Positions 1 through 64,000 of a stretch of 64,000 nucleotides of DNA are shown in pieces. A model generated the notes under the pieces. It had not been told where the DNA came from, made no database searches, and saw only the letters and a list, made by a program, of their open reading frames with translations. Positions within the stretch are counted from its first letter, which is position 1. Each line of letters begins with the position of its first letter. The stretch comes from Thermotogaceae bacterium (GTDB lineage: Bacteria > Thermotogota > Thermotogae > Thermotogales > Thermotogaceae), in the NCBI GenBank assembly GCA_026993805.1, contig JALWSA010000028.1, forward strand, positions 1 to 64,000, given 5' to 3'. The position numbers were made by a program, and so were the translations under genes.

Positions 1-461
1 CCGCTGAGAAGATCGAGCAGCCATGAAAGCTCCTTTTCGTTTTCTATCTTGTCAAGGGCGTTTTCCATCCTTTTGAATGTGACATCGTTGAAGAAAAGGT
101 CGATTCTAACCCCAGATGAGAGTGCCCATTTTGGCGGCGGGGAATCAAATGCGACTGAGATGGATCGAGATGTTTTCTTTATCACAGTTCCCGTGAGGTC
201 ACTCTTTAGGGGATCTCCTTTGCTTGCCAGAACGACATCTCCGATGTCTATTTCCGTTTCGAAGGGCTTGGATCTTCCAAATTTGACGATGTAAAGCCCG
301 CCTATGTCCCTTCCTTCGAGCCTTCCCTTGAGATTCAATATTGCCCTGCCTAACTTCTCTCGCTGGATGCCTGAGAGGGTTTTTATCTCTTGGAGGGCGG
401 CCTTTTTTGATTCTTCTCTTTCAAGCTGAAGGGCCTTTCTGAGATCTTTGAGGTACTTCAT
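1..461 (-). CDS. SF1-type DNA helicase, IGHMBP2-like family (N-terminal part)
   Basis: Only about 153 N-terminal residues are in the window; the gene runs off the left edge. The readable protein starts MKYLKDLRKALQLEREES and continues into a beta-rich stretch (about residues 40-125). That layout, a charged helix followed by a beta-barrel with KGDPLKSDLTGTV-like turns, fits the region ahead of the helicase core in IGHMBP2/SMUBP-like superfamily 1 helicases, a family present in Thermotoga. No helicase motif is reached, so the assignment rests on this region alone. The ATG (459-461) overlaps the mscS stop as ATGA, so it is the third gene of a pulA-mscS-helicase operon. Confidence 0.6.
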   Translation of the reverse strand, partial: MKYLKDLRKALQLEREESKKAALQEIKTLSGIQREKLGRAILNLKGRLEGRDIGGLYIVKFGRSKPFETEIDIGDVVLASKGDPLKSDLTGTVIKKTSRSISVAFDSPPPKWALSSGVRIDLFFNDVTFKRMENALDKIENEKELSWLLDLLS

Positions 462-1219
462 TGTTTCATGTGCACATCCAGTTGCGGGAATGGTATCTCT
501 ATTCCTTCACTGTCGAGTTTTTCTTTAACTTTAATTGCGAGAGCCATTTGGGCGTCGAAGTAGTTTTCCCTTTTGACCCAAAACCTGAGCTTGAAGTTTA
601 TGGAGCTGTCTCCAAAGCCGTCGAAGACAACATATGGGTTTGGCTCTTTTTCTATGAGATCTACTTCTTCAAGGCACTGCTGGAGAACCTGAACCACCTT
701 TTTGATATCCGAATTGTAGGAGACTCCTATGCTCATTTCGAGTCTTCGAATTGGAGATGGCCAGTAATTTGTGAGAGTTTCGGACCATACGGTTCTGTTG
801 GGAATCAGGATTCTCTTTCCATCGAAAGTCTCTATTATAGTGTGGTTCACATTTATCCCCCGCACCGTTCCGCTGTATCCTGCGATACTAACTGTATCTC
901 CTTCTTTCAGTGCCCCGCTCATGAGAAGGAGAAATCCCGCAGCGAGGTTTGAGAGCGGTTCCTGAAGTGCGAGACCTACGATGAGTCCGCCTATCCCAAG
1001 AGAGGCTATGAGTCCTGTCAGGCTCTTTCCCCATACATCCATTATGAACATGAGAGCTATTAGAGCGACGATTACACCGACCACAAGCCTTAAGGTATTT
1101 GGCATTTTTATGGGACGTTTCAGTTTATTCGAGGTCTTTATGATCGATTCCACGATAAGTCTATATATGATATACGCTAAGACAACTATTATCGCGGTTG
1201 TTATGAGTTTGCCTATCAT
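458..1219 (-). CDS. mscS: Small-conductance mechanosensitive channel, MscS family
   Basis: 253-residue MscS-type channel that would release solutes through the inner membrane on osmotic down-shock. Transmembrane helices lie at about residues 3-23 and 44-62, followed by the pore-lining TM3 rich in Gly/Ala (about 64-105, including GLIASLGIGGLIVGLALQ). The beta domain follows with the family motif around IPNRTVW (139-145) and an alpha/beta C-terminal domain. The length is that of the minimal MscS core. The ATG at 1219 has a GGGGGTGA site that overlaps the pulA stop, so translation is probably coupled to pulA. Confidence 0.9.
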   Translation of the reverse strand: MIGKLITTAIIVVLAYIIYRLIVESIIKTSNKLKRPIKMPNTLRLVVGVIVALIALMFIMDVWGKSLTGLIASLGIGGLIVGLALQEPLSNLAAGFLLLMSGALKEGDTVSIAGYSGTVRGINVNHTIIETFDGKRILIPNRTVWSETLTNYWPSPIRRLEMSIGVSYNSDIKKVVQVLQQCLEEVDLIEKEPNPYVVFDGFGDSSINFKLRFWVKRENYFDAQMALAIKVKEKLDSEGIEIPFPQLDVHMKQ

Positions 1220-1223
1220 ATCG

Positions 1224-3347
1224 TCACCCCCACAAAACCATCATGGAAATGGGTGGGATTTCTAAAAGCCCCGATATTTCTTCAATGGTATCTATACCGG
1301 CGGTATTCTCGTTCACAACCATGTTCCATACTCCCTGTGGTAGGTGATAATTCTTTAGCTCACGTGAACCATTATACAGCAATATAATATGTTTCCAAGG
1401 ATCGTTGTTCAAGTGTTCGCCGTAATACATTACAATGAAGAGCTTTTCAACCTTCAATATCTTAACCTTGTTTCGTATCTCATTGGGATCGAAAGCTCTA
1501 AACGCAGGGTGCTTTTTTCGCAGTTCTATTAGTCCTTTGTGGTACAAGAAAACGTCGTAAAACTCTTTCTTTCTTTTCCAATCTATTCCGTTTATTTCCA
1601 AAGAAGCGTTGTAAGAGTTCGGATGGAACTTTTTAGTCCTGCAGAAATCCTGTCCTAATTGCAAAAATGGTATCCCAATGGAAGTAAGCAAAATACCGGC
1701 GGCAAGTTTCTGTGCTCTCTTGAGGTCTTCAAGTGACCATTCTTCGGAGACGTCAAGCTTTGCAGCGAGATAGTTCTTGTCAAAGAGTGTGTGATTGTCG
1801 TGGCATTCGGCGTAGTTTACGGTCTCGGATGGAAATTCCGTAAAACCCCCAAGATACTGTGGACTGCCCATAAGCGATATCGCGAGCCTTTTTTCCTGAC
1901 CTTCCCCTGCAAGGACAAATCCTCTCTTTTCCACATCGAAGACGCTTCCTCTGATTGCATCCCTTATTTCGTCGTTGAAAACCCCGTAGTCCTTTCCTTT
2001 TTGCTTCCCTTTGAATATCCTTACCTCGCCGCCGCCACCCCATGGTTCTCCATAAACAAGTGCGTTCGGGTTGATTTTTTTAATGACCTGTGTGACCTCT
2101 TCCATGGTATTCTCATCGATAACGCCCATTTGATCGAATCTGAATCCATCAACGTGGAACTCTTCTAACCAATAGGAAACAGTGTCTTTCATGAGCTTTT
2201 TAACCATTTTTCTCTCCGTAGCCACTGTGTTTCCGCAGCCAGTTTCATCCTTGTAGCTTCCATCTTGATTCAGGCGGTAGTAATAATAAGGAACGGTTGC
2301 ATCGAAGGGAGATTTTTCACCGATGTCGAATGTGTGGGGAAAGACGATGTCCAGAATTACACCGATGCCGTTTGCATGAAGTTTCATGATCATTTCTCGG
2401 AGTTCGCGGATTCTCGCGTACGGATCCCATGGGTTTGATGAGTACTTTCCAGACGGTACCATGTAAAGGTATGGGTCGTATCCCCAGTTGTAGCAGCTTT
2501 GATCTGCTTCATCACAACTTCGAAAGATCATGGTAGGCATTATCTGAACATGTGTTATTCCGAACTCTTTAAGGTGTGCCAGGACGGTTTTGACTCCATT
2601 ATGTTCGCCTTCTTGTACGACTCCAAGGTATTTCGCTCTGAAGTTTTCGTCTATGCTGCTGCTATCAAGCCCACTTATATCGGCTATGTGCATCTCGTAG
2701 ATAATTGCGTCTGTTGGGCTTTTGAGTCTGACAGGCTTGTCTTCTTTCCAACCAGGTGGCTCTGCTTTGGACAGATCAACGATCGCACTCATACTGCCGT
2801 TTATGGCCACAGATTTTGAATATATATCAACGGTTTTGACTTTTTCTCCAAAGCGTTCGATTTCATAGAGATAGTATTTTCCATCGAGATCACCTTCAAT
2901 TTCTGCTTCCCATAATCCATTTTCGAGTTTTTTCATGGGAATTTTTTTAAATTGTTCCGATTCTGGCGAGTCGAAAAGCAGTAGATTTACACTCTTTGCA
3001 ACGGGACTCCATGTTCTGAATATCGTGTGGGTTTCGGAATAAATCGCACCTAAAGGAATGTCTTCGGTAGGAGCGAACTCGTCCAAAATCGTGGTGGGAA
3101 CGACTCTTATTTTTTCCTCCATATGCACAAGAAAGAAGTCTTTATTTATATCATCTTCTGTCAGATCAGACTTTAGGATGAGATCAACTTCATGTGAAAT
3201 GTAGCTTTTCATCGCTGCAACGAATGTTACAGGTTCATTTTCTAAAAGAAGCTTCATTTTCAGGCTTTCACCTAATTTGATTGGTTTTCCAAAGAATACT
3301 CTAATCACTCTCTTTGAGATGATTTCCGCCCACTTCAGCTTCTTCAC
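1224..3347 (-). CDS. pulA: Type I pullulanase (GH13), cytoplasmic
   Basis: Debranching enzyme hydrolysing alpha-1,6 bonds of pullulan and branched alpha-glucans. An N-terminal beta domain with the CBM48-like segment is followed by the GH13 barrel. The type I pullulanase signature YNWGYDP is at about 286-292, the nucleophile Asp near 405 (DGFRFDQMG), the acid/base Glu near 434 (VYGEPWGG), and the third carboxylate in ECHDNHT. I start at GTG 3347 because GAAAGGGGTGA lies 7 bases upstream; longer ATG starts have no such site and run into the divergent lepB. From this start (707 residues) there is no signal peptide and no CBM41, unlike the longer secreted Thermotoga enzyme. It would therefore act in the cytoplasm, perhaps on glycogen made by the GlgA encoded at 41.4 kb. 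Confidence 0.93.
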   Translation of the reverse strand: MKKLKWAEIISKRVIRVFFGKPIKLGESLKMKLLLENEPVTFVAAMKSYISHEVDLILKSDLTEDDINKDFFLVHMEEKIRVVPTTILDEFAPTEDIPLGAIYSETHTIFRTWSPVAKSVNLLLFDSPESEQFKKIPMKKLENGLWEAEIEGDLDGKYYLYEIERFGEKVKTVDIYSKSVAINGSMSAIVDLSKAEPPGWKEDKPVRLKSPTDAIIYEMHIADISGLDSSSIDENFRAKYLGVVQEGEHNGVKTVLAHLKEFGITHVQIMPTMIFRSCDEADQSCYNWGYDPYLYMVPSGKYSSNPWDPYARIRELREMIMKLHANGIGVILDIVFPHTFDIGEKSPFDATVPYYYYRLNQDGSYKDETGCGNTVATERKMVKKLMKDTVSYWLEEFHVDGFRFDQMGVIDENTMEEVTQVIKKINPNALVYGEPWGGGGEVRIFKGKQKGKDYGVFNDEIRDAIRGSVFDVEKRGFVLAGEGQEKRLAISLMGSPQYLGGFTEFPSETVNYAECHDNHTLFDKNYLAAKLDVSEEWSLEDLKRAQKLAAGILLTSIGIPFLQLGQDFCRTKKFHPNSYNASLEINGIDWKRKKEFYDVFLYHKGLIELRKKHPAFRAFDPNEIRNKVKILKVEKLFIVMYYGEHLNNDPWKHIILLYNGSRELKNYHLPQGVWNMVVNENTAGIDTIEEISGLLEIPPISMMVLWG

Positions 3348-3353
3348 AGAGTG

Positions 3354-3383
3354 TTCACCCCTTTCCCGCATAGATGGTATGAT
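3354..3383 (+). promoter_or_regulatory. Candidate lepB promoter
   Basis: TTCACC at 3354-3359, 18-base spacer, TATGAT at 3378-3383. Transcription would begin only a few bases before the lepB ribosome binding site. It overlaps the pulA promoter on the other strand. Confidence 0.4.
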
Positions 3384-3407
3384 ACAAGCTGAGGTGATGA
3401 ATTTGAA
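3379..3407 (-). promoter_or_regulatory. Candidate pulA promoter
   Basis: Read on the minus strand: TTCAAA (3402-3407), 17-base spacer, TATCAT (3379-3384). The minus-strand -10 lies on almost the same bases as the lepB -10 (GTATGATAC), so the two divergent promoters should compete. Confidence 0.45.
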
Positions 3408-4326
3408 GAGGCCGAGGGATATTGCATGGGAAACCGTTAAATCTCTGATATACGCTTTCGTGGCGGCCACTATAATAAGACTCTATGTCTTTGAGACGAT
3501 GCTTGTTCCTACTCCTTCCATGGTTCCCACTATACAGGTTGGGGACAGGCTCTTCGTTGAGAAGATAACGTATACGACGAGAGAACCTAAATTAGGGGAA
3601 ATCGTGGTTTTCTGGTCCCCCACCCCCGACGAGAGAGCGCAGTTGATGCTCCGGGCGTTCGACAAGTTCATGGATCTTTTCGCGCCAAGGGAGTTCAAGG
3701 GGCATGTGAAGTATGTGAAAAGGTTGGTAGGCAGGGAAGGGGATGTGCTGGAAATAAAGAAGGGACCAGATGGAAAGTATCATCTTTTCGTGAACGGAAA
3801 AGTCCCCGAGCAGTTAAAGAATATAGAGTACTACCCTGAAGGTGTGTTCAAGTATCCCGATTTTTACAAGTGGCTTTACGAAGCGAGCAAGCTCAGAAAA
3901 AGTCCCTACGCTTACAGAAATTTCCTGATGGATCTTCTGAGAAAAACAGGAGAAGTGGGGCTTTATGTGAAGAATAGGGAAATACTTTCACAGGGCAAGA
4001 AAGAAGGGCTAAAGCCTACAGTAGCTGATTTAATCTTTTCAATAGTAGGCGGTTATTCGACTAACGGGCAGTTCTATCCAGGCGCACCGTACGATGGATA
4101 TTATGAAAAGTATTTGAAGAAGCTGGATCTGGGCAAATATATCTACAGAGCGAAGGACGGGCATGTGGTTGTGAAGATTCCCAAAGGTTTTTACTTCTTC
4201 ATGGGGGATAACTCGAAAGAGAGTCTTGATAGCAGGTTCTTTGGTTTTGTTCCAAGGAAGAATGTGATCGGAATGCCAATACTTCGGATCTGGCCCTTCA
4301 ACAGATTCGGGCCGGTTCAGGAGTGA
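3403..4326 (+). CDS. lepB: Signal peptidase I
   Basis: Membrane-bound protease that removes signal peptides from exported proteins. One N-terminal transmembrane segment is followed by the catalytic Ser in TPSMVPT (about residue 39), the catalytic Lys in YVKRLVGREGD (about 106), and the C-terminal box MGDNSKESLDSRFFGFV. About 110 residues between the Lys box and the GDN box (roughly 120-250) do not resemble the usual short linker, making the enzyme longer than typical Gram-positive LepB. The start is uncertain: TTG 3403 sits 5 bases after GAGGTGA; ATG 3397 in the same frame overlaps that site. It is convergent with the TPR gene, whose stop is adjacent. Confidence 0.92.
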   Translation: MKRPRDIAWETVKSLIYAFVAATIIRLYVFETMLVPTPSMVPTIQVGDRLFVEKITYTTREPKLGEIVVFWSPTPDERAQLMLRAFDKFMDLFAPREFKGHVKYVKRLVGREGDVLEIKKGPDGKYHLFVNGKVPEQLKNIEYYPEGVFKYPDFYKWLYEASKLRKSPYAYRNFLMDLLRKTGEVGLYVKNREILSQGKKEGLKPTVADLIFSIVGGYSTNGQFYPGAPYDGYYEKYLKKLDLGKYIYRAKDGHVVVKIPKGFYFFMGDNSKESLDSRFFGFVPRKNVIGMPILRIWPFNRFGPVQE

Positions 4327-4776
4327 TCAAACATCAGGTGGGGAAATGCCGTAGCTCCTTAGTATTTCATCTTTTTCTTTCATATCGAGTTCCCTGTAAA
4401 TTTTTATGAAGTCAGCGTGCCTGCCGCTTTTCTCGTAGGCAATGCAAAGAGCGAGCATTGTTTCTTGTGATGTGTCTCCACTTTTCCACAAGCTTTCTAA
4501 AATGAGCATTGCTTCTCCATACCTTTCCATTTCCAGGAAAGCGGCACCCAGATTGAATCGGGCGAGTTTAAAGGATGGGGCGAGTTTTAAAGCGTTTTGA
4601 TAACACTCTATAGCTTTGGAAAGCAGTCCCTTTCTTCTGTAGACATTTCCGAGGTTGTTCCAGAGTTCTGGGTGCTCGGATATCTCCAAAGCCAATTTGT
4701 AAAGTTTCTCAGCTTCATCCAATTTTCCTTCCTCAGAAGCCTTCAATGCTTTTTGAAAAAGTTCATTCACCTTCAT
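4327..4776 (-). CDS. TPR repeat protein
   Basis: 149 residues made almost entirely of tetratricopeptide repeats: about 3-36, 36-69 (consensus WNNLGNVYRRKGLLSKAIECYQNAL) and 70-103, then a degenerate helical tail. No signal peptide or membrane segment is visible, so it is probably a cytoplasmic adaptor. Its start overlaps the end of the upstream secreted beta-propeller gene by 14 bases, so both are probably made together. The specific partner cannot be read from the sequence. Confidence 0.85.
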   Translation of the reverse strand: MKVNELFQKALKASEEGKLDEAEKLYKLALEISEHPELWNNLGNVYRRKGLLSKAIECYQNALKLAPSFKLARFNLGAAFLEMERYGEAMLILESLWKSGDTSQETMLALCIAYEKSGRHADFIKIYRELDMKEKDEILRSYGISPPDV

Positions 4777-6406
4777 TCAATGTTCCCCTTTCGACGAAGT
4801 ATACAGTATCTGAGAAGATCTCGTTGAGCAGAGAAGAATATATGGATACAGGAGTGATCTTTATGAGAAGGCCAGGTGTGAAAGGTACTGTAACAATCCA
4901 GAATTGTCTCAAGGACTTTATAGGACCTTCTTTGCTTATTCCGCCTCCACTCATTTCAGCAAGCCATTTTAGTGTTTCGTATCTCGTAAAACCTTCTACG
5001 AATAGATGAATTGCTTTGTCTCTGAGTGGTATGATGTCCTCTTTTTTCGCGTAGGTATCTGGAGGAACTAAAATGTCGTATCCTTTTCCTCTTTTGATCA
5101 GCTGGAGTCTGTCACTCAAAAAATCAATACCGCTTCTGTACTTTAAGACTTCTTGTGGGGAGAAGTACATTTTATAAAATACTCTGCTTCCATCTATCAC
5201 CGGATAGGTGAATTTATTCGCAAATGGTAAAGGTTCTCCAAATATACTTTCAACCCTGAATTTCAAGGAAAGTAAGCTGTTTTCTTCGTTGTATTTCATG
5301 TCGTCGATTTTGACGATTATAGGCGTGCCATCAGAAAAAGTGTAAAGCACCATTTGATGAGAATGCCAGTCTGCAACCACGAGTATTGGGAATTTATATT
5401 CGAAACCTATAGCGTATGGTGCGGTGATTTTGGTGTTTATAAGTTCAGTTTGATTTTTCAAAACGAAGATTTTTCCATCGCTTGAAAGGAGGATAAAGTC
5501 TCCCTGAGGGGTTACTTCGAATGATCTAATATCCATGTAGAGGGGGACATCCTTTGTTATGATGTGGGTTTTGAAATCGAATAGAGCCAACCTTCTGTGG
5601 AGTGTATCGAGAATCCATACACCTTCTTTAGTGATTTCACAGTCCATCGCAGCGATGCTCTCGTTGAGTTTGTACTTTTTCAAGGATCCTTTATTTATCG
5701 CGAACACGTTGAATCCAGATACTCCCCAAAGGTTTCCATTTCGGTCGAATCCAGCAAGCAGAGCTGATTCGAGTCCTTTAAAGAGCAAGCGGCTTTGACC
5801 ATTTTCTAAAGAAAAAATCTCTCCTTTCGTGGAGGATACAAAGATCTCACCCCAAGGGGAAACTTCTATAGACAAGGGGTGAAAACTGAGGTTGATGGTC
5901 TTTATGAGTGTTGCGTCCTTATAGACCAGGAGCCGTTTGTTTGCTCTATCGATGGCGTACAGTGTGTCTCCCCAAAGTGCCATGTCATCTATTGTGTAGA
6001 AATATTCTATTGAGTCGTGTATGCCTTCTATGACCTCTAATTTTTTGTATTTGTATTCCCGTTTTAAGCTCCTAATTTGAAGGAGGTATTCCAATTCTTT
6101 CAGATAAGATACGACTTCAACACTGGTGGGATCTATAACCAGAACATTCTTCAAGTCCTTTATTGCTTCTTCAATCATTCCCAGATCTGCTTCAATTCTC
6201 GCTTTTAAGTACCAGAACTTGGGAATATCTCTTACATCTATAGGACGATATAGAGTGTTTTTAATGATTTCATACGCAGTTTTGGGATCTCCTGATATCC
6301 AAGAGTTGAAAGCCTTTTCAAATGAAAGGCGAGCCTTCTCTTCATCTGATAAAGAAAAAGCAAATATGAAAGGTAGAATGAGAAAAAGTACTATTATCCT
6401 TTTCAT
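4763..6406 (-). CDS. Secreted protein with N-terminal helical repeats and a beta-propeller-like body, unknown function
   Basis: About 547 residues. The signal peptide MKRIIVLFLILPFIFAFS is followed by a TPR-like helical region (about 20-115, with DLGMIEEAIKDLKNVLVIDP). Next comes a long beta-rich section with repeated blades that start WGEIFVSS, GDFILLSSDGKIFVL and LWGVSGFNVFAI, in the style of NHL/SMP-30 propellers. The C-terminal 150 residues are not recognisable. I choose the ATG at 6406 because it overlaps the plsY stop (ATGA) and begins the signal peptide. It sits between plsY and a TPR gene on one transcript. Likely an envelope protein; no catalytic motif was seen. Confidence 0.7.
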   Translation of the reverse strand: MKRIIVLFLILPFIFAFSLSDEEKARLSFEKAFNSWISGDPKTAYEIIKNTLYRPIDVRDIPKFWYLKARIEADLGMIEEAIKDLKNVLVIDPTSVEVVSYLKELEYLLQIRSLKREYKYKKLEVIEGIHDSIEYFYTIDDMALWGDTLYAIDRANKRLLVYKDATLIKTINLSFHPLSIEVSPWGEIFVSSTKGEIFSLENGQSRLLFKGLESALLAGFDRNGNLWGVSGFNVFAINKGSLKKYKLNESIAAMDCEITKEGVWILDTLHRRLALFDFKTHIITKDVPLYMDIRSFEVTPQGDFILLSSDGKIFVLKNQTELINTKITAPYAIGFEYKFPILVVADWHSHQMVLYTFSDGTPIIVKIDDMKYNEENSLLSLKFRVESIFGEPLPFANKFTYPVIDGSRVFYKMYFSPQEVLKYRSGIDFLSDRLQLIKRGKGYDILVPPDTYAKKEDIIPLRDKAIHLFVEGFTRYETLKWLAEMSGGGISKEGPIKSLRQFWIVTVPFTPGLLIKITPVSIYSSLLNEIFSDTVYFVERGTLNEGE

Positions 6407-6999
6407 TTTTTGATATACCCCCATATATTCGTTTTTCTTTCAGTTCCCGAGAGAAGCCTTTCCACATTTTCTCTGTGTCTCAGTAAGGATATGGTGGAGA
6501 AGATCAAAAGAGGGATGCCAAGTGAAGATCCTTTGAACGCGAATGCAAACGCCGTTGCACTGTAAAGTCCGACGATAGAAGCAAGTGACACGTATTGGGT
6601 CAGTGTAACTATAAGGAACCATATTCCGAGAAAAAAGAGTGCACACGGCCAGCAAAGGGCAAATGTCGCTCCAAGTGTGGTAGCAACACCTTTTCCACCC
6701 TTGAATTTTAAATATACTGGAAAACTATGACCGATTATCGCTCCGAGGGCTGTTGCGGCAGCAATTTTTATGTCAGATGTTACAGAGTAAGAAACGAGAA
6801 CAGGAATGAACGACTTTAAAGTGTCGAAGAGCATGGAAAGTCCTCCAAGAAGCGGTCCGGCAGCTCTTAAAGCGTTAGTCCCCCCTACATTTCCACTTCC
6901 CACTTTTCTCACATCTACTCCCTTTAATTTTGGAAGAATGTAGCTGAAGGGAATAGCTCCGATGAAGTATCCCAAAGCTCCCCACATCAAATAATTCAA
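6403..6999 (-). CDS. plsY: Acyl-phosphate:glycerol-3-phosphate acyltransferase PlsY
   Basis: Integral membrane enzyme that acylates glycerol 3-phosphate with acyl-phosphate, the first step of phospholipid synthesis. The family motifs are all present: GSGNVGGTNALR near the N-terminus, GHSFPVYLKFKGGKGVAT in the middle, and a C-terminal basic tail after several hydrophobic helices. The TTG at 6999 follows GGAGGTG by 7 bases and gives 198 residues, the usual length. A longer open frame upstream (to 7446) lacks family similarity and crosses the promoter region. The gene heads a minus-strand operon with the propeller and TPR genes. Confidence 0.95.
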   Translation of the reverse strand: MNYLMWGALGYFIGAIPFSYILPKLKGVDVRKVGSGNVGGTNALRAAGPLLGGLSMLFDTLKSFIPVLVSYSVTSDIKIAAATALGAIIGHSFPVYLKFKGGKGVATTLGATFALCWPCALFFLGIWFLIVTLTQYVSLASIVGLYSATAFAFAFKGSSLGIPLLIFSTISLLRHRENVERLLSGTERKTNIWGYIKK

Positions 7000-7025
7000 G
7001 ACTACCCACCTCCCACTTCGGGAAA

Positions 7026-7034
7026 ATTCTACCA
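7026..7034 (-). promoter_or_regulatory. Extended -10 for plsY
   Basis: On the minus strand TGGTAGAAT, a TGn-type extended -10, about 27 bases before the plsY TTG. A weak TTAAAA lies about 18 bases upstream. Confidence 0.4.
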
Positions 7035-7091
7035 TGAGTAGTTCTAAAGTTTTAATACAGCAATGTTGTTGATCGAATATAGAACAAGAAG

Positions 7092-7120
7092 TTGCGATTG
7101 TATGAAAAATCGTGTAATAA
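7092..7120 (+). promoter_or_regulatory. Candidate promoter for yjbQ-ssnA
   Basis: TTGCGA (7092-7097), 17-base spacer, TAATAA (7115-7120), about 32 bases before the yjbQ ATG and its AAGGAGGGTGA site. Confidence 0.5.
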
Positions 7121-7152
7121 TGAATTTCAAAAAAGAGAAGGAGGGTGATACT

Positions 7153-7566
7153 ATGAAGAGCTACACCGAATACCTGTATTTCAATACTCCAAAAAGGAGG
7201 ATGCTTGTAAGGATCACAGATACCGTTAGAGATATCGTTAAGAAGAGTGGAATAAAGGAAGGCTTTTGTCTTGTCTCTGCAATGCACATTACAGCTGGGA
7301 TAATAGTGAACGACGATGAACCAGGGCTTCACGAAGACATCTGGGAGTGGCTCGAAAAATTGGCACCTTTCAGGGAAGACTACAAACACCACAGGACGGG
7401 TGAAGACAACGGTGATGCGCATCTGAAAAGGATACTCGTGCACCACCAGGTCATCTTGCCAGTGACCGACGGGGATCTGGATCTGGGACCCTGGGAACAG
7501 GTTTTCTATGCCGAGTTTGATGGTCAGAGAAACAAGAGAGTTATCGTGAAAGTTATAGGAGAGTGA
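7153..7566 (+). CDS. YjbQ / UPF0047 family protein
   Basis: 137-residue protein of the YjbQ family, a small beta-rich trimer. Family marks are [20 protein letters not shown] near the middle, the His-rich segment [17 protein letters not shown], and the C-terminal [28 protein letters not shown]-like ending with the invariant GxWQ/E element. The E. coli member has a weak thiamine-phosphate-synthase-like activity, but the true role is unsettled. The ATG at 7153 is set by AAGGAGGGTGA. It is followed at once by ssnA, suggesting joint work on a small molecule or its damage product. Confidence 0.88.
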
Positions 7567-7571
7567 GATGC

Positions 7572-8855
7572 ATGGTCTTCAAGAATGTGATGATCTTTGA
7601 CTGGGAGGGTTTCATAGAAAACGGGTTCATCAGGTTTGGGAAGAAGATAGAGCAGGTTGGATCGATGGATGAGTACAGGGAAGCTAAAGGGGAAAAGGTC
7701 TACGACTTGAAAGGGCACTTGGTGATGCCGGGGTTTATAAACGCTCACATGCACATATATTCGACTTTTGCAAGGGGAATGATCATACCCTATAACCCGA
7801 AAAGTTTTAAAGATATCCTTGAGCAGCTCTGGTGGAAGCTTGATAGCAAGCTCGATGAAGAAGCCGTTTACATGAGCGGGCTTGTGAGCGCGGTTGAGCT
7901 GGTTAAAAACGGTGTTACGGTTGTTATAGACCATCACGCAAGCGGCCAGATTAGGGGAAGCCTTCAAGCTTTAAGGCGTGCGGTGGTGGACGAAGGCGGC
8001 CTTAGGGGAATATTCTGTTTTGAAACTTCGGATAGGTTTAATGTCGATGATTGCATACGGGAAAACCTTGAGTTCATGGAAAGCTCCTCTGAAAGGCACG
8101 CTGGAATGTTCGGACTCCACGCTTCTCTCTCGCTCTCTGATGAGACACTGGAAAAGGTCTCGAAGGTTTTAAGCGGAAAACCCGTTCACATCCACGTTGC
8201 AGAGAGCGAGGAGGACGAAGCGGACAGTTTGGAAAAATACGGAATGAGAGTTGTGGAAAGACTCGAAAAACACGCTCTTTTAAACCAAAATTCCATACTC
8301 GCTCACTGCGTGCATGTAAACGAAAGAGAGCTTGAGATTTTGAAAGATAGGGGAGTGTACATAGCAGTCAATCCGACATCTAACATGAACAACGCTGTCG
8401 GCCTTCCAGATGTTCGTGCTTTTAAGGAGAAAGACATACCAGTGATAATCGGAAATGACGGGCTTGGATACAACATAACGAGAGACTGGATGAATATTTA
8501 CTTCTCTCAGAAGCTAAAGAGCGGCTCTCCCGTTTTCTACTCTCTCAATGATCTTAAGGAGAGCATAGATGCCGCTTACGGTCTTGTATCTGAGTTGCTC
8601 GGCGTAAAGCTTGGAAGGATAAAGCCAGGATATGAAGCGGATATGGTTGTTTTGAAATACACGCCGCCGACCCCAATGAACGAGAGAAACGCGGCGGGTC
8701 ATGTTTTCTTTGGGGTTTTCGACAAGCCGGATGTTCGCTTCGTTACCGTAGAAGGAAAGCTTTTAATGGAAAATGGAAAACTAAGGCTGGACGAGCAGGA
8801 GATTTTCAAAGAAGCGCGAGTGGTGGCAAGGAAGGTTTGGGAGAGACTTTCGTGA
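7572..8855 (+). CDS. ssnA: Amidohydrolase-superfamily putative aminohydrolase, SsnA type
   Basis: 427-residue metal-dependent hydrolase related to chlorohydrolases, guanine deaminase and adenosine-type deaminases. Metal ligands are visible: HxH in FINAHMHIYSTFARGM (about 59-61), His in HVAESEEDE, His in LAHCVHVNERE and Asp in IGNDGLGYN. The STFARG stretch after HxH is typical of SsnA. SsnA proteins in other bacteria occur with purine or selenium-dependent catabolic genes, but the substrate is unknown, and here none of those partners is present; YjbQ is the neighbour instead. The ATG at 7572 has AGGAG about 9 bases upstream; the longer GTG start at 7563 would sit on that site. Confidence 0.85.
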   Translation: MVFKNVMIFDWEGFIENGFIRFGKKIEQVGSMDEYREAKGEKVYDLKGHLVMPGFINAHMHIYSTFARGMIIPYNPKSFKDILEQLWWKLDSKLDEEAVYMSGLVSAVELVKNGVTVVIDHHASGQIRGSLQALRRAVVDEGGLRGIFCFETSDRFNVDDCIRENLEFMESSSERHAGMFGLHASLSLSDETLEKVSKVLSGKPVHIHVAESEEDEADSLEKYGMRVVERLEKHALLNQNSILAHCVHVNERELEILKDRGVYIAVNPTSNMNNAVGLPDVRAFKEKDIPVIIGNDGLGYNITRDWMNIYFSQKLKSGSPVFYSLNDLKESIDAAYGLVSELLGVKLGRIKPGYEADMVVLKYTPPTPMNERNAAGHVFFGVFDKPDVRFVTVEGKLLMENGKLRLDEQEIFKEARVVARKVWERLS

Positions 8856-8860
8856 AAAAG

Positions 8861-8890
8861 AAGGGGGCAATTTCAGCCCCCTATCCATTT
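8861..8890. terminator. Bidirectional terminator between ssnA and the GH130 operon
   Basis: AGGGGGC at 8862-8868 pairs with GCCCCCT at 8876-8882 around a 7-base loop. On the minus strand it is followed by TTCTTTTT (8853-8860), on the plus strand by a T-rich stretch (8886-8894). It overlaps the last codons of the GH130 gene. Confidence 0.75.
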
Positions 8891-9751
8891 TTTGACTTTT
8901 TCTTTGGATATCGTTGCCAGTCCTATTACCGTATCCGCTCCGCCGTAATAGATGTAGTACTCATCTTCGTATTCAACCATCGCATCCGAGAAGACCACAT
9001 TTGGAACTCCGCCAAATTTTTCCCACGGCATTTCAGGCTCGAGTACAGGATCTTCGCTCCTTTTGATGACCTTTGTTGGATCTTTCAGGTCAAGGAGCAT
9101 GAATCCAAGGCGATATATGTTTCTCGCTGCCTTTTGGACACCGTGATAAAGCAGTAGCCATCCATGTTCCGTCTTTATGGGAGGCGCTCCCGCACCGATC
9201 TTTAGATCGTCCCACATTCCAGGACGGGGCGATGCGATTTTTACGAAATCCGTCCAGTTTTTCAGGTCATCTGAAAAAGCAAGCCATATGTCAGGTGGTA
9301 TTCTGTGAAGCAGAACATACTTTCCATCTATCTTTTCCGGGAAAAGCGCGGCATCTTTGTTTTCTTCATCCGTCAGAATCAGTCCCATCCTTTCCCATAT
9401 CATAAAATTCTTTGTCCTTGCAAGTGCAACACGCGGGCCGCGCGGGGAATACGCTGTGTATAGCATGTAATAGTAGTCTTCTATCTTCGTGATCCTTGGA
9501 TCTTCAACGCCGTAAAGCTCGTCATCGTTTGCAGGCTCGAATACAGGCTGATCCAACCTTTTGAAGTTAACGCCATCGATGCTAACTGCGTATCCGAGCC
9601 GGGAGACCATGTCTTCACCTTGGGCTCTATAGAGCATGTGAAAGAGCTGGCCGTCATAGACCACGGCTGGGTTGAACACAAATCTGCTTTCCCAGTTATG
9701 ATGAGGAATCGGCTTTAAAATGGGGTTAAGGACATGTCTTTGAAGCTTCAT
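8873..9751 (-). CDS. GH130 beta-mannoside phosphorylase / glycosidase
   Basis: 292-residue five-bladed propeller enzyme of family GH130, which phosphorolyses beta-1,4- or beta-1,2-mannosides to mannose 1-phosphate (a few members hydrolyse). Seen are the catalytic Asp84 in GVEDPRI, the RLGYAVSIDG and DDLKIGAGAPPI segments, and LLLYHG late in the protein. It resembles the mannoside enzyme of the Thermotoga maritima mannan locus. It is the last gene of a LacI-ABC transporter operon, which suggests phosphorolysis of the imported oligosaccharide in the cytoplasm; there is no signal peptide. Linkage specificity is not readable. RBS AAAGGAGGT precedes the ATG. Confidence 0.88.
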   Translation of the reverse strand: MKLQRHVLNPILKPIPHHNWESRFVFNPAVVYDGQLFHMLYRAQGEDMVSRLGYAVSIDGVNFKRLDQPVFEPANDDELYGVEDPRITKIEDYYYMLYTAYSPRGPRVALARTKNFMIWERMGLILTDEENKDAALFPEKIDGKYVLLHRIPPDIWLAFSDDLKNWTDFVKIASPRPGMWDDLKIGAGAPPIKTEHGWLLLYHGVQKAARNIYRLGFMLLDLKDPTKVIKRSEDPVLEPEMPWEKFGGVPNVVFSDAMVEYEDEYYIYYGGADTVIGLATISKEKVKKWIGG

Positions 9752-9767
9752 ATACTGCTACCTCCTT

Positions 9768-10595
9768 TCATTTGAAAGACATCGAGATGCCTTTCAGGAA
9801 TTGGTTTCTGAAGATTATGAAAATTGCAATCATCGGTATTGTCTGCAGGACGGATCCTGCAAGAAGCGGCCCCACATACGATGCGTATTCGTGGTTGAAG
9901 GTTGCAAGCAGAACAGATAGCGGCATTTTGTTGTAATCCTTTATAACTATTAAGGGCCACATGAAGTTGTCCCAAATTCCTATGAAGGTGAAAAGTCCCA
10001 CTATCGATACAGTGCCCCTGACAAGCGGAATCATGACCTTGAAGATTATCCAAAAAAGTCCCGCACCGTCTATCTTAGCGGCTTCTATGTAGTCGTTGGG
10101 AATTGATTTGTAAGATTGCGTGATCATGAAAACTCCCCAGGCACTTATCAGATACGGCAGTATCATTGCACCGTAGGTGTTTAGAAGCCCCAAATTTCTG
10201 ATGAGAACGAAAAGAGGTATTATGAATATAAAGCCCGGGAACAGCATCTGGAATATTATGAAATTGAAAATGGAGTTTCTACCTTTAAAGCGGATCTTAG
10301 CCAGAGGAAAGGCGATTATGCTCGAGAAGAAGACCACGGAAAAAGTAACCGTTAAAGAGACGAAAACGCTGTTGAAGAATGCTCGCAGGAATGGTCTTTC
10401 AAGTTTTTGACTCATTGTGAAGATGAACTTGTAATGCTCCAGTGTTAGCTTGGTTGGGAAGAATCTTCCGAATATCTCTTCAGGAACTTTAAAAGATGAC
10501 AAAAACATCCAAATGTATGGATATATCCATATTATCGCGAGGAGAAGCATAACAGCGTGAAAGATGATTTCGCCCATTGTTCTCCCTTTTCTCAT
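9768..10595 (-). CDS. Carbohydrate ABC transporter permease, MalG type
   Basis: 275-residue permease with six hydrophobic helices. The EAA loop EAAKIDGAGLFWIIFKVMIPL that docks on the ATPase is at about 185-205. The gene overlaps the MalF-type gene by ATGA and precedes the GH130 gene by 16 bases. No ATPase is encoded in this operon, so the importer must use a shared MsmK-like ATPase encoded elsewhere, as is usual for this transporter class. Confidence 0.93.
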   Translation of the reverse strand: MRKGRTMGEIIFHAVMLLLAIIWIYPYIWMFLSSFKVPEEIFGRFFPTKLTLEHYKFIFTMSQKLERPFLRAFFNSVFVSLTVTFSVVFFSSIIAFPLAKIRFKGRNSIFNFIIFQMLFPGFIFIIPLFVLIRNLGLLNTYGAMILPYLISAWGVFMITQSYKSIPNDYIEAAKIDGAGLFWIIFKVMIPLVRGTVSIVGLFTFIGIWDNFMWPLIVIKDYNKMPLSVLLATFNHEYASYVGPLLAGSVLQTIPMIAIFIIFRNQFLKGISMSFK

Positions 10596-11464
10596 ACTAT
10601 GCTCACCTCTCTTTCAACCAGCTTTCTGATCAAAAGCACGAGTGAGTAGTTTATTAGAGCGGTTATTATAGCTATGGCCGTGGCATAACTTGGGTTTATC
10701 CTTTGGAAAGCCGTGTTATACATAAACATCATGAAGGTCATCGTTCTGTTGAGAGGGCCACCACCGGTTATCATGTAGGGCTCTGTGAATATTCCGAATG
10801 AGAGATTTGTAGAGAGGATGAGCATAGTGGTGAGTGCGGGGTTTATAAGTGGCAATGTTATTTTCCAGAAGGAAATCCATTTGGTAGCACCGTCAAGCTC
10901 GGCAGCTTCATATAGTGATTTCGGAATTGCCTGTATGCCAGAGTAGAGTATGAGGCCGTAGTACCCAATGAATTTCCAAGTTACCATGATTGCTATTGTG
11001 AGCATTGCAAGTTGGGGACTGGTGAACCAGGGTATGGTGATTCCGAAAGTTTTGTATAAAAGACGGTTGATCGGTCCTACATCCGAAAAGATATTTTGGA
11101 ATATGATCGAGTACGCCACTCCAGATGAAATGTTCGCGACTAAAAAACTAAGGGCTATAAAGGTTTTGAAATATTTGAGTCTGTTCAGGGCCAGAGCGAA
11201 AAGGATCGAACCTACGAAAACCATGGGGATGAAATACATCATGAAATTCAGGGTGTTGAAAAAGACCCGCCAGAACATGGGATCTGTGAAGATTTTGGAG
11301 AAGTTATTGAAAGCGTAAAACTTTGGTTTCCCAAAAAAGTTCCATTTTGTAAAAGCCAATATAGCCATCCAAATGAAAGGATAGCCCCAGAAAATAGCCA
11401 TATAGCCAAGATATCCACTTATCAGTCCCCAACCTGCAGCTGCTTCTCTTGTCCTGAGCTTCAT
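10592..11464 (-). CDS. Carbohydrate ABC transporter permease, MalF/UgpA type
   Basis: 290-residue six-helix permease with the EAA motif EAAELDGATKWISFWKITLPL. The start at ATG 11464 follows AGGGGTGAG and opens with a short basic segment before the first helix; a longer frame starting at 11515 would run through the upstream terminator hairpin. It pairs with the MalG-type permease downstream and the binding protein upstream to import a sugar, probably a mannoside given the GH130 gene. Confidence 0.93.
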   Translation of the reverse strand: MKLRTREAAAGWGLISGYLGYMAIFWGYPFIWMAILAFTKWNFFGKPKFYAFNNFSKIFTDPMFWRVFFNTLNFMMYFIPMVFVGSILFALALNRLKYFKTFIALSFLVANISSGVAYSIIFQNIFSDVGPINRLLYKTFGITIPWFTSPQLAMLTIAIMVTWKFIGYYGLILYSGIQAIPKSLYEAAELDGATKWISFWKITLPLINPALTTMLILSTNLSFGIFTEPYMITGGGPLNRTMTFMMFMYNTAFQRINPSYATAIAIITALINYSLVLLIRKLVEREVSIV

Positions 11465-11486
11465 AGACTCACCCCTCGATATAATT

Positions 11487-11517
11487 AAAAAGTGAGGGGG
11501 AGCTTTCCCCCTCACTT
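11487..11517 (-). terminator. Intercistronic terminator/attenuator between binding protein and permeases
   Basis: A perfect 12-base-pair stem: AAGTGAGGGGGA (11490-11501) and TCCCCCTCACTT (11506-11517), 4-base loop. On the minus strand it is followed by a short T run and AATTAT. It includes the stop codon of the binding-protein gene, and the next gene starts about 25 bases later. It probably lets only part of the transcription through, giving much binding protein and less permease. Confidence 0.75.
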
Positions 11518-12765
11518 GAGAATCTTGTTTATCTCCTTGACAGCTTTTTCAAGGGCTTTATCAGGAGTGGTTTTCTGGTACATGAGAGGTTCTATCAGGT
11601 AGTTGGTCATGGCGTTCTGCACATCAATCGTGGTGGTTATGAGTGCAGGCGGAACCGCATAAGCCACATAGCTTGCAGTTTCGGCAAAATATGGATCGCT
11701 TTCAACGAATTTCTTGAATATGGGGTTAATGGTTATGTCGCCCCTTGCCGGCGGCATTTTCGTTATCTCTATCCAGCGCGCGTCATTCTGCGGATTGAAG
11801 AACACCCATTTTATGAATTCCCAGGCTTCTTTCTTGTATTTGCATGTGCTGAACATGACGAGTCCTTTGGTATCTGCGAATGTGTAAACGGGTTTATCCT
11901 TGGGATAACCGTCGGGTACGGGTGGAGGAGCTATTAGAATGTTCTTGTAAACTTCGGGGTAGTGTTCTTTAGTGTAATTGAAGTGCCATGGTCCCATAAC
12001 ACTTCCAAGCAATGTCCCTTTTTCAAATGGATCTTTTCCGTAATCGAGAGCTGCCCATCCGTTTTTGAACATCGTGTAGATGTACTCTGCTACTTTCTTT
12101 CCATACTCGTTGTTGAAGACGGCTTTCCCACCGGTTATATATGGTTTTCCTTCACTTGCGGCATAGTAGTACATGATGAAGTCGAACCATCTGTCCCACC
12201 AGTTTCTTCCAGCGACGACTCTGACAGCGTATTTCTCCTTTGGCACGGTCACTTTCTTTGCGAGTTCGTAAATCTCGGAGTAGGTTCTCGGTGGTTTGTC
12301 ATATCCGTACTTCTTAAGCAGGTCTTTTCTCCACCAGAATAGCATTGGGTTGGAGTATATGGGGAAGACATAGTAGTGGCCGTTGAGGACCCAACCTTTG
12401 ATTACATTGTCCATGTTTCTTGCATGTATGAGTGCCCAGAACTCGTTTCCAAACTCTTTATCAAGTGGTACTATGGCTCCCATTTCTGCAAGCTGTGCTG
12501 CAAACCCGCTGAATATGTTGGTTGATATATCCGGTCCCCTTCCTGCAGCAATGGCAGTTAGAATGGCTTCTTCTGAGCTACCCGCCGCTGGGATAACTGA
12601 CCACTCTATCTGCACATCCGGATGTTCCTTGTTCCACTGCTCCACTAACGGTTTCCAGAACTCTTCTTGTAGCGGGTTAGGTGCGGTCCAGAATACTATT
12701 TTCTTGACTCCGAATACTGCAAGGACCAAGAGCAGCGTCAGGAAAACTACCAGGAGTTTCCTCAC
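11512..12765 (-). CDS. Extracellular sugar-binding protein, family 1 (ABC importer)
   Basis: 417 residues. The signal peptide is MRKLLVVFLTLLLVLAVFG, without a lipobox Cys, followed by KKIVFWTAPNPLQEEFWKPL, the opening strand of family 1 solute-binding proteins. A Trp/Tyr-rich middle (RNWWDRWFDFIMYYYAA) suggests sugar stacking. A GTG start lies behind AAGGGGGG. It is first after the LacI-type regulator gene (3 bases away) and is separated from the permeases by a strong hairpin. Substrate is inferred, from the GH130 gene, to be a beta-mannoside or similar oligosaccharide. Confidence 0.93.
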   Translation of the reverse strand: MRKLLVVFLTLLLVLAVFGVKKIVFWTAPNPLQEEFWKPLVEQWNKEHPDVQIEWSVIPAAGSSEEAILTAIAAGRGPDISTNIFSGFAAQLAEMGAIVPLDKEFGNEFWALIHARNMDNVIKGWVLNGHYYVFPIYSNPMLFWWRKDLLKKYGYDKPPRTYSEIYELAKKVTVPKEKYAVRVVAGRNWWDRWFDFIMYYYAASEGKPYITGGKAVFNNEYGKKVAEYIYTMFKNGWAALDYGKDPFEKGTLLGSVMGPWHFNYTKEHYPEVYKNILIAPPPVPDGYPKDKPVYTFADTKGLVMFSTCKYKKEAWEFIKWVFFNPQNDARWIEITKMPPARGDITINPIFKKFVESDPYFAETASYVAYAVPPALITTTIDVQNAMTNYLIEPLMYQKTTPDKALEKAVKEINKILK

Positions 12766-12768
12766 AGC

Positions 12769-13743
12769 TTATCCCCCCTTCCGAGTTTTGACCGACCCCC
12801 TGATAACGAGCTCCGTGAACAGGGAAATCTTGGCGGGGTGCATATCCTGACCCATCATCAGGGTGATCAGCCGCCTCATTGCGAACGAACCGAGTTCTTC
12901 CTTAAAGACTCTTACCGAAGAGAAGTCGAATTTCTCTGCTTCTGGGGAGTCGTCGAATCCTATAACGGAGATGTCCTCTGGCACTCTTAAACCTCTTTTT
13001 CTGAGTTCTCTTAGAAGCCTTACTACAGCGAAGTCGTTCGAAGTGAATATCGCATCGGGAACACCGTAAGTGTTCAGCATTAAATCCACAACATATCCCA
13101 TGTTCTCTGCGACATCATCGAATTCATACACTTTTGGCATGAGTCCATGCTTTTCCATCGCGTTTACATATCCATTGAATCTCTCGCGAAAGCTGAAAGC
13201 TGATAAAGGGCTGTGGATGTGGACGATCCTGACATGCCCTGTCTCTATGAGATACTCCACTGCGCTGAAAGCTCCACCGTATCCGTCACTTATAACTGCG
13301 TCTATTTTCATTCCGGGGATGTAATGATCTATTAACACAACGGGTTTTCCCTGCTTTCTTAAACTTTGAATGTATTCGGCGTTGAAATCTGCGCCGATGA
13401 GCAAATACCCATCTGCTTCGCTGGTTTCATCCATGTACATCAGTTTTATTTCTACTCCGCTTGTTTTTGCTACCTCTTTTACCCCTCTGTAAACCTCGTA
13501 ATAGAAGGCTCCTTTGGTCATGTATTTCTTTATCCTATTGGTTATAACTACGCCAGAGACGACCTTCTTCTTTGGAAGAGCGAGATACTTCGCCCAGGGT
13601 CTGGGAGAAAATCCAAGTTCTTTCATGGCTTTTAGAACTTTTTCTCGCGTTTCTCTTGATACTTTAGGAGAATCGTTCAGGACCCTGGATACCGTAGTAA
13701 CAGAAACTCCCGCTTTCTTAGCGACATCCCGAATCGTAGCCAT
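12769..13743 (-). CDS. LacI-family transcriptional regulator
   Basis: 324 residues. The N-terminal helix-turn-helix MATIRDVAKKAGVSVTTVSR and hinge region (about 1-60) are followed by a periplasmic-binding-protein-like sugar sensor domain (IFTSNDFAVVRLLRELRKRG, DISVIGFDDSPEA). It is the promoter-proximal gene of the transporter/GH130 operon and very probably represses it until the sugar is present. A palindrome CGATTAATCG lies upstream of its promoter. The ATG has GGAAGGGGG about 10 bases upstream. Confidence 0.94.
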   Translation of the reverse strand: MATIRDVAKKAGVSVTTVSRVLNDSPKVSRETREKVLKAMKELGFSPRPWAKYLALPKKKVVSGVVITNRIKKYMTKGAFYYEVYRGVKEVAKTSGVEIKLMYMDETSEADGYLLIGADFNAEYIQSLRKQGKPVVLIDHYIPGMKIDAVISDGYGGAFSAVEYLIETGHVRIVHIHSPLSAFSFRERFNGYVNAMEKHGLMPKVYEFDDVAENMGYVVDLMLNTYGVPDAIFTSNDFAVVRLLRELRKRGLRVPEDISVIGFDDSPEAEKFDFSSVRVFKEELGSFAMRRLITLMMGQDMHPAKISLFTELVIRGSVKTRKGG

Positions 13744-13772
13744 GGAACCGATTCCCCCTTCCCTATCTCAGT

Positions 13773-13801
13773 ATTTAACAGGGATATCTACAGAAAATCA
13801 A
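13773..13801 (-). promoter_or_regulatory. Promoter of the lacI-type/ABC/GH130 operon
   Basis: On the minus strand TTGATT (13796-13801), 17-base spacer, TTAAAT (13773-13778), 30 bases before the regulator's ATG. Confidence 0.5.
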
Positions 13802-13825
13802 AATCTGGTAATCGCGAAATATTAG

Positions 13826-13835
13826 CGATTAATCG
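13826..13835. promoter_or_regulatory. Candidate LacI-type operator
   Basis: Perfect palindrome CGATTAATCG, with related half-sites TCGCGA just beside it (13812-13817). It lies about 25 bases upstream of the -35 box on the minus strand. The dyad with flanking CG is of the LacI-operator kind, but the central CG usual for that family is absent. The 13744-13984 gap otherwise holds only the divergent promoter and RBS signals. Confidence 0.35.
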
Positions 13836-13984
13836 GCGTTATTTTCATAAATCTCTATTATGTTTGAGTATATTTTATCTGATGTATAAAGAATATAACT
13901 TGCCTTTCTATTCTGTGAAATCGGTTTCTCACAAAAGGCTGAAAAATTGGGATTTTGATAAAATACCTTCAAGGAGGTGTGTCT

Positions 13985-14968
13985 TTGAAAGCGATTTTTA
14001 TTGTAGCCATTTTGCTTCTTACGTTCTGTTCGCTTTTTGCGGATATCGTACATGTGGAGTCGGAAATGGTTTTTCCCAAAAAGTCGGAGATAGTTTATGA
14101 TGGGAATGTTAAAGCATTTATAGAGGAGGAAAATCTCACCCTTTTTTCTGCTTCTCTCGTCGTTTTAAAGGAAAAGAATGCATGGCAGAGGATAAAAGCT
14201 TTCTCTCCTGTTATAGTCTCTACAGAAGCTATTGAGGCCACTGCGGCAACACTCCTGTACAATCTGAAAGCTTCGGCAGGGAATCTTCTTGGAGAAGTTC
14301 TCGCGGTTTTAAAAGGGCAGGATGCGACTTTAACGACCTTGAATATGAGCTTCGATTTGAAAGAAGGAAGATACTTCTCAAACACCCCTTCTGAAATTTT
14401 CAGGAAAGATTTCAGGGTGAAAGGGAATGTTTTTGAATATCTCAAGGAATCTTCTACAGTGATAATGGACGGTGGGGTGAGAGCGGTAAAAACCGGCAAG
14501 CGGAGGGTAAATCTTTCAGCTAAGAGAGCTGTGATGGATTTAGGCAGAGATTTTGTTAATGCTGAGGGAAGTGTCACCCTTATTTTGGAAAACGCAACGG
14601 TGAGTGCAGAGAGATTGGGATACGATCTTGAAAACACAGGAAGTATGAAAGGAAATGTTGAAGGAGTTATCGTTCGTGAGGGATCAGTGACGCGCTTCAA
14701 ATCTGACGTTTTTGAATTTGATCTTGATAGTGAAACTTATTCAGGAACCAGCGATGAGTATATAGAGATGTGGAGAGGGAATACCTATATCAGAGCAGAG
14801 AGTTTTGTTTTTAGGAGAAAGGAAGGTTTGATAACTCTTAATGGGGATGTGTATATATATGACAAGAAACGGAAAATAAAACTTTGGGCTTCGAGGGTTG
14901 TCATATACATGGATGAGGATAGAATGAAGGCGTGGAAAGCACGAACAGAGATAGAGGTGGAAAAATGA
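13985..14968 (+). CDS. LptA/OstA-like exported beta-jellyroll protein
   Basis: 327 residues. A signal peptide (LKAIFIVAILLLTFCSLFA) is followed by repeated short beta elements of the OstA/LptA type: VYDGNVKAF, AKRAVMDLGRDFVNAEGSVTL, YDLENTGSMKGNVEGV and LNGDVYIYDKKRKIKLWASRVVIY. In proteobacteria this fold forms the lipopolysaccharide bridge across the periplasm; Thermotogota have an outer sheath but are not known for classic LPS, so the cargo is open. The TTG at 13985 is 5 bases after AAGGAGGTG. It starts a run of eight overlapping plus-strand genes. Confidence 0.75.
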   Translation: MKAIFIVAILLLTFCSLFADIVHVESEMVFPKKSEIVYDGNVKAFIEEENLTLFSASLVVLKEKNAWQRIKAFSPVIVSTEAIEATAATLLYNLKASAGNLLGEVLAVLKGQDATLTTLNMSFDLKEGRYFSNTPSEIFRKDFRVKGNVFEYLKESSTVIMDGGVRAVKTGKRRVNLSAKRAVMDLGRDFVNAEGSVTLILENATVSAERLGYDLENTGSMKGNVEGVIVREGSVTRFKSDVFEFDLDSETYSGTSDEYIEMWRGNTYIRAESFVFRRKEGLITLNGDVYIYDKKRKIKLWASRVVIYMDEDRMKAWKARTEIEVEK

Positions 14969-15639
14969 AAAAGATAGGTGTAATAGGAGGAGTCAGTCCG
15001 GAGTCGACGGTTCTCTATTACAAAAGATTGATAGAACTGTCTCATGAAAGGTTGGCTGAGTATGAGTTTCCTGAAATTGTCATTTACAGTCTAAACTTCA
15101 ACGAGATTGTAAAGATGATGGAAAAAGAGGACTGGAAAGGAATAGCCGCAAAGATGCAAAGGGTCGTTGAATGGATGGACTCAATAGGTGTAGAGATTGG
15201 AGCTATAGCGTCAAATACGATGCATTATGTCATCGATAAGATAGACTCTTCCATTGATTTTGTAAGCATCGTAGACTGCGTGGCGAATGAGGCAGAAAGG
15301 CGGGGGTTTAAAAGAGTTTTGATCTTGGGAACTTATAAAACGATGAAAGGCGGCCTTTATGAGGAAGCTTTTAGGGCACGGGATATCGTGCCGGTCGTTC
15401 CAGATGAGTCTTTGATGCGCAGCGTGAACGATCTCATATTCGAGATAACCAGAGGAAGGGTCCCCGAGGAACTCACGGACAAAGTAGTAAACGCAATTTT
15501 GGCGATGAGTGATGAATTCGACGCAGCTTTGCTCGGATGTACAGAACTTTCACTTGTTTTGAAAGGGAGAGGATTCGAGGTTTTGGACAGTGTTGAGATA
15601 CATGTCAATGAAATTTTTGAGAGAGCGGTGAGATCTTGA
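14965..15639 (+). CDS. Aspartate/glutamate racemase family protein
   Basis: 224 residues with two alpha/beta domains. The family opening MKKIGVIGGVSPEST is present, and the second catalytic Cys is in LLGCTEL. At the first catalytic site the sequence is IASNTMH, with Ser where aspartate racemases have Cys (CNTxH). With one Cys missing, the enzyme may act on one stereoisomer only or do a different proton transfer, as in known members with Thr/Cys pairs. It starts inside the stop of the OstA-like gene (ATGA) behind GAGGTGG and ends inside the start of the CCA gene. Confidence 0.85.
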   Translation: MKKIGVIGGVSPESTVLYYKRLIELSHERLAEYEFPEIVIYSLNFNEIVKMMEKEDWKGIAAKMQRVVEWMDSIGVEIGAIASNTMHYVIDKIDSSIDFVSIVDCVANEAERRGFKRVLILGTYKTMKGGLYEEAFRARDIVPVVPDESLMRSVNDLIFEITRGRVPEELTDKVVNAILAMSDEFDAALLGCTELSLVLKGRGFEVLDSVEIHVNEIFERAVRS

Positions 15640-18278
15640 AGCTGATTGTGCCTCATAGAAATCCAGATTTTGATGCCTTTGCTTCTGCTGTGGCAGCCAA
15701 GATTTTGAATCCAGATCATGAGATAGTCTTAAGCGGTCAGCCCAGCCAGAATCTTCAAGAGTATCTGGGTATATATGGGGATAGATTTCCTTTCATCAAA
15801 GATAAAGAGCTGGAGGATGGCGAAGTTGAGAGCGTGATAATCGTCGATACGGCATGTCCTAAGAGGGTGGGGAAGAAGGTATTGCCATTCGTAGAAAAGG
15901 CCAAGAAGAGAGTCATATACGATCATCATCCGGATATTAAAGAATGCGGTTTTGAAGGAGAGCTTCACATAGAGAGCGTGGGCGCAACTGTTACGCTATT
16001 CGTCGAAATGCTCTATGAAAGGAATGTAGAAATAGACCCTATTTTGGCCACACTTTTGATGATCGCTATTTACGAGGATACCGGGAGTCTTCTTTACTCT
16101 TCCACAACTCCTCGCGATTTAGAAGCCGCAAAGATTCTCCTTGAAAAGGGGGCAAATTTGGTCGAGGTATCTGAATATGTGAAGTTTGACTTGAGCTACG
16201 ATCAGAAGCAAGTGTTGGAGATGCTGATGAACAACATTCGGGAGTATGAGGTCAATGGAGCACATGTTGTTATCGCGAAGGCAGAGTACCCGAAATTCGT
16301 CGGTGGTTTGAACATTGTTACTGGAAAACTCTGGAGTGGTGGGGGACATGAAACCCTTATATGTGCGGTTAAGATGGGAAAGAAAGTTTTTGTTATAGGA
16401 AGGACTTCCTCACCGGATGTTGATATAGGAGGACTCATGGAAGAACTCGGCGGGGGTGGCCACAGAAAGGCAGGTTCTGCTTCTCTGGAGATGAACGATC
16501 TGGACGAAGTGGTCAACTTGATTCTTTCGAAGCTGAAAAATCATGTAGTTCCTGTTTACAGGGCAAGAGATGTGATGTCATCACCTGTCAAGGTTATATT
16601 GGCTCACCAGAAGATAGAGGAAGCAAACAGGATCATGGAAAGAACAGGACACAACGGACTGCCGGTTGTGGAAGGGAACAGGCTTGTGGGTATAGTGACG
16701 AAGAAGGCCGTTGATAAGGCGATGAACCACGGACTCGGTGACAGACCGGTAAAATCTATCATGACCCCAAAGCTCATAACCGCCTCTCCAGACACTCCTT
16801 TGAGTCAGATAAGGCAGATGATGATAGAAAACTCTGTTGGAAGGATTCCCATTCTTGAAAATGGTGTTTTGGTTGGAATTGTGACCCGTACAGACCTTTT
16901 GAGGGCGATATTCGGAGAAGCACTCGGAAAGAAGAGAGTGGAGGGAGTCTACAGAAAGGATTCTTCTGTCTTCGTCGATGTGCGAGATATGATGAGGGAG
17001 AGGCTCTCTCCTAAGATTTTGAATTTATTAAGGCTTTTGGGAACTTTGGCCGAAGAAGTAGGGATGAAAGCGTATGTCGTTGGGGGATTTGTGAGAGACA
17101 TGCTTTTGGGAATACCGAATGAAGATGTCGATATAGTCGTGGAAGGTGACGGGACAAGGTTTGCAGACTACGCCGCTAAATCTTTCCAAGGTGTTAAGAA
17201 GGTTGTCACGCACGATCAATTTCTCACAGCGTCGCTCTTCTTCAGGGATGGTTTTCGTGTTGATGTGGCAACGGCGCGTACGGAATATTACGAATCTCCT
17301 GCAAAACTTCCGCAAGTGGACATAAGCACCATAAAGAAGGATCTGTACAGAAGGGATTTTACGATAAACGCCCTCGCAGTGAAACTCAATCCAACTGAGT
17401 TCGGTGTTTTGTATGACTTCTTCGGTGGTAGAAAAGATTTGGAAGAAGGAATTATAAGGGCGCTCCATACCCTTTCGTTCATAGATGACCCCACGAGGAT
17501 ATTGAGAGCGGTCAGATTTGAGCAGCGCTTCGGTTTTAAGATAGAAGAAACGACCGAGAAGTTGATCAGAGAAGCCGTGGATGGTGGGTATCTCGAAAAA
17601 GTTACGGGAATGCGCCTTAGGCAAGAGATTGAAAAAATCTTAAGAGAGAGACAGCCGTTGAAGTCCATTAAGAGATTGGCCGAGTTCGATGCGATAAAAC
17701 ATATGTTTCCCAGGACCTTTTATTCTAAGGTTATGGAAGAAAAACTCGAAAGGCTTTTTTCTTTCCTTCCGTGGGCCAAAGAGTTTTTCGGGAAAATAAA
17801 TGATTTCTACGCACTGATGTACATATTCCTTGAGTACTACGATGAAGGTTCCCTGGAGTACGTAAAGTACATATATTCCATTCCCGATAAAGTGACGAAT
17901 GAGTTGAAAGAGCTCGAAAAGAGAGTAGCAAAAATGGCCGAGGATATAGAAACGGCAGAAAGACTTTCCAAAATACATGATTTAATAAAGGAGCTTTCTC
18001 CGGAGGGGATATCTTATGTTGCGTCTTACCTTTCTGAAAGTGGGAGGGAAAAGCTGAAGGAATATCTGGTGAAGTCGAGGGAGATGAAGCCAAAGCGGGT
18101 CAACGGAAAGTATCTCATAAAGCTTGGGTTGAAGCCTGGTCCCGAGATAGGTAGCGTGCTGGACGAGCTTTTAAAGGCAAAGCTCGACGGTCTTGTGAGC
18201 GATGAAGAAGAATATGTCAAGGAGTTGATTGCGGGTGAAAGTTCCACCGATAAAAGCGGTAATGAAGATAAACGCTGA
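15636..18278 (+). CDS. cca: CCA-adding tRNA nucleotidyltransferase fused to DHH and CBS domains
   Basis: 880 residues. Domains in order: DHH phosphoesterase (HRNPDFDA at 7-14, DHH at 96-98), DHHA1 (GGGGHRKAGSA near 275), two CBS domains (about 310-430), then a class II nucleotidyltransferase (VVGGFVRDMLLG and DVDIVV near 470-500, RRDFTINALA, and the RAVRFEQRF neck). It completes the 3' CCA end of tRNAs. The same long architecture is known from the Thermotoga maritima CCA-adding enzyme, so the fusion is ancestral to the group. The DHH part may act on a nucleotide or RNA end. TTG start overlapping the previous stop (TTGA). Confidence 0.93.
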   Translation: MKLIVPHRNPDFDAFASAVAAKILNPDHEIVLSGQPSQNLQEYLGIYGDRFPFIKDKELEDGEVESVIIVDTACPKRVGKKVLPFVEKAKKRVIYDHHPDIKECGFEGELHIESVGATVTLFVEMLYERNVEIDPILATLLMIAIYEDTGSLLYSSTTPRDLEAAKILLEKGANLVEVSEYVKFDLSYDQKQVLEMLMNNIREYEVNGAHVVIAKAEYPKFVGGLNIVTGKLWSGGGHETLICAVKMGKKVFVIGRTSSPDVDIGGLMEELGGGGHRKAGSASLEMNDLDEVVNLILSKLKNHVVPVYRARDVMSSPVKVILAHQKIEEANRIMERTGHNGLPVVEGNRLVGIVTKKAVDKAMNHGLGDRPVKSIMTPKLITASPDTPLSQIRQMMIENSVGRIPILENGVLVGIVTRTDLLRAIFGEALGKKRVEGVYRKDSSVFVDVRDMMRERLSPKILNLLRLLGTLAEEVGMKAYVVGGFVRDMLLGIPNEDVDIVVEGDGTRFADYAAKSFQGVKKVVTHDQFLTASLFFRDGFRVDVATARTEYYESPAKLPQVDISTIKKDLYRRDFTINALAVKLNPTEFGVLYDFFGGRKDLEEGIIRALHTLSFIDDPTRILRAVRFEQRFGFKIEETTEKLIREAVDGGYLEKVTGMRLRQEIEKILRERQPLKSIKRLAEFDAIKHMFPRTFYSKVMEEKLERLFSFLPWAKEFFGKINDFYALMYIFLEYYDEGSLEYVKYIYSIPDKVTNELKELEKRVAKMAEDIETAERLSKIHDLIKELSPEGISYVASYLSESGREKLKEYLVKSREMKPKRVNGKYLIKLGLKPGPEIGSVLDELLKAKLDGLVSDEEEYVKELIAGESSTDKSGNEDKR

Positions 18279-18666
18279 TATTTCGGATGTTTGGAAAGTT
18301 CTTTTCAACGAGAACGGGTGGGATCCATGGTTCACCAGCGGGATGAGGATGGAACTTAAAGAAGGAGGAAGACTGTTTTTCAGATGGGTTATAGAAGGAG
18401 AAGAGGTTATCGATAGAGGAATAATCAGAAGCGTCATTCCAGAAAGGTTTTTGGAATTCGAATGGAACGAGTATGAAGATGGATTCAGATCCAAGGTTGG
18501 CATTCAACTTCACGAAGCTTCAAGCGGGGGAACTTGGGTTGAAGTTGAAGATAGAGTTATAGTTTTGGCTGAGAAAGATCTGGAAGTAGCCTTCACATGT
18601 GCCGTCGGATGGGGTGAGTTCTTGACTAAATTGAAACTCTGGATAGAGAGAGGGATTGAGGTTTGA
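18235..18666 (+). CDS. SRPBCC / AHSA1-like small ligand-binding protein
   Basis: 143 residues with the START-like helix-grip pattern: an opening strand, ADISDVWKVLFNENGWDPWF, a long beta sheet with GGRLFFRW and FLEFEWNEYEDG, and a long C-terminal helix (GWGEFLTKLKLWIERGIEV). This is the AHSA1/ATPase-activator-like branch; ligand unknown. It lies inside the end of the CCA gene (44-base overlap) and overlaps the amylase start by TTGA. The GTG at 18235 is chosen (AGGAG 10 bases away); TTG 18229 is possible. Confidence 0.75.
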   Translation: MKVPPIKAVMKINADISDVWKVLFNENGWDPWFTSGMRMELKEGGRLFFRWVIEGEEVIDRGIIRSVIPERFLEFEWNEYEDGFRSKVGIQLHEASSGGTWVEVEDRVIVLAEKDLEVAFTCAVGWGEFLTKLKLWIERGIEV

Positions 18667-19919
18667 TATGCTACGAAATTTTTACGAGGTCTTTTCGTGA
18701 TGGAAATGGAGATGGAATAGGTGATTTGAGAGGCATAGTAGATGCCCTGTGGTATCTGGAAGAGCTTGGGGTAGACGTGATATGGCTCACTCCCATCTTA
18801 TCTTCTCCGTCTTTTCATGGCTACGATGTTAGCGATTATTATTCCATAAATCCAGTTTATGGTGACATTGGGGATTTTGAAAGGCTGGTAGAAGAACTTC
18901 ACAGTCGTGAAATGAAGCTCGTTATGGATCTTCCTTTGAATCACACGAGTTCCCTTCATAGGTGGTTTAACGAAAGAAATGATTTTTACATATGGGCATC
19001 CGAAAAGACAGATCTTAACGAGAGAAGGTCGTGGGATAACGCGCCTGTTTGGCATCCTTCAGATAGGGGTTATTTTAAAGGCACTTTCGGACGGTGTCTG
19101 CCAGATTTGAATTATGAGAATCCTGAAGTTGTAAGAGAGATCTTGCAAATCATAGCTTTTTGGAAGGAAAAAGGCATAGATTTTTTTAGGTTTGATGCTG
19201 CAAAACACATTTACGACGACGATGAGAAAAATCTGGTTTTTTGGAGAAGAGTGTCCGGAGAACTTGGGGGGCCGTTTGGAGTTGCCGAAGTTTGGGATGA
19301 ACCAGAAATAGCCCTTCGATATGCGGATGTTGTGGGTTTTTCTTTTAATTTTCACCTTTATGGCGTCATCAGGAAGAGCATGGAGGACAGGAAGCCGTGG
19401 ATACTATATGAGACTTTGAAAAGGTACGGAAGGGTGCTTAGAAAGTTTTGGAATTTCTTATCCAGTCATGATGTTACAAGGATAAGATCGGATGTGGCAG
19501 ATGAGAAAAGCGTTGTGTTTGCTTATTCCATAATATTCACCCTTCCAGGAATTCCTGTGGTTTATTATGGTGATGAACTCGGAATTCCCGGACTGTACGA
19601 TCCTTTCTTTCCTGAAAACGTGGCAGAACCGTTTCCTTGGACGGAGGATATGTGCTCTAAAGGTCAGACTTGGTGGAAATCTGTGAGATATACGAGGCCT
19701 TTCCATGGATTTTCAGTGGAATATCAGATGAAGATCGATGGAATCTTGAATGAGATGAAAAGATGGATGCGTTTGAGAAAAGAGAACAGTTGGATAGATA
19801 AAGCAGAAGTGATAGATGTTCATGTTCGAGACAATGAGCTCGTGTATACTATTAGTGGGGAGGGAGATAAGCTGAGCGTGATATTAGATTTTGTTAAGAT
19901 GGAAACGAAAGTAATGTAG
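18663..19919 (+). CDS. GH13 alpha-amylase, small cytoplasmic type
   Basis: 418 residues with all four GH13 regions: DLPLNHTS (I), FFRFDAAKHI with the nucleophile Asp (II), FGVAEVWDEP with the acid/base Glu (III) and FLSSHDVTRI with the third Asp (IV). The calcium-like motif DGNGDGIGDL is at the N-terminus. There is no signal peptide and the C-terminal beta domain is short, as in the cytoplasmic maltose-forming AmyB of Thermotoga maritima. It would act on maltodextrins or glycogen. The TTG start overlaps the SRPBCC stop, which is odd company for an amylase. Confidence 0.9.
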   Translation: MICYEIFTRSFRDGNGDGIGDLRGIVDALWYLEELGVDVIWLTPILSSPSFHGYDVSDYYSINPVYGDIGDFERLVEELHSREMKLVMDLPLNHTSSLHRWFNERNDFYIWASEKTDLNERRSWDNAPVWHPSDRGYFKGTFGRCLPDLNYENPEVVREILQIIAFWKEKGIDFFRFDAAKHIYDDDEKNLVFWRRVSGELGGPFGVAEVWDEPEIALRYADVVGFSFNFHLYGVIRKSMEDRKPWILYETLKRYGRVLRKFWNFLSSHDVTRIRSDVADEKSVVFAYSIIFTLPGIPVVYYGDELGIPGLYDPFFPENVAEPFPWTEDMCSKGQTWWKSVRYTRPFHGFSVEYQMKIDGILNEMKRWMRLRKENSWIDKAEVIDVHVRDNELVYTISGEGDKLSVILDFVKMETKVM

Positions 19920-19934
19920 CAGGAGGTGAAATTT

Positions 19935-20483
19935 ATGGAGTATAGATTGATGGGCAGGGGAATAGAGATATCCGACGCTATAAAAAGTTATGTAGACCGG
20001 AGGTTTGAAAAGGTTGAAAGAGTTTTAAACGATGGTGATGTCACGTCTGCTGAGGTTAGAATAGAAAAGGATGGAGAGAATTATGTTTTAAAGATAGTTA
20101 TGAATTTCAGGGGAGAGATTATCAAAGTTGAGGAGAGAAATCCAGATGTTTACGCTGCAATAGATTTTGCTTCTGATGCTCTTGAAAAACAGGTGAAGAA
20201 GTTAAGGGATAAGGTACGTGTGAGGCACAAAGCCGGAAGCAAGGGGTTAGCGGAAGCAATCGCTGCAGATATGCCAGGAGTGGAAGAGGAAAGAGTTGGG
20301 GAGGATAAGATAGAGTCTGTGAAGAGAATACCGCTCACTCCCATGAGTGTTGAAGAGGCAGTGTTACAAATGGATGTGATGGACCATCTATTTTTAGTCT
20401 TCAGAAACTCGGAAAGTGGAGAAATAAATGTCATATATCGTAAGAAAGATGGTGGATACGGACTTTTGGAACTTTACGAGTGA
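19935..20483 (+). CDS. hpf: Ribosome hibernation promoting factor, long form
   Basis: 182 residues. The N-terminal domain (about 1-100: EYRLMGRGIEISDAIKSYVDRR and a basic helix KQVKKLRDKVRVRHK) binds the 30S decoding region. After a linker, the C-terminal domain (about 130-182, RIPLTPMSVEEAVLQMDVMDHLFLVFRN) drives dimerisation to 100S ribosomes. The ATG at 19935 follows AGGAGGTGA by 6 bases; an in-frame GTG at 19926 lies inside that site. It sits between amylase and RNase G. Confidence 0.95.
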   Translation: MEYRLMGRGIEISDAIKSYVDRRFEKVERVLNDGDVTSAEVRIEKDGENYVLKIVMNFRGEIIKVEERNPDVYAAIDFASDALEKQVKKLRDKVRVRHKAGSKGLAEAIAADMPGVEEERVGEDKIESVKRIPLTPMSVEEAVLQMDVMDHLFLVFRNSESGEINVIYRKKDGGYGLLELYE

Positions 20484-20492
20484 GGTGGGCAT

Positions 20493-21908
20493 TTGAAAGA
20501 GCTTGTCATAGAGAAAAGCGCCTCCGGATACATGGGGGCGCTTTTTGAAGATGGTAAACTTGTCGAAATCTTTCATGAAGAACTCGAAAGCCTTTCTGGG
20601 AACATCTACGTGGGAAAGGTTGAAAGAGTTCTCAAAGCTTTGGGGGGCGCTTTTGTAAACATAGGCATTTCAAAGAACGCTTTTCTAAAGTTGAAGGATG
20701 TAACTCCTTCCTATATCGAAAAGGTTCTTTCGGGAAAGGATTTCGATGTGGGTAGAAAGGTACTCGTTCAAGTTAAGAAAGATGGAACGAAAAGGAAAGG
20801 ACCGCAGGTTACCACGAAAATAAGTATTGCTGGTAGGTTCTTGGTTTACTTTCCTTTAACGAGGGCTCGTGGGATATCGAGGAGGATTTCAAATAAGGAT
20901 AGGGAAAGACTCTCGGTAATTTTGAAAAACTTCAAGGAGAAAAATCAGGGCATAGTCATAAGAACTGCGGCAGAAGGTGTAGATATTTCGGTAATTGAGG
21001 AAGAACTCCAAGAGCTTAAAGAACAGTGGGAAAAGATTTTGAAAGCTTTCAAACGTGCTCGTAAAGTCAAGCTTCTTCATTCACCGCCAGGCTTTTTAGA
21101 TTACGTTCTTCGGGAAAAGCTGGACAAAGATGTTAAGATTGTTTACACAAACGAGAGAGAAATAGTGAATAAGGTTAGGAATGCTTCCAAGGTTTACGGT
21201 GGGGTTGATGTGAAGGTACTTGAAGGTAGTCCTTTCGACATTTTGGATATTCATAGAAGATTGAGAGAGGTTGTTAGTAGGAGAGTGGCTTTAGAGGGGG
21301 GAGGAGAGATTGTAATAGATGTGACAGAAGCCATGACCGTTGTAGATGTGAATACCGCGGCGAGTATAAAGGGAAGTTCGCAAAGGGAACTTATATTGAA
21401 AACCAACATACAGGCTGCCAAGGAAATAGCAAGACAGTTGAGACTCCGTAACATAGGCGGAATCATCGTTGTGGATTTCATAACCATGGACTACGATGAG
21501 GATAGGCAGAAAGTCATTGAAGTGCTACGGAAGGAACTGAGAAAGGATAGAGCCAAAACAGAAGTGTACGGCTTTACAAAGTTAGGTCTTTTGGAAATGG
21601 CGAGGAAAAGAACATCGCGATCGATTACGAGTTTTCTAACGACGACTTGCCCAGTGTGTCATGGAAGTGGTTTTGTCCTTTCACAAAGGGTAATCATTTC
21701 CAAAATTGAGCAGGAGTTATCTAAAATAGAAGATGTGATGGAAGTGAAAGTAAGGCTTCATCAAAATGTTTCGGGTTATGTGACGAAAAAGCTCATTAAA
21801 AGGTGGAAGAATCTGGCGAAAGCGGATGTGGAGGTATCTTTTGATTGGTGCGACCCTGGGTCATATGATGTGACTTACATTAAAAGCAAGGGAGGGGGAT
21901 CTGGATGA
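20493..21908 (+). CDS. rng: Ribonuclease E/G family endoribonuclease
   Basis: 471 residues, RNase G length. An S1-like RNA-binding domain (about 35-115) precedes the RNase-H-like and DNase-I-like catalytic parts with the magnesium ligands Asp285 (VVDVNT) and Asp328 (VVDFITMDYDED). The zinc-link CPVC (386-389) holds the dimer. It processes rRNA and starts mRNA decay at 5'-monophosphate ends. No long RNase E C-terminal scaffold is present. TTG start behind GAGGTGG; its stop overlaps the next start as ATGA. Confidence 0.94.
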   Translation: MKELVIEKSASGYMGALFEDGKLVEIFHEELESLSGNIYVGKVERVLKALGGAFVNIGISKNAFLKLKDVTPSYIEKVLSGKDFDVGRKVLVQVKKDGTKRKGPQVTTKISIAGRFLVYFPLTRARGISRRISNKDRERLSVILKNFKEKNQGIVIRTAAEGVDISVIEEELQELKEQWEKILKAFKRARKVKLLHSPPGFLDYVLREKLDKDVKIVYTNEREIVNKVRNASKVYGGVDVKVLEGSPFDILDIHRRLREVVSRRVALEGGGEIVIDVTEAMTVVDVNTAASIKGSSQRELILKTNIQAAKEIARQLRLRNIGGIIVVDFITMDYDEDRQKVIEVLRKELRKDRAKTEVYGFTKLGLLEMARKRTSRSITSFLTTTCPVCHGSGFVLSQRVIISKIEQELSKIEDVMEVKVRLHQNVSGYVTKKLIKRWKNLAKADVEVSFDWCDPGSYDVTYIKSKGGGSG

Positions 21909-23149
21909 TAGTAAGGCCTTTCAGGGGACTCAGGCCAAGGAAGGATATGGTTGAGAAGGTTGCCGTCCGGCCATACGATGTTGTGAGTACCGAAGAAGCA
22001 AGAGAAGAGGCGAGAAAGAATCCATATTGTTTTTACAGAGTCACCAGGCCCGAAATCGATTTTGAAGGAGATGTGGACACGAAGTCAAAGGAGGTTTTGA
22101 AAAAGGCAAAGGAAAATCTGGAGTGGCTCATTAAAGAAGGTGTGATGATACAGGACGAAAAGCCTTGCTTTTATGTTTACAGGCTTCAGAGAGGAGATCA
22201 TGTGCAAGTAGGACTTCTGGCGACTTTTTCGGTGGATGAATATGTGAATGACAAGATAAAGAAGCATGAGCTGACCCGAAAAGAGAAGGAAGATGAGAGA
22301 GCAATGCATGTTTACATCGTCAGAGCCCATACGGGGCCAGTATATTTGATGTATAAATCCGACGAGAGCGTTAATAGGACGTTTGAGAGTGTGGTGAATG
22401 AGAAAGAGCCCGAATACGACTTTACGGACGGCACAGGTGTCAGGCATACTCTCTACCTGGTTTGCGAAGATGAGAAGATAAACGAAATAGTGGAAGCTTT
22501 CAAGAAGATCGATGCTTTCTACATAGCCGATGGACATCACAGAGCAGCTGCGGCTGCCAGAGCGAGAGAATGGTTTAAAAACGAGAACCCAAGTCACATG
22601 GGCGAAGAGGAATACAATTACTTTCTGGCAGTTGTCTTTCCACATGACAGGTTAAAAGTTTATGAGTATAACAGGGTTGTGAAAGATTTGAACGGGATGT
22701 CGAAGGAAGAGTTCCTTGAGAAAGTGAGAGAGAAGTTCGATGTATCCGTGGCAAGTGAAAAGCCGTATCGTCCGAAAAGAGTACATGAATTCGGCGTGTA
22801 TTTTGGAAATGGTGAGTGGTATGTAATGAAACCGAAAGACGGAACATTTGATCCGAATCATCCCGTTGAGAAGTTAGATGTCTCTATACTCCAAAACAAT
22901 CTGCTCGCTCCCATATTGGGTATAGAGAATCCAAGAACAGATCCCAGGATAGATTTCGTCCCCGCTGTACATGGACTCGGGGATCTCGTCAAGTTTGTTG
23001 ATGAAGGAGGTTTTAAGATAGGTTTCACTCTTTATCCAACTCCGGTAGAGGCGATTATGGAGGTTTCTGATGCGAAGCTTATAATGCCACCTAAGTCCAC
23101 ATGGTTCGATCCGAAACTCAAGAGTGGAATCGTTGTTCACCTGATATGA
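21905..23149 (+). CDS. DUF1015 family protein
   Basis: 414 residues. Family marks are RPFRGLRP at the start, VRPYDVVS (about 21-28) and the highly conserved IADGHHRAAAAARA near residue 205. The His-rich motif suggests a metal- or nucleotide-dependent enzyme, and the family has been likened to HTH-linked and chromosome-partitioning-like proteins, but no function is established. Last gene of the 14.0-23.1 kb run; its end overlaps the convergent CPBP gene by 13 bases. Confidence 0.88.
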   Translation: MIVRPFRGLRPRKDMVEKVAVRPYDVVSTEEAREEARKNPYCFYRVTRPEIDFEGDVDTKSKEVLKKAKENLEWLIKEGVMIQDEKPCFYVYRLQRGDHVQVGLLATFSVDEYVNDKIKKHELTRKEKEDERAMHVYIVRAHTGPVYLMYKSDESVNRTFESVVNEKEPEYDFTDGTGVRHTLYLVCEDEKINEIVEAFKKIDAFYIADGHHRAAAAARAREWFKNENPSHMGEEEYNYFLAVVFPHDRLKVYEYNRVVKDLNGMSKEEFLEKVREKFDVSVASEKPYRPKRVHEFGVYFGNGEWYVMKPKDGTFDPNHPVEKLDVSILQNNLLAPILGIENPRTDPRIDFVPAVHGLGDLVKFVDEGGFKIGFTLYPTPVEAIMEVSDAKLIMPPKSTWFDPKLKSGIVVHLI

Positions 23150-23706
23150 CGATACATCCTAAGGTACGCGGAAAGGTTAATAGCGCAGTGAAAGAATATC
23201 GCGGGGAAAATGCTCCCCGCGTTTTTTATTACAGTAAGTGCAAGCAGAAAACCGGAAACAAACCTTAGAATCTGCACGGACACACTGGGTTTTTCCATTT
23301 TGAAGAGCCAGTTCAGTGCGTGGAATCCGGAGAATATGATGCCATTTATGAAACATGCGGTTATATCCGACCCTGTGTGCCACAGCACAACACCGCGAAA
23401 AAGGAGTTCTTCGGATATCGGATAGAAGACAGCAACGGCAAAGATTGCGTCTCTGGGAATGTATATGTTTTTTCTATCGCCGGACAGAATGTTCCAGATG
23501 ATAAAAGGGAGGAAGAGGTACCAGAGTTTCATGTAAGGTTTGAAAGAATAGCCCACCCCTGTGATGGCGTATAATACCGATGAGGTCAAAAGCAATAAAA
23601 GGGACTGGAGAGTCATTTGAAGAGAGGTTTTCAGTCTCTTTAGAGTTAGTGCGGTTATTAACATTACGAGGAAGTATATACTCAGAGAAAAGGCTATCTC
23701 TAACAT
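23137..23706 (-). CDS. CPBP (CAAX-protease-like) intramembrane metalloprotease
   Basis: 189 residues with about six hydrophobic helices. The CPBP (Abi) motifs are present: the Glu pair and Arg in SEELLFRG (Glu99, Glu100, Arg104), FSGFHALNW (His129) and the C-terminal FFHCAINL (His173), the expected zinc and catalytic residues. Bacterial members cleave or process membrane peptides, sometimes as immunity proteins; no bacteriocin gene is adjacent. Monocistronic and convergent with DUF1015. Its C-terminal coding region also contains the terminator of the opposite operon. Confidence 0.88.
   Translation of the reverse strand: MLEIAFSLSIYFLVMLITALTLKRLKTSLQMTLQSLLLLLTSSVLYAITGVGYSFKPYMKLWYLFLPFIIWNILSGDRKNIYIPRDAIFAVAVFYPISEELLFRGVVLWHTGSDITACFINGIIFSGFHALNWLFKMEKPSVSVQILRFVSGFLLALTVIKNAGSIFPAIFFHCAINLSAYLRMYRHIR
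23200..23229 (+). terminator. Terminator of the 14.0-23.1 kb operon, inside the CPBP gene
   Basis: CGCGGGGA (23200-23207) pairs with TCCCCGCG (23214-23221), 6-base loop, followed by TTTTTT. It lies about 50 bases past the DUF1015 stop and is antisense to codons of the CPBP protease. Confidence 0.88.
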
Positions 23707-23744
23707 AGCCAGAAGATTTTAGCATAAGTGCGGGAGGGATTTAT

Positions 23745-25052
23745 GTGAGTCTTTACGAAAAAATAGTTAACAAGAGTGCAAAGGTTGGAGTCATTGGCCT
23801 TGGCTATGTCGGCCTTCCGCTTGCTGTGGAAAAAGCAAAAGCTGGGTACGAAGTCCTCGGATTCGATATTCAGGAAAAGAAGGTAAGAATGGTAAATGAG
23901 GGTAAAAACTACATAGGAGACGTGGTTGATGAGGAACTCGAGGATCTTGTAAAAAAAGGTAGGCTCTCTGCAACTACCGATTTCGATAGAATAGCCGAGT
24001 GTGATGTTGTTGCTATATGTGTTCCTACACCGATAGATGAGCACAAGGTTCCTGACCTTTCTTATGTCGTTAGCACGGGAAGAGAGATAGCAAAGAGGCT
24101 TCACAAGGGTATGCTCATCGTCTTAGAGAGCACGACATATCCGGGAACGACAGAAGAGGTTCTACTTCCAATTTTAGAGAGCACGGGTCTGAAAGTGGGG
24201 AAGGATTTTTACCTTGCTTTCAGTCCTGAGAGGGTGGATCCTGGAAACAAAAGGTTCAAGACAAAGAATACTCCTAAGGTTGTTGGAGGGGTCACCCCCG
24301 AATGCACCAAGCACGCAAAGGCTCTTTATGAAAACGTTTTGGAAGCTCCCGTTTTCACCGTTTCTTCGCCAAAGGCCGCAGAGATGACAAAGATCTTGGA
24401 GAATACCTTCAGAATCGTGAACATAGCTTTGATAAACGAAATGGCCATAGTGGCGTCCAGGATGGGTATAAACATATGGGAGGTTATAGAAGCGGCAGCG
24501 ACAAAACCCTTTGGTTTCATGCCCTTTTATCCTGGGCCTGGTGTTGGAGGGCATTGTATACCCATAGATCCGTTTTATCTGACATATAAAGCGAGAGAAT
24601 ACGATTGGCACACACGGCTCATAGAACTTGCTGGAGAGATAAACGATTTCATGCCCGAGTATGTCGTGCAGAGGCTCCAGGACATACTCAACGACAGAGG
24701 CAAAGCTCTCAATGGATCGAAAATTCTCGTTTTAGGAGTCACATACAAGGGTGATGTTGCAGATCTCAGAGAATCCCCCGCTCTTAAAGTAATAGAAAAT
24801 CTGGAGAAAAAGAAGGCTGTGGTTCTTTATTACGATCCATTGATAGAAAAGTTTCAACACCACGGGAAAGAATATGAGAGGGTAGATTTAACGAAAGATT
24901 TGCTAAATGAAGTGGATGGAGTTGTTATAACGACAGCGCATACTAAGGGTGTGGATTACGAATTCATTTTGGAGCATGCTCCCTTCGTTTATGACACAAA
25001 GAACATTACCAAAGGTATAAGACATCACAGGGATAAGATCTACCTTCTGTGA
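23745..25052 (+). CDS. Nucleotide-sugar dehydrogenase (UDP-glucose / UDP-ManNAc dehydrogenase family)
   Basis: 435 residues. It oxidises the C6 of a UDP-hexose to the uronate using two NAD+. Seen are the NAD motif GLGYVG (18-23), the Lys in EMTKILENTFR (Lys216), the catalytic Cys271 in GPGVGGHCIP, and the C-terminal domain with VTYKGDVADLRESP. The GGHCIPIDPFYL form and VPTPID are typical of the UDP-N-acetyl-mannosamine/glucosamine dehydrogenase branch, but substrate choice cannot be settled by eye. GTG start behind GGGAGGGA. Its product would feed capsule or sheath polysaccharide; no glycosyltransferase is next to it. Confidence 0.92.
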   Translation: MSLYEKIVNKSAKVGVIGLGYVGLPLAVEKAKAGYEVLGFDIQEKKVRMVNEGKNYIGDVVDEELEDLVKKGRLSATTDFDRIAECDVVAICVPTPIDEHKVPDLSYVVSTGREIAKRLHKGMLIVLESTTYPGTTEEVLLPILESTGLKVGKDFYLAFSPERVDPGNKRFKTKNTPKVVGGVTPECTKHAKALYENVLEAPVFTVSSPKAAEMTKILENTFRIVNIALINEMAIVASRMGINIWEVIEAAATKPFGFMPFYPGPGVGGHCIPIDPFYLTYKAREYDWHTRLIELAGEINDFMPEYVVQRLQDILNDRGKALNGSKILVLGVTYKGDVADLRESPALKVIENLEKKKAVVLYYDPLIEKFQHHGKEYERVDLTKDLLNEVDGVVITTAHTKGVDYEFILEHAPFVYDTKNITKGIRHHRDKIYLL

Positions 25053-25087
25053 TCAATTATATCGTTTGGGCTGTTGGGGGTGATGGA

Positions 25088-26170
25088 ATGAAGGTCACCG
25101 TTGTCGGGGCTGGTAACGGTGGACAAGCTCTTGCTGCATACTTATCTATGCGGGGTGTTGATGTTGCACTTTACAACAGGTCGCTAAAGAGAATAGCTGC
25201 CATAATGAAGACAAGGACCATAAGGCTCGAAGGAGAGGTTCAGGGTAACTTCAGGATAAGCTTTGCAACGACTGATATGCAAGAAGCAGTAAAAGGAAGA
25301 AAATTGATAATGGTCGTAGTTCCGGCTTTTGCCCATAGGGATATAGCCAGGAAAATTGCTCCCTACATTGAAGACGGTCAGATAATAGTCCTGAACCCAG
25401 GAAGAACAGGAGGTGCAATAGAGTTTTGGAATACGCTTAAAGAACTTGGGGTTAACAAAGAGATAGTCTTAGCTGAGGCACAGACGTTTGTCTTTGCGTC
25501 AAGACTCACAAACCCTGGCGTTGTTAGGATATTCAGGATAAAAAATGCCGTTCCAGTGTCTGCACTTCCCGCTTCTAAGAACGAGGTCCTTGAGAAAACC
25601 CTTTTGGAGATCTTGCCTGAGTTCGAAATAGCCCCTAATACTATATACACGAGCTTCAACAACATAGGGGCAGTCTTCCACCCGGCGGTTCTGCTTTTGA
25701 ACGCAGGAAGGATTGAGTCATCCGCTGGAAAGTTCGAATTTTACCTTGAAGGTATAACTCCTTCCGTTGCGAGGGTTTTGGAAAAGATAGATTCCGAAAG
25801 ATGCACAGTTATGGAAGCTCTTGGAGAGCAGCCCATGACAGCTAAGGAATGGCTCAACTACGCCTACGATGTACAAGGAGAAGACCTTCACGATGCGATA
25901 CACAACAACCCAGGTTACCAGGGAATAATGGCACCACCGAGCATAGCCAACCGTTACATTTTAGAGGATGTTCCAATGAGTCTCGTTCCGATATCTTCTT
26001 TTGGAAAGATGTTGGGAATAGAGACACCTACGATAGATGCGATCATACAAATAGCCTCCGTTATGATGAGGAGGAATTTCAAAGCGGAAGGAAGGACTGT
26101 AAGGACCCTGGGACTCGAGGGTATGAGCGTCGAGCAAATAAGAAAATTCGTCATGGAGGGGAAAGCGTGA
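25088..26170 (+). CDS. NAD(P)-dependent opine / octopine dehydrogenase family protein
   Basis: 360 residues. The Rossmann motif GAGNGGQALAAYLSMRG opens the protein (7-12 GAGNGG). The C-terminal helical domain carries FNNIGAVFHPAVLLLNAGRIE (about 205-225), whose NxxxxxHP pattern is the catalytic signature of octopine/nopaline dehydrogenases, enzymes that join or split an amino acid and a 2-oxo acid at a secondary amine. The ATG at 25088 follows GGGGGTGATGGA; an upstream in-frame ATG at 25049 has no site. Its stop overlaps the start of the cobalamin protein (GTGA), so the two are translationally linked and probably act in one pathway. Confidence 0.87.
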   Translation: MKVTVVGAGNGGQALAAYLSMRGVDVALYNRSLKRIAAIMKTRTIRLEGEVQGNFRISFATTDMQEAVKGRKLIMVVVPAFAHRDIARKIAPYIEDGQIIVLNPGRTGGAIEFWNTLKELGVNKEIVLAEAQTFVFASRLTNPGVVRIFRIKNAVPVSALPASKNEVLEKTLLEILPEFEIAPNTIYTSFNNIGAVFHPAVLLLNAGRIESSAGKFEFYLEGITPSVARVLEKIDSERCTVMEALGEQPMTAKEWLNYAYDVQGEDLHDAIHNNPGYQGIMAPPSIANRYILEDVPMSLVPISSFGKMLGIETPTIDAIIQIASVMMRRNFKAEGRTVRTLGLEGMSVEQIRKFVMEGKA

Positions 26171-27795
26171 AGGTTTTAGGTGCTGCCATTGGGAGCGATG
26201 TCCACACCGCGGGTCTTGTGATCTTCTTGGATGTAGCTAAAAAAGAAGGCTATGAAACTATAAATCTCGGTGGCGCTGTCCCGCTCGAAAAGGTTGTAAG
26301 CGCAATAGAAAAAGAAGATCCCGATATAGTCGCTATAAGTTACAGACTCGGAAAGGAACCGCTAAAAAAGCTCTTAGAAGACTTTTTCAGGATGATAGAC
26401 GAGAAGGGCCTTTCGAACAGGAGATTTTTCTTTGGCGGAACGATAGAAACGGGAGAAGTGGCAAAGAATTTTGGAAGGTTTGATGCCATATTCGATGGCC
26501 GTCAAGAGATAGAAGACATAGTCATGGTTTTGAGGGGAGAGAAGAGAAGGAAAGAGGGAAGCAAACTGCCACCCCAGACGCTCTGGGAGAGGGTGGATTA
26601 CAAAAAACCGTATCCCCTCTTCAGGCATCACATAGGTCTTCCGACGCTTGGAGAGACCATAAAGGAAGTCGAAAAAATGGCAGAATCTGGTCTCTTGGAC
26701 ATCATCTCGATCGCACCGGATCAGAACGCCCAGCAGTACTTCTTCGAACCAGATAAGATGGACCCTGCGCAGGACGGAGCGGGAGGCGCTCCGATAAGGA
26801 GCAGAGAGGATTTCGAAAGGCTGTATCAAGCTTCGCGGAGAGGAAATTATCCTTTGGTCAGGTGTTACGCAGGGACGAGAAATCTGGTCAAGTTTGCAAG
26901 GATGCTCAAAGAGACGATAAACAATGCTTGGGCGGCTATTCCCGTTTTTTGGTACTCCGAGCTCGATAGAAGGAGCGAGAGGCCCTTGGAAGGAGCGATA
27001 AGAGAAAACTTGGAAGCCATCAAATGGAACGCGGAAAATGACGTTCCAGTGGAGATAAACGACGCTCACCAGTGGGGGCTCAGGTTTGCACACGATGCGC
27101 TCGTCGTGGCGGACACATACATAATAACTTATATAGCTAAAAAGCTCGGAGTAAAGCATTATGTGCAGCAGTACATGCTGATGACACCGCATTTCTTGAA
27201 TCCGAAATACGATATTGCCAAAAACATCGCCATGAAAGAGATTGTTAAATCATTTGAAGATGAAAATTTCAGAACCTATACGATGATAAGAGCGGGGCTT
27301 TTGTCATTTCCGGCAGACCCGCACATGGCCATGGGACAGCTCGTCACCGAGATGTTCTACGGTGCATACCTTGAACCAGATATAGTCCATGTCGTTGCGT
27401 ATTGCGAAGCTATACAGAGAGCCAGAGCAAAAGAGATAATCGAGAGCGTTAAGATGACAAGAAGGGCCCTTTCCATAGCAAGATCCGGCGCTCCGGATTA
27501 CATGGCCGATCCGGAAGTTAAAAACCGAGTTCAGGAGCTAATGGAAGAAGCCATGGTGATAGTTCAGGCGATTAGAAAGCTCGGAGAAAGGATGGGATCT
27601 GAGGAACCGCTTCTGGATCCAAAGGTTCTTGCAAGGGCGGTCAGAGAAGGAATACTCGATGCTCCTGGCCTTACCGGAGGCGGTGTTGCACCAGGAAAAG
27701 TGAAGATAGACTTCTCGAAAGGAAGAGTTGATTCTGTAGATGAGGAAGGAAAACTCTTAAGAGAGCGCGAAAGGCTCAAGGAATATTTGAGTTAG
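26167..27795 (+). CDS. Cobalamin-dependent mutase-like protein (B12 domain plus TIM-barrel-like domain)
   Basis: 542 residues. The N-terminal 120 residues form a full B12-binding domain: DVHTAG (11-16) is the DxHxxG signature for base-off/His-on cobalamin, followed by INLGGAVPLEKVV and FFFGGTIE. Residues about 150-540 look like the barrel of class I mutases; the ending REGILDAPGLTGGGVAPGKV parallels the C-terminus of glutamate mutase E, and the middle (EINDAHQWGLRFAHDA) recalls KamD/OraE-type aminomutases. In those enzymes B12 and barrel domains are usually on separate chains. The substrate is unknown; the amino-acid neighbours favour a carbon-skeleton or amino-group rearrangement. The GTG at 26167 is chosen; a longer open frame from 25849 is only the opine gene read in another frame. 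Confidence 0.8.
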   Translation: MKVLGAAIGSDVHTAGLVIFLDVAKKEGYETINLGGAVPLEKVVSAIEKEDPDIVAISYRLGKEPLKKLLEDFFRMIDEKGLSNRRFFFGGTIETGEVAKNFGRFDAIFDGRQEIEDIVMVLRGEKRRKEGSKLPPQTLWERVDYKKPYPLFRHHIGLPTLGETIKEVEKMAESGLLDIISIAPDQNAQQYFFEPDKMDPAQDGAGGAPIRSREDFERLYQASRRGNYPLVRCYAGTRNLVKFARMLKETINNAWAAIPVFWYSELDRRSERPLEGAIRENLEAIKWNAENDVPVEINDAHQWGLRFAHDALVVADTYIITYIAKKLGVKHYVQQYMLMTPHFLNPKYDIAKNIAMKEIVKSFEDENFRTYTMIRAGLLSFPADPHMAMGQLVTEMFYGAYLEPDIVHVVAYCEAIQRARAKEIIESVKMTRRALSIARSGAPDYMADPEVKNRVQELMEEAMVIVQAIRKLGERMGSEEPLLDPKVLARAVREGILDAPGLTGGGVAPGKVKIDFSKGRVDSVDEEGKLLRERERLKEYLS

Positions 27796-27831
27796 AGAAG
27801 TTTGCGAAAAATTTTTCTTTTTCTCACCCCT

Positions 27832-27843
27832 GATGATATCATC
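27832..27843 (+). promoter_or_regulatory. Extended -10 within a palindrome upstream of the aminotransferase
   Basis: GATGATATCATC is a perfect 12-base palindrome that contains TGATATCAT, a TGn extended -10 (TATCAT 27837-27842). It is 39 bases before the aminotransferase ATG. The same TGnTATCAT form recurs at 51962 and 58123. Confidence 0.45.
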
Positions 27844-27880
27844 CTGTGTGTGAAAAATCTCTTTAGATGGAGGTGAAAAG

Positions 27881-29080
27881 ATGGGATTTCTCACTGAAGC
27901 CCATATAAAACTCAACGAGGAATACGGGGCTCATAACTACAAACCGCTTCCGGTCGTTCTGGAAAGAGGAGAAGGGGTCTGGGTTTGGGACGTCGAAGGA
28001 AAGAAGTACATTGACATGCTCTCTTCTTATTCTGCTCTGAATCAGGGTCACAGGCATCCGAAGATAATGAAGGCCCTTTTCGAACAAGCTCAAAGACTTA
28101 CGTTGACCTCCAGAGCATTCCACAACGATGTTCTTGGAAGGTTCTTTAAAAAGATGCACGATGTGACGGGTTATGACAAGACGCTCCCGATGAACACAGG
28201 AGCTGAAGCCGTCGAGACCGCCCTGAAGATCGCAAGGAAGTGGGGATATTACAAGAAAGGCGTTCCAAAGTATGAGGGTGAGATAATCGTAATGGAAAAC
28301 AACTTCCATGGAAGGACGATAACAATCATCACTTTCTCCACTACCGAACAGTACAGGGACGGTTTTGGACCGTTCACACCTGGCTTTAAAGTCGTCAAAT
28401 ACGGTGATATAAAAGCTGTTGAAGAAGCGATAACTGACAAGACGATAGCCGTTTTGGTTGAGCCCATCCAGGGTGAGGGTGGAATCCTCGTTCCGCCGGA
28501 AGGATATCTCAGGGATCTCAGAAAGCTCACGAAAGAGCGAGGAATACTCCTTATATTCGACGAGATCCAGACCGGGCTGGGAAGGACGGGTAAGCTCTTT
28601 GCATACGAATGGGAAGATGCAAGGCCAGATATGCTCATTCTCGGTAAAGCTTTGGGTGGAGGAGTCTATCCGGTTTCGGCCGTTCTCACGAGCAACGATA
28701 TCATGGAAGTCATAAATCCTGGAGACCATGGTTCCACTTTCGGAGGTAACCCACTCGGTGCAGCTGTTGCAATAGCAGCAATAGATGTGATCATAGAAGA
28801 AAAACTTCCGGAGAACGCCCAGAAGATGGGAGAGTATTTCAGAGAGCAGCTCAAAAAGATTGATTCACCGGTTATAAAGGAAGTCAGGGGAAAGGGTTTG
28901 ATGATAGGAGTCCAGACGACGATCCCGGCAAAAGAGATCTGTCTCAAGATGATGGGAGAAGGAGTTCTGGCGTACTACGCACACGAATATGTGGTCAGGT
29001 TCGCGCCGCCGCTCATAATAAAGAAAGAAGAGATAGATTGGGCTTTGGAAAGGATAGAGAAGGTGTTCAAGAGCTTTTAA
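27881..29080 (+). CDS. rocD: Ornithine aminotransferase-like class III aminotransferase
   Basis: 399 residues, PLP enzyme. The close match to ornithine--oxo-acid aminotransferase is seen in DMLSSYSALNQGHRHPKI (45-62), NTGAEAVETALKIARKWGY (105-123), the PLP-ring Asp227 in IFDEIQTGLGRTG and the Schiff-base Lys256 in LGKALGGG. It would convert ornithine and 2-oxoglutarate to glutamate semialdehyde and glutamate. It follows the opine-dehydrogenase and cobalamin genes with its own promoter signal and RBS GGAGGTGA and ends at a strong terminator. Acetylornithine or another omega-amino acid as substrate is possible. Confidence 0.9.
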   Translation: MGFLTEAHIKLNEEYGAHNYKPLPVVLERGEGVWVWDVEGKKYIDMLSSYSALNQGHRHPKIMKALFEQAQRLTLTSRAFHNDVLGRFFKKMHDVTGYDKTLPMNTGAEAVETALKIARKWGYYKKGVPKYEGEIIVMENNFHGRTITIITFSTTEQYRDGFGPFTPGFKVVKYGDIKAVEEAITDKTIAVLVEPIQGEGGILVPPEGYLRDLRKLTKERGILLIFDEIQTGLGRTGKLFAYEWEDARPDMLILGKALGGGVYPVSAVLTSNDIMEVINPGDHGSTFGGNPLGAAVAIAAIDVIIEEKLPENAQKMGEYFREQLKKIDSPVIKEVRGKGLMIGVQTTIPAKEICLKMMGEGVLAYYAHEYVVRFAPPLIIKKEEIDWALERIEKVFKSF

Positions 29081-29088
29081 GCAAACCG

Positions 29089-29110
29089 GGCGGCCTTCAG
29101 GCCGCCTTTT
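29089..29110 (+). terminator. Terminator after the aminotransferase gene
   Basis: GGCGGCC (29089-29095), loop TTCA, GGCCGCC (29100-29106), then TTTT. It abuts the stop codon of the convergent degV-type gene. Confidence 0.85.
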
Positions 29111-29922
29111 CATCGCTCGAACACCGCTATGCCGTAGCTTCCCGGTCCAAGGTGAACGGACAGAGCAGAAGACCTAACGGGAACTTCCTTTACATCAAGA
29201 CCAAGCTTTTTTGCATGTTCTTTCAAAAGTCTTCCTTTTTCAGGAGCATGGATGTTTCCGACAAAGACCTTTGAGTTTTTCGGTAGCCTCTCAAGGAGCC
29301 TTATCATGTACTGGAAAACCTTTTTCTCGCCCCTTAGGATTTTCTTTGTTGTTAGAGCTCCTTCGACGACTTCTATGACTGGCCTTAGCTTCAAGAGAGA
29401 GCCTATCATGGCTTCCATACCTTTCAATCTTCCACTTCTTTTGAGAAATTCAAGGCTTCCAACCGTTAGAAATAGCTTCATCGACTCTCTGAGTTTTTGC
29501 AGCTCATCCATTATTTCATCCACGCTCTTGCCACTCATTTCTAAGATTTTTTCCACATAAGCTTGGGCTACGATTGTAGCCGCCCCGGTGTCGAAAACGC
29601 GCACTCTATCATCAAAAACTTTCGAAGCGATCTTCGCGCTCCCTATCGTTCCACTGAGCTTCTCGGATATGTGAAGCGATATAACAGCATCGTTTTCCTT
29701 TAAAGCTTTTTGGTAGACGTCTTCGAAGTCGTTTGGGGAAGGTTGGCTCGTTTTTGCAAACGCGTTCTTTTCTCTCATCAAAGAGAAGATCTCATCGAGA
29801 GATTTCGTTCCGTCAAGGAAAGTCTCACCGGCGATCTCCACTTTTAGCGGAACCCAGTAAACCTTTTCTCGGAGATCGTCCGTGACATCGAGAGTACTAT
29901 CCAGAACGATCCCAACTTTCAA
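29110..29922 (-). CDS. DegV family fatty-acid-binding protein
   Basis: 270 residues with the DegV pattern: VGIVLDSTLDV at the start, FAKTSQPSPNDFEDVYQKAL (Thr/Ser that holds the fatty-acid carboxylate), SLHISEKLSGTIGSA and VFDTGAATIVAQAYVEK. FakB-type members carry fatty acids for phosphorylation by FakA, giving acyl-phosphate, the substrate of PlsY (also encoded in this window); no FakA gene is here. TTG 29922 is preferred: it overlaps the upstream MATE stop (TTGA) behind AAGGTGA. Confidence 0.92.
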   Translation of the reverse strand: MKVGIVLDSTLDVTDDLREKVYWVPLKVEIAGETFLDGTKSLDEIFSLMREKNAFAKTSQPSPNDFEDVYQKALKENDAVISLHISEKLSGTIGSAKIASKVFDDRVRVFDTGAATIVAQAYVEKILEMSGKSVDEIMDELQKLRESMKLFLTVGSLEFLKRSGRLKGMEAMIGSLLKLRPVIEVVEGALTTKKILRGEKKVFQYMIRLLERLPKNSKVFVGNIHAPEKGRLLKEHAKKLGLDVKEVPVRSSALSVHLGPGSYGIAVFER

Positions 29923-31268
29923 ATCACCTTCACCTTCCATTTCACGAATTTGAGCATCATGTATCCCAAAAGAAGCGCCAATGCGTTACTGATCGCCATA
30001 GCGTAGAACACACCTTTGAAACCGTATGTTTGAGCAAACAATGTTACTAACGGCACCCGTATCCCCCACAGCCTCGTTACATTTATTATAGCCACATAAA
30101 TGGTTTTCCCAGCCCCATTGAATGCACCCATCACTATTGAGACCATGGCAAAGAGTGGTACCGAGAATGAGACGAGGTGAAAGTATATCCTTCCCAGCGC
30201 TATGACCTCTGGATCGTTTATGAAAAAGCGTGTTACTTGGTCGGCAAAGAGGAAAAGAAAGACAGCTGATATTCCAACGATTGTGAATGTTTCTATGAAT
30301 CCCCATCTGACAGTACGGTCGACTTTTTTTAAGTCCTCTGCTCCTAAAAATTGCCCCACCATTGTCGTCACGCCCGCAGAGATGGCCATTCCTACCATGG
30401 TCAGCATGGATGTTATCCTGTTTCCGATTCCGTAAGCGCTAACGACGGCCGGTCCGAATCTCGAGATTATGCCCATTATTACGGCAAAACCACTTGCGGT
30501 TATCGCCTGACCGATCGCACCGGGAATTCCTATCTTGAAGATTTTTTTGATTAGCACAGAATCGGGAATTGAATCTCTCAGATGGAGTTTGAAGCCGAGC
30601 TTCCCGCCAAAGAGAATGTAAAGGGAGTAAACAACGGCGACGGCGCGTGATATAACGGTGGCCCATGCCGCACCAGCAACTTCCATTCTAGGAAAGCCTA
30701 TTCCAAAGATCATAAATGGGTCGAGAACGATGTTAAGGAATATCGAGACCATAGAGATGTGCATCACGACAACGGTATCTCCCCATCCCCTTGCAATAGC
30801 TTGAGAGGCCATCATGAGAAATGTGAAGGGCATTCCCAAAAAGATTATCTTTAAATATTCAACCGCATAGGGTTTTATTGGATCTCCTATTCCGAGTATC
30901 GTTAAGATCCAGTCGGAGAAAAAGTAACCAAAAACTGCCACGGCTGATGCTACCCAAAGGCTAACCACCATGACTTGCATAGCGCTCTTTTCAGCCATAT
31001 CTTGTCTTTTAGCGCCTATGTATTGGGAAACCAGTGCAGTTGCAGCGGATGAGAGTCCAAATGCAAGAGACATGAAAACAAAATTTATGGGAAAAGAAAC
31101 CGTGGGAGCTCCAAATTTTACCTTGCCGAGCTTTCCAAGCCAGAACGCATCTACGACGTTGTAGAGAGTTTGAATGAAGTTGGTGACCATAATGGGCCAG
31201 GAGAGTCTCAATAGCGTTTTTGGAATGGAGGAATTCATTATATCTATTCTCTGTCTTGGCCTCTTCAA
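29919..31268 (-). CDS. MATE family multidrug/cation antiporter
   Basis: 449 residues with 12 predicted membrane helices. The N-terminal half opens IPKTLLRLSWPIMVTNFIQTLYNVVDAFWLGKLG, the standard MATE start, and GFSXAATALVSQYIGA-like and GVTTMVGQFLGAEDL segments mark the two halves. It exports drugs or metabolites in exchange for Na+ or H+. The TTG at 31268 is 4 bases after GGGGGTAA; the later ATG at 31238 lacks a site. Translationally coupled to the DegV gene downstream. Confidence 0.92.
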   Translation of the reverse strand: MKRPRQRIDIMNSSIPKTLLRLSWPIMVTNFIQTLYNVVDAFWLGKLGKVKFGAPTVSFPINFVFMSLAFGLSSAATALVSQYIGAKRQDMAEKSAMQVMVVSLWVASAVAVFGYFFSDWILTILGIGDPIKPYAVEYLKIIFLGMPFTFLMMASQAIARGWGDTVVVMHISMVSIFLNIVLDPFMIFGIGFPRMEVAGAAWATVISRAVAVVYSLYILFGGKLGFKLHLRDSIPDSVLIKKIFKIGIPGAIGQAITASGFAVIMGIISRFGPAVVSAYGIGNRITSMLTMVGMAISAGVTTMVGQFLGAEDLKKVDRTVRWGFIETFTIVGISAVFLFLFADQVTRFFINDPEVIALGRIYFHLVSFSVPLFAMVSIVMGAFNGAGKTIYVAIINVTRLWGIRVPLVTLFAQTYGFKGVFYAMAISNALALLLGYMMLKFVKWKVKVI

Positions 31269-31321
31269 GGTTTTACCCCCAGTAATGTGGAATTTTTTTC
31301 TTTCTGAAGATACGCCGAACA

Positions 31322-31330
31322 ATTATAACA
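31322..31330 (-). promoter_or_regulatory. Extended -10 for the MATE-degV operon
   Basis: TGTTATAAT on the minus strand, with a consensus -10 and a TG extension, about 53 bases before the MATE TTG. No clear -35. Confidence 0.55.
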
Positions 31331-31398
31331 GAAGCAAGCCCAGGGAGCGGCGAGCAGCCTTTTCGAAAGTTAAAAAGCTAAAATACGCATTCATGGGT

Positions 31399-31404
31399 TA
31401 TAAT
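31399..31404 (+). promoter_or_regulatory. -10 box of the dciA-gyrB-ftsAZ run
   Basis: TATAAT at 31399-31404, 22 bases before the dciA-like GTG. No convincing -35. Confidence 0.45.
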
Positions 31405-31425
31405 TGACCGGGAGATGGTGGTTTT

Positions 31426-31707
31426 GTGAAGAAGATATCCCAGATACTCGAAGAGCTAATAGAAAGGCATGAAAAGTACAAGAAACTCAGGCTCTTTTCC
31501 GTGTCGAGCCTGTGGAAGAAAGTAGTGGGAGAGAACATAGCTTCGAAGGCAAAAGTGGTGGATTTCATTGACGGAAAACTTGTGGTAGTATGTTCTGATC
31601 CCATGTGGAGAGCGGAACTCGAGCTCAGAAAAAATGCCATTGCATCGAGAATAAACGAGGAGATCGGCAAAAAGCTTGTTAAAACAATTGTTTTGCGGAG
31701 GGGATGA
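31426..31707 (+). CDS. DUF721 / DciA-like helicase-loading protein
   Basis: 93 residues. The DUF721 core is seen: LWKKVVGENIASKAKVVDFIDGKLVVVCSDPMWRAELELRK, with the central Trp and Val-Val strands of the family. DciA proteins assist DnaB loading at the origin in bacteria lacking DnaC/DnaI. The position directly ahead of gyrB (3 bases) is the classic one. Only the DUF721 domain is present. GTG start behind GGGAGATGG. Confidence 0.85.
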   Translation: MKKISQILEELIERHEKYKKLRLFSVSSLWKKVVGENIASKAKVVDFIDGKLVVVCSDPMWRAELELRKNAIASRINEEIGKKLVKTIVLRRG

Positions 31708-34115
<2,408 letters not shown>

Positions 34116-35386
34116 ACATCGGTTCCAGAAGCACAAAAGGTGCGGTTATTATGAGAGATGGCGAAAAATACACTGTTTTAGGATACATTTCAGTTGATTC
34201 AAGGGGAATAGAAAATGGAGATATAAAAGACGTGAGTTCCTTTAAAGAGAACATGATGTACATCATGGATGAACTGGAAAAACAGTTCCCGAAATTGGGC
34301 AAATCTATATTCCTTTTTTCTTTTAGCACTGATAGATTCCTGTTGAGTGAGCATTCGGAAGAGGATGAACTTGCTGGTGAGGATGAAGAAGATAAGTTGA
34401 TCACAGAAGAAATGCTTGATACTCTGAGAGAAAAGGCATTGGAAAGACTTTCGGGATCAGAGCATGGTTACAGGGTTTTTCATTTTTATCCCAAAAGGTT
34501 TCTCATAGATGAAAAGCGAGTCGTTTTCAACCCTGTAGATATGAAGGCAAAGAAGCTGACAATGGAATTCATAGCCGTTAAGGCAGATAGTTCGCTGGCT
34601 GAGCCATTGAAAGCTACCATAGAAGATTCACTTGGAGTGGAAATTTCTTTGTTCTCTTCTCCGATAGTGGCTGCCGAAGGTGTACTAACTGCGACGGAAA
34701 AAGACAGTGGTGTGGTGATGGTAGACTTAGGTCACGATTTCACCACGCTCGTGGCCTATCTCAACGGTATTCCAATAGATCTTCATGTAATTCCAGTGGG
34801 TATAAGGCACGTGATCAAGGACATCGCGTACGTTTTGGGTACTTCAATCGGTGAAGCAGAAACGCTTTTAAGAAATTATGGAAGTGCCCTATATGAATCT
34901 CGGCAGGAGGAGATGTTTGATATAGAATATAAAGCACTCGACGGAAGGACGCTCAAAAGAGTTTCTGTGGAAAAACTTTCTCTGATAATAAATGCCAGGG
35001 TCAGGGAGATTCTAAACAAAGCTCGGAGGATTTTTAAGGATCTGGAAAGGAATGTTCCAGAATACAGGGAGAACGGTATTCCCGGTGGCATTGTTTTAAC
35101 AGGTGGAGGAGCGAAGATTAAAGGTATAACGGATATTGCCGGACAAGTTTTTAGAACGAATATAAGAGTAGGAACATTCTTGCGTTCTATAACTGGGGAG
35201 TACCCTGAGATCGAAGGTGGAGAAGAGGTGGCCGATGATCCATTGTTCTCAGCCGTGTTCGGAAATATTCTCGAATTTGATAAAGCAGCTGGAGAAGGCA
35301 GATTTTCCAGGAAGAAAAAAAGAAATCTCGTGGATACCATAATAAAGTTCTTCAAGAGCCTTATCGGATGACAGGAGGTAAGAGTG

Positions 35387-36415
35387 ATGGGATTTGAACT
35401 CGAGAGAGGGCCGCGAGAAGGGCTTCCTTATCCTTCGATAAAGGTGATGGGAGTTGGAGGAGCTGGAAACAACGCTGTCAATAGGATGATCGACCTTGGG
35501 ATACATGGCGTTGAATTCATCGCTGTTAATACGGATGTGCAGGTACTCGATGCTTCGAAGGCACCGGTAAAGCTTCAGATAGGAAGAAAGGTTACAAGGG
35601 GACTTGGAGCAGGTGGAGATCCAAGTAAAGGAAAAAGTGCTGCCGAAGAAAGTAAGGAGGAGATACGTAGGATTTTGGAAGGAACCGATATGCTCTTCAT
35701 AACAGCAGGGTTTGGTGGTGGTACCGGTACAGGGGCTTCTCCTGTAATAGCAGAAATTGCTAAGGAAATGGGAATATTGACTGTGGCTATAGTTACCACT
35801 CCTTTCTTCTTCGAAGGGAAAACCCGTTGGATGAACGCTGTGGAAGGTTTGAGAGAAATAAAGGATAAGGTTGATACGTTGATAAGAATTTCAAACAACA
35901 AACTCTTGGAAGAGCCAGATGTAGAAATTGCAAAAGCCTTTTTCCTGGCTGATGAAGTTCTCCATCAGGGAGTTAAGGGGATCTCTGAACTCATAACCAA
36001 GCGTGGAATAATAAATCTGGACTTTGCCGATATAGAATCGATCATGAGAAATGCTGGTGCCGCTCTCCTCGGAACAGGGGTTGGAAAGGGAGATAGCAGG
36101 GCTATCGTGGCGGCGAAAAGTGCTATGGAGAGCAGATTTATAGATTACCCCGTTGAAGATGCTCAGGCCCTTATAGTGAACATAACAGCCCCACAAAATG
36201 CAAAGATGCGGGAAATACAAGATGCCATGAGATTTATACGTCAGAATATGAGTGAAGATACAGACATAATGTTTGGACTCATGTATGACGAAGAAATGCC
36301 CGATGATGAGATAAGGATAACGCTGATAGCCACGAGATTCGAAGAAGACGAAAGAATACTCATTCCCGATGAGGACATTCCTACCATCTTCTGGAAGGGT
36401 ATAGACCTCCGTTAG
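35387..36415 (+). CDS. ftsZ: Cell division protein FtsZ
   Basis: 342 residues, tubulin-like GTPase forming the division ring. GTP-binding G-box GGGTGTG is at 110-116, the N-terminal loop VGGAGNNAVNRM at about 23-34, and the T7 catalytic loop NLDFADIESIMRNAGAALLG around 205-225. The variable linker is nearly absent; the chain ends DEDIPTIFWKGIDLR, a likely conserved tail peptide for FtsA. ATG 35387 with AGGAGGT 7 bases upstream. Confidence 0.97.
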   Translation: MGFELERGPREGLPYPSIKVMGVGGAGNNAVNRMIDLGIHGVEFIAVNTDVQVLDASKAPVKLQIGRKVTRGLGAGGDPSKGKSAAEESKEEIRRILEGTDMLFITAGFGGGTGTGASPVIAEIAKEMGILTVAIVTTPFFFEGKTRWMNAVEGLREIKDKVDTLIRISNNKLLEEPDVEIAKAFFLADEVLHQGVKGISELITKRGIINLDFADIESIMRNAGAALLGTGVGKGDSRAIVAAKSAMESRFIDYPVEDAQALIVNITAPQNAKMREIQDAMRFIRQNMSEDTDIMFGLMYDEEMPDDEIRITLIATRFEEDERILIPDEDIPTIFWKGIDLR

Positions 36416-36427
36416 AGGTGATGCTTG

Positions 36428-38134
36428 GTGATATTTGAAAGAAAGAGGCGTTATAAGCGTTTGGGTGAAATGTTACTTGAGAAAGGGTTTATCACTGAGA
36501 ATGAGCTGGCAAGAGCATTGGAATATAAAAGAGAGACGGGGAAACCCCTTGGTGAAGCCTTGGTTGAGCTTGGTTATGTAACTTGGGACGAGATAACTCA
36601 CGCTCTTGCCGAACAGTTTGGTGTTGAGGTTCTCGATACTATTCCCACAGAAATACCCGCGGATGTTTTGGCAAAGCTGCCCCGAAACGTTATAGAGGAT
36701 CTTCACATCATACCTTTGAAGGAAGAGGAGAACGGGCGTTTAGTGATAGTAACCGATACGGCAACGGATATATCCAGGATAGAGTCCTCCATAAAGTTTT
36801 TGACTGGCAAAGAACCAAAAATTCTGCTGACCAGTCCTGTAACCTTCGATTATCTTTACAAGACATTCATCACGGGTAATGCAGAGGACATGAATTTTGA
36901 ACCAGTGTACGTGGAGGAAGATATAGAAGAAACGGAAGTTATATCAGAAGAGGAAGAGGAAAACGCTCCGATTGTCAAACTCGTTTCTATGATAATCCAT
37001 AGAGCTATAGAAAAAGAGGCAAGCGATATCCATATTGAGCCTGCAAGGAATTACGTGAGGGTTAGATACCGAATGGACGGAATGCTGAAGAACATAATGA
37101 CTTACCCGAAAAGCCAACACAATGCCGTTGTGATAAGAATTAAAATAATGGCAAACCTTGACATTTCGGAAAGGCGGAGACCCCAGGACGGGAAATTTTT
37201 TATGAAGGTGGCAGGCGAGCAGTATGACTTTAGGGTTTCAACGATGCCCTCTGTTTATGGAGAAACCGTTGTCATGAGGATACTGAAGGTTTCCTCAGCG
37301 AACAAGAGGTTAGAGGATCTGGGATTTAACGAATACAATGTCCAGAGGATAAAGAAAATGTTAACGAGTCCCTATGGAATAATATTGGTAACGGGTCCTA
37401 CAGGAAGTGGAAAGTCTACCACTTTGGTTGCAATGATAAACGAGTTGAAAAACGAAGCAGTTAACATAGTGACTGCGGAGGATCCAGTGGAATACACCAT
37501 AGAGGGGATTACGCAATGTCAAGTACGTCCAGAAATAGGTTTGAATTTTGCAGCTTATTTGAGGTCTTTTCTCCGGCAGGACCCCGATATAATAATGGTG
37601 GGAGAGATAAGAGATCGAGAGACTGCCCAGCTTGCGATAGAAGCTTCCATGACAGGCCACCTCGTTTTGAGCACCCTCCACACCAACGATGCTCCCTCCG
37701 CCGTCGATAGATTGAGAAACCTCGGTGTGGATCCAAGATTAGTGAGCACATCTCTTCTTGGAATAATCGCTCAAAGACTTGTTAGAAAGATAAATCCAAG
37801 ATGTAAGACAGAGAAAAGGCCTTTAAGGGAAGACTTGAAGGTCTATTGGGAACAATATTATAAGGATGTTTATGAACCATATGAATATGTTCCTTCTAAT
37901 AAAGGTGAAAGCTGCGAAGATATGTATAGAGGAAGGACAGCCGTGGGAGAGGTATTACTCGTCGATGAGCTTATGAGAGAGAAGATCGCCGATGGCTCGC
38001 CAGTTAAAGACTTGGAAAAGGCGGCTATTATGGGTGGAATGAGGAAGATGTTCGTAGACGGTTTAGAAAAAGTTCTGAAAGGCGAGACCACAGTGGAGGA
38101 GGTGTTCAGGGTAGTCCAAACCCCTGAGATATGA
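36428..38134 (+). CDS. pilB: Type IV pilus / type II secretion assembly ATPase (PilB/GspE)
   Basis: 568 residues. An N-terminal MshEN-type domain (LGEMLLEKGFITENELARALEYKRE) is followed by the core ATPase: Walker A GPTGSGKST near 330, Asp box and Walker B LRSFLRQDPDIIMVGEIRD, His box TGHLVLSTLHTND. It powers pilus or pseudopilus extension. The C-terminal zinc site, normally CxxC-x(n)-CxxC, is reduced to one Cys in each half (PRCKTEK and ESCEDMY), so metal binding there is doubtful. GTG 36428 is 6 bases after GAGGTGAT. Confidence 0.93.
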   Translation: MIFERKRRYKRLGEMLLEKGFITENELARALEYKRETGKPLGEALVELGYVTWDEITHALAEQFGVEVLDTIPTEIPADVLAKLPRNVIEDLHIIPLKEEENGRLVIVTDTATDISRIESSIKFLTGKEPKILLTSPVTFDYLYKTFITGNAEDMNFEPVYVEEDIEETEVISEEEEENAPIVKLVSMIIHRAIEKEASDIHIEPARNYVRVRYRMDGMLKNIMTYPKSQHNAVVIRIKIMANLDISERRRPQDGKFFMKVAGEQYDFRVSTMPSVYGETVVMRILKVSSANKRLEDLGFNEYNVQRIKKMLTSPYGIILVTGPTGSGKSTTLVAMINELKNEAVNIVTAEDPVEYTIEGITQCQVRPEIGLNFAAYLRSFLRQDPDIIMVGEIRDRETAQLAIEASMTGHLVLSTLHTNDAPSAVDRLRNLGVDPRLVSTSLLGIIAQRLVRKINPRCKTEKRPLREDLKVYWEQYYKDVYEPYEYVPSNKGESCEDMYRGRTAVGEVLLVDELMREKIADGSPVKDLEKAAIMGGMRKMFVDGLEKVLKGETTVEEVFRVVQTPEI

Positions 38135-39354
38135 AGTACTATTCCAAAAGCCCAGAAGAGTGGAAAAAAGAAGATGAATCCAAAGGTGTGAAGGAGAGAA
38201 TAGATTATCTCAGAAAAAGAGCGTGGTTGTTTTTAATAATCAATATATTGATAGTGTTTGTTGCTGTGATTATGGTGCGTTATTACGTATCCTTGGCACC
38301 CGAAAAAGGGCGTGTTGGTCCTTTAAACGTGATAATCAGGATGAAAGATCCCGATGCAATTTATACATTGGGAGAACCCATAACTGCATCGATTTCTGTT
38401 CAGAACACTTCAAAGAGATCAACAGGATTTTCCTTGGGAGAATTTCAGCTTGTAATTTTGGATTCAGATGGCACCGTTAAGTACTCCTTTAGTAGAAAGG
38501 TCGATTATGAAGGCGAATTGAAAGGCTTCGAAGTGATTCCGATTTTCAATTTAACCGATTGGGATCTATTATCCGACCTGGAACCTGGGAAATACACCTT
38601 GAAAGTAAGTATGAAAGTAAACGGAGTTTTAGTAACGATGGCAAGGAGTTTCAGTGTTGTGGAGCACTACGATATAGTCGTAGAGGGAATGAAAGACTTC
38701 TACTTCTTGGGAGAGATACCTTTGTATGTTATAGGCGTGGAGAACGGTAATTTGAAAGAGACGAAAATAAAGATAACAGAGGCAAGTGTGAGGTTGGAAG
38801 ATGCTGAGGGCAGAAAAGTTGAGGAAAGAAAGTTCACCGTGAACGAGGAATATGATTTGCCAGAAAAAGGTGCAACTAAGGTGATGGAGTTCTCTCCTCG
38901 CATCAAATTCGATCGTTTGGGAGAATACAAGATGACGGTGACCTTTCATACAGATAAAGGAGTTTTACAGGCGGTAAGGACGTTCTCTGTCATATCGAAA
39001 TCTATGTTATCGATAAAGGATGTCAGGGTGCTCATAGAGTCTCCTCTTTATGTCAAACCTGGGGAAAAATTTACTGTGAAAATATTCCTTTACAATGACT
39101 CCCAAGACAATAGGTTCATTCTTGTTGACTCAGGCTCGTTCTTTATAGAAGGGAAAGGGAAGATAACGGGCGAAAAAGTTGAAGGGTTAAGGGTAAGGCT
39201 TGGAAGAAACGAGAAGGTGAAAGTGTTTGAAAAAAGTGTGGCTTTGAAAGAAGCTGGTGAATACAAGATCACCGCTTTATTTAAGACAAAGAAGGGTGAC
39301 CTGTATAAGGAATTATCTTTGAAAGTAGCTGGAGTAGGGGGTGAAGGAAAATGA
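38131..39354 (+). CDS. Membrane-anchored protein with Ig-like beta domains, unknown function
   Basis: 407 residues. A cytoplasmic, charged 30-residue head, one membrane helix (about 32-55, AWLFLIINILIVFVAVIMV) and three tandem beta domains of roughly 100 residues outside, each with a line such as LGEPITASISVQN, LGEIPLYVIGVENG or PGEKFTVKIFLYND. These resemble BsuPI/CARDB-like immunoglobulin folds. Joined to pilB by ATGA and to the CBS-ACT gene by ATGA. It could be an envelope or pilus-assembly helper; this is inference from position. Confidence 0.7.
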   Translation: MKYYSKSPEEWKKEDESKGVKERIDYLRKRAWLFLIINILIVFVAVIMVRYYVSLAPEKGRVGPLNVIIRMKDPDAIYTLGEPITASISVQNTSKRSTGFSLGEFQLVILDSDGTVKYSFSRKVDYEGELKGFEVIPIFNLTDWDLLSDLEPGKYTLKVSMKVNGVLVTMARSFSVVEHYDIVVEGMKDFYFLGEIPLYVIGVENGNLKETKIKITEASVRLEDAEGRKVEERKFTVNEEYDLPEKGATKVMEFSPRIKFDRLGEYKMTVTFHTDKGVLQAVRTFSVISKSMLSIKDVRVLIESPLYVKPGEKFTVKIFLYNDSQDNRFILVDSGSFFIEGKGKITGEKVEGLRVRLGRNEKVKVFEKSVALKEAGEYKITALFKTKKGDLYKELSLKVAGVGGEGK

Positions 39355-39953
39355 GAGTTAAACACTGGATGACAAAAAGCGCGCCTGTTATAGAAACGGG
39401 TTCAACGGTGGGAGAAGCTCTTAAGGTTATGGAAACCTATGGCATGGGAGAGCTTGCTGTTGTGGATGAAAATGGGAAGTATATAGGCCTTCTCAATGAG
39501 GAAGATATAGAGAGGCTTCCTTCAGATAAGCTGATAGATGACTTCGTGTCGTTTCCCGAGCTTTATGTTCATCCAGAAGATGCCATAGAAGCTGCCTTGC
39601 TTGCTTTTATGGAGACATCAGAAACATTCGTTCCTGTTGTTGATGAGAATTTAAAAGTGGTTGGTATGGTGACTCTTCAGGATATCTTGGAATCGATGAT
39701 AGAGATAACTGCGATGGATGAGCCCGGATGTAGGGTATCCCTTTTGTTGAAAGATGTTCCGGGAGAATTGAAGAAAATCGTGGATACTCTTGCTGAAAAT
39801 AGGATCAATATCCTTTCGATATTGACGCACAGAGAAGATGGTATGAGGAGGGTGGTTTTGAGGATAGATGCAACAAACGCTGAGGATGTACGAAAAATCT
39901 TTGAAGATTACGGTATAGAATACGATTCAATAATTGAGGAGGAAGGCTTCTGA
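39351..39953 (+). CDS. CBS-pair and ACT domain protein (AcuB-like)
   Basis: 200 residues: two CBS motifs (about 1-60 opening MRVKHWMTKSAPVIETGSTV, and 62-118 with FVPVVDENLKVVGMVTLQDI) and a C-terminal ACT domain (about 128-198, VSLLLKDVPGELKKIVDTLAENRINILSI). Such proteins sense adenine nucleotides and amino acids; target unknown. An ortholog occupies the same place next to uppP in Thermotoga maritima. Joined to uppP by a one-base TGATG overlap. Confidence 0.88.
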   Translation: MRVKHWMTKSAPVIETGSTVGEALKVMETYGMGELAVVDENGKYIGLLNEEDIERLPSDKLIDDFVSFPELYVHPEDAIEAALLAFMETSETFVPVVDENLKVVGMVTLQDILESMIEITAMDEPGCRVSLLLKDVPGELKKIVDTLAENRINILSILTHREDGMRRVVLRIDATNAEDVRKIFEDYGIEYDSIIEEEGF

Positions 39954-40666
39954 TGGGGGCCGTGATCCAAGGTATCGTGCAAGGTCTGACGGAGTTTCTT
40001 CCCATCTCGAGTAGTGGTCATTTGGAAGTGTTTTCAAAGGTTTTCGGATTTAGAGGAGATCTTAGCTTTGTTGCGCTTCTGCATTTGGGGACTTTCTTTG
40101 CTGTTTTCATATTCGCATTTAAAAAGCTGGTATTTGCGTTTAAAAAGCCTTGGGTTTTGTTTATGCTTTTCATATCAACCCTGCCTGCCGTTATCTTTGG
40201 CATGCTCTTCGAAGATGTGGTTGAGAAGAGTTTTAACGCTGAGATACTTCCTATCACATTCTCCATTACAGCTTTCTTTCTCTTAATCGGTTCTGTTTCA
40301 AGTGGAAGAAAAAAGATGGAAGAGATGAGTTGGATAGAGGCGCTTCTAATAGGGTTTGCTCAGCTTTTGGCACTCTTTCCCGGGATATCTCGGAGCGGTA
40401 TGACGATTTCGGCAGCTTTACTCCTTGGCTACACCTTCGAAGATGCTCTTTATTACTCTTTTCTCATGGCTCTTCCCGTGACCCTTGGTGCTGGCATTTT
40501 GAAATTCCAGGGGGCGGGGACCCCAGGGCTGGTGGGTCTTGTTTTTTCATTTCTTTTCGGGCTCCTCGCCCTCTTCCTACTGAAAAAGAGTGTATATCTT
40601 GGTAAATTACACGTTTACGGTTATTATCTTGTCGGTGTGTCCCTCGTTTCATTTTTGTGGGGGTGA
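39953..40666 (+). CDS. uppP: Undecaprenyl-diphosphate phosphatase
   Basis: 237 residues, about seven membrane helices. It removes phosphate from undecaprenyl diphosphate to recycle the lipid carrier for cell-wall synthesis. The two conserved re-entrant motifs are complete: GIVQGLTEFLPISSSGHL (7-24, with Glu14) and LFPGISRSGMTISAALL. Slightly shorter than the usual 260-270 residues. The overlap with the CBS-ACT gene puts it in the long division/envelope run. Confidence 0.95.
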   Translation: MGAVIQGIVQGLTEFLPISSSGHLEVFSKVFGFRGDLSFVALLHLGTFFAVFIFAFKKLVFAFKKPWVLFMLFISTLPAVIFGMLFEDVVEKSFNAEILPITFSITAFFLLIGSVSSGRKKMEEMSWIEALLIGFAQLLALFPGISRSGMTISAALLLGYTFEDALYYSFLMALPVTLGAGILKFQGAGTPGLVGLVFSFLFGLLALFLLKKSVYLGKLHVYGYYLVGVSLVSFLWG

Positions 40667-40672
40667 AAACGA

Positions 40673-41296
40673 ATGAAGGCTGAGATATTGCTCGTTGGCG
40701 GAACGGTTGACGTACCAGGGGTTTTTAACGCGCCTTATTCCACAGTGGTGTACCTTGAAGATGAGGAGCACAAAATCCTCATAGATCCTGGGAGTTTTGT
40801 CGTTCATAAAGTTTTGGAGGACAGACTTCGAGAAAAGGGGATAAGAGTCGAGGATGTATCAGACATACTTTTAACACATTTTCATTTAGATCACGCCTTT
40901 AACACGATATTCTTTCCAAACGCTACCATTCACCTCCATCACGCTTACTCTGAAAAGAACTACGAACGGTTTGGAGAAATCGTGGGAAAACTATACACGA
41001 TGGTTCTAAAGAGTTGGACAAAGATCGCTCCCTTCGATGATGGAGATGTGATTTTTGGGAAAATAAATGTTTTGTATTCGCCATGGCATGCAAGGGAACA
41101 TGTTTCGTTTTTTATAGAAACCGACAACGTGGGAAAAATCTTCCTGCCTGGGGATATATGTTTCACCAGACTGAATTATTACGAGATGGTAAAGGGTTAC
41201 AGGAGTGACGATGTAGCAAAATTTGTACTCGAAAATGCAGAGAAGGCAGATCTTTTGGTTTTCACACACGACGAACCTTTGGTACCCTTTTCTTGA
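40673..41296 (+). CDS. Metallo-beta-lactamase fold hydrolase
   Basis: 207 residues with the metal motif THFHLDH (His69, His71, Asp73, His74), a later His in SPWHAREHVSF, Asp in FLPGDI and a terminal FTHDEP His. It is of the glyoxalase II-like/quorum-lactonase-like small class; substrate unknown. The same gene lies between uppP and glgA in Thermotoga maritima. Start ATG after GGGGGTGAAAACGA. Confidence 0.9.
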   Translation: MKAEILLVGGTVDVPGVFNAPYSTVVYLEDEEHKILIDPGSFVVHKVLEDRLREKGIRVEDVSDILLTHFHLDHAFNTIFFPNATIHLHHAYSEKNYERFGEIVGKLYTMVLKSWTKIAPFDDGDVIFGKINVLYSPWHAREHVSFFIETDNVGKIFLPGDICFTRLNYYEMVKGYRSDDVAKFVLENAEKADLLVFTHDEPLVPFS

Positions 41297-41321
41297 ACAA
41301 ACCATCGTTATGACTTATAAT
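41293..41321 (+). promoter_or_regulatory. Promoter of the glgA-galT-spoVS-ridA unit
   Basis: TTGAAC (41293-41298), 17-base spacer, TATAAT (41316-41321). About 80 bases separate it from the glgA ATG, so the transcript has a leader of about 70 bases, in which I see no clear structure. Confidence 0.75.
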
Positions 41322-41401
41322 GATACAAAAATAAAGATAGCTGGCGATTTAAGAAACCTATGATCTGAGGAATCGACCGTTTGTGTCAGGGGGTGGTTTC
41401 A

Positions 41402-42865
41402 ATGAGAGTTGTTATAGCTGCTTACGAGGTTTATCCCTTTGCAAAAGTGGGCGGTCTCGCTGATGTTGTGGGCTCCTTACCCAAAGCCCTCGAAAAATTC
41501 GACGAGATAGACGAGATAATCGTTATTATGCCAAAGCACAAAGTTGTTGAAAAAAACGCTGAAAAATTTGGCTACGAGCTGGAAAGGGTCAAAGGAGGAA
41601 TTCCTGTATCCATCCTTAGATCCAATGAGAAATTCGATCTTTATCTATCGAAGCTCCCCGGTTCTAACGTAAATGTCTATTTCGTGGCCAACGATTATTA
41701 CTATTCTTCCGAAAAGGTTTATGAGGGACCGGATCCTGCCGAGCCAGAAATTTTCTTTTCGGCAGCAGTTCTCCATGCTCTGAAAGAGCTGGATTTCAAG
41801 CCAGATATACTCCATGTGAACGACTGGCATACCGCACTCATTCCAGTTTATCTGAAAACGGTCTTCCGCGATGATCCTTTCTTTGAATCCACGGCAACAG
41901 TGCTCACACTCCATAACATTGGTGCACCATATCAAGGAAGGATAGACAAGTCTTACATGGAGTTTGCAGGTTTGCCTGATTATCTCTTTAACATTGATGG
42001 TTTGGAGTTCTACGGTCAAATAAACCTTCTCAAAGGCGGTATTTTGTTTGCAGATGTGATAAACACCGTCAGTCCCACATATGCTCAGGAGATACAGACG
42101 GAAGAATATGGTAACGGTCTTGAGGGTGTTCTCAGGGTGAGATCCGCGGATCTTTATGGAATTCTGAATGGCATCGATAGGAACATGTATGACGAGCTCT
42201 TGAAAAAAGCCGGTTATCATACTTTTGAACTTGGAGAATTGACGAAAAAGGCTGAAAACAAGAAGAAACTCAGAAAAGAATTTGGACTGGAGGATGACAA
42301 TTCTCCCATAGTTAGCATGATAACGAGACTCGTTGATCAAAAGGGTTTGGACCTCGTTTATGACGTTTTCGATTACATGATGCTTTTGGGCATACAATTC
42401 GTCGTTCTGGGAACAGGGGAGAAGAAGTACGAAGAGATGTTCAAAGAAATGGAGAAGAAGTATCCAGGAAGAGTTTCCGCGCAGATAACCTTCAACAACG
42501 AACTGGCTGCTAAGATATACGCATCCTCAGATATCTTCCTTATGCCTTCACGTTATGAACCCTGTGGACTTGGTCAAATGTTCGCGATGAGATATGGAAG
42601 TGTGCCTGTTGTCAGGTATACTGGAGGATTAGCTGACTCCGTTAAAGAATACGATCCTGAAAGTGGTGATGGAACAGGCTTTGGCTTTAAGCCTTACGAT
42701 TCTGCACATTTGTTGAAGGCACTGGCAAGAGCGGTTTACTACTATAACAGCGGTGATTGGAAGAAAATCGTGGAGAACGCCATGAATCAAGATTTCACTT
42801 GGGAAAGATCCGCAAGTGATTATCTAAAACTTTACAAAACGGCACTCGAAAAGTTAAGAGGTTGA
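41402..42865 (+). CDS. glgA: Glycogen (starch) synthase
   Basis: 487 residues, GT5 enzyme that elongates alpha-1,4-glucan from ADP-glucose. The N-terminal nucleotide-binding loop KVGGLADVVG (15-24) and the GT-B C-terminal half with MPSRYEPCGLGQMFAMRYGSVPVVRYTGGLADSV are intact, including the catalytic Glu of EPCGLGQ. ATG 41402 after GGGGGTGG. GalT and others follow on the same transcript. Confidence 0.95.
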   Translation: MRVVIAAYEVYPFAKVGGLADVVGSLPKALEKFDEIDEIIVIMPKHKVVEKNAEKFGYELERVKGGIPVSILRSNEKFDLYLSKLPGSNVNVYFVANDYYYSSEKVYEGPDPAEPEIFFSAAVLHALKELDFKPDILHVNDWHTALIPVYLKTVFRDDPFFESTATVLTLHNIGAPYQGRIDKSYMEFAGLPDYLFNIDGLEFYGQINLLKGGILFADVINTVSPTYAQEIQTEEYGNGLEGVLRVRSADLYGILNGIDRNMYDELLKKAGYHTFELGELTKKAENKKKLRKEFGLEDDNSPIVSMITRLVDQKGLDLVYDVFDYMMLLGIQFVVLGTGEKKYEEMFKEMEKKYPGRVSAQITFNNELAAKIYASSDIFLMPSRYEPCGLGQMFAMRYGSVPVVRYTGGLADSVKEYDPESGDGTGFGFKPYDSAHLLKALARAVYYYNSGDWKKIVENAMNQDFTWERSASDYLKLYKTALEKLRG

Positions 42866-42880
42866 GGGAGGGGAACACGG

Positions 42881-43888
42881 ATGCCTGAACTGCGTAAAGA
42901 TCCCGTTATAAAGAGATGGGTCATAATAGCTACGGAGAGAGCTAAAAGACCTCACGATTTCAAACGGGAAAAGGAGGAGATAAAGGCAGGATTTTGCCCT
43001 TTTGATTATGGAAACGAGCACACGACTCCACCTGAGATATTCGCTTTTCGTCCTCCAGACACGGAGCCCAATACTCCAGGGTGGTGGGTAAGAGTCGTTC
43101 CAAACAAATTTCCGGCTCTTAACCCCGAACTTGAGATGGAAAGATATGGCGTTGGAATGTACGACGCGATGGTAGGGTTTGGTTATCATGAAGTTATAGT
43201 TGAAACCCCCGATCACTTCGCAACTCTTGCTACTCTGGATTACAAGCAGGTAGAAGAAGTGATATGGGCTTATAGAATGAGATATAACCAGCTAAAGAAG
43301 GATGAAAGGATAAAATACATTCTCATCTTCAAGAATCACGGGAGAGATGCCGGCGCCTCACTTCAGCATCCGCACAGTCAGCTTATAGCTCTTCCTATAG
43401 TTCCGAAAAGAGTGGAAGAAGAACTCTTGGGTTCCAAGGAGTATTTCGATTACAAGGAAAGGTGTGTTTTTTGTGACATGATAAGAGAAGAGAAACGGGA
43501 TAAAGAGAGAATTGTTGAAGAAAACGATCACTTCATTTCATTTGCGCCTTTTGCTTCGCGTTTTCCGTTTGAAACCTGGATTCTACCGAAACGGCACTGC
43601 TATGATTTTGGAAACATAACCGAAGAAGAAGTAAAATCGCTTGCAAGGATTTTGAAAAATGTCCTTTATAGGATTTACACGGCTTTAGACAATCCACCGT
43701 ACAACATGATGATACATACCGCACCCACTTCTGGAGAAGGAAAACTCCATTACCACTGGCACATTGAAATTGTGCCCCGATTAACTAAGGTGGCAGGTTT
43801 TGAGTGGGGATCCGGTTTTTACATTAATCCCACTCCACCTGAAAACGCAGCAAAATTCTTGAGGGAAGTTGAGATAAAAGAAGAATAA
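42881..43888 (+). CDS. galT: Galactose-1-phosphate uridylyltransferase family protein
   Basis: 335 residues, HIT-superfamily nucleotidyl transferase. The active-site HPHSQ is at 163-167 (nucleophile His165). Zinc residues: CVFC at 203-206, but the N-terminal CPFD (39-42) has only one of the two usual Cys. It transfers UMP between glucose 1-phosphate and galactose 1-phosphate. Being beside glgA, it could instead act as an ADP-glucose or other NDP-sugar phosphorylase; the same neighbour pair exists in Thermotoga maritima. Confidence 0.9.
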   Translation: MPELRKDPVIKRWVIIATERAKRPHDFKREKEEIKAGFCPFDYGNEHTTPPEIFAFRPPDTEPNTPGWWVRVVPNKFPALNPELEMERYGVGMYDAMVGFGYHEVIVETPDHFATLATLDYKQVEEVIWAYRMRYNQLKKDERIKYILIFKNHGRDAGASLQHPHSQLIALPIVPKRVEEELLGSKEYFDYKERCVFCDMIREEKRDKERIVEENDHFISFAPFASRFPFETWILPKRHCYDFGNITEEEVKSLARILKNVLYRIYTALDNPPYNMMIHTAPTSGEGKLHYHWHIEIVPRLTKVAGFEWGSGFYINPTPPENAAKFLREVEIKEE

Positions 43889-43914
43889 CCTTCAGATCGA
43901 GGAGGAGAGAGCTC

Positions 43915-44196
43915 ATGGAGATTCTCAAGGTTAGCTCAAAGTCAAACCCTAACAAGGTTGCAGGAGCCATTGCAGGGGCTATAAGCAAAGCGGGGAGAGT
44001 TGAGATCCAAGCAATAGGCGCAGGTGCAGTTAACCAAGCTGTCAAAGCTGTGGCCATAGCGAAGCGTTTCATGGAGGAGAAAGGTCAAGATCTCTACATG
44101 GTTCCCGGTTTCATTGACGTGGTGATTGAAGGTCAAAACAGAACGGGCATCTCTATCAAGGTTTACCTCATGGAAGGAGAAGAAAGCGAAGGTTGA
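43915..44196 (+). CDS. spoVS: Stage V sporulation protein S family
   Basis: 93 residues, an Alba-like small protein almost invariant across bacteria: EILKVSSKSNPNKVAGAIAG, AIGAGAVNQAVKAVAIAKRF, FIDVVIEGQNRTGISI. SpoVS in Bacillus affects septation and spore coat timing; in non-spore formers it probably binds nucleic acid and has a regulatory role. RBS GGAGGAGAG. Overlaps the next gene. Confidence 0.95.
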   Translation: MEILKVSSKSNPNKVAGAIAGAISKAGRVEIQAIGAGAVNQAVKAVAIAKRFMEEKGQDLYMVPGFIDVVIEGQNRTGISIKVYLMEGEESEG

Positions 44197-44447
44197 TGGA
44201 TGAGGTTTTCCAAGAAGTAGTCAGAGCTTGTATAGAAGATAAGAGACTCCTCGATATAGTGAAAAGTATTTCAAAAATGACAGATGAGGAGAGGAGTATT
44301 TTTGAGCGGAAACTCTCCTTTTATTTTATGAATAGATCTTCCGAGGAAGATGTTCAATCTTACAGGTTTTTCAAATACATTATGGAGAATGATAACGCTG
44401 CGAGGGTGTTGATGGAGGTGAAAAAGCATGAAAGAGGTCAAGGGTGA
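44196..44447 (+). CDS. Small helical protein of unknown function
   Basis: 83 residues, charged and predicted all-helical (EVVRACIEDKRLLDIVKSI, MTDEERSIFERKLSFYFMNR). No family recognised. The ATG overlaps the spoVS stop (TGATG), and its end overlaps the ridA start by 20 bases, so it is expressed with both. An in-frame TTG at 44193 is an alternative start. Confidence 0.65.
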   Translation: MDEVFQEVVRACIEDKRLLDIVKSISKMTDEERSIFERKLSFYFMNRSSEEDVQSYRFFKYIMENDNAARVLMEVKKHERGQG

Positions 44448-44802
44448 AGGACTTCCTCAGCCTGTAGGGGCTTATTCCGTAGCTGTTGAGAGCGAGAGCA
44501 AAGGATTCGTATTCTTATCAGGACAGCTTCCTATAAAAGATGGACAGCTTCTTAAGGGAGATTTCAAAGAACAAGTTAGAGTTATTTTGGAGAATTGTAA
44601 GAAGATACTTGAGGCCGCTGGCAGTGGTTTGGATAAGGTGGTAAAGGTCACCGTGTTCATTAGGGACATGTCAAAATTTTCCGAGCTCAATGAGGTGTAT
44701 TCAGAGTACTTTACTCCACCTTACCCTGCAAGAGCAGTTATAGAAGTCAGTAGACTGCCAAAGGATGCTGATGTGGAAATAGAGATGATAGCTGAGAAGT
44801 GA
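44428..44802 (+). CDS. ridA: RidA family enamine/imine deaminase
   Basis: 124 residues, YjgF/RidA family trimer. Marks: GLPQPVGAYSVAVE near the start, FLSGQLPIKDGQL, QVRVILENCKKILEAAGSGLDKVVKVTVFIRDM and the C-terminal PARAVIEVSRLPKDADVEIEMIA, with the key Arg of PARAVIEV. It hydrolyses reactive 2-aminoacrylate and similar imines from PLP enzymes. ATG behind GATGGAGGTGA inside the preceding gene. Confidence 0.95.
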   Translation: MKEVKGEGLPQPVGAYSVAVESESKGFVFLSGQLPIKDGQLLKGDFKEQVRVILENCKKILEAAGSGLDKVVKVTVFIRDMSKFSELNEVYSEYFTPPYPARAVIEVSRLPKDADVEIEMIAEK

Positions 44803-44812
44803 AATGATTAAC

Positions 44813-44841
44813 TTGACGATGTTTTCAATGTGAAATACAAT
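44813..44841 (+). promoter_or_regulatory. Strong promoter ahead of the secreted-protein gene
   Basis: TTGACG (44813-44818), 17-base spacer, TACAAT (44836-44841): near-consensus. Transcription should begin around 44848. Confidence 0.75.
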
Positions 44842-44844
44842 CTT

Positions 44845-44859
44845 TCCCGAAAATCGGGA
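44845..44859. promoter_or_regulatory. Palindrome over the predicted transcription start
   Basis: TCCCGA AAA TCGGGA: 6-base arms with a 3-base centre, just after the -10 and reaching into the GGAGGTGG ribosome site. It could be an operator at +1 or a small RNA hairpin hiding the ribosome site, depending on the true start. Confidence 0.4.
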
Positions 44860-44869
44860 GGTGGTTGCG

Positions 44870-46120
44870 TTGAAAAGAACGCTGATCGTTTTGGTGTTTG
44901 TGATTGTAATTCAGATGGTATTTGCCAATCTCTTAGAGTACTTGCCCGCTGAATTCAACTCTCTGATATATATACCGGATCTTCAGAAAGCTTATGATGC
45001 TTTCAAAAATACTGAAATTGGTGAAGCGTTGATGGACAGTTTGGGCTTCGAAAGTATGGCAGACAATTTGATTAGATCGCAATTCGATCTTTATAACATA
45101 GATACAGATGAATTCTATGCCAAAGTCAAGGAACTAATGATAATTACCTGGAAGGACGGAGCAGCTCTGGCCATGGGGCCCATTGTGAACCACAAAGGTA
45201 TAAGAGATTTCTTCAATGATCTTGGTGTGTTTGAAGAAACCATAACCTATCTTGGAAAGGAATACCATCCCGTCTTGAAAGATCTTGGAGACTACATGGT
45301 TCTGTACGTTGGAGAGCAAGAAAATTTAGAGTCTCTCAAACGCTCCCAGAACAACATTCCAAAGTGGGTAAAGGAGGCCCTAAAGGACCCCAAAGTCTTG
45401 GGAATATCTTTTATGTCTAAAGAAAATGTTTTGGAAACTCATTCTAAGGTTTATTCCGACGGTAAAAAATTGATATTGAAAGGCGAAGCCATTATAGAAG
45501 ATGATGAGCTTCTAAAGGACGTTCGCGGACTCACACCTAAAGGCAGTTTTCCAAAGAGTATGGTGAAAAAGGGTGAAGGTTTTTTAATGGTGAATGTGAG
45601 TAGCGGAAAGGCACTTATGGACCTTTTGGAGACGCTTGGGCTTCAATCTGTTTTGGCGTCTGATAGATGGGACGATTTAGAGAATATTATGGAACCGTTT
45701 TCCGGAAAGATGTTCGCTTCCTTGGAGTATTCCCAAGCACTTTTGAATTTAACTTATGGCGAAAGCGCCACACCATCTGTTTATGTAGAAATTGGGTTTT
45801 CAAAAATTCCTCAGAAGCTTTTGGAGAATCTTAAAGAGAAGTGCCAGAAACTCGGAGGAGAAACCTATGAGTGCGAAGAAGGAAAAGTGGTGCTAAAAGG
45901 GAACACGGTTGTGTTCGAATATCCGGAAGATATGGTGCTCAGTGTTGATGTCAATGAAAAGAAGTTCGGAGAGTTTTACACCGGGAATGAGAGTTTGATG
46001 GTGTTTTTAGATTTTTCCAACTTTTTGAACAACATGTTTGGCTTACAGGTGGATTCACACGCTTTATTGAAAGTATGGCTTGAGGGTAACAAGATAAAGG
46101 TTCAGGGAGAGCTGAGATGA
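44870..46120 (+). CDS. Secreted protein of unknown function (DUF3352-like)
   Basis: 416 residues. Signal peptide LKRTLIVLVFVIVIQMVFA, then ANLLEYLPAEFNSLIYIPDLQKAYDAFKNTEIGEALMDSL, the sort of opening seen in DUF3352-like exported proteins. The rest is alternating helices and strands without catalytic motif; two nearby Cys (about 330-340, KCQKLGGETYEC) may form a disulphide. TTG 44870 is 5 bases after GGAGGTGG. It has its own strong promoter and precedes ppdK by 25 bases. Confidence 0.7.
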   Translation: MKRTLIVLVFVIVIQMVFANLLEYLPAEFNSLIYIPDLQKAYDAFKNTEIGEALMDSLGFESMADNLIRSQFDLYNIDTDEFYAKVKELMIITWKDGAALAMGPIVNHKGIRDFFNDLGVFEETITYLGKEYHPVLKDLGDYMVLYVGEQENLESLKRSQNNIPKWVKEALKDPKVLGISFMSKENVLETHSKVYSDGKKLILKGEAIIEDDELLKDVRGLTPKGSFPKSMVKKGEGFLMVNVSSGKALMDLLETLGLQSVLASDRWDDLENIMEPFSGKMFASLEYSQALLNLTYGESATPSVYVEIGFSKIPQKLLENLKEKCQKLGGETYECEEGKVVLKGNTVVFEYPEDMVLSVDVNEKKFGEFYTGNESLMVFLDFSNFLNNMFGLQVDSHALLKVWLEGNKIKVQGELR

Positions 46121-46145
46121 TATAGAACGGCAAGGAGGTGGAGAA

Positions 46146-48797
46146 ATGAAAAAGTATGTGTACTTTTTCGCCAATGGTAAAGCCGAAGGTAACGCCAAGA
46201 TGAAGGACATTCTTGGAGGAAAAGGAGCAGGTCTTGCAGAGATGACCAACCTTGGTATCCCCGTACCCCCCGGCTTCACCATTTCAACCGAGGTCTGTAA
46301 ATACTACTACGACCACGGTAGAACCTATCCTGAAGGGCTGAAGGAACAAGTAGAAGAAGCCCTTCACAGGCTTGAGGAGGTATCCGGAAAGAAGTTCGGA
46401 AGCCCTGAAAATCCACTTCTCGTGTCCGTCAGGTCCGGTGCAGCAATCTCGATGCCCGGAATGATGGACACCGTTTTGAACCTTGGGCTCAACGACGAAA
46501 CGGTTAAGGGACTTGCCAAACTCACCGGTAACGAGAGATTCGCTTATGATGCTTATAGAAGATTCCTTCAGATGTTTGGAGACATAGTTATGGGAATTGA
46601 CAGGCATAATTTCGAAAAAGAATTGGAGAAGATGAAAGAGGAAAAAGGTGTGAAACTGGATACCGAGCTCGATGCTGAAGACCTGAAAAAGCTCGTTGAA
46701 AGATTCAAGGAGATATACAAAGAGCACGGGAAAGAATTCCCTCAGGATCCTTGGGAACAGCTCTGGAATGCCATAAATGCAGTCTTTGGAAGCTGGATGA
46801 ACGAAAGGGCAGTTACGTACAGAAGGATAAACAACATAAGGGAAGACCAGCTGCTCGGTACAGCGGTCAATGTAGTTATGATGGTATTTGGTAACATGGG
46901 TGAAGACAGCGGTACAGGTGTTGCTTTCACGAGAGATCCGAACACTGGAGAAAAGAAACCCTATGGAGAATTCCTTCCGAATGCGCAGGGTGAGGATGTC
47001 GTTGCCGGTATAAGAACTCCGCTCAAGCTCGACGAACTCAAATCCAGGCTTCCCGAGGTCTACAATCAGCTCATGGATGTGATGCAGAGGCTTGAGAAGC
47101 ACTACAGAGATATGCAGGATATAGAGTTCACGGTTGAAAAAGGAAAACTCTATCTGCTACAGACAAGGTCTGGAAAGAGAACGGCAAAGGCTGCCATAAA
47201 GATAGCTGTTGATATGGTTAAGGAAGGTCTCATAACCAAGGAAGAAGCTATCTTGAGGGTGGAACCCAAACATGTCGAGACGGTTCTTCACCCGATGTTT
47301 GACCCAGCAGAGAAGGCAAAGGCAAAAGTTATTGCAAAGGGACTTCCAGCATCACCCGGTGCGGCTACCGGTAAGGCTGTTTTCAACGCCAAAGTTGCGG
47401 AGGAATGGACCAAAAACGGAGAAAAGGTCATACTCGTCAGACCCGAAACCAGCCCCGAAGATGTCGGGGGAATGGCAGCGGCTCAGGGTATATTGACTTC
47501 CAGGGGCGGTATGACTTCACACGCTGCGGTCGTTGCAAGAGGTATGGGTAAACCAGCGGTTGTCGGAGCTGAAGAAATAAGCGTTGACGAAGAAAAGAAA
47601 GAGCTCAGAGTTGGGGATGTTGTGGTGAAAGAAGGAGAATGGATCTCAATAGACGGTGCAACCGGGGAAGTTCTCTTAGGTCAGGTAAAGACCATAGAAC
47701 AGCAAGGGCTTTCTGGTGAGCTTGCAGAACTCCTCAGCTGGGCCGATGAGCTGAGAAGACTCGGAGTGCGCGCGAACGCCGACATACCGAGAGACGCCAA
47801 GGTGGCGAGAGAGTTCGGAGCAGAAGGAATAGGCCTTTGCAGAACCGAGCACATGTTCTTTGAGAAAGACAGGATTCCCAAGATGAGGAAGATGATCGTT
47901 GCAAGAACAGAAGAGGAAAGGGAAAGGGCTCTCGACGAGCTTTTGCCTCTCCAGAAGGAAGACTTTAAAGGTCTTTTCAGGGAAATGAAGGGATACCCAG
48001 TTACCATAAGGCTCCTTGATCCGCCACTCCACGAATTCTTGCCACACGAAGATGATCAGATAGAGCAGGTTGCAAAAGACCTTGGCATATCCGCACAGGA
48101 GCTCAAAGAAGTCGTTGAAGCACTCCAGGAGTTTAACCCGATGCTCGGGCACAGAGGCTGTCGCTTGGCCATAACCTATCCCGAAATAGCCGTCATGCAG
48201 ACCAAAGCGATCATAGGAGCTGCTATAGAGCTTAAAAAAGAAGAGGGACTCGAAGTTGAGCCTGAGATAATGATTCCGCTCGTTGGCCACGTGAACGAGA
48301 TAAAGTACCTCAAAGAGATCATAAAGAAGACGGCAGACGAGATGATAAAGGAAGCAGGGGTCGAGCTCAAGTACAAGATAGGAACGATGATTGAGGTTCC
48401 CAGAGCTGCGGTCACCGCGGATCAGATAGCGCAGGAAGCCGAATTCTTCAGTTTTGGAACGAACGACCTTACTCAGATGACTTTCGCGTTCTCGAGGGAC
48501 GATATAGGGAAGTTCCTCCCCGAATATCTCGATAAGAAGATCCTCGAATTCGATCCGTTCAAAACGCTCGACAGAGACGGAGTTGGTGCACTGGTCAGGA
48601 TGGCTTCTGAGAAAGGTAAGGCGGTGCGTCCAGATCTTAAGGTCGGTGTGTGTGGAGAGCATGGAGGAGATCCCGCTTCGATAGAGTTCTTCAACACGAT
48701 ACCACAGCTCGACTATGTCTCCTGCTCGCCATACAGGGTACCAGTTGCAAGACTTGCGGCGGCTCAGGCAGAGGTCAGAAGGAAGATGGCAAACTGA
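46146..48797 (+). CDS. ppdK: Pyruvate, phosphate dikinase
   Basis: 883 residues. It interconverts pyruvate, ATP and Pi with PEP, AMP and PPi. The N-terminal ATP-grasp domain (KDILGGKGAGLAEMTNLGIPVPPGFTIS, then VSVRSGAAISMPGMMDTVLNLGLN) is followed by the swivelling phospho-His domain (GGMTSHAAVVARGMGKPAVVG near 455) and the C-terminal PEP/pyruvate barrel (GLCRTEHMFFEKDR, VCGEHGGDP with the catalytic Cys). In Thermotogota it works in glycolysis/gluconeogenesis with PPi. RBS AAGGAGGTGG. Strong terminator follows. Confidence 0.97.
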   Translation: MKKYVYFFANGKAEGNAKMKDILGGKGAGLAEMTNLGIPVPPGFTISTEVCKYYYDHGRTYPEGLKEQVEEALHRLEEVSGKKFGSPENPLLVSVRSGAAISMPGMMDTVLNLGLNDETVKGLAKLTGNERFAYDAYRRFLQMFGDIVMGIDRHNFEKELEKMKEEKGVKLDTELDAEDLKKLVERFKEIYKEHGKEFPQDPWEQLWNAINAVFGSWMNERAVTYRRINNIREDQLLGTAVNVVMMVFGNMGEDSGTGVAFTRDPNTGEKKPYGEFLPNAQGEDVVAGIRTPLKLDELKSRLPEVYNQLMDVMQRLEKHYRDMQDIEFTVEKGKLYLLQTRSGKRTAKAAIKIAVDMVKEGLITKEEAILRVEPKHVETVLHPMFDPAEKAKAKVIAKGLPASPGAATGKAVFNAKVAEEWTKNGEKVILVRPETSPEDVGGMAAAQGILTSRGGMTSHAAVVARGMGKPAVVGAEEISVDEEKKELRVGDVVVKEGEWISIDGATGEVLLGQVKTIEQQGLSGELAELLSWADELRRLGVRANADIPRDAKVAREFGAEGIGLCRTEHMFFEKDRIPKMRKMIVARTEEERERALDELLPLQKEDFKGLFREMKGYPVTIRLLDPPLHEFLPHEDDQIEQVAKDLGISAQELKEVVEALQEFNPMLGHRGCRLAITYPEIAVMQTKAIIGAAIELKKEEGLEVEPEIMIPLVGHVNEIKYLKEIIKKTADEMIKEAGVELKYKIGTMIEVPRAAVTADQIAQEAEFFSFGTNDLTQMTFAFSRDDIGKFLPEYLDKKILEFDPFKTLDRDGVGALVRMASEKGKAVRPDLKVGVCGEHGGDPASIEFFNTIPQLDYVSCSPYRVPVARLAAAQAEVRRKMAN

Positions 48798-48817
48798 AAA
48801 AGCAAGCCAAAAATGAG

Positions 48818-48845
48818 GCGGGGCCGTTACGGGCCCCGCTTTTTT
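48818..48845 (+). terminator. Terminator after ppdK
   Basis: GCGGGGCC (48818-48825), 6-base loop, GGCCCCGC (48832-48839), then TTTTTT. Confidence 0.9.
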
Positions 48846-48849
48846 ACAG

Positions 48850-48858
48850 TGGTAGAAT
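48850..48858 (+). promoter_or_regulatory. Extended -10 for rarA
   Basis: TGGTAGAAT directly after the ppdK terminator T-run and about 20 bases before the rarA GTG. The terminator stem occupies the -35 region. Confidence 0.4.
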
Positions 48859-48878
48859 TGTGTGGGAGGGACACTTCC

Positions 48879-50015
48879 GTGGAGAGCCTGGAAAGGTTTA
48901 CCCCCAAAAAGATCGATGAAATTTACGGACAAGATCATCTTTTAGGCCCTGGTAGGCCGCTGAGAAACATGATTTCGTCGGGCAGAATGCATAGTTGCAT
49001 AATCTACGGTCCACCGGGAACGGGCAAAACATCACTTCTGAAGATAATCAAGAGCAGAATTGTCGGGGAAGTGTATCATATATCTGCATCAACGACCCCT
49101 GTTACAACTTTGAAAAAAATAGTTCAAAGAGCGAAGGAACTTGCTCGGTATGGAAAGAAGACACTACTTCTTTTGGATGAAATTCACAATGTGAAAAGAA
49201 ATGATCAGAGAATCTTTTTGGAACCGTTAGAGAAGAACTATATCGTTCTCGTGGCAACTACTACGGAATCGCCCTCTCATTATGTGATAGATCCGCTTCT
49301 TTCAAGAATGCGGGTGTTTTATTTTAAAAAGTTGAGTGAAGAAGCCCTTGTCAAGGTTTTGAAGAGGGCCTTGAGAATACTGGGAAAAGAATTGGATGAG
49401 GAATCTCTCCACGCCATAGCTTCTCTTTCCGATGGAGATGCTCGGAAAGCCCTCATTTCCCTTATCAATGTTATTGAAGGCGGAGAGGCTGAGAAAAAGG
49501 ATGTTTTCACAAAAAAAGAGCATTATAACCTGATATCAGCTTTCATAAAGAGTGTAAGGGGATCAGATCCAGACGCCGCCATCTATTATCTGGCAAGAAT
49601 GCTCGAGCTTGGAGAGGATCCAAGATTCATAGCTCGCCGGCTTGTCATACTGGCGAGTGAAGATATAGGGCTGGCTGATAGGATGGCTCTTCCCATAGCT
49701 GTAGCTGCAGCTCAGGCTGTAGAGATGGTGGGACTCCCGGAGGCCGAGATAAACCTTGCCCACGCGACTTTGTATTTGGCTCTGGCTCCAAAGAGCAACT
49801 CGGCCTACATGGCTCTGAAGAGAGCGAAAGAAGCCGCATCAAAGCCGTCAGAAGTTCCCAAACATCTCAAAAACCTCCCTGACAGTGGATACAAGTACCC
49901 TCACGACTATGGAGGATGGGTGGAACAGCGTTACCTCCCTGAAAATGTGGAGGGTCCCTTCTACGTTTCCAGCTCTCAGGATATCAAATCGTGGCTTCAG
50001 GAAAGAAAGAAATGA
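48879..50015 (+). CDS. rarA: Replication-associated recombination protein A (RarA/MgsA)
   Basis: 378 residues, clamp-loader-like AAA+ ATPase that works at stalled forks. Walker A GPPGTGKT (44-51), Walker B LLLLDEIHNVKRNDQ, sensor 1 ATTTESPSHYVI, an arginine-finger region LLSRMRVFYF, then the RarA C-terminal block with FIARRLVILASEDIGLADRMAL and the ending YKYPHDYGGWVEQRYLPE. Slightly shorter than the usual 420-440 residues because the N-terminal leader is short. GTG 48879 after GGGAGGGA is selected; a longer frame would run through the terminator. Confidence 0.93.
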   Translation: MESLERFTPKKIDEIYGQDHLLGPGRPLRNMISSGRMHSCIIYGPPGTGKTSLLKIIKSRIVGEVYHISASTTPVTTLKKIVQRAKELARYGKKTLLLLDEIHNVKRNDQRIFLEPLEKNYIVLVATTTESPSHYVIDPLLSRMRVFYFKKLSEEALVKVLKRALRILGKELDEESLHAIASLSDGDARKALISLINVIEGGEAEKKDVFTKKEHYNLISAFIKSVRGSDPDAAIYYLARMLELGEDPRFIARRLVILASEDIGLADRMALPIAVAAAQAVEMVGLPEAEINLAHATLYLALAPKSNSAYMALKRAKEAASKPSEVPKHLKNLPDSGYKYPHDYGGWVEQRYLPENVEGPFYVSSSQDIKSWLQERKK

Positions 50016-50048
50016 GATATAGAAATCGCGTTAAAAAGGAGCAGCTTT

Positions 50049-51878
50049 TCAAGACTCGAATAGCCTCAAAATTTTGTGTAATTTCTCCAAACTTTGTCTA
50101 AGTCCGCCTTCTCTATTTCTCGCTTTCCACAGTCTTTTGAATTCATCTTCCACCCTGTGAAACTCATCCAGCAGAGTTCTTTTTTCAGACTCTTTTGGTT
50201 CTTTTATTCCTGCTTGCTCTGCTTCCAAGAACACTTTGGCTATTTTCAGAGATAAAGCCGCCATATCTGCTCCGTTGATGATTTCATCCTTAACAATCTC
50301 TCCTCCGAGTCCACTTATCTGACATTTTTTAACAGTGCTTTTTGCCCTTTCCAGGTCATTTATTATTTCACCAATTGTAGTAAGACGTATTTTTTCAAGA
50401 TATTGGGAGCCATCAAATAGTTTTTCTGCCCATAAAAGTGGTGCTGCTATTGTTGATACATTTGGAACTTGAAACTCCATTTTGAGGTAGAGATTACCAA
50501 GATCTTTCAAAATTTCACCGACACGCATTGCCTTGTCTTTGAAGACAAAGAGCGATAGCACTTTTTCTAAGTTCGGATAATCTTCCACGTTCCATCCAAG
50601 AATTGCTCCCCAAATCATGCCGGGTATGGAAAAGGGAAGATGTTGCCAGTGACCATTATCGCCCCAATCAGTGGTTAGTATCCCAATAGCTCCCCATTTT
50701 CTCCCATTTTGCGCTGCATTCAGAACATTTTTCTTCATGTTTTCGTACCTTCCAATAATGGAGTTCCAAGAAGATGTGCCAGGACACACATAAAATGACA
50801 GGCCAGTTTTGGAAAAGAGCTCGCATTCTTTTTCAAAGGGGTGGTCGGCTTCATATCCCCAGATTAAAGGAACCACATCGCTTGGAAGCTCTTTTACAAG
50901 ATCCGGGTGATTTTTGATTATGTCTCCCCAGAACAACATAGTTTTGCCATGTTTTTTAACAAGCTTGTAGATTCTCATCAAAAAGTCAAGATAGACTCTG
51001 CCATTTCCATATCTCTTGCATAGTTCTTTGCTTTTTCCTTGGCAAAGATCGAATGTTTCGTCACAGCCAACGTTGAACTTGTCGCTTGAAAAATGAGGGA
51101 GGAGCTCCTCATAAAGCCTGTCGATGAATTCGATGGATTCTTTGACAGCAGGTGATAAAGAAAAGGGATGATTCCACTTTTCACCCCACGGAGAAACGAA
51201 GCCATCTTCAACTTCTGCCATGTGTTTGTATTCATCGTGTACGAGCCATTTTTCCATGTGACCAAAAGAGTTCTGATTTGGAACAAGTTCAATGAACTTT
51301 GAAGCCGCGTACCGATCGAGTTCTAATATGTCTTCACTCGTAAGAGGGGAATAATCTCTCCATACTTTCTCATGTTCTCTGTATGCGAAAGTGTGTTCAG
51401 TATAAAGCTGGATTTGATTTACCTTGAAGATGGCGAGTATATCTATGAGCATCTTCAACGTGGAGAGTTTTGGCACCTTATCTCTGCTTATGTCGATCAT
51501 AATCCCTCTTTCTCTGAAGTCTGGATGGTCTTTTACATAAAGGCCTTCTATCTTGCCATTTGACTGCATCAAAATCTGTTTTAATGTCATCATTCCATAG
51601 AAGCAGCCCGCGTCCGAACCCCCAATGATTGAAATCCCATGTGGATTTATTTTTAAAATATATCCCTGGGGATGATCGATAACGTTGGGATCGACCACGA
51701 TGGAAATGGTCGTTCTTTTTCCGTTATATGAGCTCACTCGATGACCAGGCAACAGCTCTTTCAAATCTTTTGCAGCTTCAAAGAGTGCCTTTGAGTTTAT
51801 GTAGATGTAGCCTCTCTCGGGAATAGAGAAGCTTTCAGAAGTGTGAACGATATTTTTAGGAATGGGGGCGAGTATCAA
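50049..51878 (-). CDS. GH20 beta-hexosaminidase family protein, cytoplasmic
   Basis: 609 residues. The N-terminal GH20b-like alpha/beta domain (about 1-115, PQGYILKINPHGISIIGGSDAGCFYGMMTLKQIL) leads into the barrel opening FRERGIMIDISRDKVPKLST. The catalytic Asp-Glu pair is Asp273-Glu274 in FNVGCDETFDL. There is no signal peptide, so it would act on an imported aminosugar disaccharide. The helical C-terminal 120 residues are not typical hexosaminidase. TTG start behind AGGAGGTAG. It stands alone, convergent with rarA. Confidence 0.85.
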   Translation of the reverse strand: MILAPIPKNIVHTSESFSIPERGYIYINSKALFEAAKDLKELLPGHRVSSYNGKRTTISIVVDPNVIDHPQGYILKINPHGISIIGGSDAGCFYGMMTLKQILMQSNGKIEGLYVKDHPDFRERGIMIDISRDKVPKLSTLKMLIDILAIFKVNQIQLYTEHTFAYREHEKVWRDYSPLTSEDILELDRYAASKFIELVPNQNSFGHMEKWLVHDEYKHMAEVEDGFVSPWGEKWNHPFSLSPAVKESIEFIDRLYEELLPHFSSDKFNVGCDETFDLCQGKSKELCKRYGNGRVYLDFLMRIYKLVKKHGKTMLFWGDIIKNHPDLVKELPSDVVPLIWGYEADHPFEKECELFSKTGLSFYVCPGTSSWNSIIGRYENMKKNVLNAAQNGRKWGAIGILTTDWGDNGHWQHLPFSIPGMIWGAILGWNVEDYPNLEKVLSLFVFKDKAMRVGEILKDLGNLYLKMEFQVPNVSTIAAPLLWAEKLFDGSQYLEKIRLTTIGEIINDLERAKSTVKKCQISGLGGEIVKDEIINGADMAALSLKIAKVFLEAEQAGIKEPKESEKRTLLDEFHRVEDEFKRLWKARNREGGLRQSLEKLHKILRLFES

Positions 51879-51914
51879 CGGTACTACCTCCTCTTACAAT
51901 TTTTTTCGAAACTC

Positions 51915-51923
51915 ATTGTAACA
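51915..51923 (-). promoter_or_regulatory. Extended -10 for the GH20 gene
   Basis: TGTTACAAT on the minus strand, about 37 bases before the TTG start. Confidence 0.5.
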
Positions 51924-51961
51924 TAAGAATTCCAGATGATTTCAGAGTTTGGTCGTAAAAG

Positions 51962-51970
51962 TGATATCAT
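51962..51970 (+). promoter_or_regulatory. Extended -10 for the uridine-kinase-like gene
   Basis: TGATATCAT, TGn plus TATCAT, about 42 bases before the ATG at 52012; only a weak -35 (TTTCAG) is present. Confidence 0.45.
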
Positions 51971-52011
51971 CGAATCTACCACCACAAGCAAACATTTCAG
52001 GGGGTGAGAGA

Positions 52012-53688
52012 ATGGAAAAGATAACGCTTCACTTTGTCGATGACGACCGGGTTGTTGAGGTTGAGAAAGGAAGCAATCTGATGAACTTCGTTGATGAATA
52101 CAGAAAGTTCTATAAATCCGAGATAGTTGCGGCAAAGCTCAACACCATCATGGTAGAGCTTACGCGTCCTCTGGATAGAGGCGGGAAGGTAAGGTTCATA
52201 GACTTGACATCACCTGATGGAATAAGAATTTACCAGCGAGGGCTTCTCTTTGTCCTTCAGATGGCTGTTGAGGATCTCTTCCCAAACTTAAGACTCAGGG
52301 TTTTGCACTCACTTTCCGGTTCTCTTTACTGTGAGTTACTGGACGAGGACGGAAAGATATACATACCGACGAAGGTGGATTTGGATAGGATAAAAGATAG
52401 GATGAAAGAAATCGTCGATAGCGATATGAAGATTGAAAAGATAACGCTTTACAAGGATGAAGCTCGGGAGCTTTTCAGAAAATTGGGATTTGAAGCAAAA
52501 GTCAAGCTTATGGACTTCAGAAAGAAAAAGACGATAAAAGTCTACAAATGTGGCGATCATTACAACTACTTCTACGGGTATATGCCTCCCAGCACTGGGA
52601 GTATAAAACTCTTCGATTTGAGGCTTTACGAACCGGGCTTCAGAGTTCTCCATCCAACTACGTCCAGTCCCAATGGTTTGCCACCCTACAAAGAACTCAG
52701 AAAATTCAACTCGGTTTTCATAGAATATGCCCGATGGCTTGGAATAATGGAGATAAGCCATGTTGGGGATCTGAACAGGATAATAACAAAAGGAGAAAGG
52801 GCAGTGGCAGATCTCATACTTCTTGCAGAAGCGTTGCATGAAAAGAGGATTTCCAACATTGCTGATGAGTTCAAGAGGAAAGGAACTGCAAGATTGATTC
52901 TCATCGCTGGACCATCCTCTTCTGGCAAAACGACTTTTGCAAAGCGACTTGCCATACAACTTAGAGTGAATGGATACAGGCCAGTCGCCATCTCACTCGA
53001 TGACTACTTTGTAGACAGAGAAAAGACCCCAAGAGATGAAAATGGAAACTACGATTTCGAGGCACTTGGAGCCATAGACGTGCCGCTATTCAACGAGCAT
53101 TTGTTAGCACTCTTTGAAGGCAAGGAAGTGGAGATCCCGAAGTATGACTTCAAGGCCGGTAAGAGAAGACATGGAAGGAAGTTGAAGATAGAAAAGGATC
53201 AGGTAATTATAGTAGAGGGGATACATGGTCTTAACCCGAAGCTCACAGCCCAGATACCTGAGGAGCTCAAGTTCAGGATATACGTTAGCGCTCTAACACA
53301 GGTAAACCTTGACGATATGAACAGAATGTCCACAACGGATACGAGACTCATAAGAAGGATGGTGAGAGATTATAAGTTCAGGGGACATTCCGCCCTTGAT
53401 ACACTGAAGATGTGGCCAAATGTAAGAAGGGGGGAGGAAAGGAATATTTTCCCATACCAGGAAGAAGCCGATGCGATGTTTAACTCTGCTTTGATCTACG
53501 AACTACCAGTTTTGAAGATATTTGCCGAGCAGCTTCTCGCACAAGTCCCGGAGAGTGCTGAGGAATATTCGGAAGCTCTGAGACTTCTTAAGGTTTTAGA
53601 TTACTTTTTGCCTATAACCAATTTGGAAGATATACCACGGAACTCCATCTTGAGAGAATTCATAGGAAGGAGTATATTCAAATACTGA
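52012..53688 (+). CDS. Uridine kinase-like P-loop protein with TGS and tRNA-synthetase SAD-like domains
   Basis: 558 residues. Domains: TGS (about 1-65), a ThrRS/AlaRS second-additional-domain-like part (about 70-270), then a phosphoribulokinase/uridine kinase domain with Walker A AGPSSSGKTTFAKRL near 300 and SLDDYFVDREKTPRDENGNYDFE. The same combination is known in Thermotoga maritima. The His-rich tRNA-editing centre (HxxxH ... C) of the SAD is not evident. It presumably phosphorylates a nucleoside or related compound; substrate unproven. ATG 52012 after GGGGTGAG. Confidence 0.88.
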   Translation: MEKITLHFVDDDRVVEVEKGSNLMNFVDEYRKFYKSEIVAAKLNTIMVELTRPLDRGGKVRFIDLTSPDGIRIYQRGLLFVLQMAVEDLFPNLRLRVLHSLSGSLYCELLDEDGKIYIPTKVDLDRIKDRMKEIVDSDMKIEKITLYKDEARELFRKLGFEAKVKLMDFRKKKTIKVYKCGDHYNYFYGYMPPSTGSIKLFDLRLYEPGFRVLHPTTSSPNGLPPYKELRKFNSVFIEYARWLGIMEISHVGDLNRIITKGERAVADLILLAEALHEKRISNIADEFKRKGTARLILIAGPSSSGKTTFAKRLAIQLRVNGYRPVAISLDDYFVDREKTPRDENGNYDFEALGAIDVPLFNEHLLALFEGKEVEIPKYDFKAGKRRHGRKLKIEKDQVIIVEGIHGLNPKLTAQIPEELKFRIYVSALTQVNLDDMNRMSTTDTRLIRRMVRDYKFRGHSALDTLKMWPNVRRGEERNIFPYQEEADAMFNSALIYELPVLKIFAEQLLAQVPESAEEYSEALRLLKVLDYFLPITNLEDIPRNSILREFIGRSIFKY

Positions 53689-54656
53689 TGAGAAAAGCGA
53701 TCCTGTTTTTACTAATCCCTCTGGTTCTTTTTGGAGTAGATCTCAGGGTAGGTAGGGAAGTGCTCTTTTCTTCCCAGAGTGGTATGTTGAGCTTTGACAA
53801 CATTGTACTCATAATCCAAGCCATTTCTGAGCTTTTGGAGTATCCACCGCCAAAAATCGTCAGTAATGAGAACTTCACAGCCCTGGAGTTCAACGATAAA
53901 GTCATAGGCTACGATGGAAAGAGTATGATCTTGGGAGAGGGCAAGCCCCAGACGGAGTTTCTTACTCCGAAAGAATTTCTTGAATTTTTTTACATACCAT
54001 ATGTATATGAATCGAATTCCTATATAGTGCCTGAATGCATGATCCTAAACTTGAGGAAAATCGGTGGCAGTCTTGAAGTAACCTATGTTGGGAATCCTGC
54101 GTTCATTTACAGAATGTCCGGGGATAGTTTGGTGATCCTTTCAACCGGATATGTCTTTTATTCCGGAGAGATCTATGGACCAGGTGAGACTATAAGCAGG
54201 TTTCGGGTGCGTGGGTACGAGATCGGAAAGGTGTTGGAGGGAGAAGGAAAAGATGTGGTAAAGCTTGTTAAAGCAGGCGAAGGTAAAAAGATACTGATGT
54301 TCCCATATGGCAGCTCCCTAATAAAGCCGCTTTCTCCGTTAGGACTGGGGGTGATTCTTGCAAAGGGAAAGGGGAGCGTAATAGTCCGGCCGCCGGCACC
54401 CGAACTCAAGGGGTTAGATATAGAATCCTTTGAAAATGGAAAGAAAATTGGAGAATCGCTTGCAAGAAAACTGGGGTACACTTTTGAAATATGTCCTGTT
54501 GTTGGTGTACCACCTGGTTCCACTTACCTTCTTGTTCTTCTTAAGAGCGAGAATGATTGGAAGAATTTGGCAGAAATTCTAAGGGAGTTGAGTGGTATTG
54601 AGAAGACCATTGATTATACCGATACTTTTGATAGTCTCCCTGTCCTTGAGCATTGA
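53688..54656 (+). CDS. Secreted protein with stalk-like N-terminal domain, unknown function
   Basis: 322 residues. Signal peptide MRKAILFLLIPLVLFG; residues about 20-120 (FDNIVLIIQAISELLEYPPPK ... TPKEFLEFFYIPYVYESNSYIV) have the short helix-strand look of copper-amine-oxidase-like stalk domains common in cell-wall proteins. The C-terminal half (about 190-310: ILMFPYGSSLIKPL, GESLARKLGYTFEIC, PPGSTYLLVLLKSE) has the strand-helix order and general look of an N-acetylmuramoyl-L-alanine amidase fold, but the zinc His/Glu residues are not found, so any such activity is unlikely. It overlaps the kinase gene by TGATG. Confidence 0.6.
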   Translation: MRKAILFLLIPLVLFGVDLRVGREVLFSSQSGMLSFDNIVLIIQAISELLEYPPPKIVSNENFTALEFNDKVIGYDGKSMILGEGKPQTEFLTPKEFLEFFYIPYVYESNSYIVPECMILNLRKIGGSLEVTYVGNPAFIYRMSGDSLVILSTGYVFYSGEIYGPGETISRFRVRGYEIGKVLEGEGKDVVKLVKAGEGKKILMFPYGSSLIKPLSPLGLGVILAKGKGSVIVRPPAPELKGLDIESFENGKKIGESLARKLGYTFEICPVVGVPPGSTYLLVLLKSENDWKNLAEILRELSGIEKTIDYTDTFDSLPVLEH

Positions 54657-55062
54657 AGTAAGCGTGGTTTACATCTCTGAAAGCATGGATCTTGGGGTGG
54701 TGAAGAGATACGAGGTTCCCCAGGGAAAAGAACCTCTTTCTTTTCTCTTTCAAATGATGGCATCTCCACCCCCGGGGTATAGGAGTTACGTTCCGAAAGA
54801 TATTTTGCGGGCGGGTTATCTACTCTCGGATGCACTGGTGATTGACTTGAATGGAACATCGCTTTCAGGTCTTGGGTTCAAAGAAGAACGACTATTTCTT
54901 TATCAGATTCTCATCTCTCTGTTTCGTACTTATGATGTCAATGAAATCTACATACTCGTGGATGGCAAGCAAAGAGGCTATTTGATGAAATATGTTGATA
55001 TAAGCCTGGGTTTTCGCAGACAAGATTGGTTAAACTGGCCTTTGGAGGTGACTCGGCATTGA
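54592..55062 (+). CDS. Exported GerMN-domain protein
   Basis: 156 residues. An N-terminal hydrophobic segment (PLIIPILLIVSLSLSIEVSVVYIS) is followed by the GerMN pattern: ALVIDLNGTSLSGLG, a helix EERLFLYQILISLFRTYDVNEIYILVDGKQRGYL, ending YVDISLGFRR. GerMN domains occur in spore germination and lipoprotein GerM-like cell-wall proteins; here with no sporulation. GTG 54592 or TTG 54598 are possible starts. It overlaps the previous gene by 65 bases and trmI by TTGA. Confidence 0.7.
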   Translation: MVLRRPLIIPILLIVSLSLSIEVSVVYISESMDLGVVKRYEVPQGKEPLSFLFQMMASPPPGYRSYVPKDILRAGYLLSDALVIDLNGTSLSGLGFKEERLFLYQILISLFRTYDVNEIYILVDGKQRGYLMKYVDISLGFRRQDWLNWPLEVTRH

Positions 55063-55823
55063 TCATAACCAAAAACGCTCGTGTACTACTCCTTTCTGAG
55101 GAAGGTGATGAATTTTTAATCACTGTAAAACCCGGTTCGAGATTTGTAACTCATCTTGGAATAATAGAACATGATGATATTTTGGGGAAACCTTTTGGCT
55201 CTTTCGTGGTCACAAGCAAAGGAGTGAAGATTTTTGTATTGAGTCCTGGCATTATAGATGAGATTTTCAATATGAAAAGAAAGACCCAGATAGTATATCC
55301 CAAAGATCTCGGATTTATTCTCCTTATGTTGGATGTCAAAAACGGTGATAGGGTTATTGATGCAGGAGTTGGCAGCGGTGCAATGAGCTATGCATTTGCA
55401 AGAGCGGTTGGAAACTCAGGAAGGGTTTACGCTTACGAGAGAAGGTCAGATTTTCTTGAACTTGCCAGAGAGAACTTCAGAAAATGGAACGTGGAAGATA
55501 TCGTTGAACTAAAACTGAAAGATATTTCGGATGGTTTTGAGGAGAAGAATGTGGATGCTCTGTTTTTGGATGTTCCTACTCCATGGGACTATCTTCATCA
55601 CGCATGGGATGCGCTTAAGAGTGGGGGAAGAATAGGTATTGTTGTTCCCACCACAAATCAAGTTCAGGAAGTTCTGAAAAGACTTTATGACCTTCCCTTT
55701 GTAAAAATAGAGGTGTGGGAAGACCTTTTCAGACCTTTCAAGCCCGTTCCCGACAGGTTAAGGCCAGTGGATAGGATGGTTGCCCATACAACGTATATGA
55801 TATTCGCCGTAAAAGTGGGTTAA
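55059..55823 (+). CDS. trmI: tRNA (adenine-58-N1)-methyltransferase
   Basis: 254 residues, SAM-dependent Rossmann methyltransferase that makes m1A58 in tRNAs, a heat-stabilising modification. N-terminal beta domain; QIVYPKDLGFILLMLD is the family motif, then motif I DAGVGSGAMSYAFARAVG, LFLDVPTPWDYLHHAWDALKSGG for motif IV-V, and a C-terminal RLRPVDRMVAHTTYMIFA. TTG 55059 overlaps the preceding stop behind GGAGGTGAC. Confidence 0.94.
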   Translation: MIITKNARVLLLSEEGDEFLITVKPGSRFVTHLGIIEHDDILGKPFGSFVVTSKGVKIFVLSPGIIDEIFNMKRKTQIVYPKDLGFILLMLDVKNGDRVIDAGVGSGAMSYAFARAVGNSGRVYAYERRSDFLELARENFRKWNVEDIVELKLKDISDGFEEKNVDALFLDVPTPWDYLHHAWDALKSGGRIGIVVPTTNQVQEVLKRLYDLPFVKIEVWEDLFRPFKPVPDRLRPVDRMVAHTTYMIFAVKVG

Positions 55824-55848
55824 TATCTTTTCAGGAGGGATTTTACTC

Positions 55849-57663
55849 GTGTACGATCCCAGGTTTATAAGAAACATATGCATAATTGCGCATATCGATC
55901 ATGGTAAAACCACTCTAATCGATAGAATCTTAGAGCTCACCAAAACGGTGAGTTCTCGCCAGATGAGAGAACAGTTCCTGGATATGATGGATATCGAAAG
56001 GGAAAGAGGGATAACGATAAAAGCCCAGCCTGTCAAGGTTTATTACGATGCAAAAGACGGGAACAGATACGAGATAAACATAATAGACACGCCAGGACAT
56101 GTAGACTTTTCTTACGAAGTTGGAAGAAGCATGGCAGCATGTGAAGGTGCTGTCCTTCTTGTAGATGCTTCCCAAGGAGTGGAGGCTCAAACGGTGGCTC
56201 ATACATACCTCGCCATAGAACACGATTTGGAGATCATACCCGTTATAAACAAGATAGACCTTCCGAACGCTAATATCGAGGATACAGCGCTTCAAATAAT
56301 GGATCTTTTAGGAGTGGAGGAAGAAGAAATTCTGAAAGTGAGTGCGAAGAACGGTACAGGTGTCATAGATCTTCTGGAAGCAATAGTTAAAAGAGTTCCG
56401 CCGCCGAAGGGAAGAGCAGACGACAAGTTGGTGTCATTGATATTCGATGCCAGATATGACAAGTACCGCGGAGTCGTTGTTTCCGTGAGGATCTTTTCAG
56501 GGAGAGTAGAGAAAGGTGACAAGATCATGACCATGTCCAACGGGATGGTCTACGAAGTCAGCGAAGTAGGAGCATTCACGCCTTTTATGAAAGAAACGGA
56601 GGCACTATCTGCAGGCGAAGTCGGATACATAATAGCCGGAATAAAAGAAGTTTCGCAGGCAAGAGTTGGGGATACTATAACACTGGCAAGCGATCCAGCA
56701 GACAAACCGCTTCCTGGATATAAGGAGATAAAGCCCATGGTATATGCTGGAATGTATCCAGGCTTACCAGAATATTATGAAGATCTTCGAAAGGCCCTTG
56801 AAAAGCTCAAGCTTAACGATTCTGCTTTGGTTTTCGAGCCGGACAACTCTCCAGCTTTGGGATTTGGCTTCCGGGTGGGATTTCTTGGCCTTCTTCATAT
56901 GGATGTTGTCAGAGAGAGGATAGAAAGAGAGTTTGATCTTGCTGTTATTCTCACAGCACCAAATGTCATGTACAAAGTTAAACTGAGAAATGGAGAAATG
57001 ATAGAAGTTACCAATCCGGCGAAATTTCCTGATGAAGCAGATGTGGAGGAGGTTTACGAACCCTATGTAGACCTTTCGATAATAACTCCCAATGAATTTG
57101 TTGGTAACATGATAAATCTCGTACAAGTAGAAAAGCGAGGACGACTTTACACCACAGAGAACGCTGGAAAGAACCGCGTAATACTGAGATTTGAGGCACC
57201 TCTTTCCGAGATAATATTCGATTTCTTCGATAGAATGAAAGCCTTAAGCAGAGGATATGCTTCGATGGATTATGAGTTTTTGGAGTACAGAAAATCCGAT
57301 CTCGTTAAGGTAAGTATATTGGTGAACAAAGAACCTGTTGACGCCTTGGCTTTTGTTGTGCACAGGTCCAAAGCGTACACAGTTGCGAGGAAGGTTGTGG
57401 AAAAGCTGAAAGATCTCATACCGAGACATCAATTTCAGATTCCAATACAGGCAAAGGCAGGCGGAAGGATAATAGCGAGGAGTGATATAAAAGCGTTGAG
57501 AAAAGATGTGTTGGCAAAGTGCTACGGAGGAGATGTGACGAGGAAGATGAAACTTTTAGAGAAACAAAAAGAAGGAAAGAAGCGACTCAGGGAAATAGGT
57601 ATGGTGAGGATTCCACAAGAGGCATTTTTGGCTTTGCTCAGGATAGGGGAGGAAGAAGAATGA
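55849..57663 (+). CDS. lepA: Elongation factor 4 (LepA)
   Basis: 604 residues, ribosomal back-translocase GTPase. G1 AHIDHGKTT (14-22), G2/switch ERERGITIKAQ, G3 DTPGHVDFSYE, G4 NKIDLP, G5 SAKNGTG; then domains II, III, V and the LepA-specific C-terminal domain with KAKAGGRIIARSDIKALRKDVLAKCYGGD. Full length. GTG start after AGGAGGGA. Its stop overlaps the lipoprotein start by TGA/ATG. Confidence 0.97.
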   Translation: MYDPRFIRNICIIAHIDHGKTTLIDRILELTKTVSSRQMREQFLDMMDIERERGITIKAQPVKVYYDAKDGNRYEINIIDTPGHVDFSYEVGRSMAACEGAVLLVDASQGVEAQTVAHTYLAIEHDLEIIPVINKIDLPNANIEDTALQIMDLLGVEEEEILKVSAKNGTGVIDLLEAIVKRVPPPKGRADDKLVSLIFDARYDKYRGVVVSVRIFSGRVEKGDKIMTMSNGMVYEVSEVGAFTPFMKETEALSAGEVGYIIAGIKEVSQARVGDTITLASDPADKPLPGYKEIKPMVYAGMYPGLPEYYEDLRKALEKLKLNDSALVFEPDNSPALGFGFRVGFLGLLHMDVVRERIEREFDLAVILTAPNVMYKVKLRNGEMIEVTNPAKFPDEADVEEVYEPYVDLSIITPNEFVGNMINLVQVEKRGRLYTTENAGKNRVILRFEAPLSEIIFDFFDRMKALSRGYASMDYEFLEYRKSDLVKVSILVNKEPVDALAFVVHRSKAYTVARKVVEKLKDLIPRHQFQIPIQAKAGGRIIARSDIKALRKDVLAKCYGGDVTRKMKLLEKQKEGKKRLREIGMVRIPQEAFLALLRIGEEEE

Positions 57664-58133
57664 AACGAATAGTTTTGTTTTTAATTGTTGCGATCCTTCT
57701 TTTAACGTCATGTACTATTTCACCGCCATTCATCATAAGAGAAGGTGTGAGTACAAAAGAAATAGCCATGCTGCTCAGCGACACATACACACTGGTATCC
57801 GTGGATAGAGTGGATGAAATAGAAGGCTATAAAGCTTTTGGTTACGCCGCGATTTATGAAGATAGTGGCATGTTTATACTACATGTCACGCGTTTTAGGA
57901 AAGTATTTCTTGCCCGAATGGCATTCGAAGGGGTAACGCTTGTAAAACATGGGTTAAAACTTAAATCATTTTCTGAGGGGATATCGTGGGGAAAAGCGGA
58001 GTACGGCGACGATCTAATGTATACCGTTGTTCTCTGGTCTGAAAAATGGTTGATAACGATATCGGGATTTAAGAAAACGGTTAAAAGTGTGGCCAAAATT
58101 CTAATTGAGCGAATCGAGTCTATGGTATCATAG
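57660..58133 (+). CDS. Lipoprotein of unknown function
   Basis: 157 residues. The signal peptide ends in the lipobox LLTSC (Cys about 18), predicting lipid attachment. The mature part is a compact alpha/beta domain (YKAFGYAAIYEDSGMFILHVTRFRKVFLARMAFEGVTLVKHG). No family recognised. It overlaps lepA (ATGA) and is the last gene before a promoter-like signal. Confidence 0.7.
   Translation: MKRIVLFLIVAILLLTSCTISPPFIIREGVSTKEIAMLLSDTYTLVSVDRVDEIEGYKAFGYAAIYEDSGMFILHVTRFRKVFLARMAFEGVTLVKHGLKLKSFSEGISWGKAEYGDDLMYTVVLWSEKWLITISGFKKTVKSVAKILIERIESMVS
58123..58131 (+). promoter_or_regulatory. Extended -10 ahead of the large membrane protein
   Basis: TGGTATCAT just inside the 3' end of the lipoprotein gene, about 32 bases before the GTG at 58163; a TTGAGC lies 15 bases upstream of the -10. 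Confidence 0.4.
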
Positions 58134-58162
58134 TTAAAAAAGTAGGGGGTGAACTTTTAAAA

Positions 58163-60412
58163 GTGAAATCTCGAGTATTTTTTGTGATAATGCTCCTCCT
58201 CTTCGTGGTTACCTCACTTGGATATTTGAAAGTGGAGACTGTAAAGGATAGGTACATAGATCTTGTGAGGGACTTCGAAACTGGAAGTAGTGTAGATCCT
58301 TTTGTGCGTTATGTAAAAGACCAGCTTCCAAACCTCGCCTTGTACAGATTCTATAAGATAAAGATGGTTGGAAGTGTCGATAAAAGGGAATCTGCTTTAG
58401 ACATTCCTTACTTTTTAATGGCCTTGGTTAAGGTTAAGGAAAGTAAAACCATCGGTTATGAATCACTCAATCTCGGAAAATTCTGTGAAGAGGAAGAAAG
58501 CTTCTCCTTCGAATTTGGACTCTTCACTGAGGAAGAGGAAAGAAAAAAGAAGGAGGAAGAGGAAGAAAAATGTCTGAAAAAGATTCTGAGTGCGCTTGGT
58601 AAAAATCCCAGAGAGGAAAGATTGGTCTCGCTTGATTTCAATGAGCTCTTTGCAAGGGCACTTTTTCTATCCTATGTAGAGTCTCGGCTTGAAAAGACAA
58701 ACGTGACAGAAAGCCTTGTGAAACACAGCGCGGCTCTTACCTATGCTTTCAACCTGTACAACGATTATGTATCGGACGACTTGGAGTTCGTTTTCACACA
58801 CTATATTGGGTATTACCTGGGTGTTATTCACGAAAAAATTCCATTTGAAATACCCGGTGTTTCAAAAGTAGCGTGTGAAAATTGTAAGTACGTAAAGGTC
58901 TATCCTGGCGAGGAGTATCTGCGATCTTTCATGAAGAATTTCGATGAAGACGATGTCTTAGGCGTTAAAAAAAGAATAGAAATAGCTGTGAATCTTCTTG
59001 CAACGAAGGAATACACCGACAGCAGAGAGTTCGAATGGAATATAAGGTTGGCTTCACAATTTCTTTTCGAAAGGTTCTTTAAGGACTCCATGACCAAAAT
59101 GGAATGGACGGACTTGCGAGAGAATATGGAACGCATGCTGGAGCATACAATGGCATACTATTTAGGTGGGACCGACGTGATTCCTCCGATATCGCTTGAT
59201 GTACCAGTGAGGAAACTCAGATGTGGAAATGAAAGTTGCGTTTACAGGTTTTTCAGATATAAGGCGCCTGATCAGCTCAAAGGTATACTAACGATTCCAG
59301 ACGTGAAAGCCAGCATCAATGAAGTTTTGACAAGGTTGTCGCAAGAGCGGTTATCTCCAGAGGATTTGAGCAAGGAGATTGAGAGGGTCTCGGATGAACT
59401 GGAAGGTCGTGCAAAGGATGATATACAAGATCTCAAGGACAAGTTAGCGAAAATTGCTGCGGAATCATCCCCGAGGAGCTTTTCCTTGTGGTGGTTACGG
59501 TTTTTATTTTACGTTGTTTTGTTATCTTTCTCGATGTTTAAGGGCAGATGGAAGCTTACACTCACCCTTGTGGCTTTAGTAGAGATGTTTTACATAACCT
59601 TCTTCATAGATCTGAATTCTCGCGGAGAAGGTTTGTTCTATTCTCTCGCTATGTTCTATACATTTGCATTTGCGCTGCTCTTGTCTTTAAAAAAGCCAAA
59701 GAAGAACGTTCTTTGGCTGATATTCGGGACTGTTTTCATAGCTCTTCTATTTATGCCTACTTATATGAAGAGTGAATTTCTAAAGATGTCTTCTCACCCA
59801 GAATTCCACGATTCTCCTTACTATGATCTTTTGAAAGATGATCTTTTTGACGGTGCAAAGTTCGAGAGAAAGGGAAAGTTGATGGAGGAGGAAATAGAAT
59901 CTCGTTTTGGAAGGTACCTGATAAAAGCGCTGGCAAGTGAAAATCCTGAAAAAAGCCTGCAATTCAAAAGTGCCCTTAAGCTTGCGGAAAATATCTTCAG
60001 ATATTCCGATGAGAAACTAAAAAGCGATTTTATGAAATTTCTGAAATTGAGACTTGCGGATAGGAAGGACCTTTTGGTTCATTTTGAGAAACTGTATGAA
60101 AAATATCAGGGAAGAACCGAGCCACCCCATGTTGTCTCACTCCAAGCTTATTCATCCGCGAAAGCGGCTATAATATTCATGATGATATTCGCTCTTGGAT
60201 ATTTTGGGGTTAACAACATAGTTTTATCTGGGGCTGCATTGGCTGCGGGCATTTTCTTCTTGCTTGAGAAGGCAGTAGTCTTTGTGGAATACGCTGTTCC
60301 CACATTACAACTAAAGGGGCGATTTATCAATGTTCCATGGGTTGAGATATTGCTCATCATCCTGTCGGCAATGCTAATCAAAAAACTTTTTAAAGGGAGG
60401 GTGAAAACATGA
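58163..60412 (+). CDS. Large membrane protein of unknown function
   Basis: 749 residues, unrecognised. A signal-like helix (about 5-21) leads to a long extracytoplasmic helical domain with a strongly acidic/charged stretch (FTEEEERKKKEEEEEKCLKK, about 121-140), a CxxC pair in VACENCKYVKVYPG and another CG-x4-C (RCGNESC). Around 435-525 are three to four membrane helices, then a second soluble part, then two or three C-terminal helices (680-745). The paired Cys patterns repeat (C..C YVKVY / C....C VYRFF), suggesting duplicated subdomains or metal/disulphide sites. It overlaps the ABC binding-protein gene by ATGA, so it may serve the transporter. GTG start behind GGGGGTGAA. Confidence 0.7.
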   Translation: MKSRVFFVIMLLLFVVTSLGYLKVETVKDRYIDLVRDFETGSSVDPFVRYVKDQLPNLALYRFYKIKMVGSVDKRESALDIPYFLMALVKVKESKTIGYESLNLGKFCEEEESFSFEFGLFTEEEERKKKEEEEEKCLKKILSALGKNPREERLVSLDFNELFARALFLSYVESRLEKTNVTESLVKHSAALTYAFNLYNDYVSDDLEFVFTHYIGYYLGVIHEKIPFEIPGVSKVACENCKYVKVYPGEEYLRSFMKNFDEDDVLGVKKRIEIAVNLLATKEYTDSREFEWNIRLASQFLFERFFKDSMTKMEWTDLRENMERMLEHTMAYYLGGTDVIPPISLDVPVRKLRCGNESCVYRFFRYKAPDQLKGILTIPDVKASINEVLTRLSQERLSPEDLSKEIERVSDELEGRAKDDIQDLKDKLAKIAAESSPRSFSLWWLRFLFYVVLLSFSMFKGRWKLTLTLVALVEMFYITFFIDLNSRGEGLFYSLAMFYTFAFALLLSLKKPKKNVLWLIFGTVFIALLFMPTYMKSEFLKMSSHPEFHDSPYYDLLKDDLFDGAKFERKGKLMEEEIESRFGRYLIKALASENPEKSLQFKSALKLAENIFRYSDEKLKSDFMKFLKLRLADRKDLLVHFEKLYEKYQGRTEPPHVVSLQAYSSAKAAIIFMMIFALGYFGVNNIVLSGAALAAGIFFLLEKAVVFVEYAVPTLQLKGRFINVPWVEILLIILSAMLIKKLFKGRVKT

Positions 60413-61497
60413 AAAAGCTCTTTGTGGTTTTCTTGGTAGCTGCAGTAGTGCTAAGTGCATTCGCTTTCAAAGTCATCATGGTTACAGATACAGGAGGGCT
60501 GGGGGATAAGTCGTTTAACGATGGAACATGGCACGGTATAGTCAAGGCTGCGAAAGAAGTTGGAGCGGATTACGAAGTGATCCAGTCCTATGAACAGGCA
60601 GACTACATACCGAACCTTTCTAAAGCTGCAAAAGAAGCGGATATGGTTTTTGCGGTTGGATTCATGATGACTGACGCTCTTTTCAAAGTGGCTGCTCAGT
60701 ATCCGAACACCAAGTTCGTGGGAATAGACATAGTTCCACCTGAAGGAAAAGAGCTTCCGAATGTTCTGACATTCACATTTAAGGAACAGGAAGCGGCGTT
60801 CCTCGTTGGTTATGTAGCAGCTGCCATGACCAAGACTGGTATAGTCGGATTCGTCGGTGGAATACCAATACCGCCAGTTGAGAGATTCAGGTATGGATTT
60901 GAAGCAGGCGTGAAGATGTTCGCTAAACTTCATGGCAAGGATATAAAGATCCTGCGCGGTTACACCCAGGAGTTCTCCGATCCAAAGAAGGGTAAGGATC
61001 TCGCCATGTCCCAATTCGCTGAGGGTGCCGATGTGATATTCCACGCTTCTGGAGCTTGTGGTAACGGGGTCATCGAAGCTGCCAAGGAAAAGTTTGCAGC
61101 TCTTGTTGGAAAGGCAAACCCAACTCTTGAGGACTTCATAAACTACTATTACGAGCACGGTAAGGGCTTCTTTGCTATAGGTGTCGATGCCGATCAGGAC
61201 TACATGGCTCCCGGAGCTGTTTTAACATCCGCTATGAAAAGGGTTGACATGGCAGCGTACTATGCTGTGAAATGGGCTTACGAGGGAACATTCAAGGGAG
61301 GTCATATGGTACTCGGTCTCGCTCAGGAAGGTGTCGGCATGAGCCCGATGAGATACACCAAGGGATTAGTTCCAACGAGAGTATTGGCTGAGCTGCTTCT
61401 CATAGAAAAGCTCATAAAGGAAGGAAAATTCGTTATCCCCGATTCTCAGGAAGCTCTCGATTCCTTCAAAGTTCCTCCTATAAAGTTCCCGTTCTAA
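60409..61497 (+). CDS. BMP family ABC transporter substrate-binding protein (PnrA-like)
   Basis: 362 residues. Signal peptide MKKLFVVFLVAAVVLSAFA; then FKVIMVTDTGGLGDKSFNDGTWHG, the invariant opening of basic membrane protein/PnrA nucleoside receptors, with FHASGACGNGVIEAAKE and GVDADQDYMAPG later, all ligand-site motifs of the family. There is no lipobox Cys, unlike most PnrA proteins. Probably binds purine nucleosides. RBS AAGGGAGGGTGA. Confidence 0.94.
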   Translation: MKKLFVVFLVAAVVLSAFAFKVIMVTDTGGLGDKSFNDGTWHGIVKAAKEVGADYEVIQSYEQADYIPNLSKAAKEADMVFAVGFMMTDALFKVAAQYPNTKFVGIDIVPPEGKELPNVLTFTFKEQEAAFLVGYVAAAMTKTGIVGFVGGIPIPPVERFRYGFEAGVKMFAKLHGKDIKILRGYTQEFSDPKKGKDLAMSQFAEGADVIFHASGACGNGVIEAAKEKFAALVGKANPTLEDFINYYYEHGKGFFAIGVDADQDYMAPGAVLTSAMKRVDMAAYYAVKWAYEGTFKGGHMVLGLAQEGVGMSPMRYTKGLVPTRVLAELLLIEKLIKEGKFVIPDSQEALDSFKVPPIKFPF

Positions 61498-61509
61498 GGA
61501 GACGAATTT

Positions 61510-61532
61510 GCCGGGGCGTCTGCTGCCCCGGC
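61510..61532 (+). terminator. Hairpin after the BMP binding-protein gene
   Basis: GCCGGGGC (61510-61517), 7-base loop, GCCCCGGC (61525-61532), without a good T-run. More likely a transcript-stabilising or attenuating hairpin than a full terminator, since transporter genes follow. Confidence 0.6.
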
Positions 61533-61555
61533 ATTATCTATGGAGGCAATTTTCT

Positions 61556-62068
61556 ATGAAGAAGGAACAGGTTTATTTGTTGGTTTTCATTGGCACTGTG
61601 GTTGCTTTGTTTTTATTTTTAATGCTCATGAACTTTGAGCGTGCTTCTTATAGTGCCATTAAGGATGAAATAAGTGAATTTCTGAAAGAAACTCTGATGA
61701 AACTGAAGGACGGAGAGCTTAATATCTACGAATTGATCTACAAACCCTTTTATATGGGCGATGTGGATGAAGGGCTGGCGGCTTATAAGGTAGTTTTCGA
61801 AGGTTTGGGGCAAGACATAAGAGCTTTTTTAGGTCACGAGTTGAATATTTCCGTGGATATCAAGGGGTTGACTCGCTTAAACAGAGATTTGATACCCAAA
61901 AGGTTGCGTCCATTCGTACAGGATGAATACGTTTTTATTTGGAGATACCGTGTTGACAATGTGGAAGGACCTTGGGTTGAGGGTAGAGTCGTAAAAGTGG
62001 AAGACAGATGCTACTTTGGCGTTGTATACAGCTCGGATGGTGGAATTTCAGTGTACCCTTCTTTTTGA
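61556..62068 (+). CDS. Small membrane-anchored protein inside the BMP transporter operon
   Basis: 170 residues: one N-terminal membrane helix (about 5-24, VYLLVFIGTVVALFLFLML) and a soluble domain of about 140 residues with no recognised family (EISEFLKETLMKLKDGELNIYELIYKP ... YVFIWRYRVDNVEGPWVEGRVVKVEDR). It sits between the binding-protein and ATPase genes; BMP operons normally lack such a gene. ATG 61556 after GGAGG. Confidence 0.7.
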   Translation: MKKEQVYLLVFIGTVVALFLFLMLMNFERASYSAIKDEISEFLKETLMKLKDGELNIYELIYKPFYMGDVDEGLAAYKVVFEGLGQDIRAFLGHELNISVDIKGLTRLNRDLIPKRLRPFVQDEYVFIWRYRVDNVEGPWVEGRVVKVEDRCYFGVVYSSDGGISVYPSF

Positions 62069-62084
62069 AGTGAGGTGAAGAGAT

Positions 62085-63617
62085 TTGGAAAAGGAATATG
62101 CTGTGGTTATGAAAGGGATTGTAAAGAGATTTCCTGGGGTTTTAGCCAACGACCATGTGGATCTGCACGTAAAAAAGGGCGAGATTCACGCTGTGGTGGG
62201 TGAGAACGGGGCAGGTAAAACTACCTTGATGAACCAATTGTACGGGCTACTCCACCCTGACGAAGGCGAGATATACATATTCGGAAAGAAAGTTAACTTC
62301 CGCGGTCCAAGAGATGCCATAGAAAATGGCATAGGAATGGTTCACCAGCATTTCATGCTCGTGGATAATTTGACGGTTGCAGAAAATGTCGTCTTGGGTT
62401 CCGAATCTAAAAAATGGGGCTTCATGTTCGACCTTTCCAGTGCTAAGAAGGTTGTTAAGGAACTCTCGGAAAAATACGGGCTATATGTAGACGTAGACGC
62501 AAAGATAGAAGATATACCTGTTGGTATGCAACAGAGAGTCGAGATACTGAAAACGCTTTATAGGGGTGCTGAGATACTCATATTCGACGAACCAACAGCG
62601 GTTTTAACCCCGCAAGAAACGGAGGAACTTTTCGAAGTGATGAGAAGGCTTAAAGAGGCCGGGAAAACAATGATATTCATATCACATAAACTCAATGAAG
62701 TTATGGAAATCTCGGACAACATAACGGTTATGAGACTTGGAAAGGTTACTGCGAATCTTGTCACGAGTGAAACAAACCCGAGAGAAATTGCGAGAGCAAT
62801 GGTTGGAAGAGATGTTGTCCTGAGAGTTGAAAAGTCTGCTCACAAACCGAAAGAAGTCGTTTTCGAAGTGGAAAATCTATGGGTCAAAGATAACAGAGGG
62901 CTTGATGCTGTCAAAGGAATAAGTTTCAATGTGAGAGCTGGTGAAATCGTTGGAATCGCTGGAGTTGCTGGAAACGGACAAACCGAGCTCGTTGAAGCTA
63001 TCAGTGGACTCAGGAAAGTGGAAAAGGGAAGCATAAGACTTCTTGGAAATGATGTGACAAATCTTGATCCAAGAAAACTCAGGGATATGAGACTTTCGCA
63101 TATACCTGAAGACAGACTAAAACATGGCCTTATAGTTCAATACCCAGCGTATTATAACTTGATACTTGGGCAACACTGGTGGAGACCATTTTCTAACAAC
63201 GGCTTTCTCGATCACAATGCCATCTATGAAAACGCGAAGGACCTGTTTGAAAAGTTTGATATAAGGCCAAGGAATTGGAGAATGCTTGGAGGAAACTTTT
63301 CAGGTGGAAATCAGCAGAAGATAGTGGTTGCAAGAGAGCTGAATGCCAAGCCAAAATTCATCGTAGTTGCACAGCCAACGAGGGGACTTGATGTAGGAGC
63401 AATCGAGTTCATACACAAAACACTTTTAAAGCTGAGGAAAGAAGATGTGGCTATCCTTCTGATTTCCATGGAACTTGAAGAAATCTTTTCACTGTCTGAC
63501 AGGATCTTGGTGATGTATGAAGGAGAGATAATGGGGCAGGTGCGGCCTGAGGAAACCACTGTTGAAGAAGTCGGGCTAATGATGGCGGGCAAGAAATTAG
63601 AAGAGGTGAGAGCATGA
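62085..63617 (+). CDS. Nucleoside ABC transporter ATP-binding protein (two NBDs)
   Basis: 510 residues with tandem nucleotide-binding domains. First: Walker A GENGAGKT (39-46), MQQRVEILK, Walker B ILIFDEPTAVL. Second: degenerate Walker A GVAGNGQTE, signature FSGGNQQK, then FIVVAQPTRGLD. This is the NupO/YufO and ribose-type layout that pairs with BMP binding proteins. TTG start behind GAGGTGAAGAGA; its stop overlaps the permease start. Confidence 0.94.
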   Translation: MEKEYAVVMKGIVKRFPGVLANDHVDLHVKKGEIHAVVGENGAGKTTLMNQLYGLLHPDEGEIYIFGKKVNFRGPRDAIENGIGMVHQHFMLVDNLTVAENVVLGSESKKWGFMFDLSSAKKVVKELSEKYGLYVDVDAKIEDIPVGMQQRVEILKTLYRGAEILIFDEPTAVLTPQETEELFEVMRRLKEAGKTMIFISHKLNEVMEISDNITVMRLGKVTANLVTSETNPREIARAMVGRDVVLRVEKSAHKPKEVVFEVENLWVKDNRGLDAVKGISFNVRAGEIVGIAGVAGNGQTELVEAISGLRKVEKGSIRLLGNDVTNLDPRKLRDMRLSHIPEDRLKHGLIVQYPAYYNLILGQHWWRPFSNNGFLDHNAIYENAKDLFEKFDIRPRNWRMLGGNFSGGNQQKIVVARELNAKPKFIVVAQPTRGLDVGAIEFIHKTLLKLRKEDVAILLISMELEEIFSLSDRILVMYEGEIMGQVRPEETTVEEVGLMMAGKKLEEVRA

Positions 63618-64000
63618 AGGCAATGGCTCTACCACGTTTTTGGGCTTTCGTGGTTCCGATTGTTTCGGTAATAGTCGCTCTTCTAATAGCTTCAATAGTG
63701 ATAATAATGATTGGGAAGGATCCGATTCAGGCTTATGAAATACTTTTTAAGGGCGCTTTCGGATCAAGTTCGGCTATAGCAAACACCATAGTCAAAACAA
63801 CACCCTTGATATTGACAGGGCTTGCGGTTGGATTCGGTTTCAGAGCCGGCGTTTTCAACATAGGTGCGGAAGGCCAGATGATAATGGGGGCCTTGATGGC
63901 CACACTCGTTGCGATAAACCTCGGTGAAGTACCGCCCTTTTTGGCAATATCCCTCGTTATGCTAACAGGAATGCTCGCAGGGGCTGGATGGGCCGCTATA
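63614..64000 (+). CDS. Nucleoside ABC transporter permease (N-terminal part)
   Basis: 129 residues visible; continues past the window. Begins MKAMALPRFWAFVVPIVSV with hydrophobic helices, then TTPLILTGLAVGFGFRAGVFNIGAEGQMIMGA, the conserved BMP-transporter permease segment (NupP type). ATG overlaps the ATPase stop (ATGA). Confidence 0.9.
   Translation, partial: MKAMALPRFWAFVVPIVSVIVALLIASIVIIMIGKDPIQAYEILFKGAFGSSSAIANTIVKTTPLILTGLAVGFGFRAGVFNIGAEGQMIMGALMATLVAINLGEVPPFLAISLVMLTGMLAGAGWAAI

Follow-up and report, generated by a model that had tools for sequence, protein, structure and literature searches.

To our knowledge, AdoCbl-dependent carbon-skeleton mutases are few, and every known one carries out a distinct reaction. 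B12 mutases with the GlmE-type fold act mostly in amino-acid fermentation pathways. In GlmES, a B12 domain on a small, separate subunit is combined with a GlmE-fold barrel; OraSE and KamDE join a B12 domain to a related barrel, with the B12 domain C-terminal in OraE. We analysed a window of 64,000 nucleotides (the whole stretch of DNA under study) from a Thermotogaceae bacterium, in which a B12 protein of this general kind is encoded together with an opine-type dehydrogenase. A sequence-only reading of the locus had proposed an undescribed amino-acid pathway made of these two enzymes and an ornithine-type aminotransferase. The single-chain B12 protein, the opine-type dehydrogenase and their pairing all stand, and the aminotransferase is lost as a member. 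An undescribed amino-acid pathway is still likely, with a single-chain B12 mutase of the GlmE-like type and an opine-type dehydrogenase at its base. Searches of open-licence papers found no description of the pair; other literature may contain one.

The CENDH/octopine-type dehydrogenase (F1, 360 residues) is encoded on the forward strand at 25088–26170, with an ATG at 25088 and an alternative in-frame GTG at 25049. As the first reading had stated, its stop overlaps, through GTGA, the GTG start of the B12-dependent GlmE-like mutase gene (F0, 542 residues, 26167–27795, forward strand). Within F0, the B12-binding domain covers approximately residues 1–130 (26167–26556; Pfam PF02310, E 6e-12) and the GlmE-type barrel approximately residues 148–500 (26608–27666; Foldseek matches 6h9e_B and 1cb7_B, and hhalign to GlmE). 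A gap of 85 bases separates F0 from the ornithine aminotransferase gene rocD (27881–29080, forward strand), and 3′ of the latter lies the hairpin GGCGGCCTTCAGGCCGCC (29089–29106), placed on the minus strand in the consensus scan. Directly 5′ of F1, on the same strand, is a sugar dehydrogenase gene of the UDP-glucose/ManNAc type (23745–25052; Pfam PF03721/PF00984/PF03720), which is likewise a neighbour at two other loci (L002 and L004) and is a possible operon partner of the pair in the window's family. An Rfam search of the window returned no riboswitch or other RNA at the gathering threshold.

By its domain and catalytic His/Asp, F1 is assigned as an opine-type (CENDH-type) dehydrogenase. It matches Pfam PF02317 at E 8e-51 (172 bits against a cut-off of 30) and, over its whole length, CENDH (PDB 1bg6, E 2e-78). 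His198 and Asp294 align to the CENDH catalytic pair and are invariant in 26 relatives.

F0 carries an intact DVHTAG motif (residues 11–16; D11-V-H13-T-A-G16) in an N-terminal B12 domain fused ahead of the barrel, as had been proposed, together with SYRL at 58–61 and GG at 90–91. Among 32 relatives, the His and Gly of DxHxxG (H13 and G16) are invariant, and 16 have Cys for the Asp; B12 might be bound differently in this half of the homologues. The suggested resemblance of the barrel to GlmE is borne out by a Pfam Met_asp_mut_E match (1.7e-4, below its cut-off) and by the AlphaFold2 model (pLDDT 93.3, pTM 0.90), whose best Foldseek match is GlmE (6h9e_B, E 4e-16, TM 0.58/0.65), followed by OraE, KamD and MCM. 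On TIGR01503, F0 scores 12.1 bits against a cut-off of 390.1. Two profile comparisons align Arg100 of GlmE, which holds the carboxylate portion of the side chain (PMC9545868), to an invariant Gln (Q189 of F0). GlmE Arg66 and Arg149 correspond to His and Tyr, and an invariant Arg precedes each by two residues, in alignments whose low scores leave positions other than Arg100 uncertain. The PLP lysine of OraE and KamE aligns to the invariant Ala24. A PLP-dependent aminomutase was rejected on this basis, and the B12-driven amino-group migration of OraSE/KamDE type entertained in the first reading finds no support. We predict from these features that F0 represents a separate single-chain family of AdoCbl-dependent GlmE-like mutases. 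The window's genome has a BtuR-type adenosyltransferase; one of the PduO type was not found there.

The two genes are inseparable. Across 103 Thermotogota genomes, F1 and F0 are both present in 65 and both missing from 38, without exception, and they are nearly always adjacent. Their distance matrices over 49 copies correlate at r 0.73, a value reached by 0 of 2000 permutations. Bacteroidota also carry the pair, scattered and in unrelated genome settings. Because the pair is adjacent in both Thermotogota and Bacteroidota and its co-occurrence is perfect in the former, the association is far beyond chance. At one locus (L060), a longer mutase form stands in place of the usual one while the dehydrogenase and ligase remain ordinary, so the two mutase forms look interchangeable. 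No member of the family was found in viral contigs or plasmids, and plasmid-borne dehydrogenase and ATP-grasp relatives did not occur together in the two regions opened.

The aminotransferase behaves differently from the pair. The sequence-only reading was to fall if its three genes rarely co-occurred in other genomes; co-occurrence proved rare for RocD and strikingly constant for F1 and F0. RocD is an ordinary ornithine aminotransferase (TIGR01885, 564 bits, cut-off 378; PDB 3ruy, E 1e-146), and the 43 other pair neighbourhoods examined, some of which are short contigs, contain none of its relatives (E ≤ 1e-5). It adjoins the pair in the window alone; we judge it a chance neighbour and rejected it as a pathway member, which leaves the proposed link to ornithine unsupported.

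The recurrent third partner appears instead to be an ATP-dependent amide-forming ligase, as inferred from enzyme class: Ddl-like, of another ATP-grasp type or AsnB-like, according to lineage. Of 43 loci, 26 have a Ddl-like ATP-grasp gene (F2) next to the pair. By genome, F2 and the mutase occur together in 54 cases, the mutase without F2 in 10, F2 without the mutase in 2 and neither in 35; the corresponding counts by genus are 25, 2, 1 and 10. F2 has the ATP-grasp fold and a Dala_Dala_lig_C match, with no match to the N-terminal Ddl region. On the curated Ddl model its best score is 166 bits (L046) against 243, and the copy in the window's genome, unlinked to the pair (G000:C41), scores 161.5 against 243; a separate Ddl candidate lies at G000:C15. 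In the window's family, the unlinked ligase has a hydantoinase-like gene and a P-loop kinase gene as neighbours. An AsnB-like enzyme adjoins the pair at L055, L056 and L067 and in Bacteroidota (L169–L171), and at L055 and L056 its gene sits beside aspartate-family (threonine) biosynthesis genes. No ligase was found near the pair at L159, in the close Bacteroidales L007/L008 or in approximately eight genomes of Thermotogota family f9, and a genome-wide search found no Ddl-like ligase in G101 or G102. A recurrent amide-forming ligase speaks for biosynthesis and conjugation and against the breakdown of ornithine or glutamate.

Several Bacteroidales copies of the pair sit within surface-polysaccharide gene clusters, where other ATP-grasp types accompany it (L158, L160, L161 and L162); one Bacteroidales ATP-grasp protein has a PylC-like_N match below the cut-off. 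Alanopine and similar opines are amide-linked components of O-antigens (PMC10609480), and in several Bacteroidales the amide bond is probably made to a surface glycan. It is this order that carries the case for a glycan role, since the neighbours of the pair in Thermotogota are mostly unrelated housekeeping genes.

The analysis shows that the pair is inseparable, which folds its proteins have, that their catalytic residues are conserved and that a ligase recurs; on these grounds we consider it somewhat more likely than not that F1 and F0 form the core of an undescribed biosynthetic module for B12-dependent amino-acid rearrangement, NAD(P) processing and amide joining, at least sometimes to a glycan. 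The GlmE-like mutase would use AdoCbl to rearrange the carbon skeleton of an α-amino acid other than glutamate; the opine-type dehydrogenase would use NAD(P)(H) to make or oxidise a C–N bond of that amino acid, yielding either an opine or a cyclic imine; and the ligase, judged by its enzyme class, would attach the product to a partner by an amide bond. The pairs with no ligase nearby, the housekeeping character of most Thermotogota neighbours and the frequent Cys in DxHxxG weigh against this model. Here we infer the substrate, the product and the order of the steps alike.

The habits of this fold, whose B12 mutases are mostly fermentative, favour instead a catabolic route, in which the mutase would act on ornithine, lysine or glutamate, the dehydrogenase would oxidise for energy and RocD would supply ornithine, much as in the first reading. 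The adjacency of RocD in the window and an amino-acid-binding ABC transporter gene 3′ of the trio at L005/L042 agree with it. We nevertheless regard this route as unlikely: that adjacency is confined to the window, the B12 protein lacks the PLP lysine, the class of the recurrent partner spends ATP on an amide bond, and glycan clusters house several of the Bacteroidales copies.

The nearness of the fold to GlmE raises the question of an alternative glutamate mutase, converting glutamate to 3-methylaspartate for use by the dehydrogenase and ligase (for example, as 3-methylasparagine with the AsnB-like enzyme). The AsnB-like partners, two of them beside threonine biosynthesis genes, fit this idea, but the replacement of Arg100, Arg66 and Arg149 and the failure of every Thermotogota homologue (101 genomes) to reach the TIGR01503 cut-off make it improbable. 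It is more improbable still that F0, instead of being a mutase, acts as a corrinoid methyltransferase or as a sensor or regulator that depends on B12. Its B12 domain, taken alone, does resemble methyltransferase corrinoid proteins, and the DxHxxG Asp is often Cys, but the barrel matches a series of mutases headed by GlmE, and domain searches of F0 gave no DNA-binding or methyltransferase match.

The conjugating module would add a separate single-chain family, present in many heat-loving Thermotogota (about two-thirds of the genomes examined) and in scattered Bacteroidota. Since its dehydrogenase partner is never missing in Thermotogota and an amide-forming ligase recurs beside it, its reaction and product should be findable by assay. 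If Bacteroidota do decorate surface polysaccharides in this way, the availability of B12 would be linked to the chemistry of their surface.

Set against the known systems, F0 differs from GlmES in being a single chain that begins with the B12 domain, in its identity of ~17%, in a score below the family cut-off, in the invariant Gln at the claw position Arg100 and in its constant pairing with an opine-type dehydrogenase. From OraSE/KamDE, the next best Foldseek matches, it is set apart by the invariant Ala at the PLP lysine and, in the case of OraE, by the N-terminal B12 domain. F1 keeps the CENDH catalytic residues, but its gene overlaps that of a B12 mutase; F2 shares the ATP-grasp fold of the D-Ala-D-Ala ligase family yet falls below the Ddl cut-offs examined. 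PylB, PylC and PylD comprise a carbon-skeleton mutase acting on an amino acid, an ATP-dependent amide ligase and an NAD-dependent dehydrogenase (PMC11467909), in outline the same three activities as the trio. By this analogy alone, the trio might parallel pyrrolysine synthesis with B12 as its driver, a rather unlikely reading in which the mutase would yield a branched amino acid (for example, methylornithine-like), the ligase would form the amide and the dehydrogenase would close or reduce an imine; the outcome would be a new amino acid, displayed by Bacteroidota on surface glycans and also used by Thermotogota. A B12 mutase, in which no radical-SAM domain match was found, would then replace the radical-SAM PylB and an opine-type dehydrogenase PylD, whereas by homology the ligase is nearest Ddl and the dehydrogenase nearest CENDH.

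On the + strand of the window, three genes are arranged head to tail. The first (25088-26170) encodes an opine-type dehydrogenase that matches PF02317 (E 8e-51) and, over its whole length, the opine dehydrogenase CENDH (PDB 1bg6, E 2e-78); its conserved H198 and D294 occupy the CENDH His and Asp positions and are invariant in 26 relatives. The second (26167-27795) encodes a B12 protein with a weak Met_asp_mut_E match. The sequence-only reading was right that the dehydrogenase stop overlaps the GTG start of this gene and that an N-terminal B12-binding domain carries an intact DxHxxG motif, here DVHTAG. At this site (26197-26214), the homologues in alignments A1 and A5 alternate between Asp and Cys at the first motif position (CxHxxG in 16 of 32 relatives) but never vary in His or Gly, a pattern unusual for a B12 mutase. 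The third gene (27881-29080) encodes an ordinary ornithine aminotransferase by family and PDB matches, as had been proposed, but it is not a recurrent partner: no relative was found in the neighbourhoods of the other copies of the pair that were examined. The aminotransferase is therefore excluded from the module, and the ornithine pathway with RocD as its third member is not supported.

The two-gene core is real and phylum-wide, has a recurrent amide-forming partner, and is apparently new to the literature, judged from open-licence papers. The mutase is present in 65 of 103 Thermotogota genomes (62 full length, two long form, one contig-end fragment), and the dehydrogenase occurs in exactly those 65 and in none of the remaining 38; the genes are adjacent in nearly all loci examined. 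Their pairwise distances correlate (r 0.73, 49 copies; 0 of 2000 permutations as high), although tests of this kind are inflated by relatedness. The stronger argument is the perfect match over 38 genera, together with the finding that Bacteroidota have the pair too. The survey covered Thermotogota and part of Bacteroidota, with one close-relative scan elsewhere. At one locus (L060:5910-9829), a longer, 634-residue mutase replaces the usual form and leaves the adjoining dehydrogenase and ligase of the usual Thermotogota type, which suggests that both forms serve the same pathway.

Neighbourhood clustering revealed one other recurrent gene, encoding a D-Ala-D-Ala ligase (Ddl)-type ATP-grasp protein of ~310 residues that scores below Ddl family cut-offs; in 26 of 43 loci, this gene adjoins the pair on one side or the other. 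Over 101 genomes, 54 have both mutase and ligase, 10 the mutase only, 35 neither, and two, both fragmented assemblies, the ligase only. The window's genome encodes this ligase at a distance from the pair, at G000:C41:34223-35149; contig G000:C15 carries a Ddl candidate distinct from it. For about eight genomes of one Thermotogota family (f9) and for the L007/L008 lineage, all of which carry the pair, no ligase was found. In three loci (L055, L056, L067), the gene beside the pair encodes an AsnB-like protein that lacks the Cys on which glutamine hydrolysis depends. Further copies, found by searching the order and phylum of one Bacteroidales relative, include four loci (L158, L160, L161, L162) that combine mutase, dehydrogenase, and ATP-grasp proteins of other types, and three (L169, L170, L171) in the order dehydrogenase, mutase, AsnB-like protein, the N-terminal Cys being absent in two of the three. 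The amide-forming enzymes that accompany this one pair are thus of three distinct kinds.

Some of these genes have further neighbours. A hydantoinase-like amidohydrolase gene comes after the Ddl-like gene in the family to which the window belongs (L107:9176-11995, on G000:C41; also L109-L113), and the two are often separated by an APS-kinase-like P-loop gene. A second, more divergent ligase copy has sugar ABC permease genes on one side and glycine cleavage system genes on the other (L124:6880-7827, L125:5423-6370). At L055:317-15639, genes for homoserine dehydrogenase/aspartokinase, threonine synthase, and homoserine kinase stand between two AsnB-like/dehydrogenase/mutase sets.

Searching PDB sequences with the B12 protein, even using a 32-sequence profile, matched the B12 domain only. 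An AlphaFold2 model built from the 32-sequence set (pLDDT 93.3) retrieved the glutamate mutase component GlmE best (E 4e-16), followed by OraE, KamD, and methylmalonyl-CoA mutase, so the proposed resemblance to GlmE stands for the fold. It is unlikely to extend to the substrate. GlmE holds the glycyl part with R66, R149, and E171 and the acrylate part with R100 and Y177 (PMC9545868); both profile alignments, weak and less certain at the other claw positions, place an invariant Gln at R100, which makes glutamate improbable. PLP-assisted amino migration is likewise unlikely, since an invariant Ala aligns with the lysine that binds PLP in OraE and KamE.

Context and fold point to a carbon-skeleton rearrangement of an α-amino acid other than glutamate as the most likely remaining option for the mutase. 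On this reading, the dehydrogenase would act next on a C-N bond, either forming or oxidising it, and the ligase would supply an amide link. The window's organism can probably make AdoCbl, because its genome encodes a BtuR-type adenosyltransferase. A UDP-sugar dehydrogenase gene directly upstream of the pair, also found in L002 and L004, is compatible with, though not proof of, a glycan role. The clusters at L158, L160, L161, and L162 contain glycosyltransferase, flippase, polysaccharide deacetylase, or DegT-type genes, and are read as surface-polysaccharide clusters, with gene names partly assigned by reading the sequences. This Bacteroidales setting agrees with what is known of O-antigens, in which opines such as alanopine and N-epsilon-(1-carboxyethyl)lysine occur in amide linkage (PMC10609480). 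Pyrrolysine synthesis runs through steps of these three kinds as well (PMC11467909), a parallel by analogy and not homology.

Follow-up and report, generated by a model that had tools for sequence, protein, structure and literature searches.

A fifth gene in the nucleoside importer locus of Thermotogota suggests a pump with a fifth part

In ABC importers, the binding protein usually reaches its permease through a lipid anchor or by diffusing freely. The pnrABCDE locus of Treponema pallidum comprises, by name, five genes, among which pnrB encodes an extra protein beside pnrA. Among membrane receptors, the 7TMR-DISM proteins combine an extracellular domain with seven transmembrane (TM) helices. 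BMP importers elsewhere comprise four genes; one example is the archaeal TK0657-TK0660, given in a passage of PMC12628685.

Here, we analysed a 64,000-nucleotide stretch (the window), which is part of contig 28 of a Thermotogaceae bacterium genome of 1.69 Mb. From 55.8 kb on, all genes run in the same direction, in the order lepA, DUF3242 lipoprotein, BIG, BMP, SMALL, ABC ATPase, and permease, where BIG denotes a 749-aa membrane protein (58163..60412, + strand) and SMALL a 170-aa protein (61556..62068, + strand). The locus resembles PnrA/BmpA-type importers in its PnrA-like contact residues, its double-ABC ATPase of 510 aa, its PF02653 permease, and its gene order, but the Thermotogota have an extra, phylum-specific membrane protein gene before the binding protein gene. 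With T. pallidum pnrABCDE it shares the number of five genes and one extra gene beside that of the binding protein; pnrB, however, lies downstream of the binding protein gene, which is the position of SMALL, whereas BIG lies upstream, a comparison of gene position. To our knowledge, pnrB is not known as a relative of BIG.

The importer locus and its likely cargo

The BIG reading frame starts with a GTG codon preceded by AGGGGGTGA, and it scores as coding by codon use. As the sequence-only reading had described, it overlaps the BMP gene (60409..61497, + strand) by ATGA. The BMP gene is preceded by its own Shine-Dalgarno-like GGGAGGGTGA, so that its translation need not rest on coupling alone. 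The encoded protein matches PF02608 above the cut-off (E 1.2e-67), and Pfam and alignment together indicate a nucleoside-type substrate-binding protein having a signal peptide without a lipobox. A GC-rich hairpin of 10 pairs, one of them G-T, begins 11 nt past the BMP stop codon (61509..61533, + strand), with SMALL on its 3' side. The ATPase (62085..63617, + strand) matches PF00005 in two stretches of its 510 aa, corresponding to two ABC domains, and the first permease (63614..64000, + strand) matches BPD_transp_2 (PF02653) with an E value of 1.6e-44 and extends beyond the window. A second permease reading frame follows on the contig, outside the window, and is truncated where the contig stops. 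In the drawings of 38 relative loci, two permease-cluster genes appear in 37. Promoter-like matches show no excess over shuffled sequence (13 versus 14.3).

All 18 named loci matched by the BMP protein of the window belong to Thermotogota. The BIG-linked BMP aligns with PnrA, BmpA/BmpD, and C. thermocellum Lbp, and in a hand alignment its residues D27, F36, and F189 correspond to D27, F36, and F186 of PnrA. Each of the three has a frequency of 1.00 in 98 linked BMPs, compared with 0.17, 0.23, and 0.23 in 30 unlinked Thermotogota BMPs. Phe36 is presumably the second stacking phenylalanine of PnrA. A passage of PMC7093131 describes the purine in PnrA and BmpD as being stacked by two phenylalanines, naming Phe186, and inosine as being contacted by Asp27, and a passage of PMC9601137 describes density in C. 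thermocellum Lbp crystals that is fitted by guanosine. The retention of the PnrA-like contact residues in the linked BMP points to purine nucleosides as the likely cargo. A search of nine loci against Rfam for regulatory RNA as a further clue to the cargo returned only a tRNA.

The T. maritima locus numbers, which we take to be TM0101-TM0105, led to nothing on Thermotoga in open-licence PMC, where we also found no paper on BIG. A figure legend in PMC5674127 places K. olearia Kole_1554, a "basic membrane lipoprotein", among core functions.

Distribution of BIG and its linkage to BMP

The large protein, taken for an orphan in the sequence-only reading, turned out to have relatives throughout the phylum. 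With a single query sequence, BIG was detected in 58 of 61 genomes, the window genome counted; a 39-sequence profile detected it in 101 of the 103 Thermotogota genomes, covering 38/38 genera and 81/82 genomes of good quality. The same profile was applied to 390 genomes altogether, and the 287 from the rest of the domain contained no credible relative, with up to three candidates scored in each. Two weak matches were dismissed, both named by eye from the N-terminal sequence. The one in G104, outside the phylum (E 6.8e-4 over 59 residues), was the sole further match from the 390 genomes and is UvrB-like; the other, G008:C120 (E 3e-5), has 786 aa, a receptor-like layout, and two hydrophobic segments. 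Within this sample, the BIG family is confined to Thermotogota and nearly universal there.

We inspected the neighbourhood of BIG in each of the 101 genomes that have it. In three (G038, G059, and G095), the contig stops right after BIG; in all 98 where it continues, a BMP gene lies directly 3' of BIG on the same strand, and this BMP gene is always of one type. The distance between the two genes ranges from -160 to +167 nt, with an exact 4-nt overlap in 58/98, which may be a lower bound because the first possible start codon was used. One of the 98 (G069) has BIG split over two reading frames, with BMP after the second. Rather than lying mostly away from transporters, the homologues thus adjoin BMP, with BIG always directly upstream, which strongly supports the earlier view of the large protein as built into an importer operon. 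The two genomes without BIG agree with this pairing: no BMP match comes from G044 (60% complete), and the BMPs of G048 (90% complete) are all distant (best identity, 34%), so that BIG and the linked BMP type are jointly missing. The block BIG-BMP-ATPase-permease-permease is intact in 35 of the 38 loci drawn, and the genes flanking it vary between families. The other three loci (L050, L053, and L068) show an overlapping or extra reading frame, possibly resulting from mechanical ORF choice.

At the level of sequence, BIG changes fast. Across the 90 loci in which BIG, BMP, and ATPase are all full length, the mean identity is 23% for BIG, as against 61% (BMP) and 67% (ATPase), suggesting that any interface of BIG is not strongly fixed in sequence. 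The dN/dS ratio of BIG lies between 0.04 and 0.17 in the four of seven relative pairs with computable dS, the lowest value coming from a pair with saturated dS (2.5); in the pairs tested, BIG evolves under purifying selection. The fast change would suit an unrelated protein of the envelope that happens to lie in the operon, but BIG and BMP are separated in 0/98 testable genomes despite the family-specific reshuffling of the flanks, which makes such an explanation very improbable.

Paralogous BMP genes of the phylum lack this arrangement. No BIG was found beside the 30 paralogous genes, which are 25 to 54% identical to the BMP of the window, in the 25 Thermotogota loci fetched; for L191, this refers to just 675 nt of visible upstream sequence. 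At L049, a normal BIG block is also present. Outside the phylum, a BMP gene occurs in 12 of 58 genomes, and among 20 loci fetched from 11 genomes BMP was recognised in 16 (17 genes), whereas L216, L222, L226, and L227, with BMP unrecognised, were not counted. An ATPase gene directly follows 9 of these 17 BMP genes. BIG is absent from the genes drawn at all 16 loci, although the contig of L215 begins at the BMP gene. A 622-aa, 3-TM gene upstream of BMP at L212 was rejected as a candidate, being FtsK-like by eye and located between an RNase J-like gene and BMP.

The paralogous loci also bear on the idea that BIG is an assembly or stability factor, assisting the insertion or folding of the permease pair while staying outside the working transporter. 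The position of its gene before those of BMP, ATPase, and permeases is consistent with such a function, and so is the presence of conserved polar residues (R446 and E474) in the first two TM helices of the membrane domain. The paralogous BMP loci fetched, many with their own ATPase, do without BIG, however, suggesting that such permeases are generally independent of it, and we regard an assembly factor as unlikely.

SMALL has a different history. Its start is most likely ATG 61556, with GGAGG upstream, giving 170 aa, rather than TTG 61508; its codon use is coding-like, and a single hydrophobic N-terminal segment can be read from the sequence. No credible relatives were found in the other genomes of the 103 Thermotogota or in 50,697 phage records, and a match in G014 (E ~3.6e-4) was discarded as pyruvate phosphate dikinase-like by eye from its N-terminal sequence. 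The gap between BMP and ATPase measures -100 to 260 nt in 96 loci, with the exceptions of the window genome (587), L129 (313), L147 (423), and L152 (745). The gap of L152 contains the beginning of an ATPase reading frame that is split, and those of L129 and L147 hold no open frame of more than 62 codons, leaving the window genome as the only one among the 96 loci with a gene comparable to SMALL at this place. SMALL is therefore a private insertion and BIG a phylum-wide partner. The smaller protein is the orphan of the two: among the 103 genomes, none but its own gives a credible match. The two proteins bracket BMP by position but are not a matched pair.

Architecture and conservation of BIG

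BIG is predicted to consist of a signal peptide, a helical periplasmic domain, four TM helices (about residues 443-534; 59489..59764, + strand), a second periplasmic domain, also helical, three further TM helices (about residues 663-744; 60149..60394, + strand), and a short cytoplasmic tail. Both groups of helices are seen by hydropathy and in the AlphaFold2 model, the first also in the alignment. The hydropathy of the family members agrees, showing an N-terminal signal segment followed by two groups of roughly four and roughly three hydrophobic segments with a gap between them; the weak helices of some members fall below the threshold, and some helices are split. The fraction of Lys/Arg is 0.28 in the inside loops versus 0.05 in the outside ones, and it is higher inside in 39/39 sequences, which places the two long stretches of BIG in the periplasm. 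Their median lengths are 232 and 186 residues; in the BIG of the window, they measure 413 and 128.

The model of the whole protein is confident and nearly all-helical (mean pLDDT, 87.5; pTM, 0.79), and the N-terminal domain alone reaches a pLDDT of 89.4. Repeat detection, suggested in the sequence-only reading along with structure prediction, gave an internal duplication. Residues 205-243 (58775..58891, + strand) align to residues 320-361 (59120..59245, + strand) with a score of 50, compared with a mean of 26.3 and a maximum of 47 in 500 shuffles, and positions 140-241 of the family profile match twice within the protein. The two cysteine pairs noticed earlier fall inside this duplication, the CxxC pair 238/241 (CENC) in the first copy and the CxxxxC pair 354/359 (CGNESC) in the second. 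The duplication, together with an extra stretch, defines a longer form found in six sequences, from the window genome and its nearest relatives, and the Glu/Lys run, likewise noticed earlier, occupies residues 128-136 in the extra stretch. All six longer forms have six cysteines at matching positions, one having a seventh, and 19 of the 39 members are free of cysteine. The pairs are thus a feature of the longer-form lineage and not of the family core; they may form disulfides in the periplasmic domain of a thermophile.

The residues Y61, R62, G70, G220, R446, Y450, E474, P532, and S551 are shared by 38 or all of the 39 sequences, and several of the most conserved residues are near the membrane surface. 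The conserved P437, W444, R446, P532, M542, S551, L557, and V708 cluster at the junction of periplasmic domain and membrane. Among the columns conserved at 75% or more, most are aromatic, glycine, proline, or hydrophobic, joined by three arginines, one glutamate, and two serines; His, Cys, and Asp are absent.

Searches with Pfam and NCBIfam gave only scattered weak matches over the 39 members, without a coherent family. An assignment to the PRK13595 prenyltransferases (NF010119) was rejected, as it was matched by a single member of the 39 at 19.5 bits against a curated cut-off of 248. Foldseek returned nothing at an E value of 0.001 or below, either from the PDB with the whole model or the N-terminal domain or from BFVD with the whole model. 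The best VIA Z scores (6.5 for the whole protein and 5.5 for the N-terminal domain) are in a range that the aligner calls common, and the best E value of the sequence profile against the PDB is 0.05. Judged by the predicted models, BIG has no recognised PDB fold, whole or as the N-terminal domain, although a missing match does not prove a new fold.

The large periplasmic portion and the link to nucleoside uptake could be explained by a separate activity that feeds the importer, such as an outward-facing enzyme (nucleotidase or nuclease) or a nucleoside or base channel. The scattered matches to known families and the conserved columns devoid of His, Cys, and Asp argue against this, and we consider it quite unlikely. 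With its signal peptide, ectodomain, and seven TM helices, BIG also resembles 7TMR-DISM receptors, and this receptor-like layout, along with the strict pairing with one BMP type, could fit a regulator on whose periplasmic part nucleoside-loaded BMP alters the ATPase or represses uptake. In contrast to these receptors, however, the helices of BIG are split 4+3 by a second ectodomain, no Pfam 7TMR-DISM domain matches any of the 39 members, and there is no cytoplasmic signalling domain, only short inside loops and a tail of few residues after TM7. Signalling would need to pass through the transporter itself, and a regulatory role appears improbable.

A possible fifth component of the importer

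The strict linkage to BMP, the joint absence, the reshuffled flanks, and the purifying selection together suggest that BIG is a functional part of the BMP importer, to which we assign a probability of roughly 0.8. On the best reading, BIG serves the core purine-nucleoside ABC importer of Thermotogota as a dedicated fifth component. The four-gene make-up of BMP importers elsewhere speaks against this.

How such a component would work is a more tentative matter. The membrane half of BIG may lie against the permease pair, and its periplasmic domains may form a platform binding the soluble, non-lipidated BMP close to the permeases; BMP held in this way could hand over captured nucleosides efficiently. 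The clustering of conserved residues at the junction of periplasm and membrane fits a hub for docking or handover better than it does a soluble enzyme. Speaking against docking, the paralogous BMP loci of the phylum lack BIG, and BMP has no universal docking feature. An insertion at BMP residues 229-250 was considered as a docking site and rejected, since it is occupied in about 0.68 of the 98 linked and at most 0.07 of the 30 unlinked proteins and is not universal. Replacement of a lipid anchor likewise fails as a signature of BIG: 98/98 linked and 29/30 unlinked BMPs are without a lipobox, a single unlinked protein having one, so that its absence is a phylum habit and not a mark of BIG. As almost all paralogous BMPs are non-lipidated yet without BIG, lacking a lipid anchor alone does not explain BIG. 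We give docking of the soluble binding protein somewhat less than even odds, ranking it ahead of an assembly factor, a separate activity, and a regulator, in that order. The broader proposal of an obligate five-component class of ABC nucleoside importers, in which BIG would have a new fold and bring the soluble binding protein to the permease, is rather doubtful.

If BIG is indeed a component of the importer, the standard parts list of BMP importers, consisting of binding protein, ATPase, and two permeases, would be incomplete for a whole phylum, and a family without a Pfam match or recognised fold would acquire a function open to testing. The finding would be relevant, too, to the question of how a soluble binding protein stays near its permease in cells with a large periplasm.

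Surroundings of BIG and the binding-protein gene

The gene for BIG, the 749-residue membrane protein proposed as a part of the importer, is preceded in the same direction by lepA and a DUF3242 lipoprotein gene (window 55849-58133), an arrangement also found in two relatives (L034 and L035); at the other drawn loci having upstream sequence, the upstream neighbors are different. Shortly 3' of the BMP stop lies a GC-rich hairpin of 10 pairs (window 61509-61533), and a hairpin just 3' of a binding-protein gene is a layout often stabilizing the binding-protein mRNA.

Interrupted reading frames

BIG is represented by two ORFs of 565 and 210 aa in L132 (G069:C1:1668482-1670796), a locus from a single-contig genome, with the break falling in the second half, which may reflect a split gene, a frameshift, or a sequencing error. 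One in-frame TAA is located inside the BIG profile match at G021:C1:340916-342745, and the BIG-block ATPase is spread over more than one reading frame in G089 (L152:7490-9201).

Paralogous BMP genes

The window's own genome carries two distant BMP genes in tandem (L167:8117-10271, G000:C64), being 27-29% identical to the window's BMP and accompanied by their own ATPase, with BIG absent at this locus. Thermosipho genomes encode a second BMP (L187:6001-7074 and L189:6001-7074) with 54% identity to the window's BMP; in these fetched loci, no ATPase gene was recognized and BIG is absent. The second Thermosipho BMP may share the main importer, whose own BMP gene directly follows BIG.
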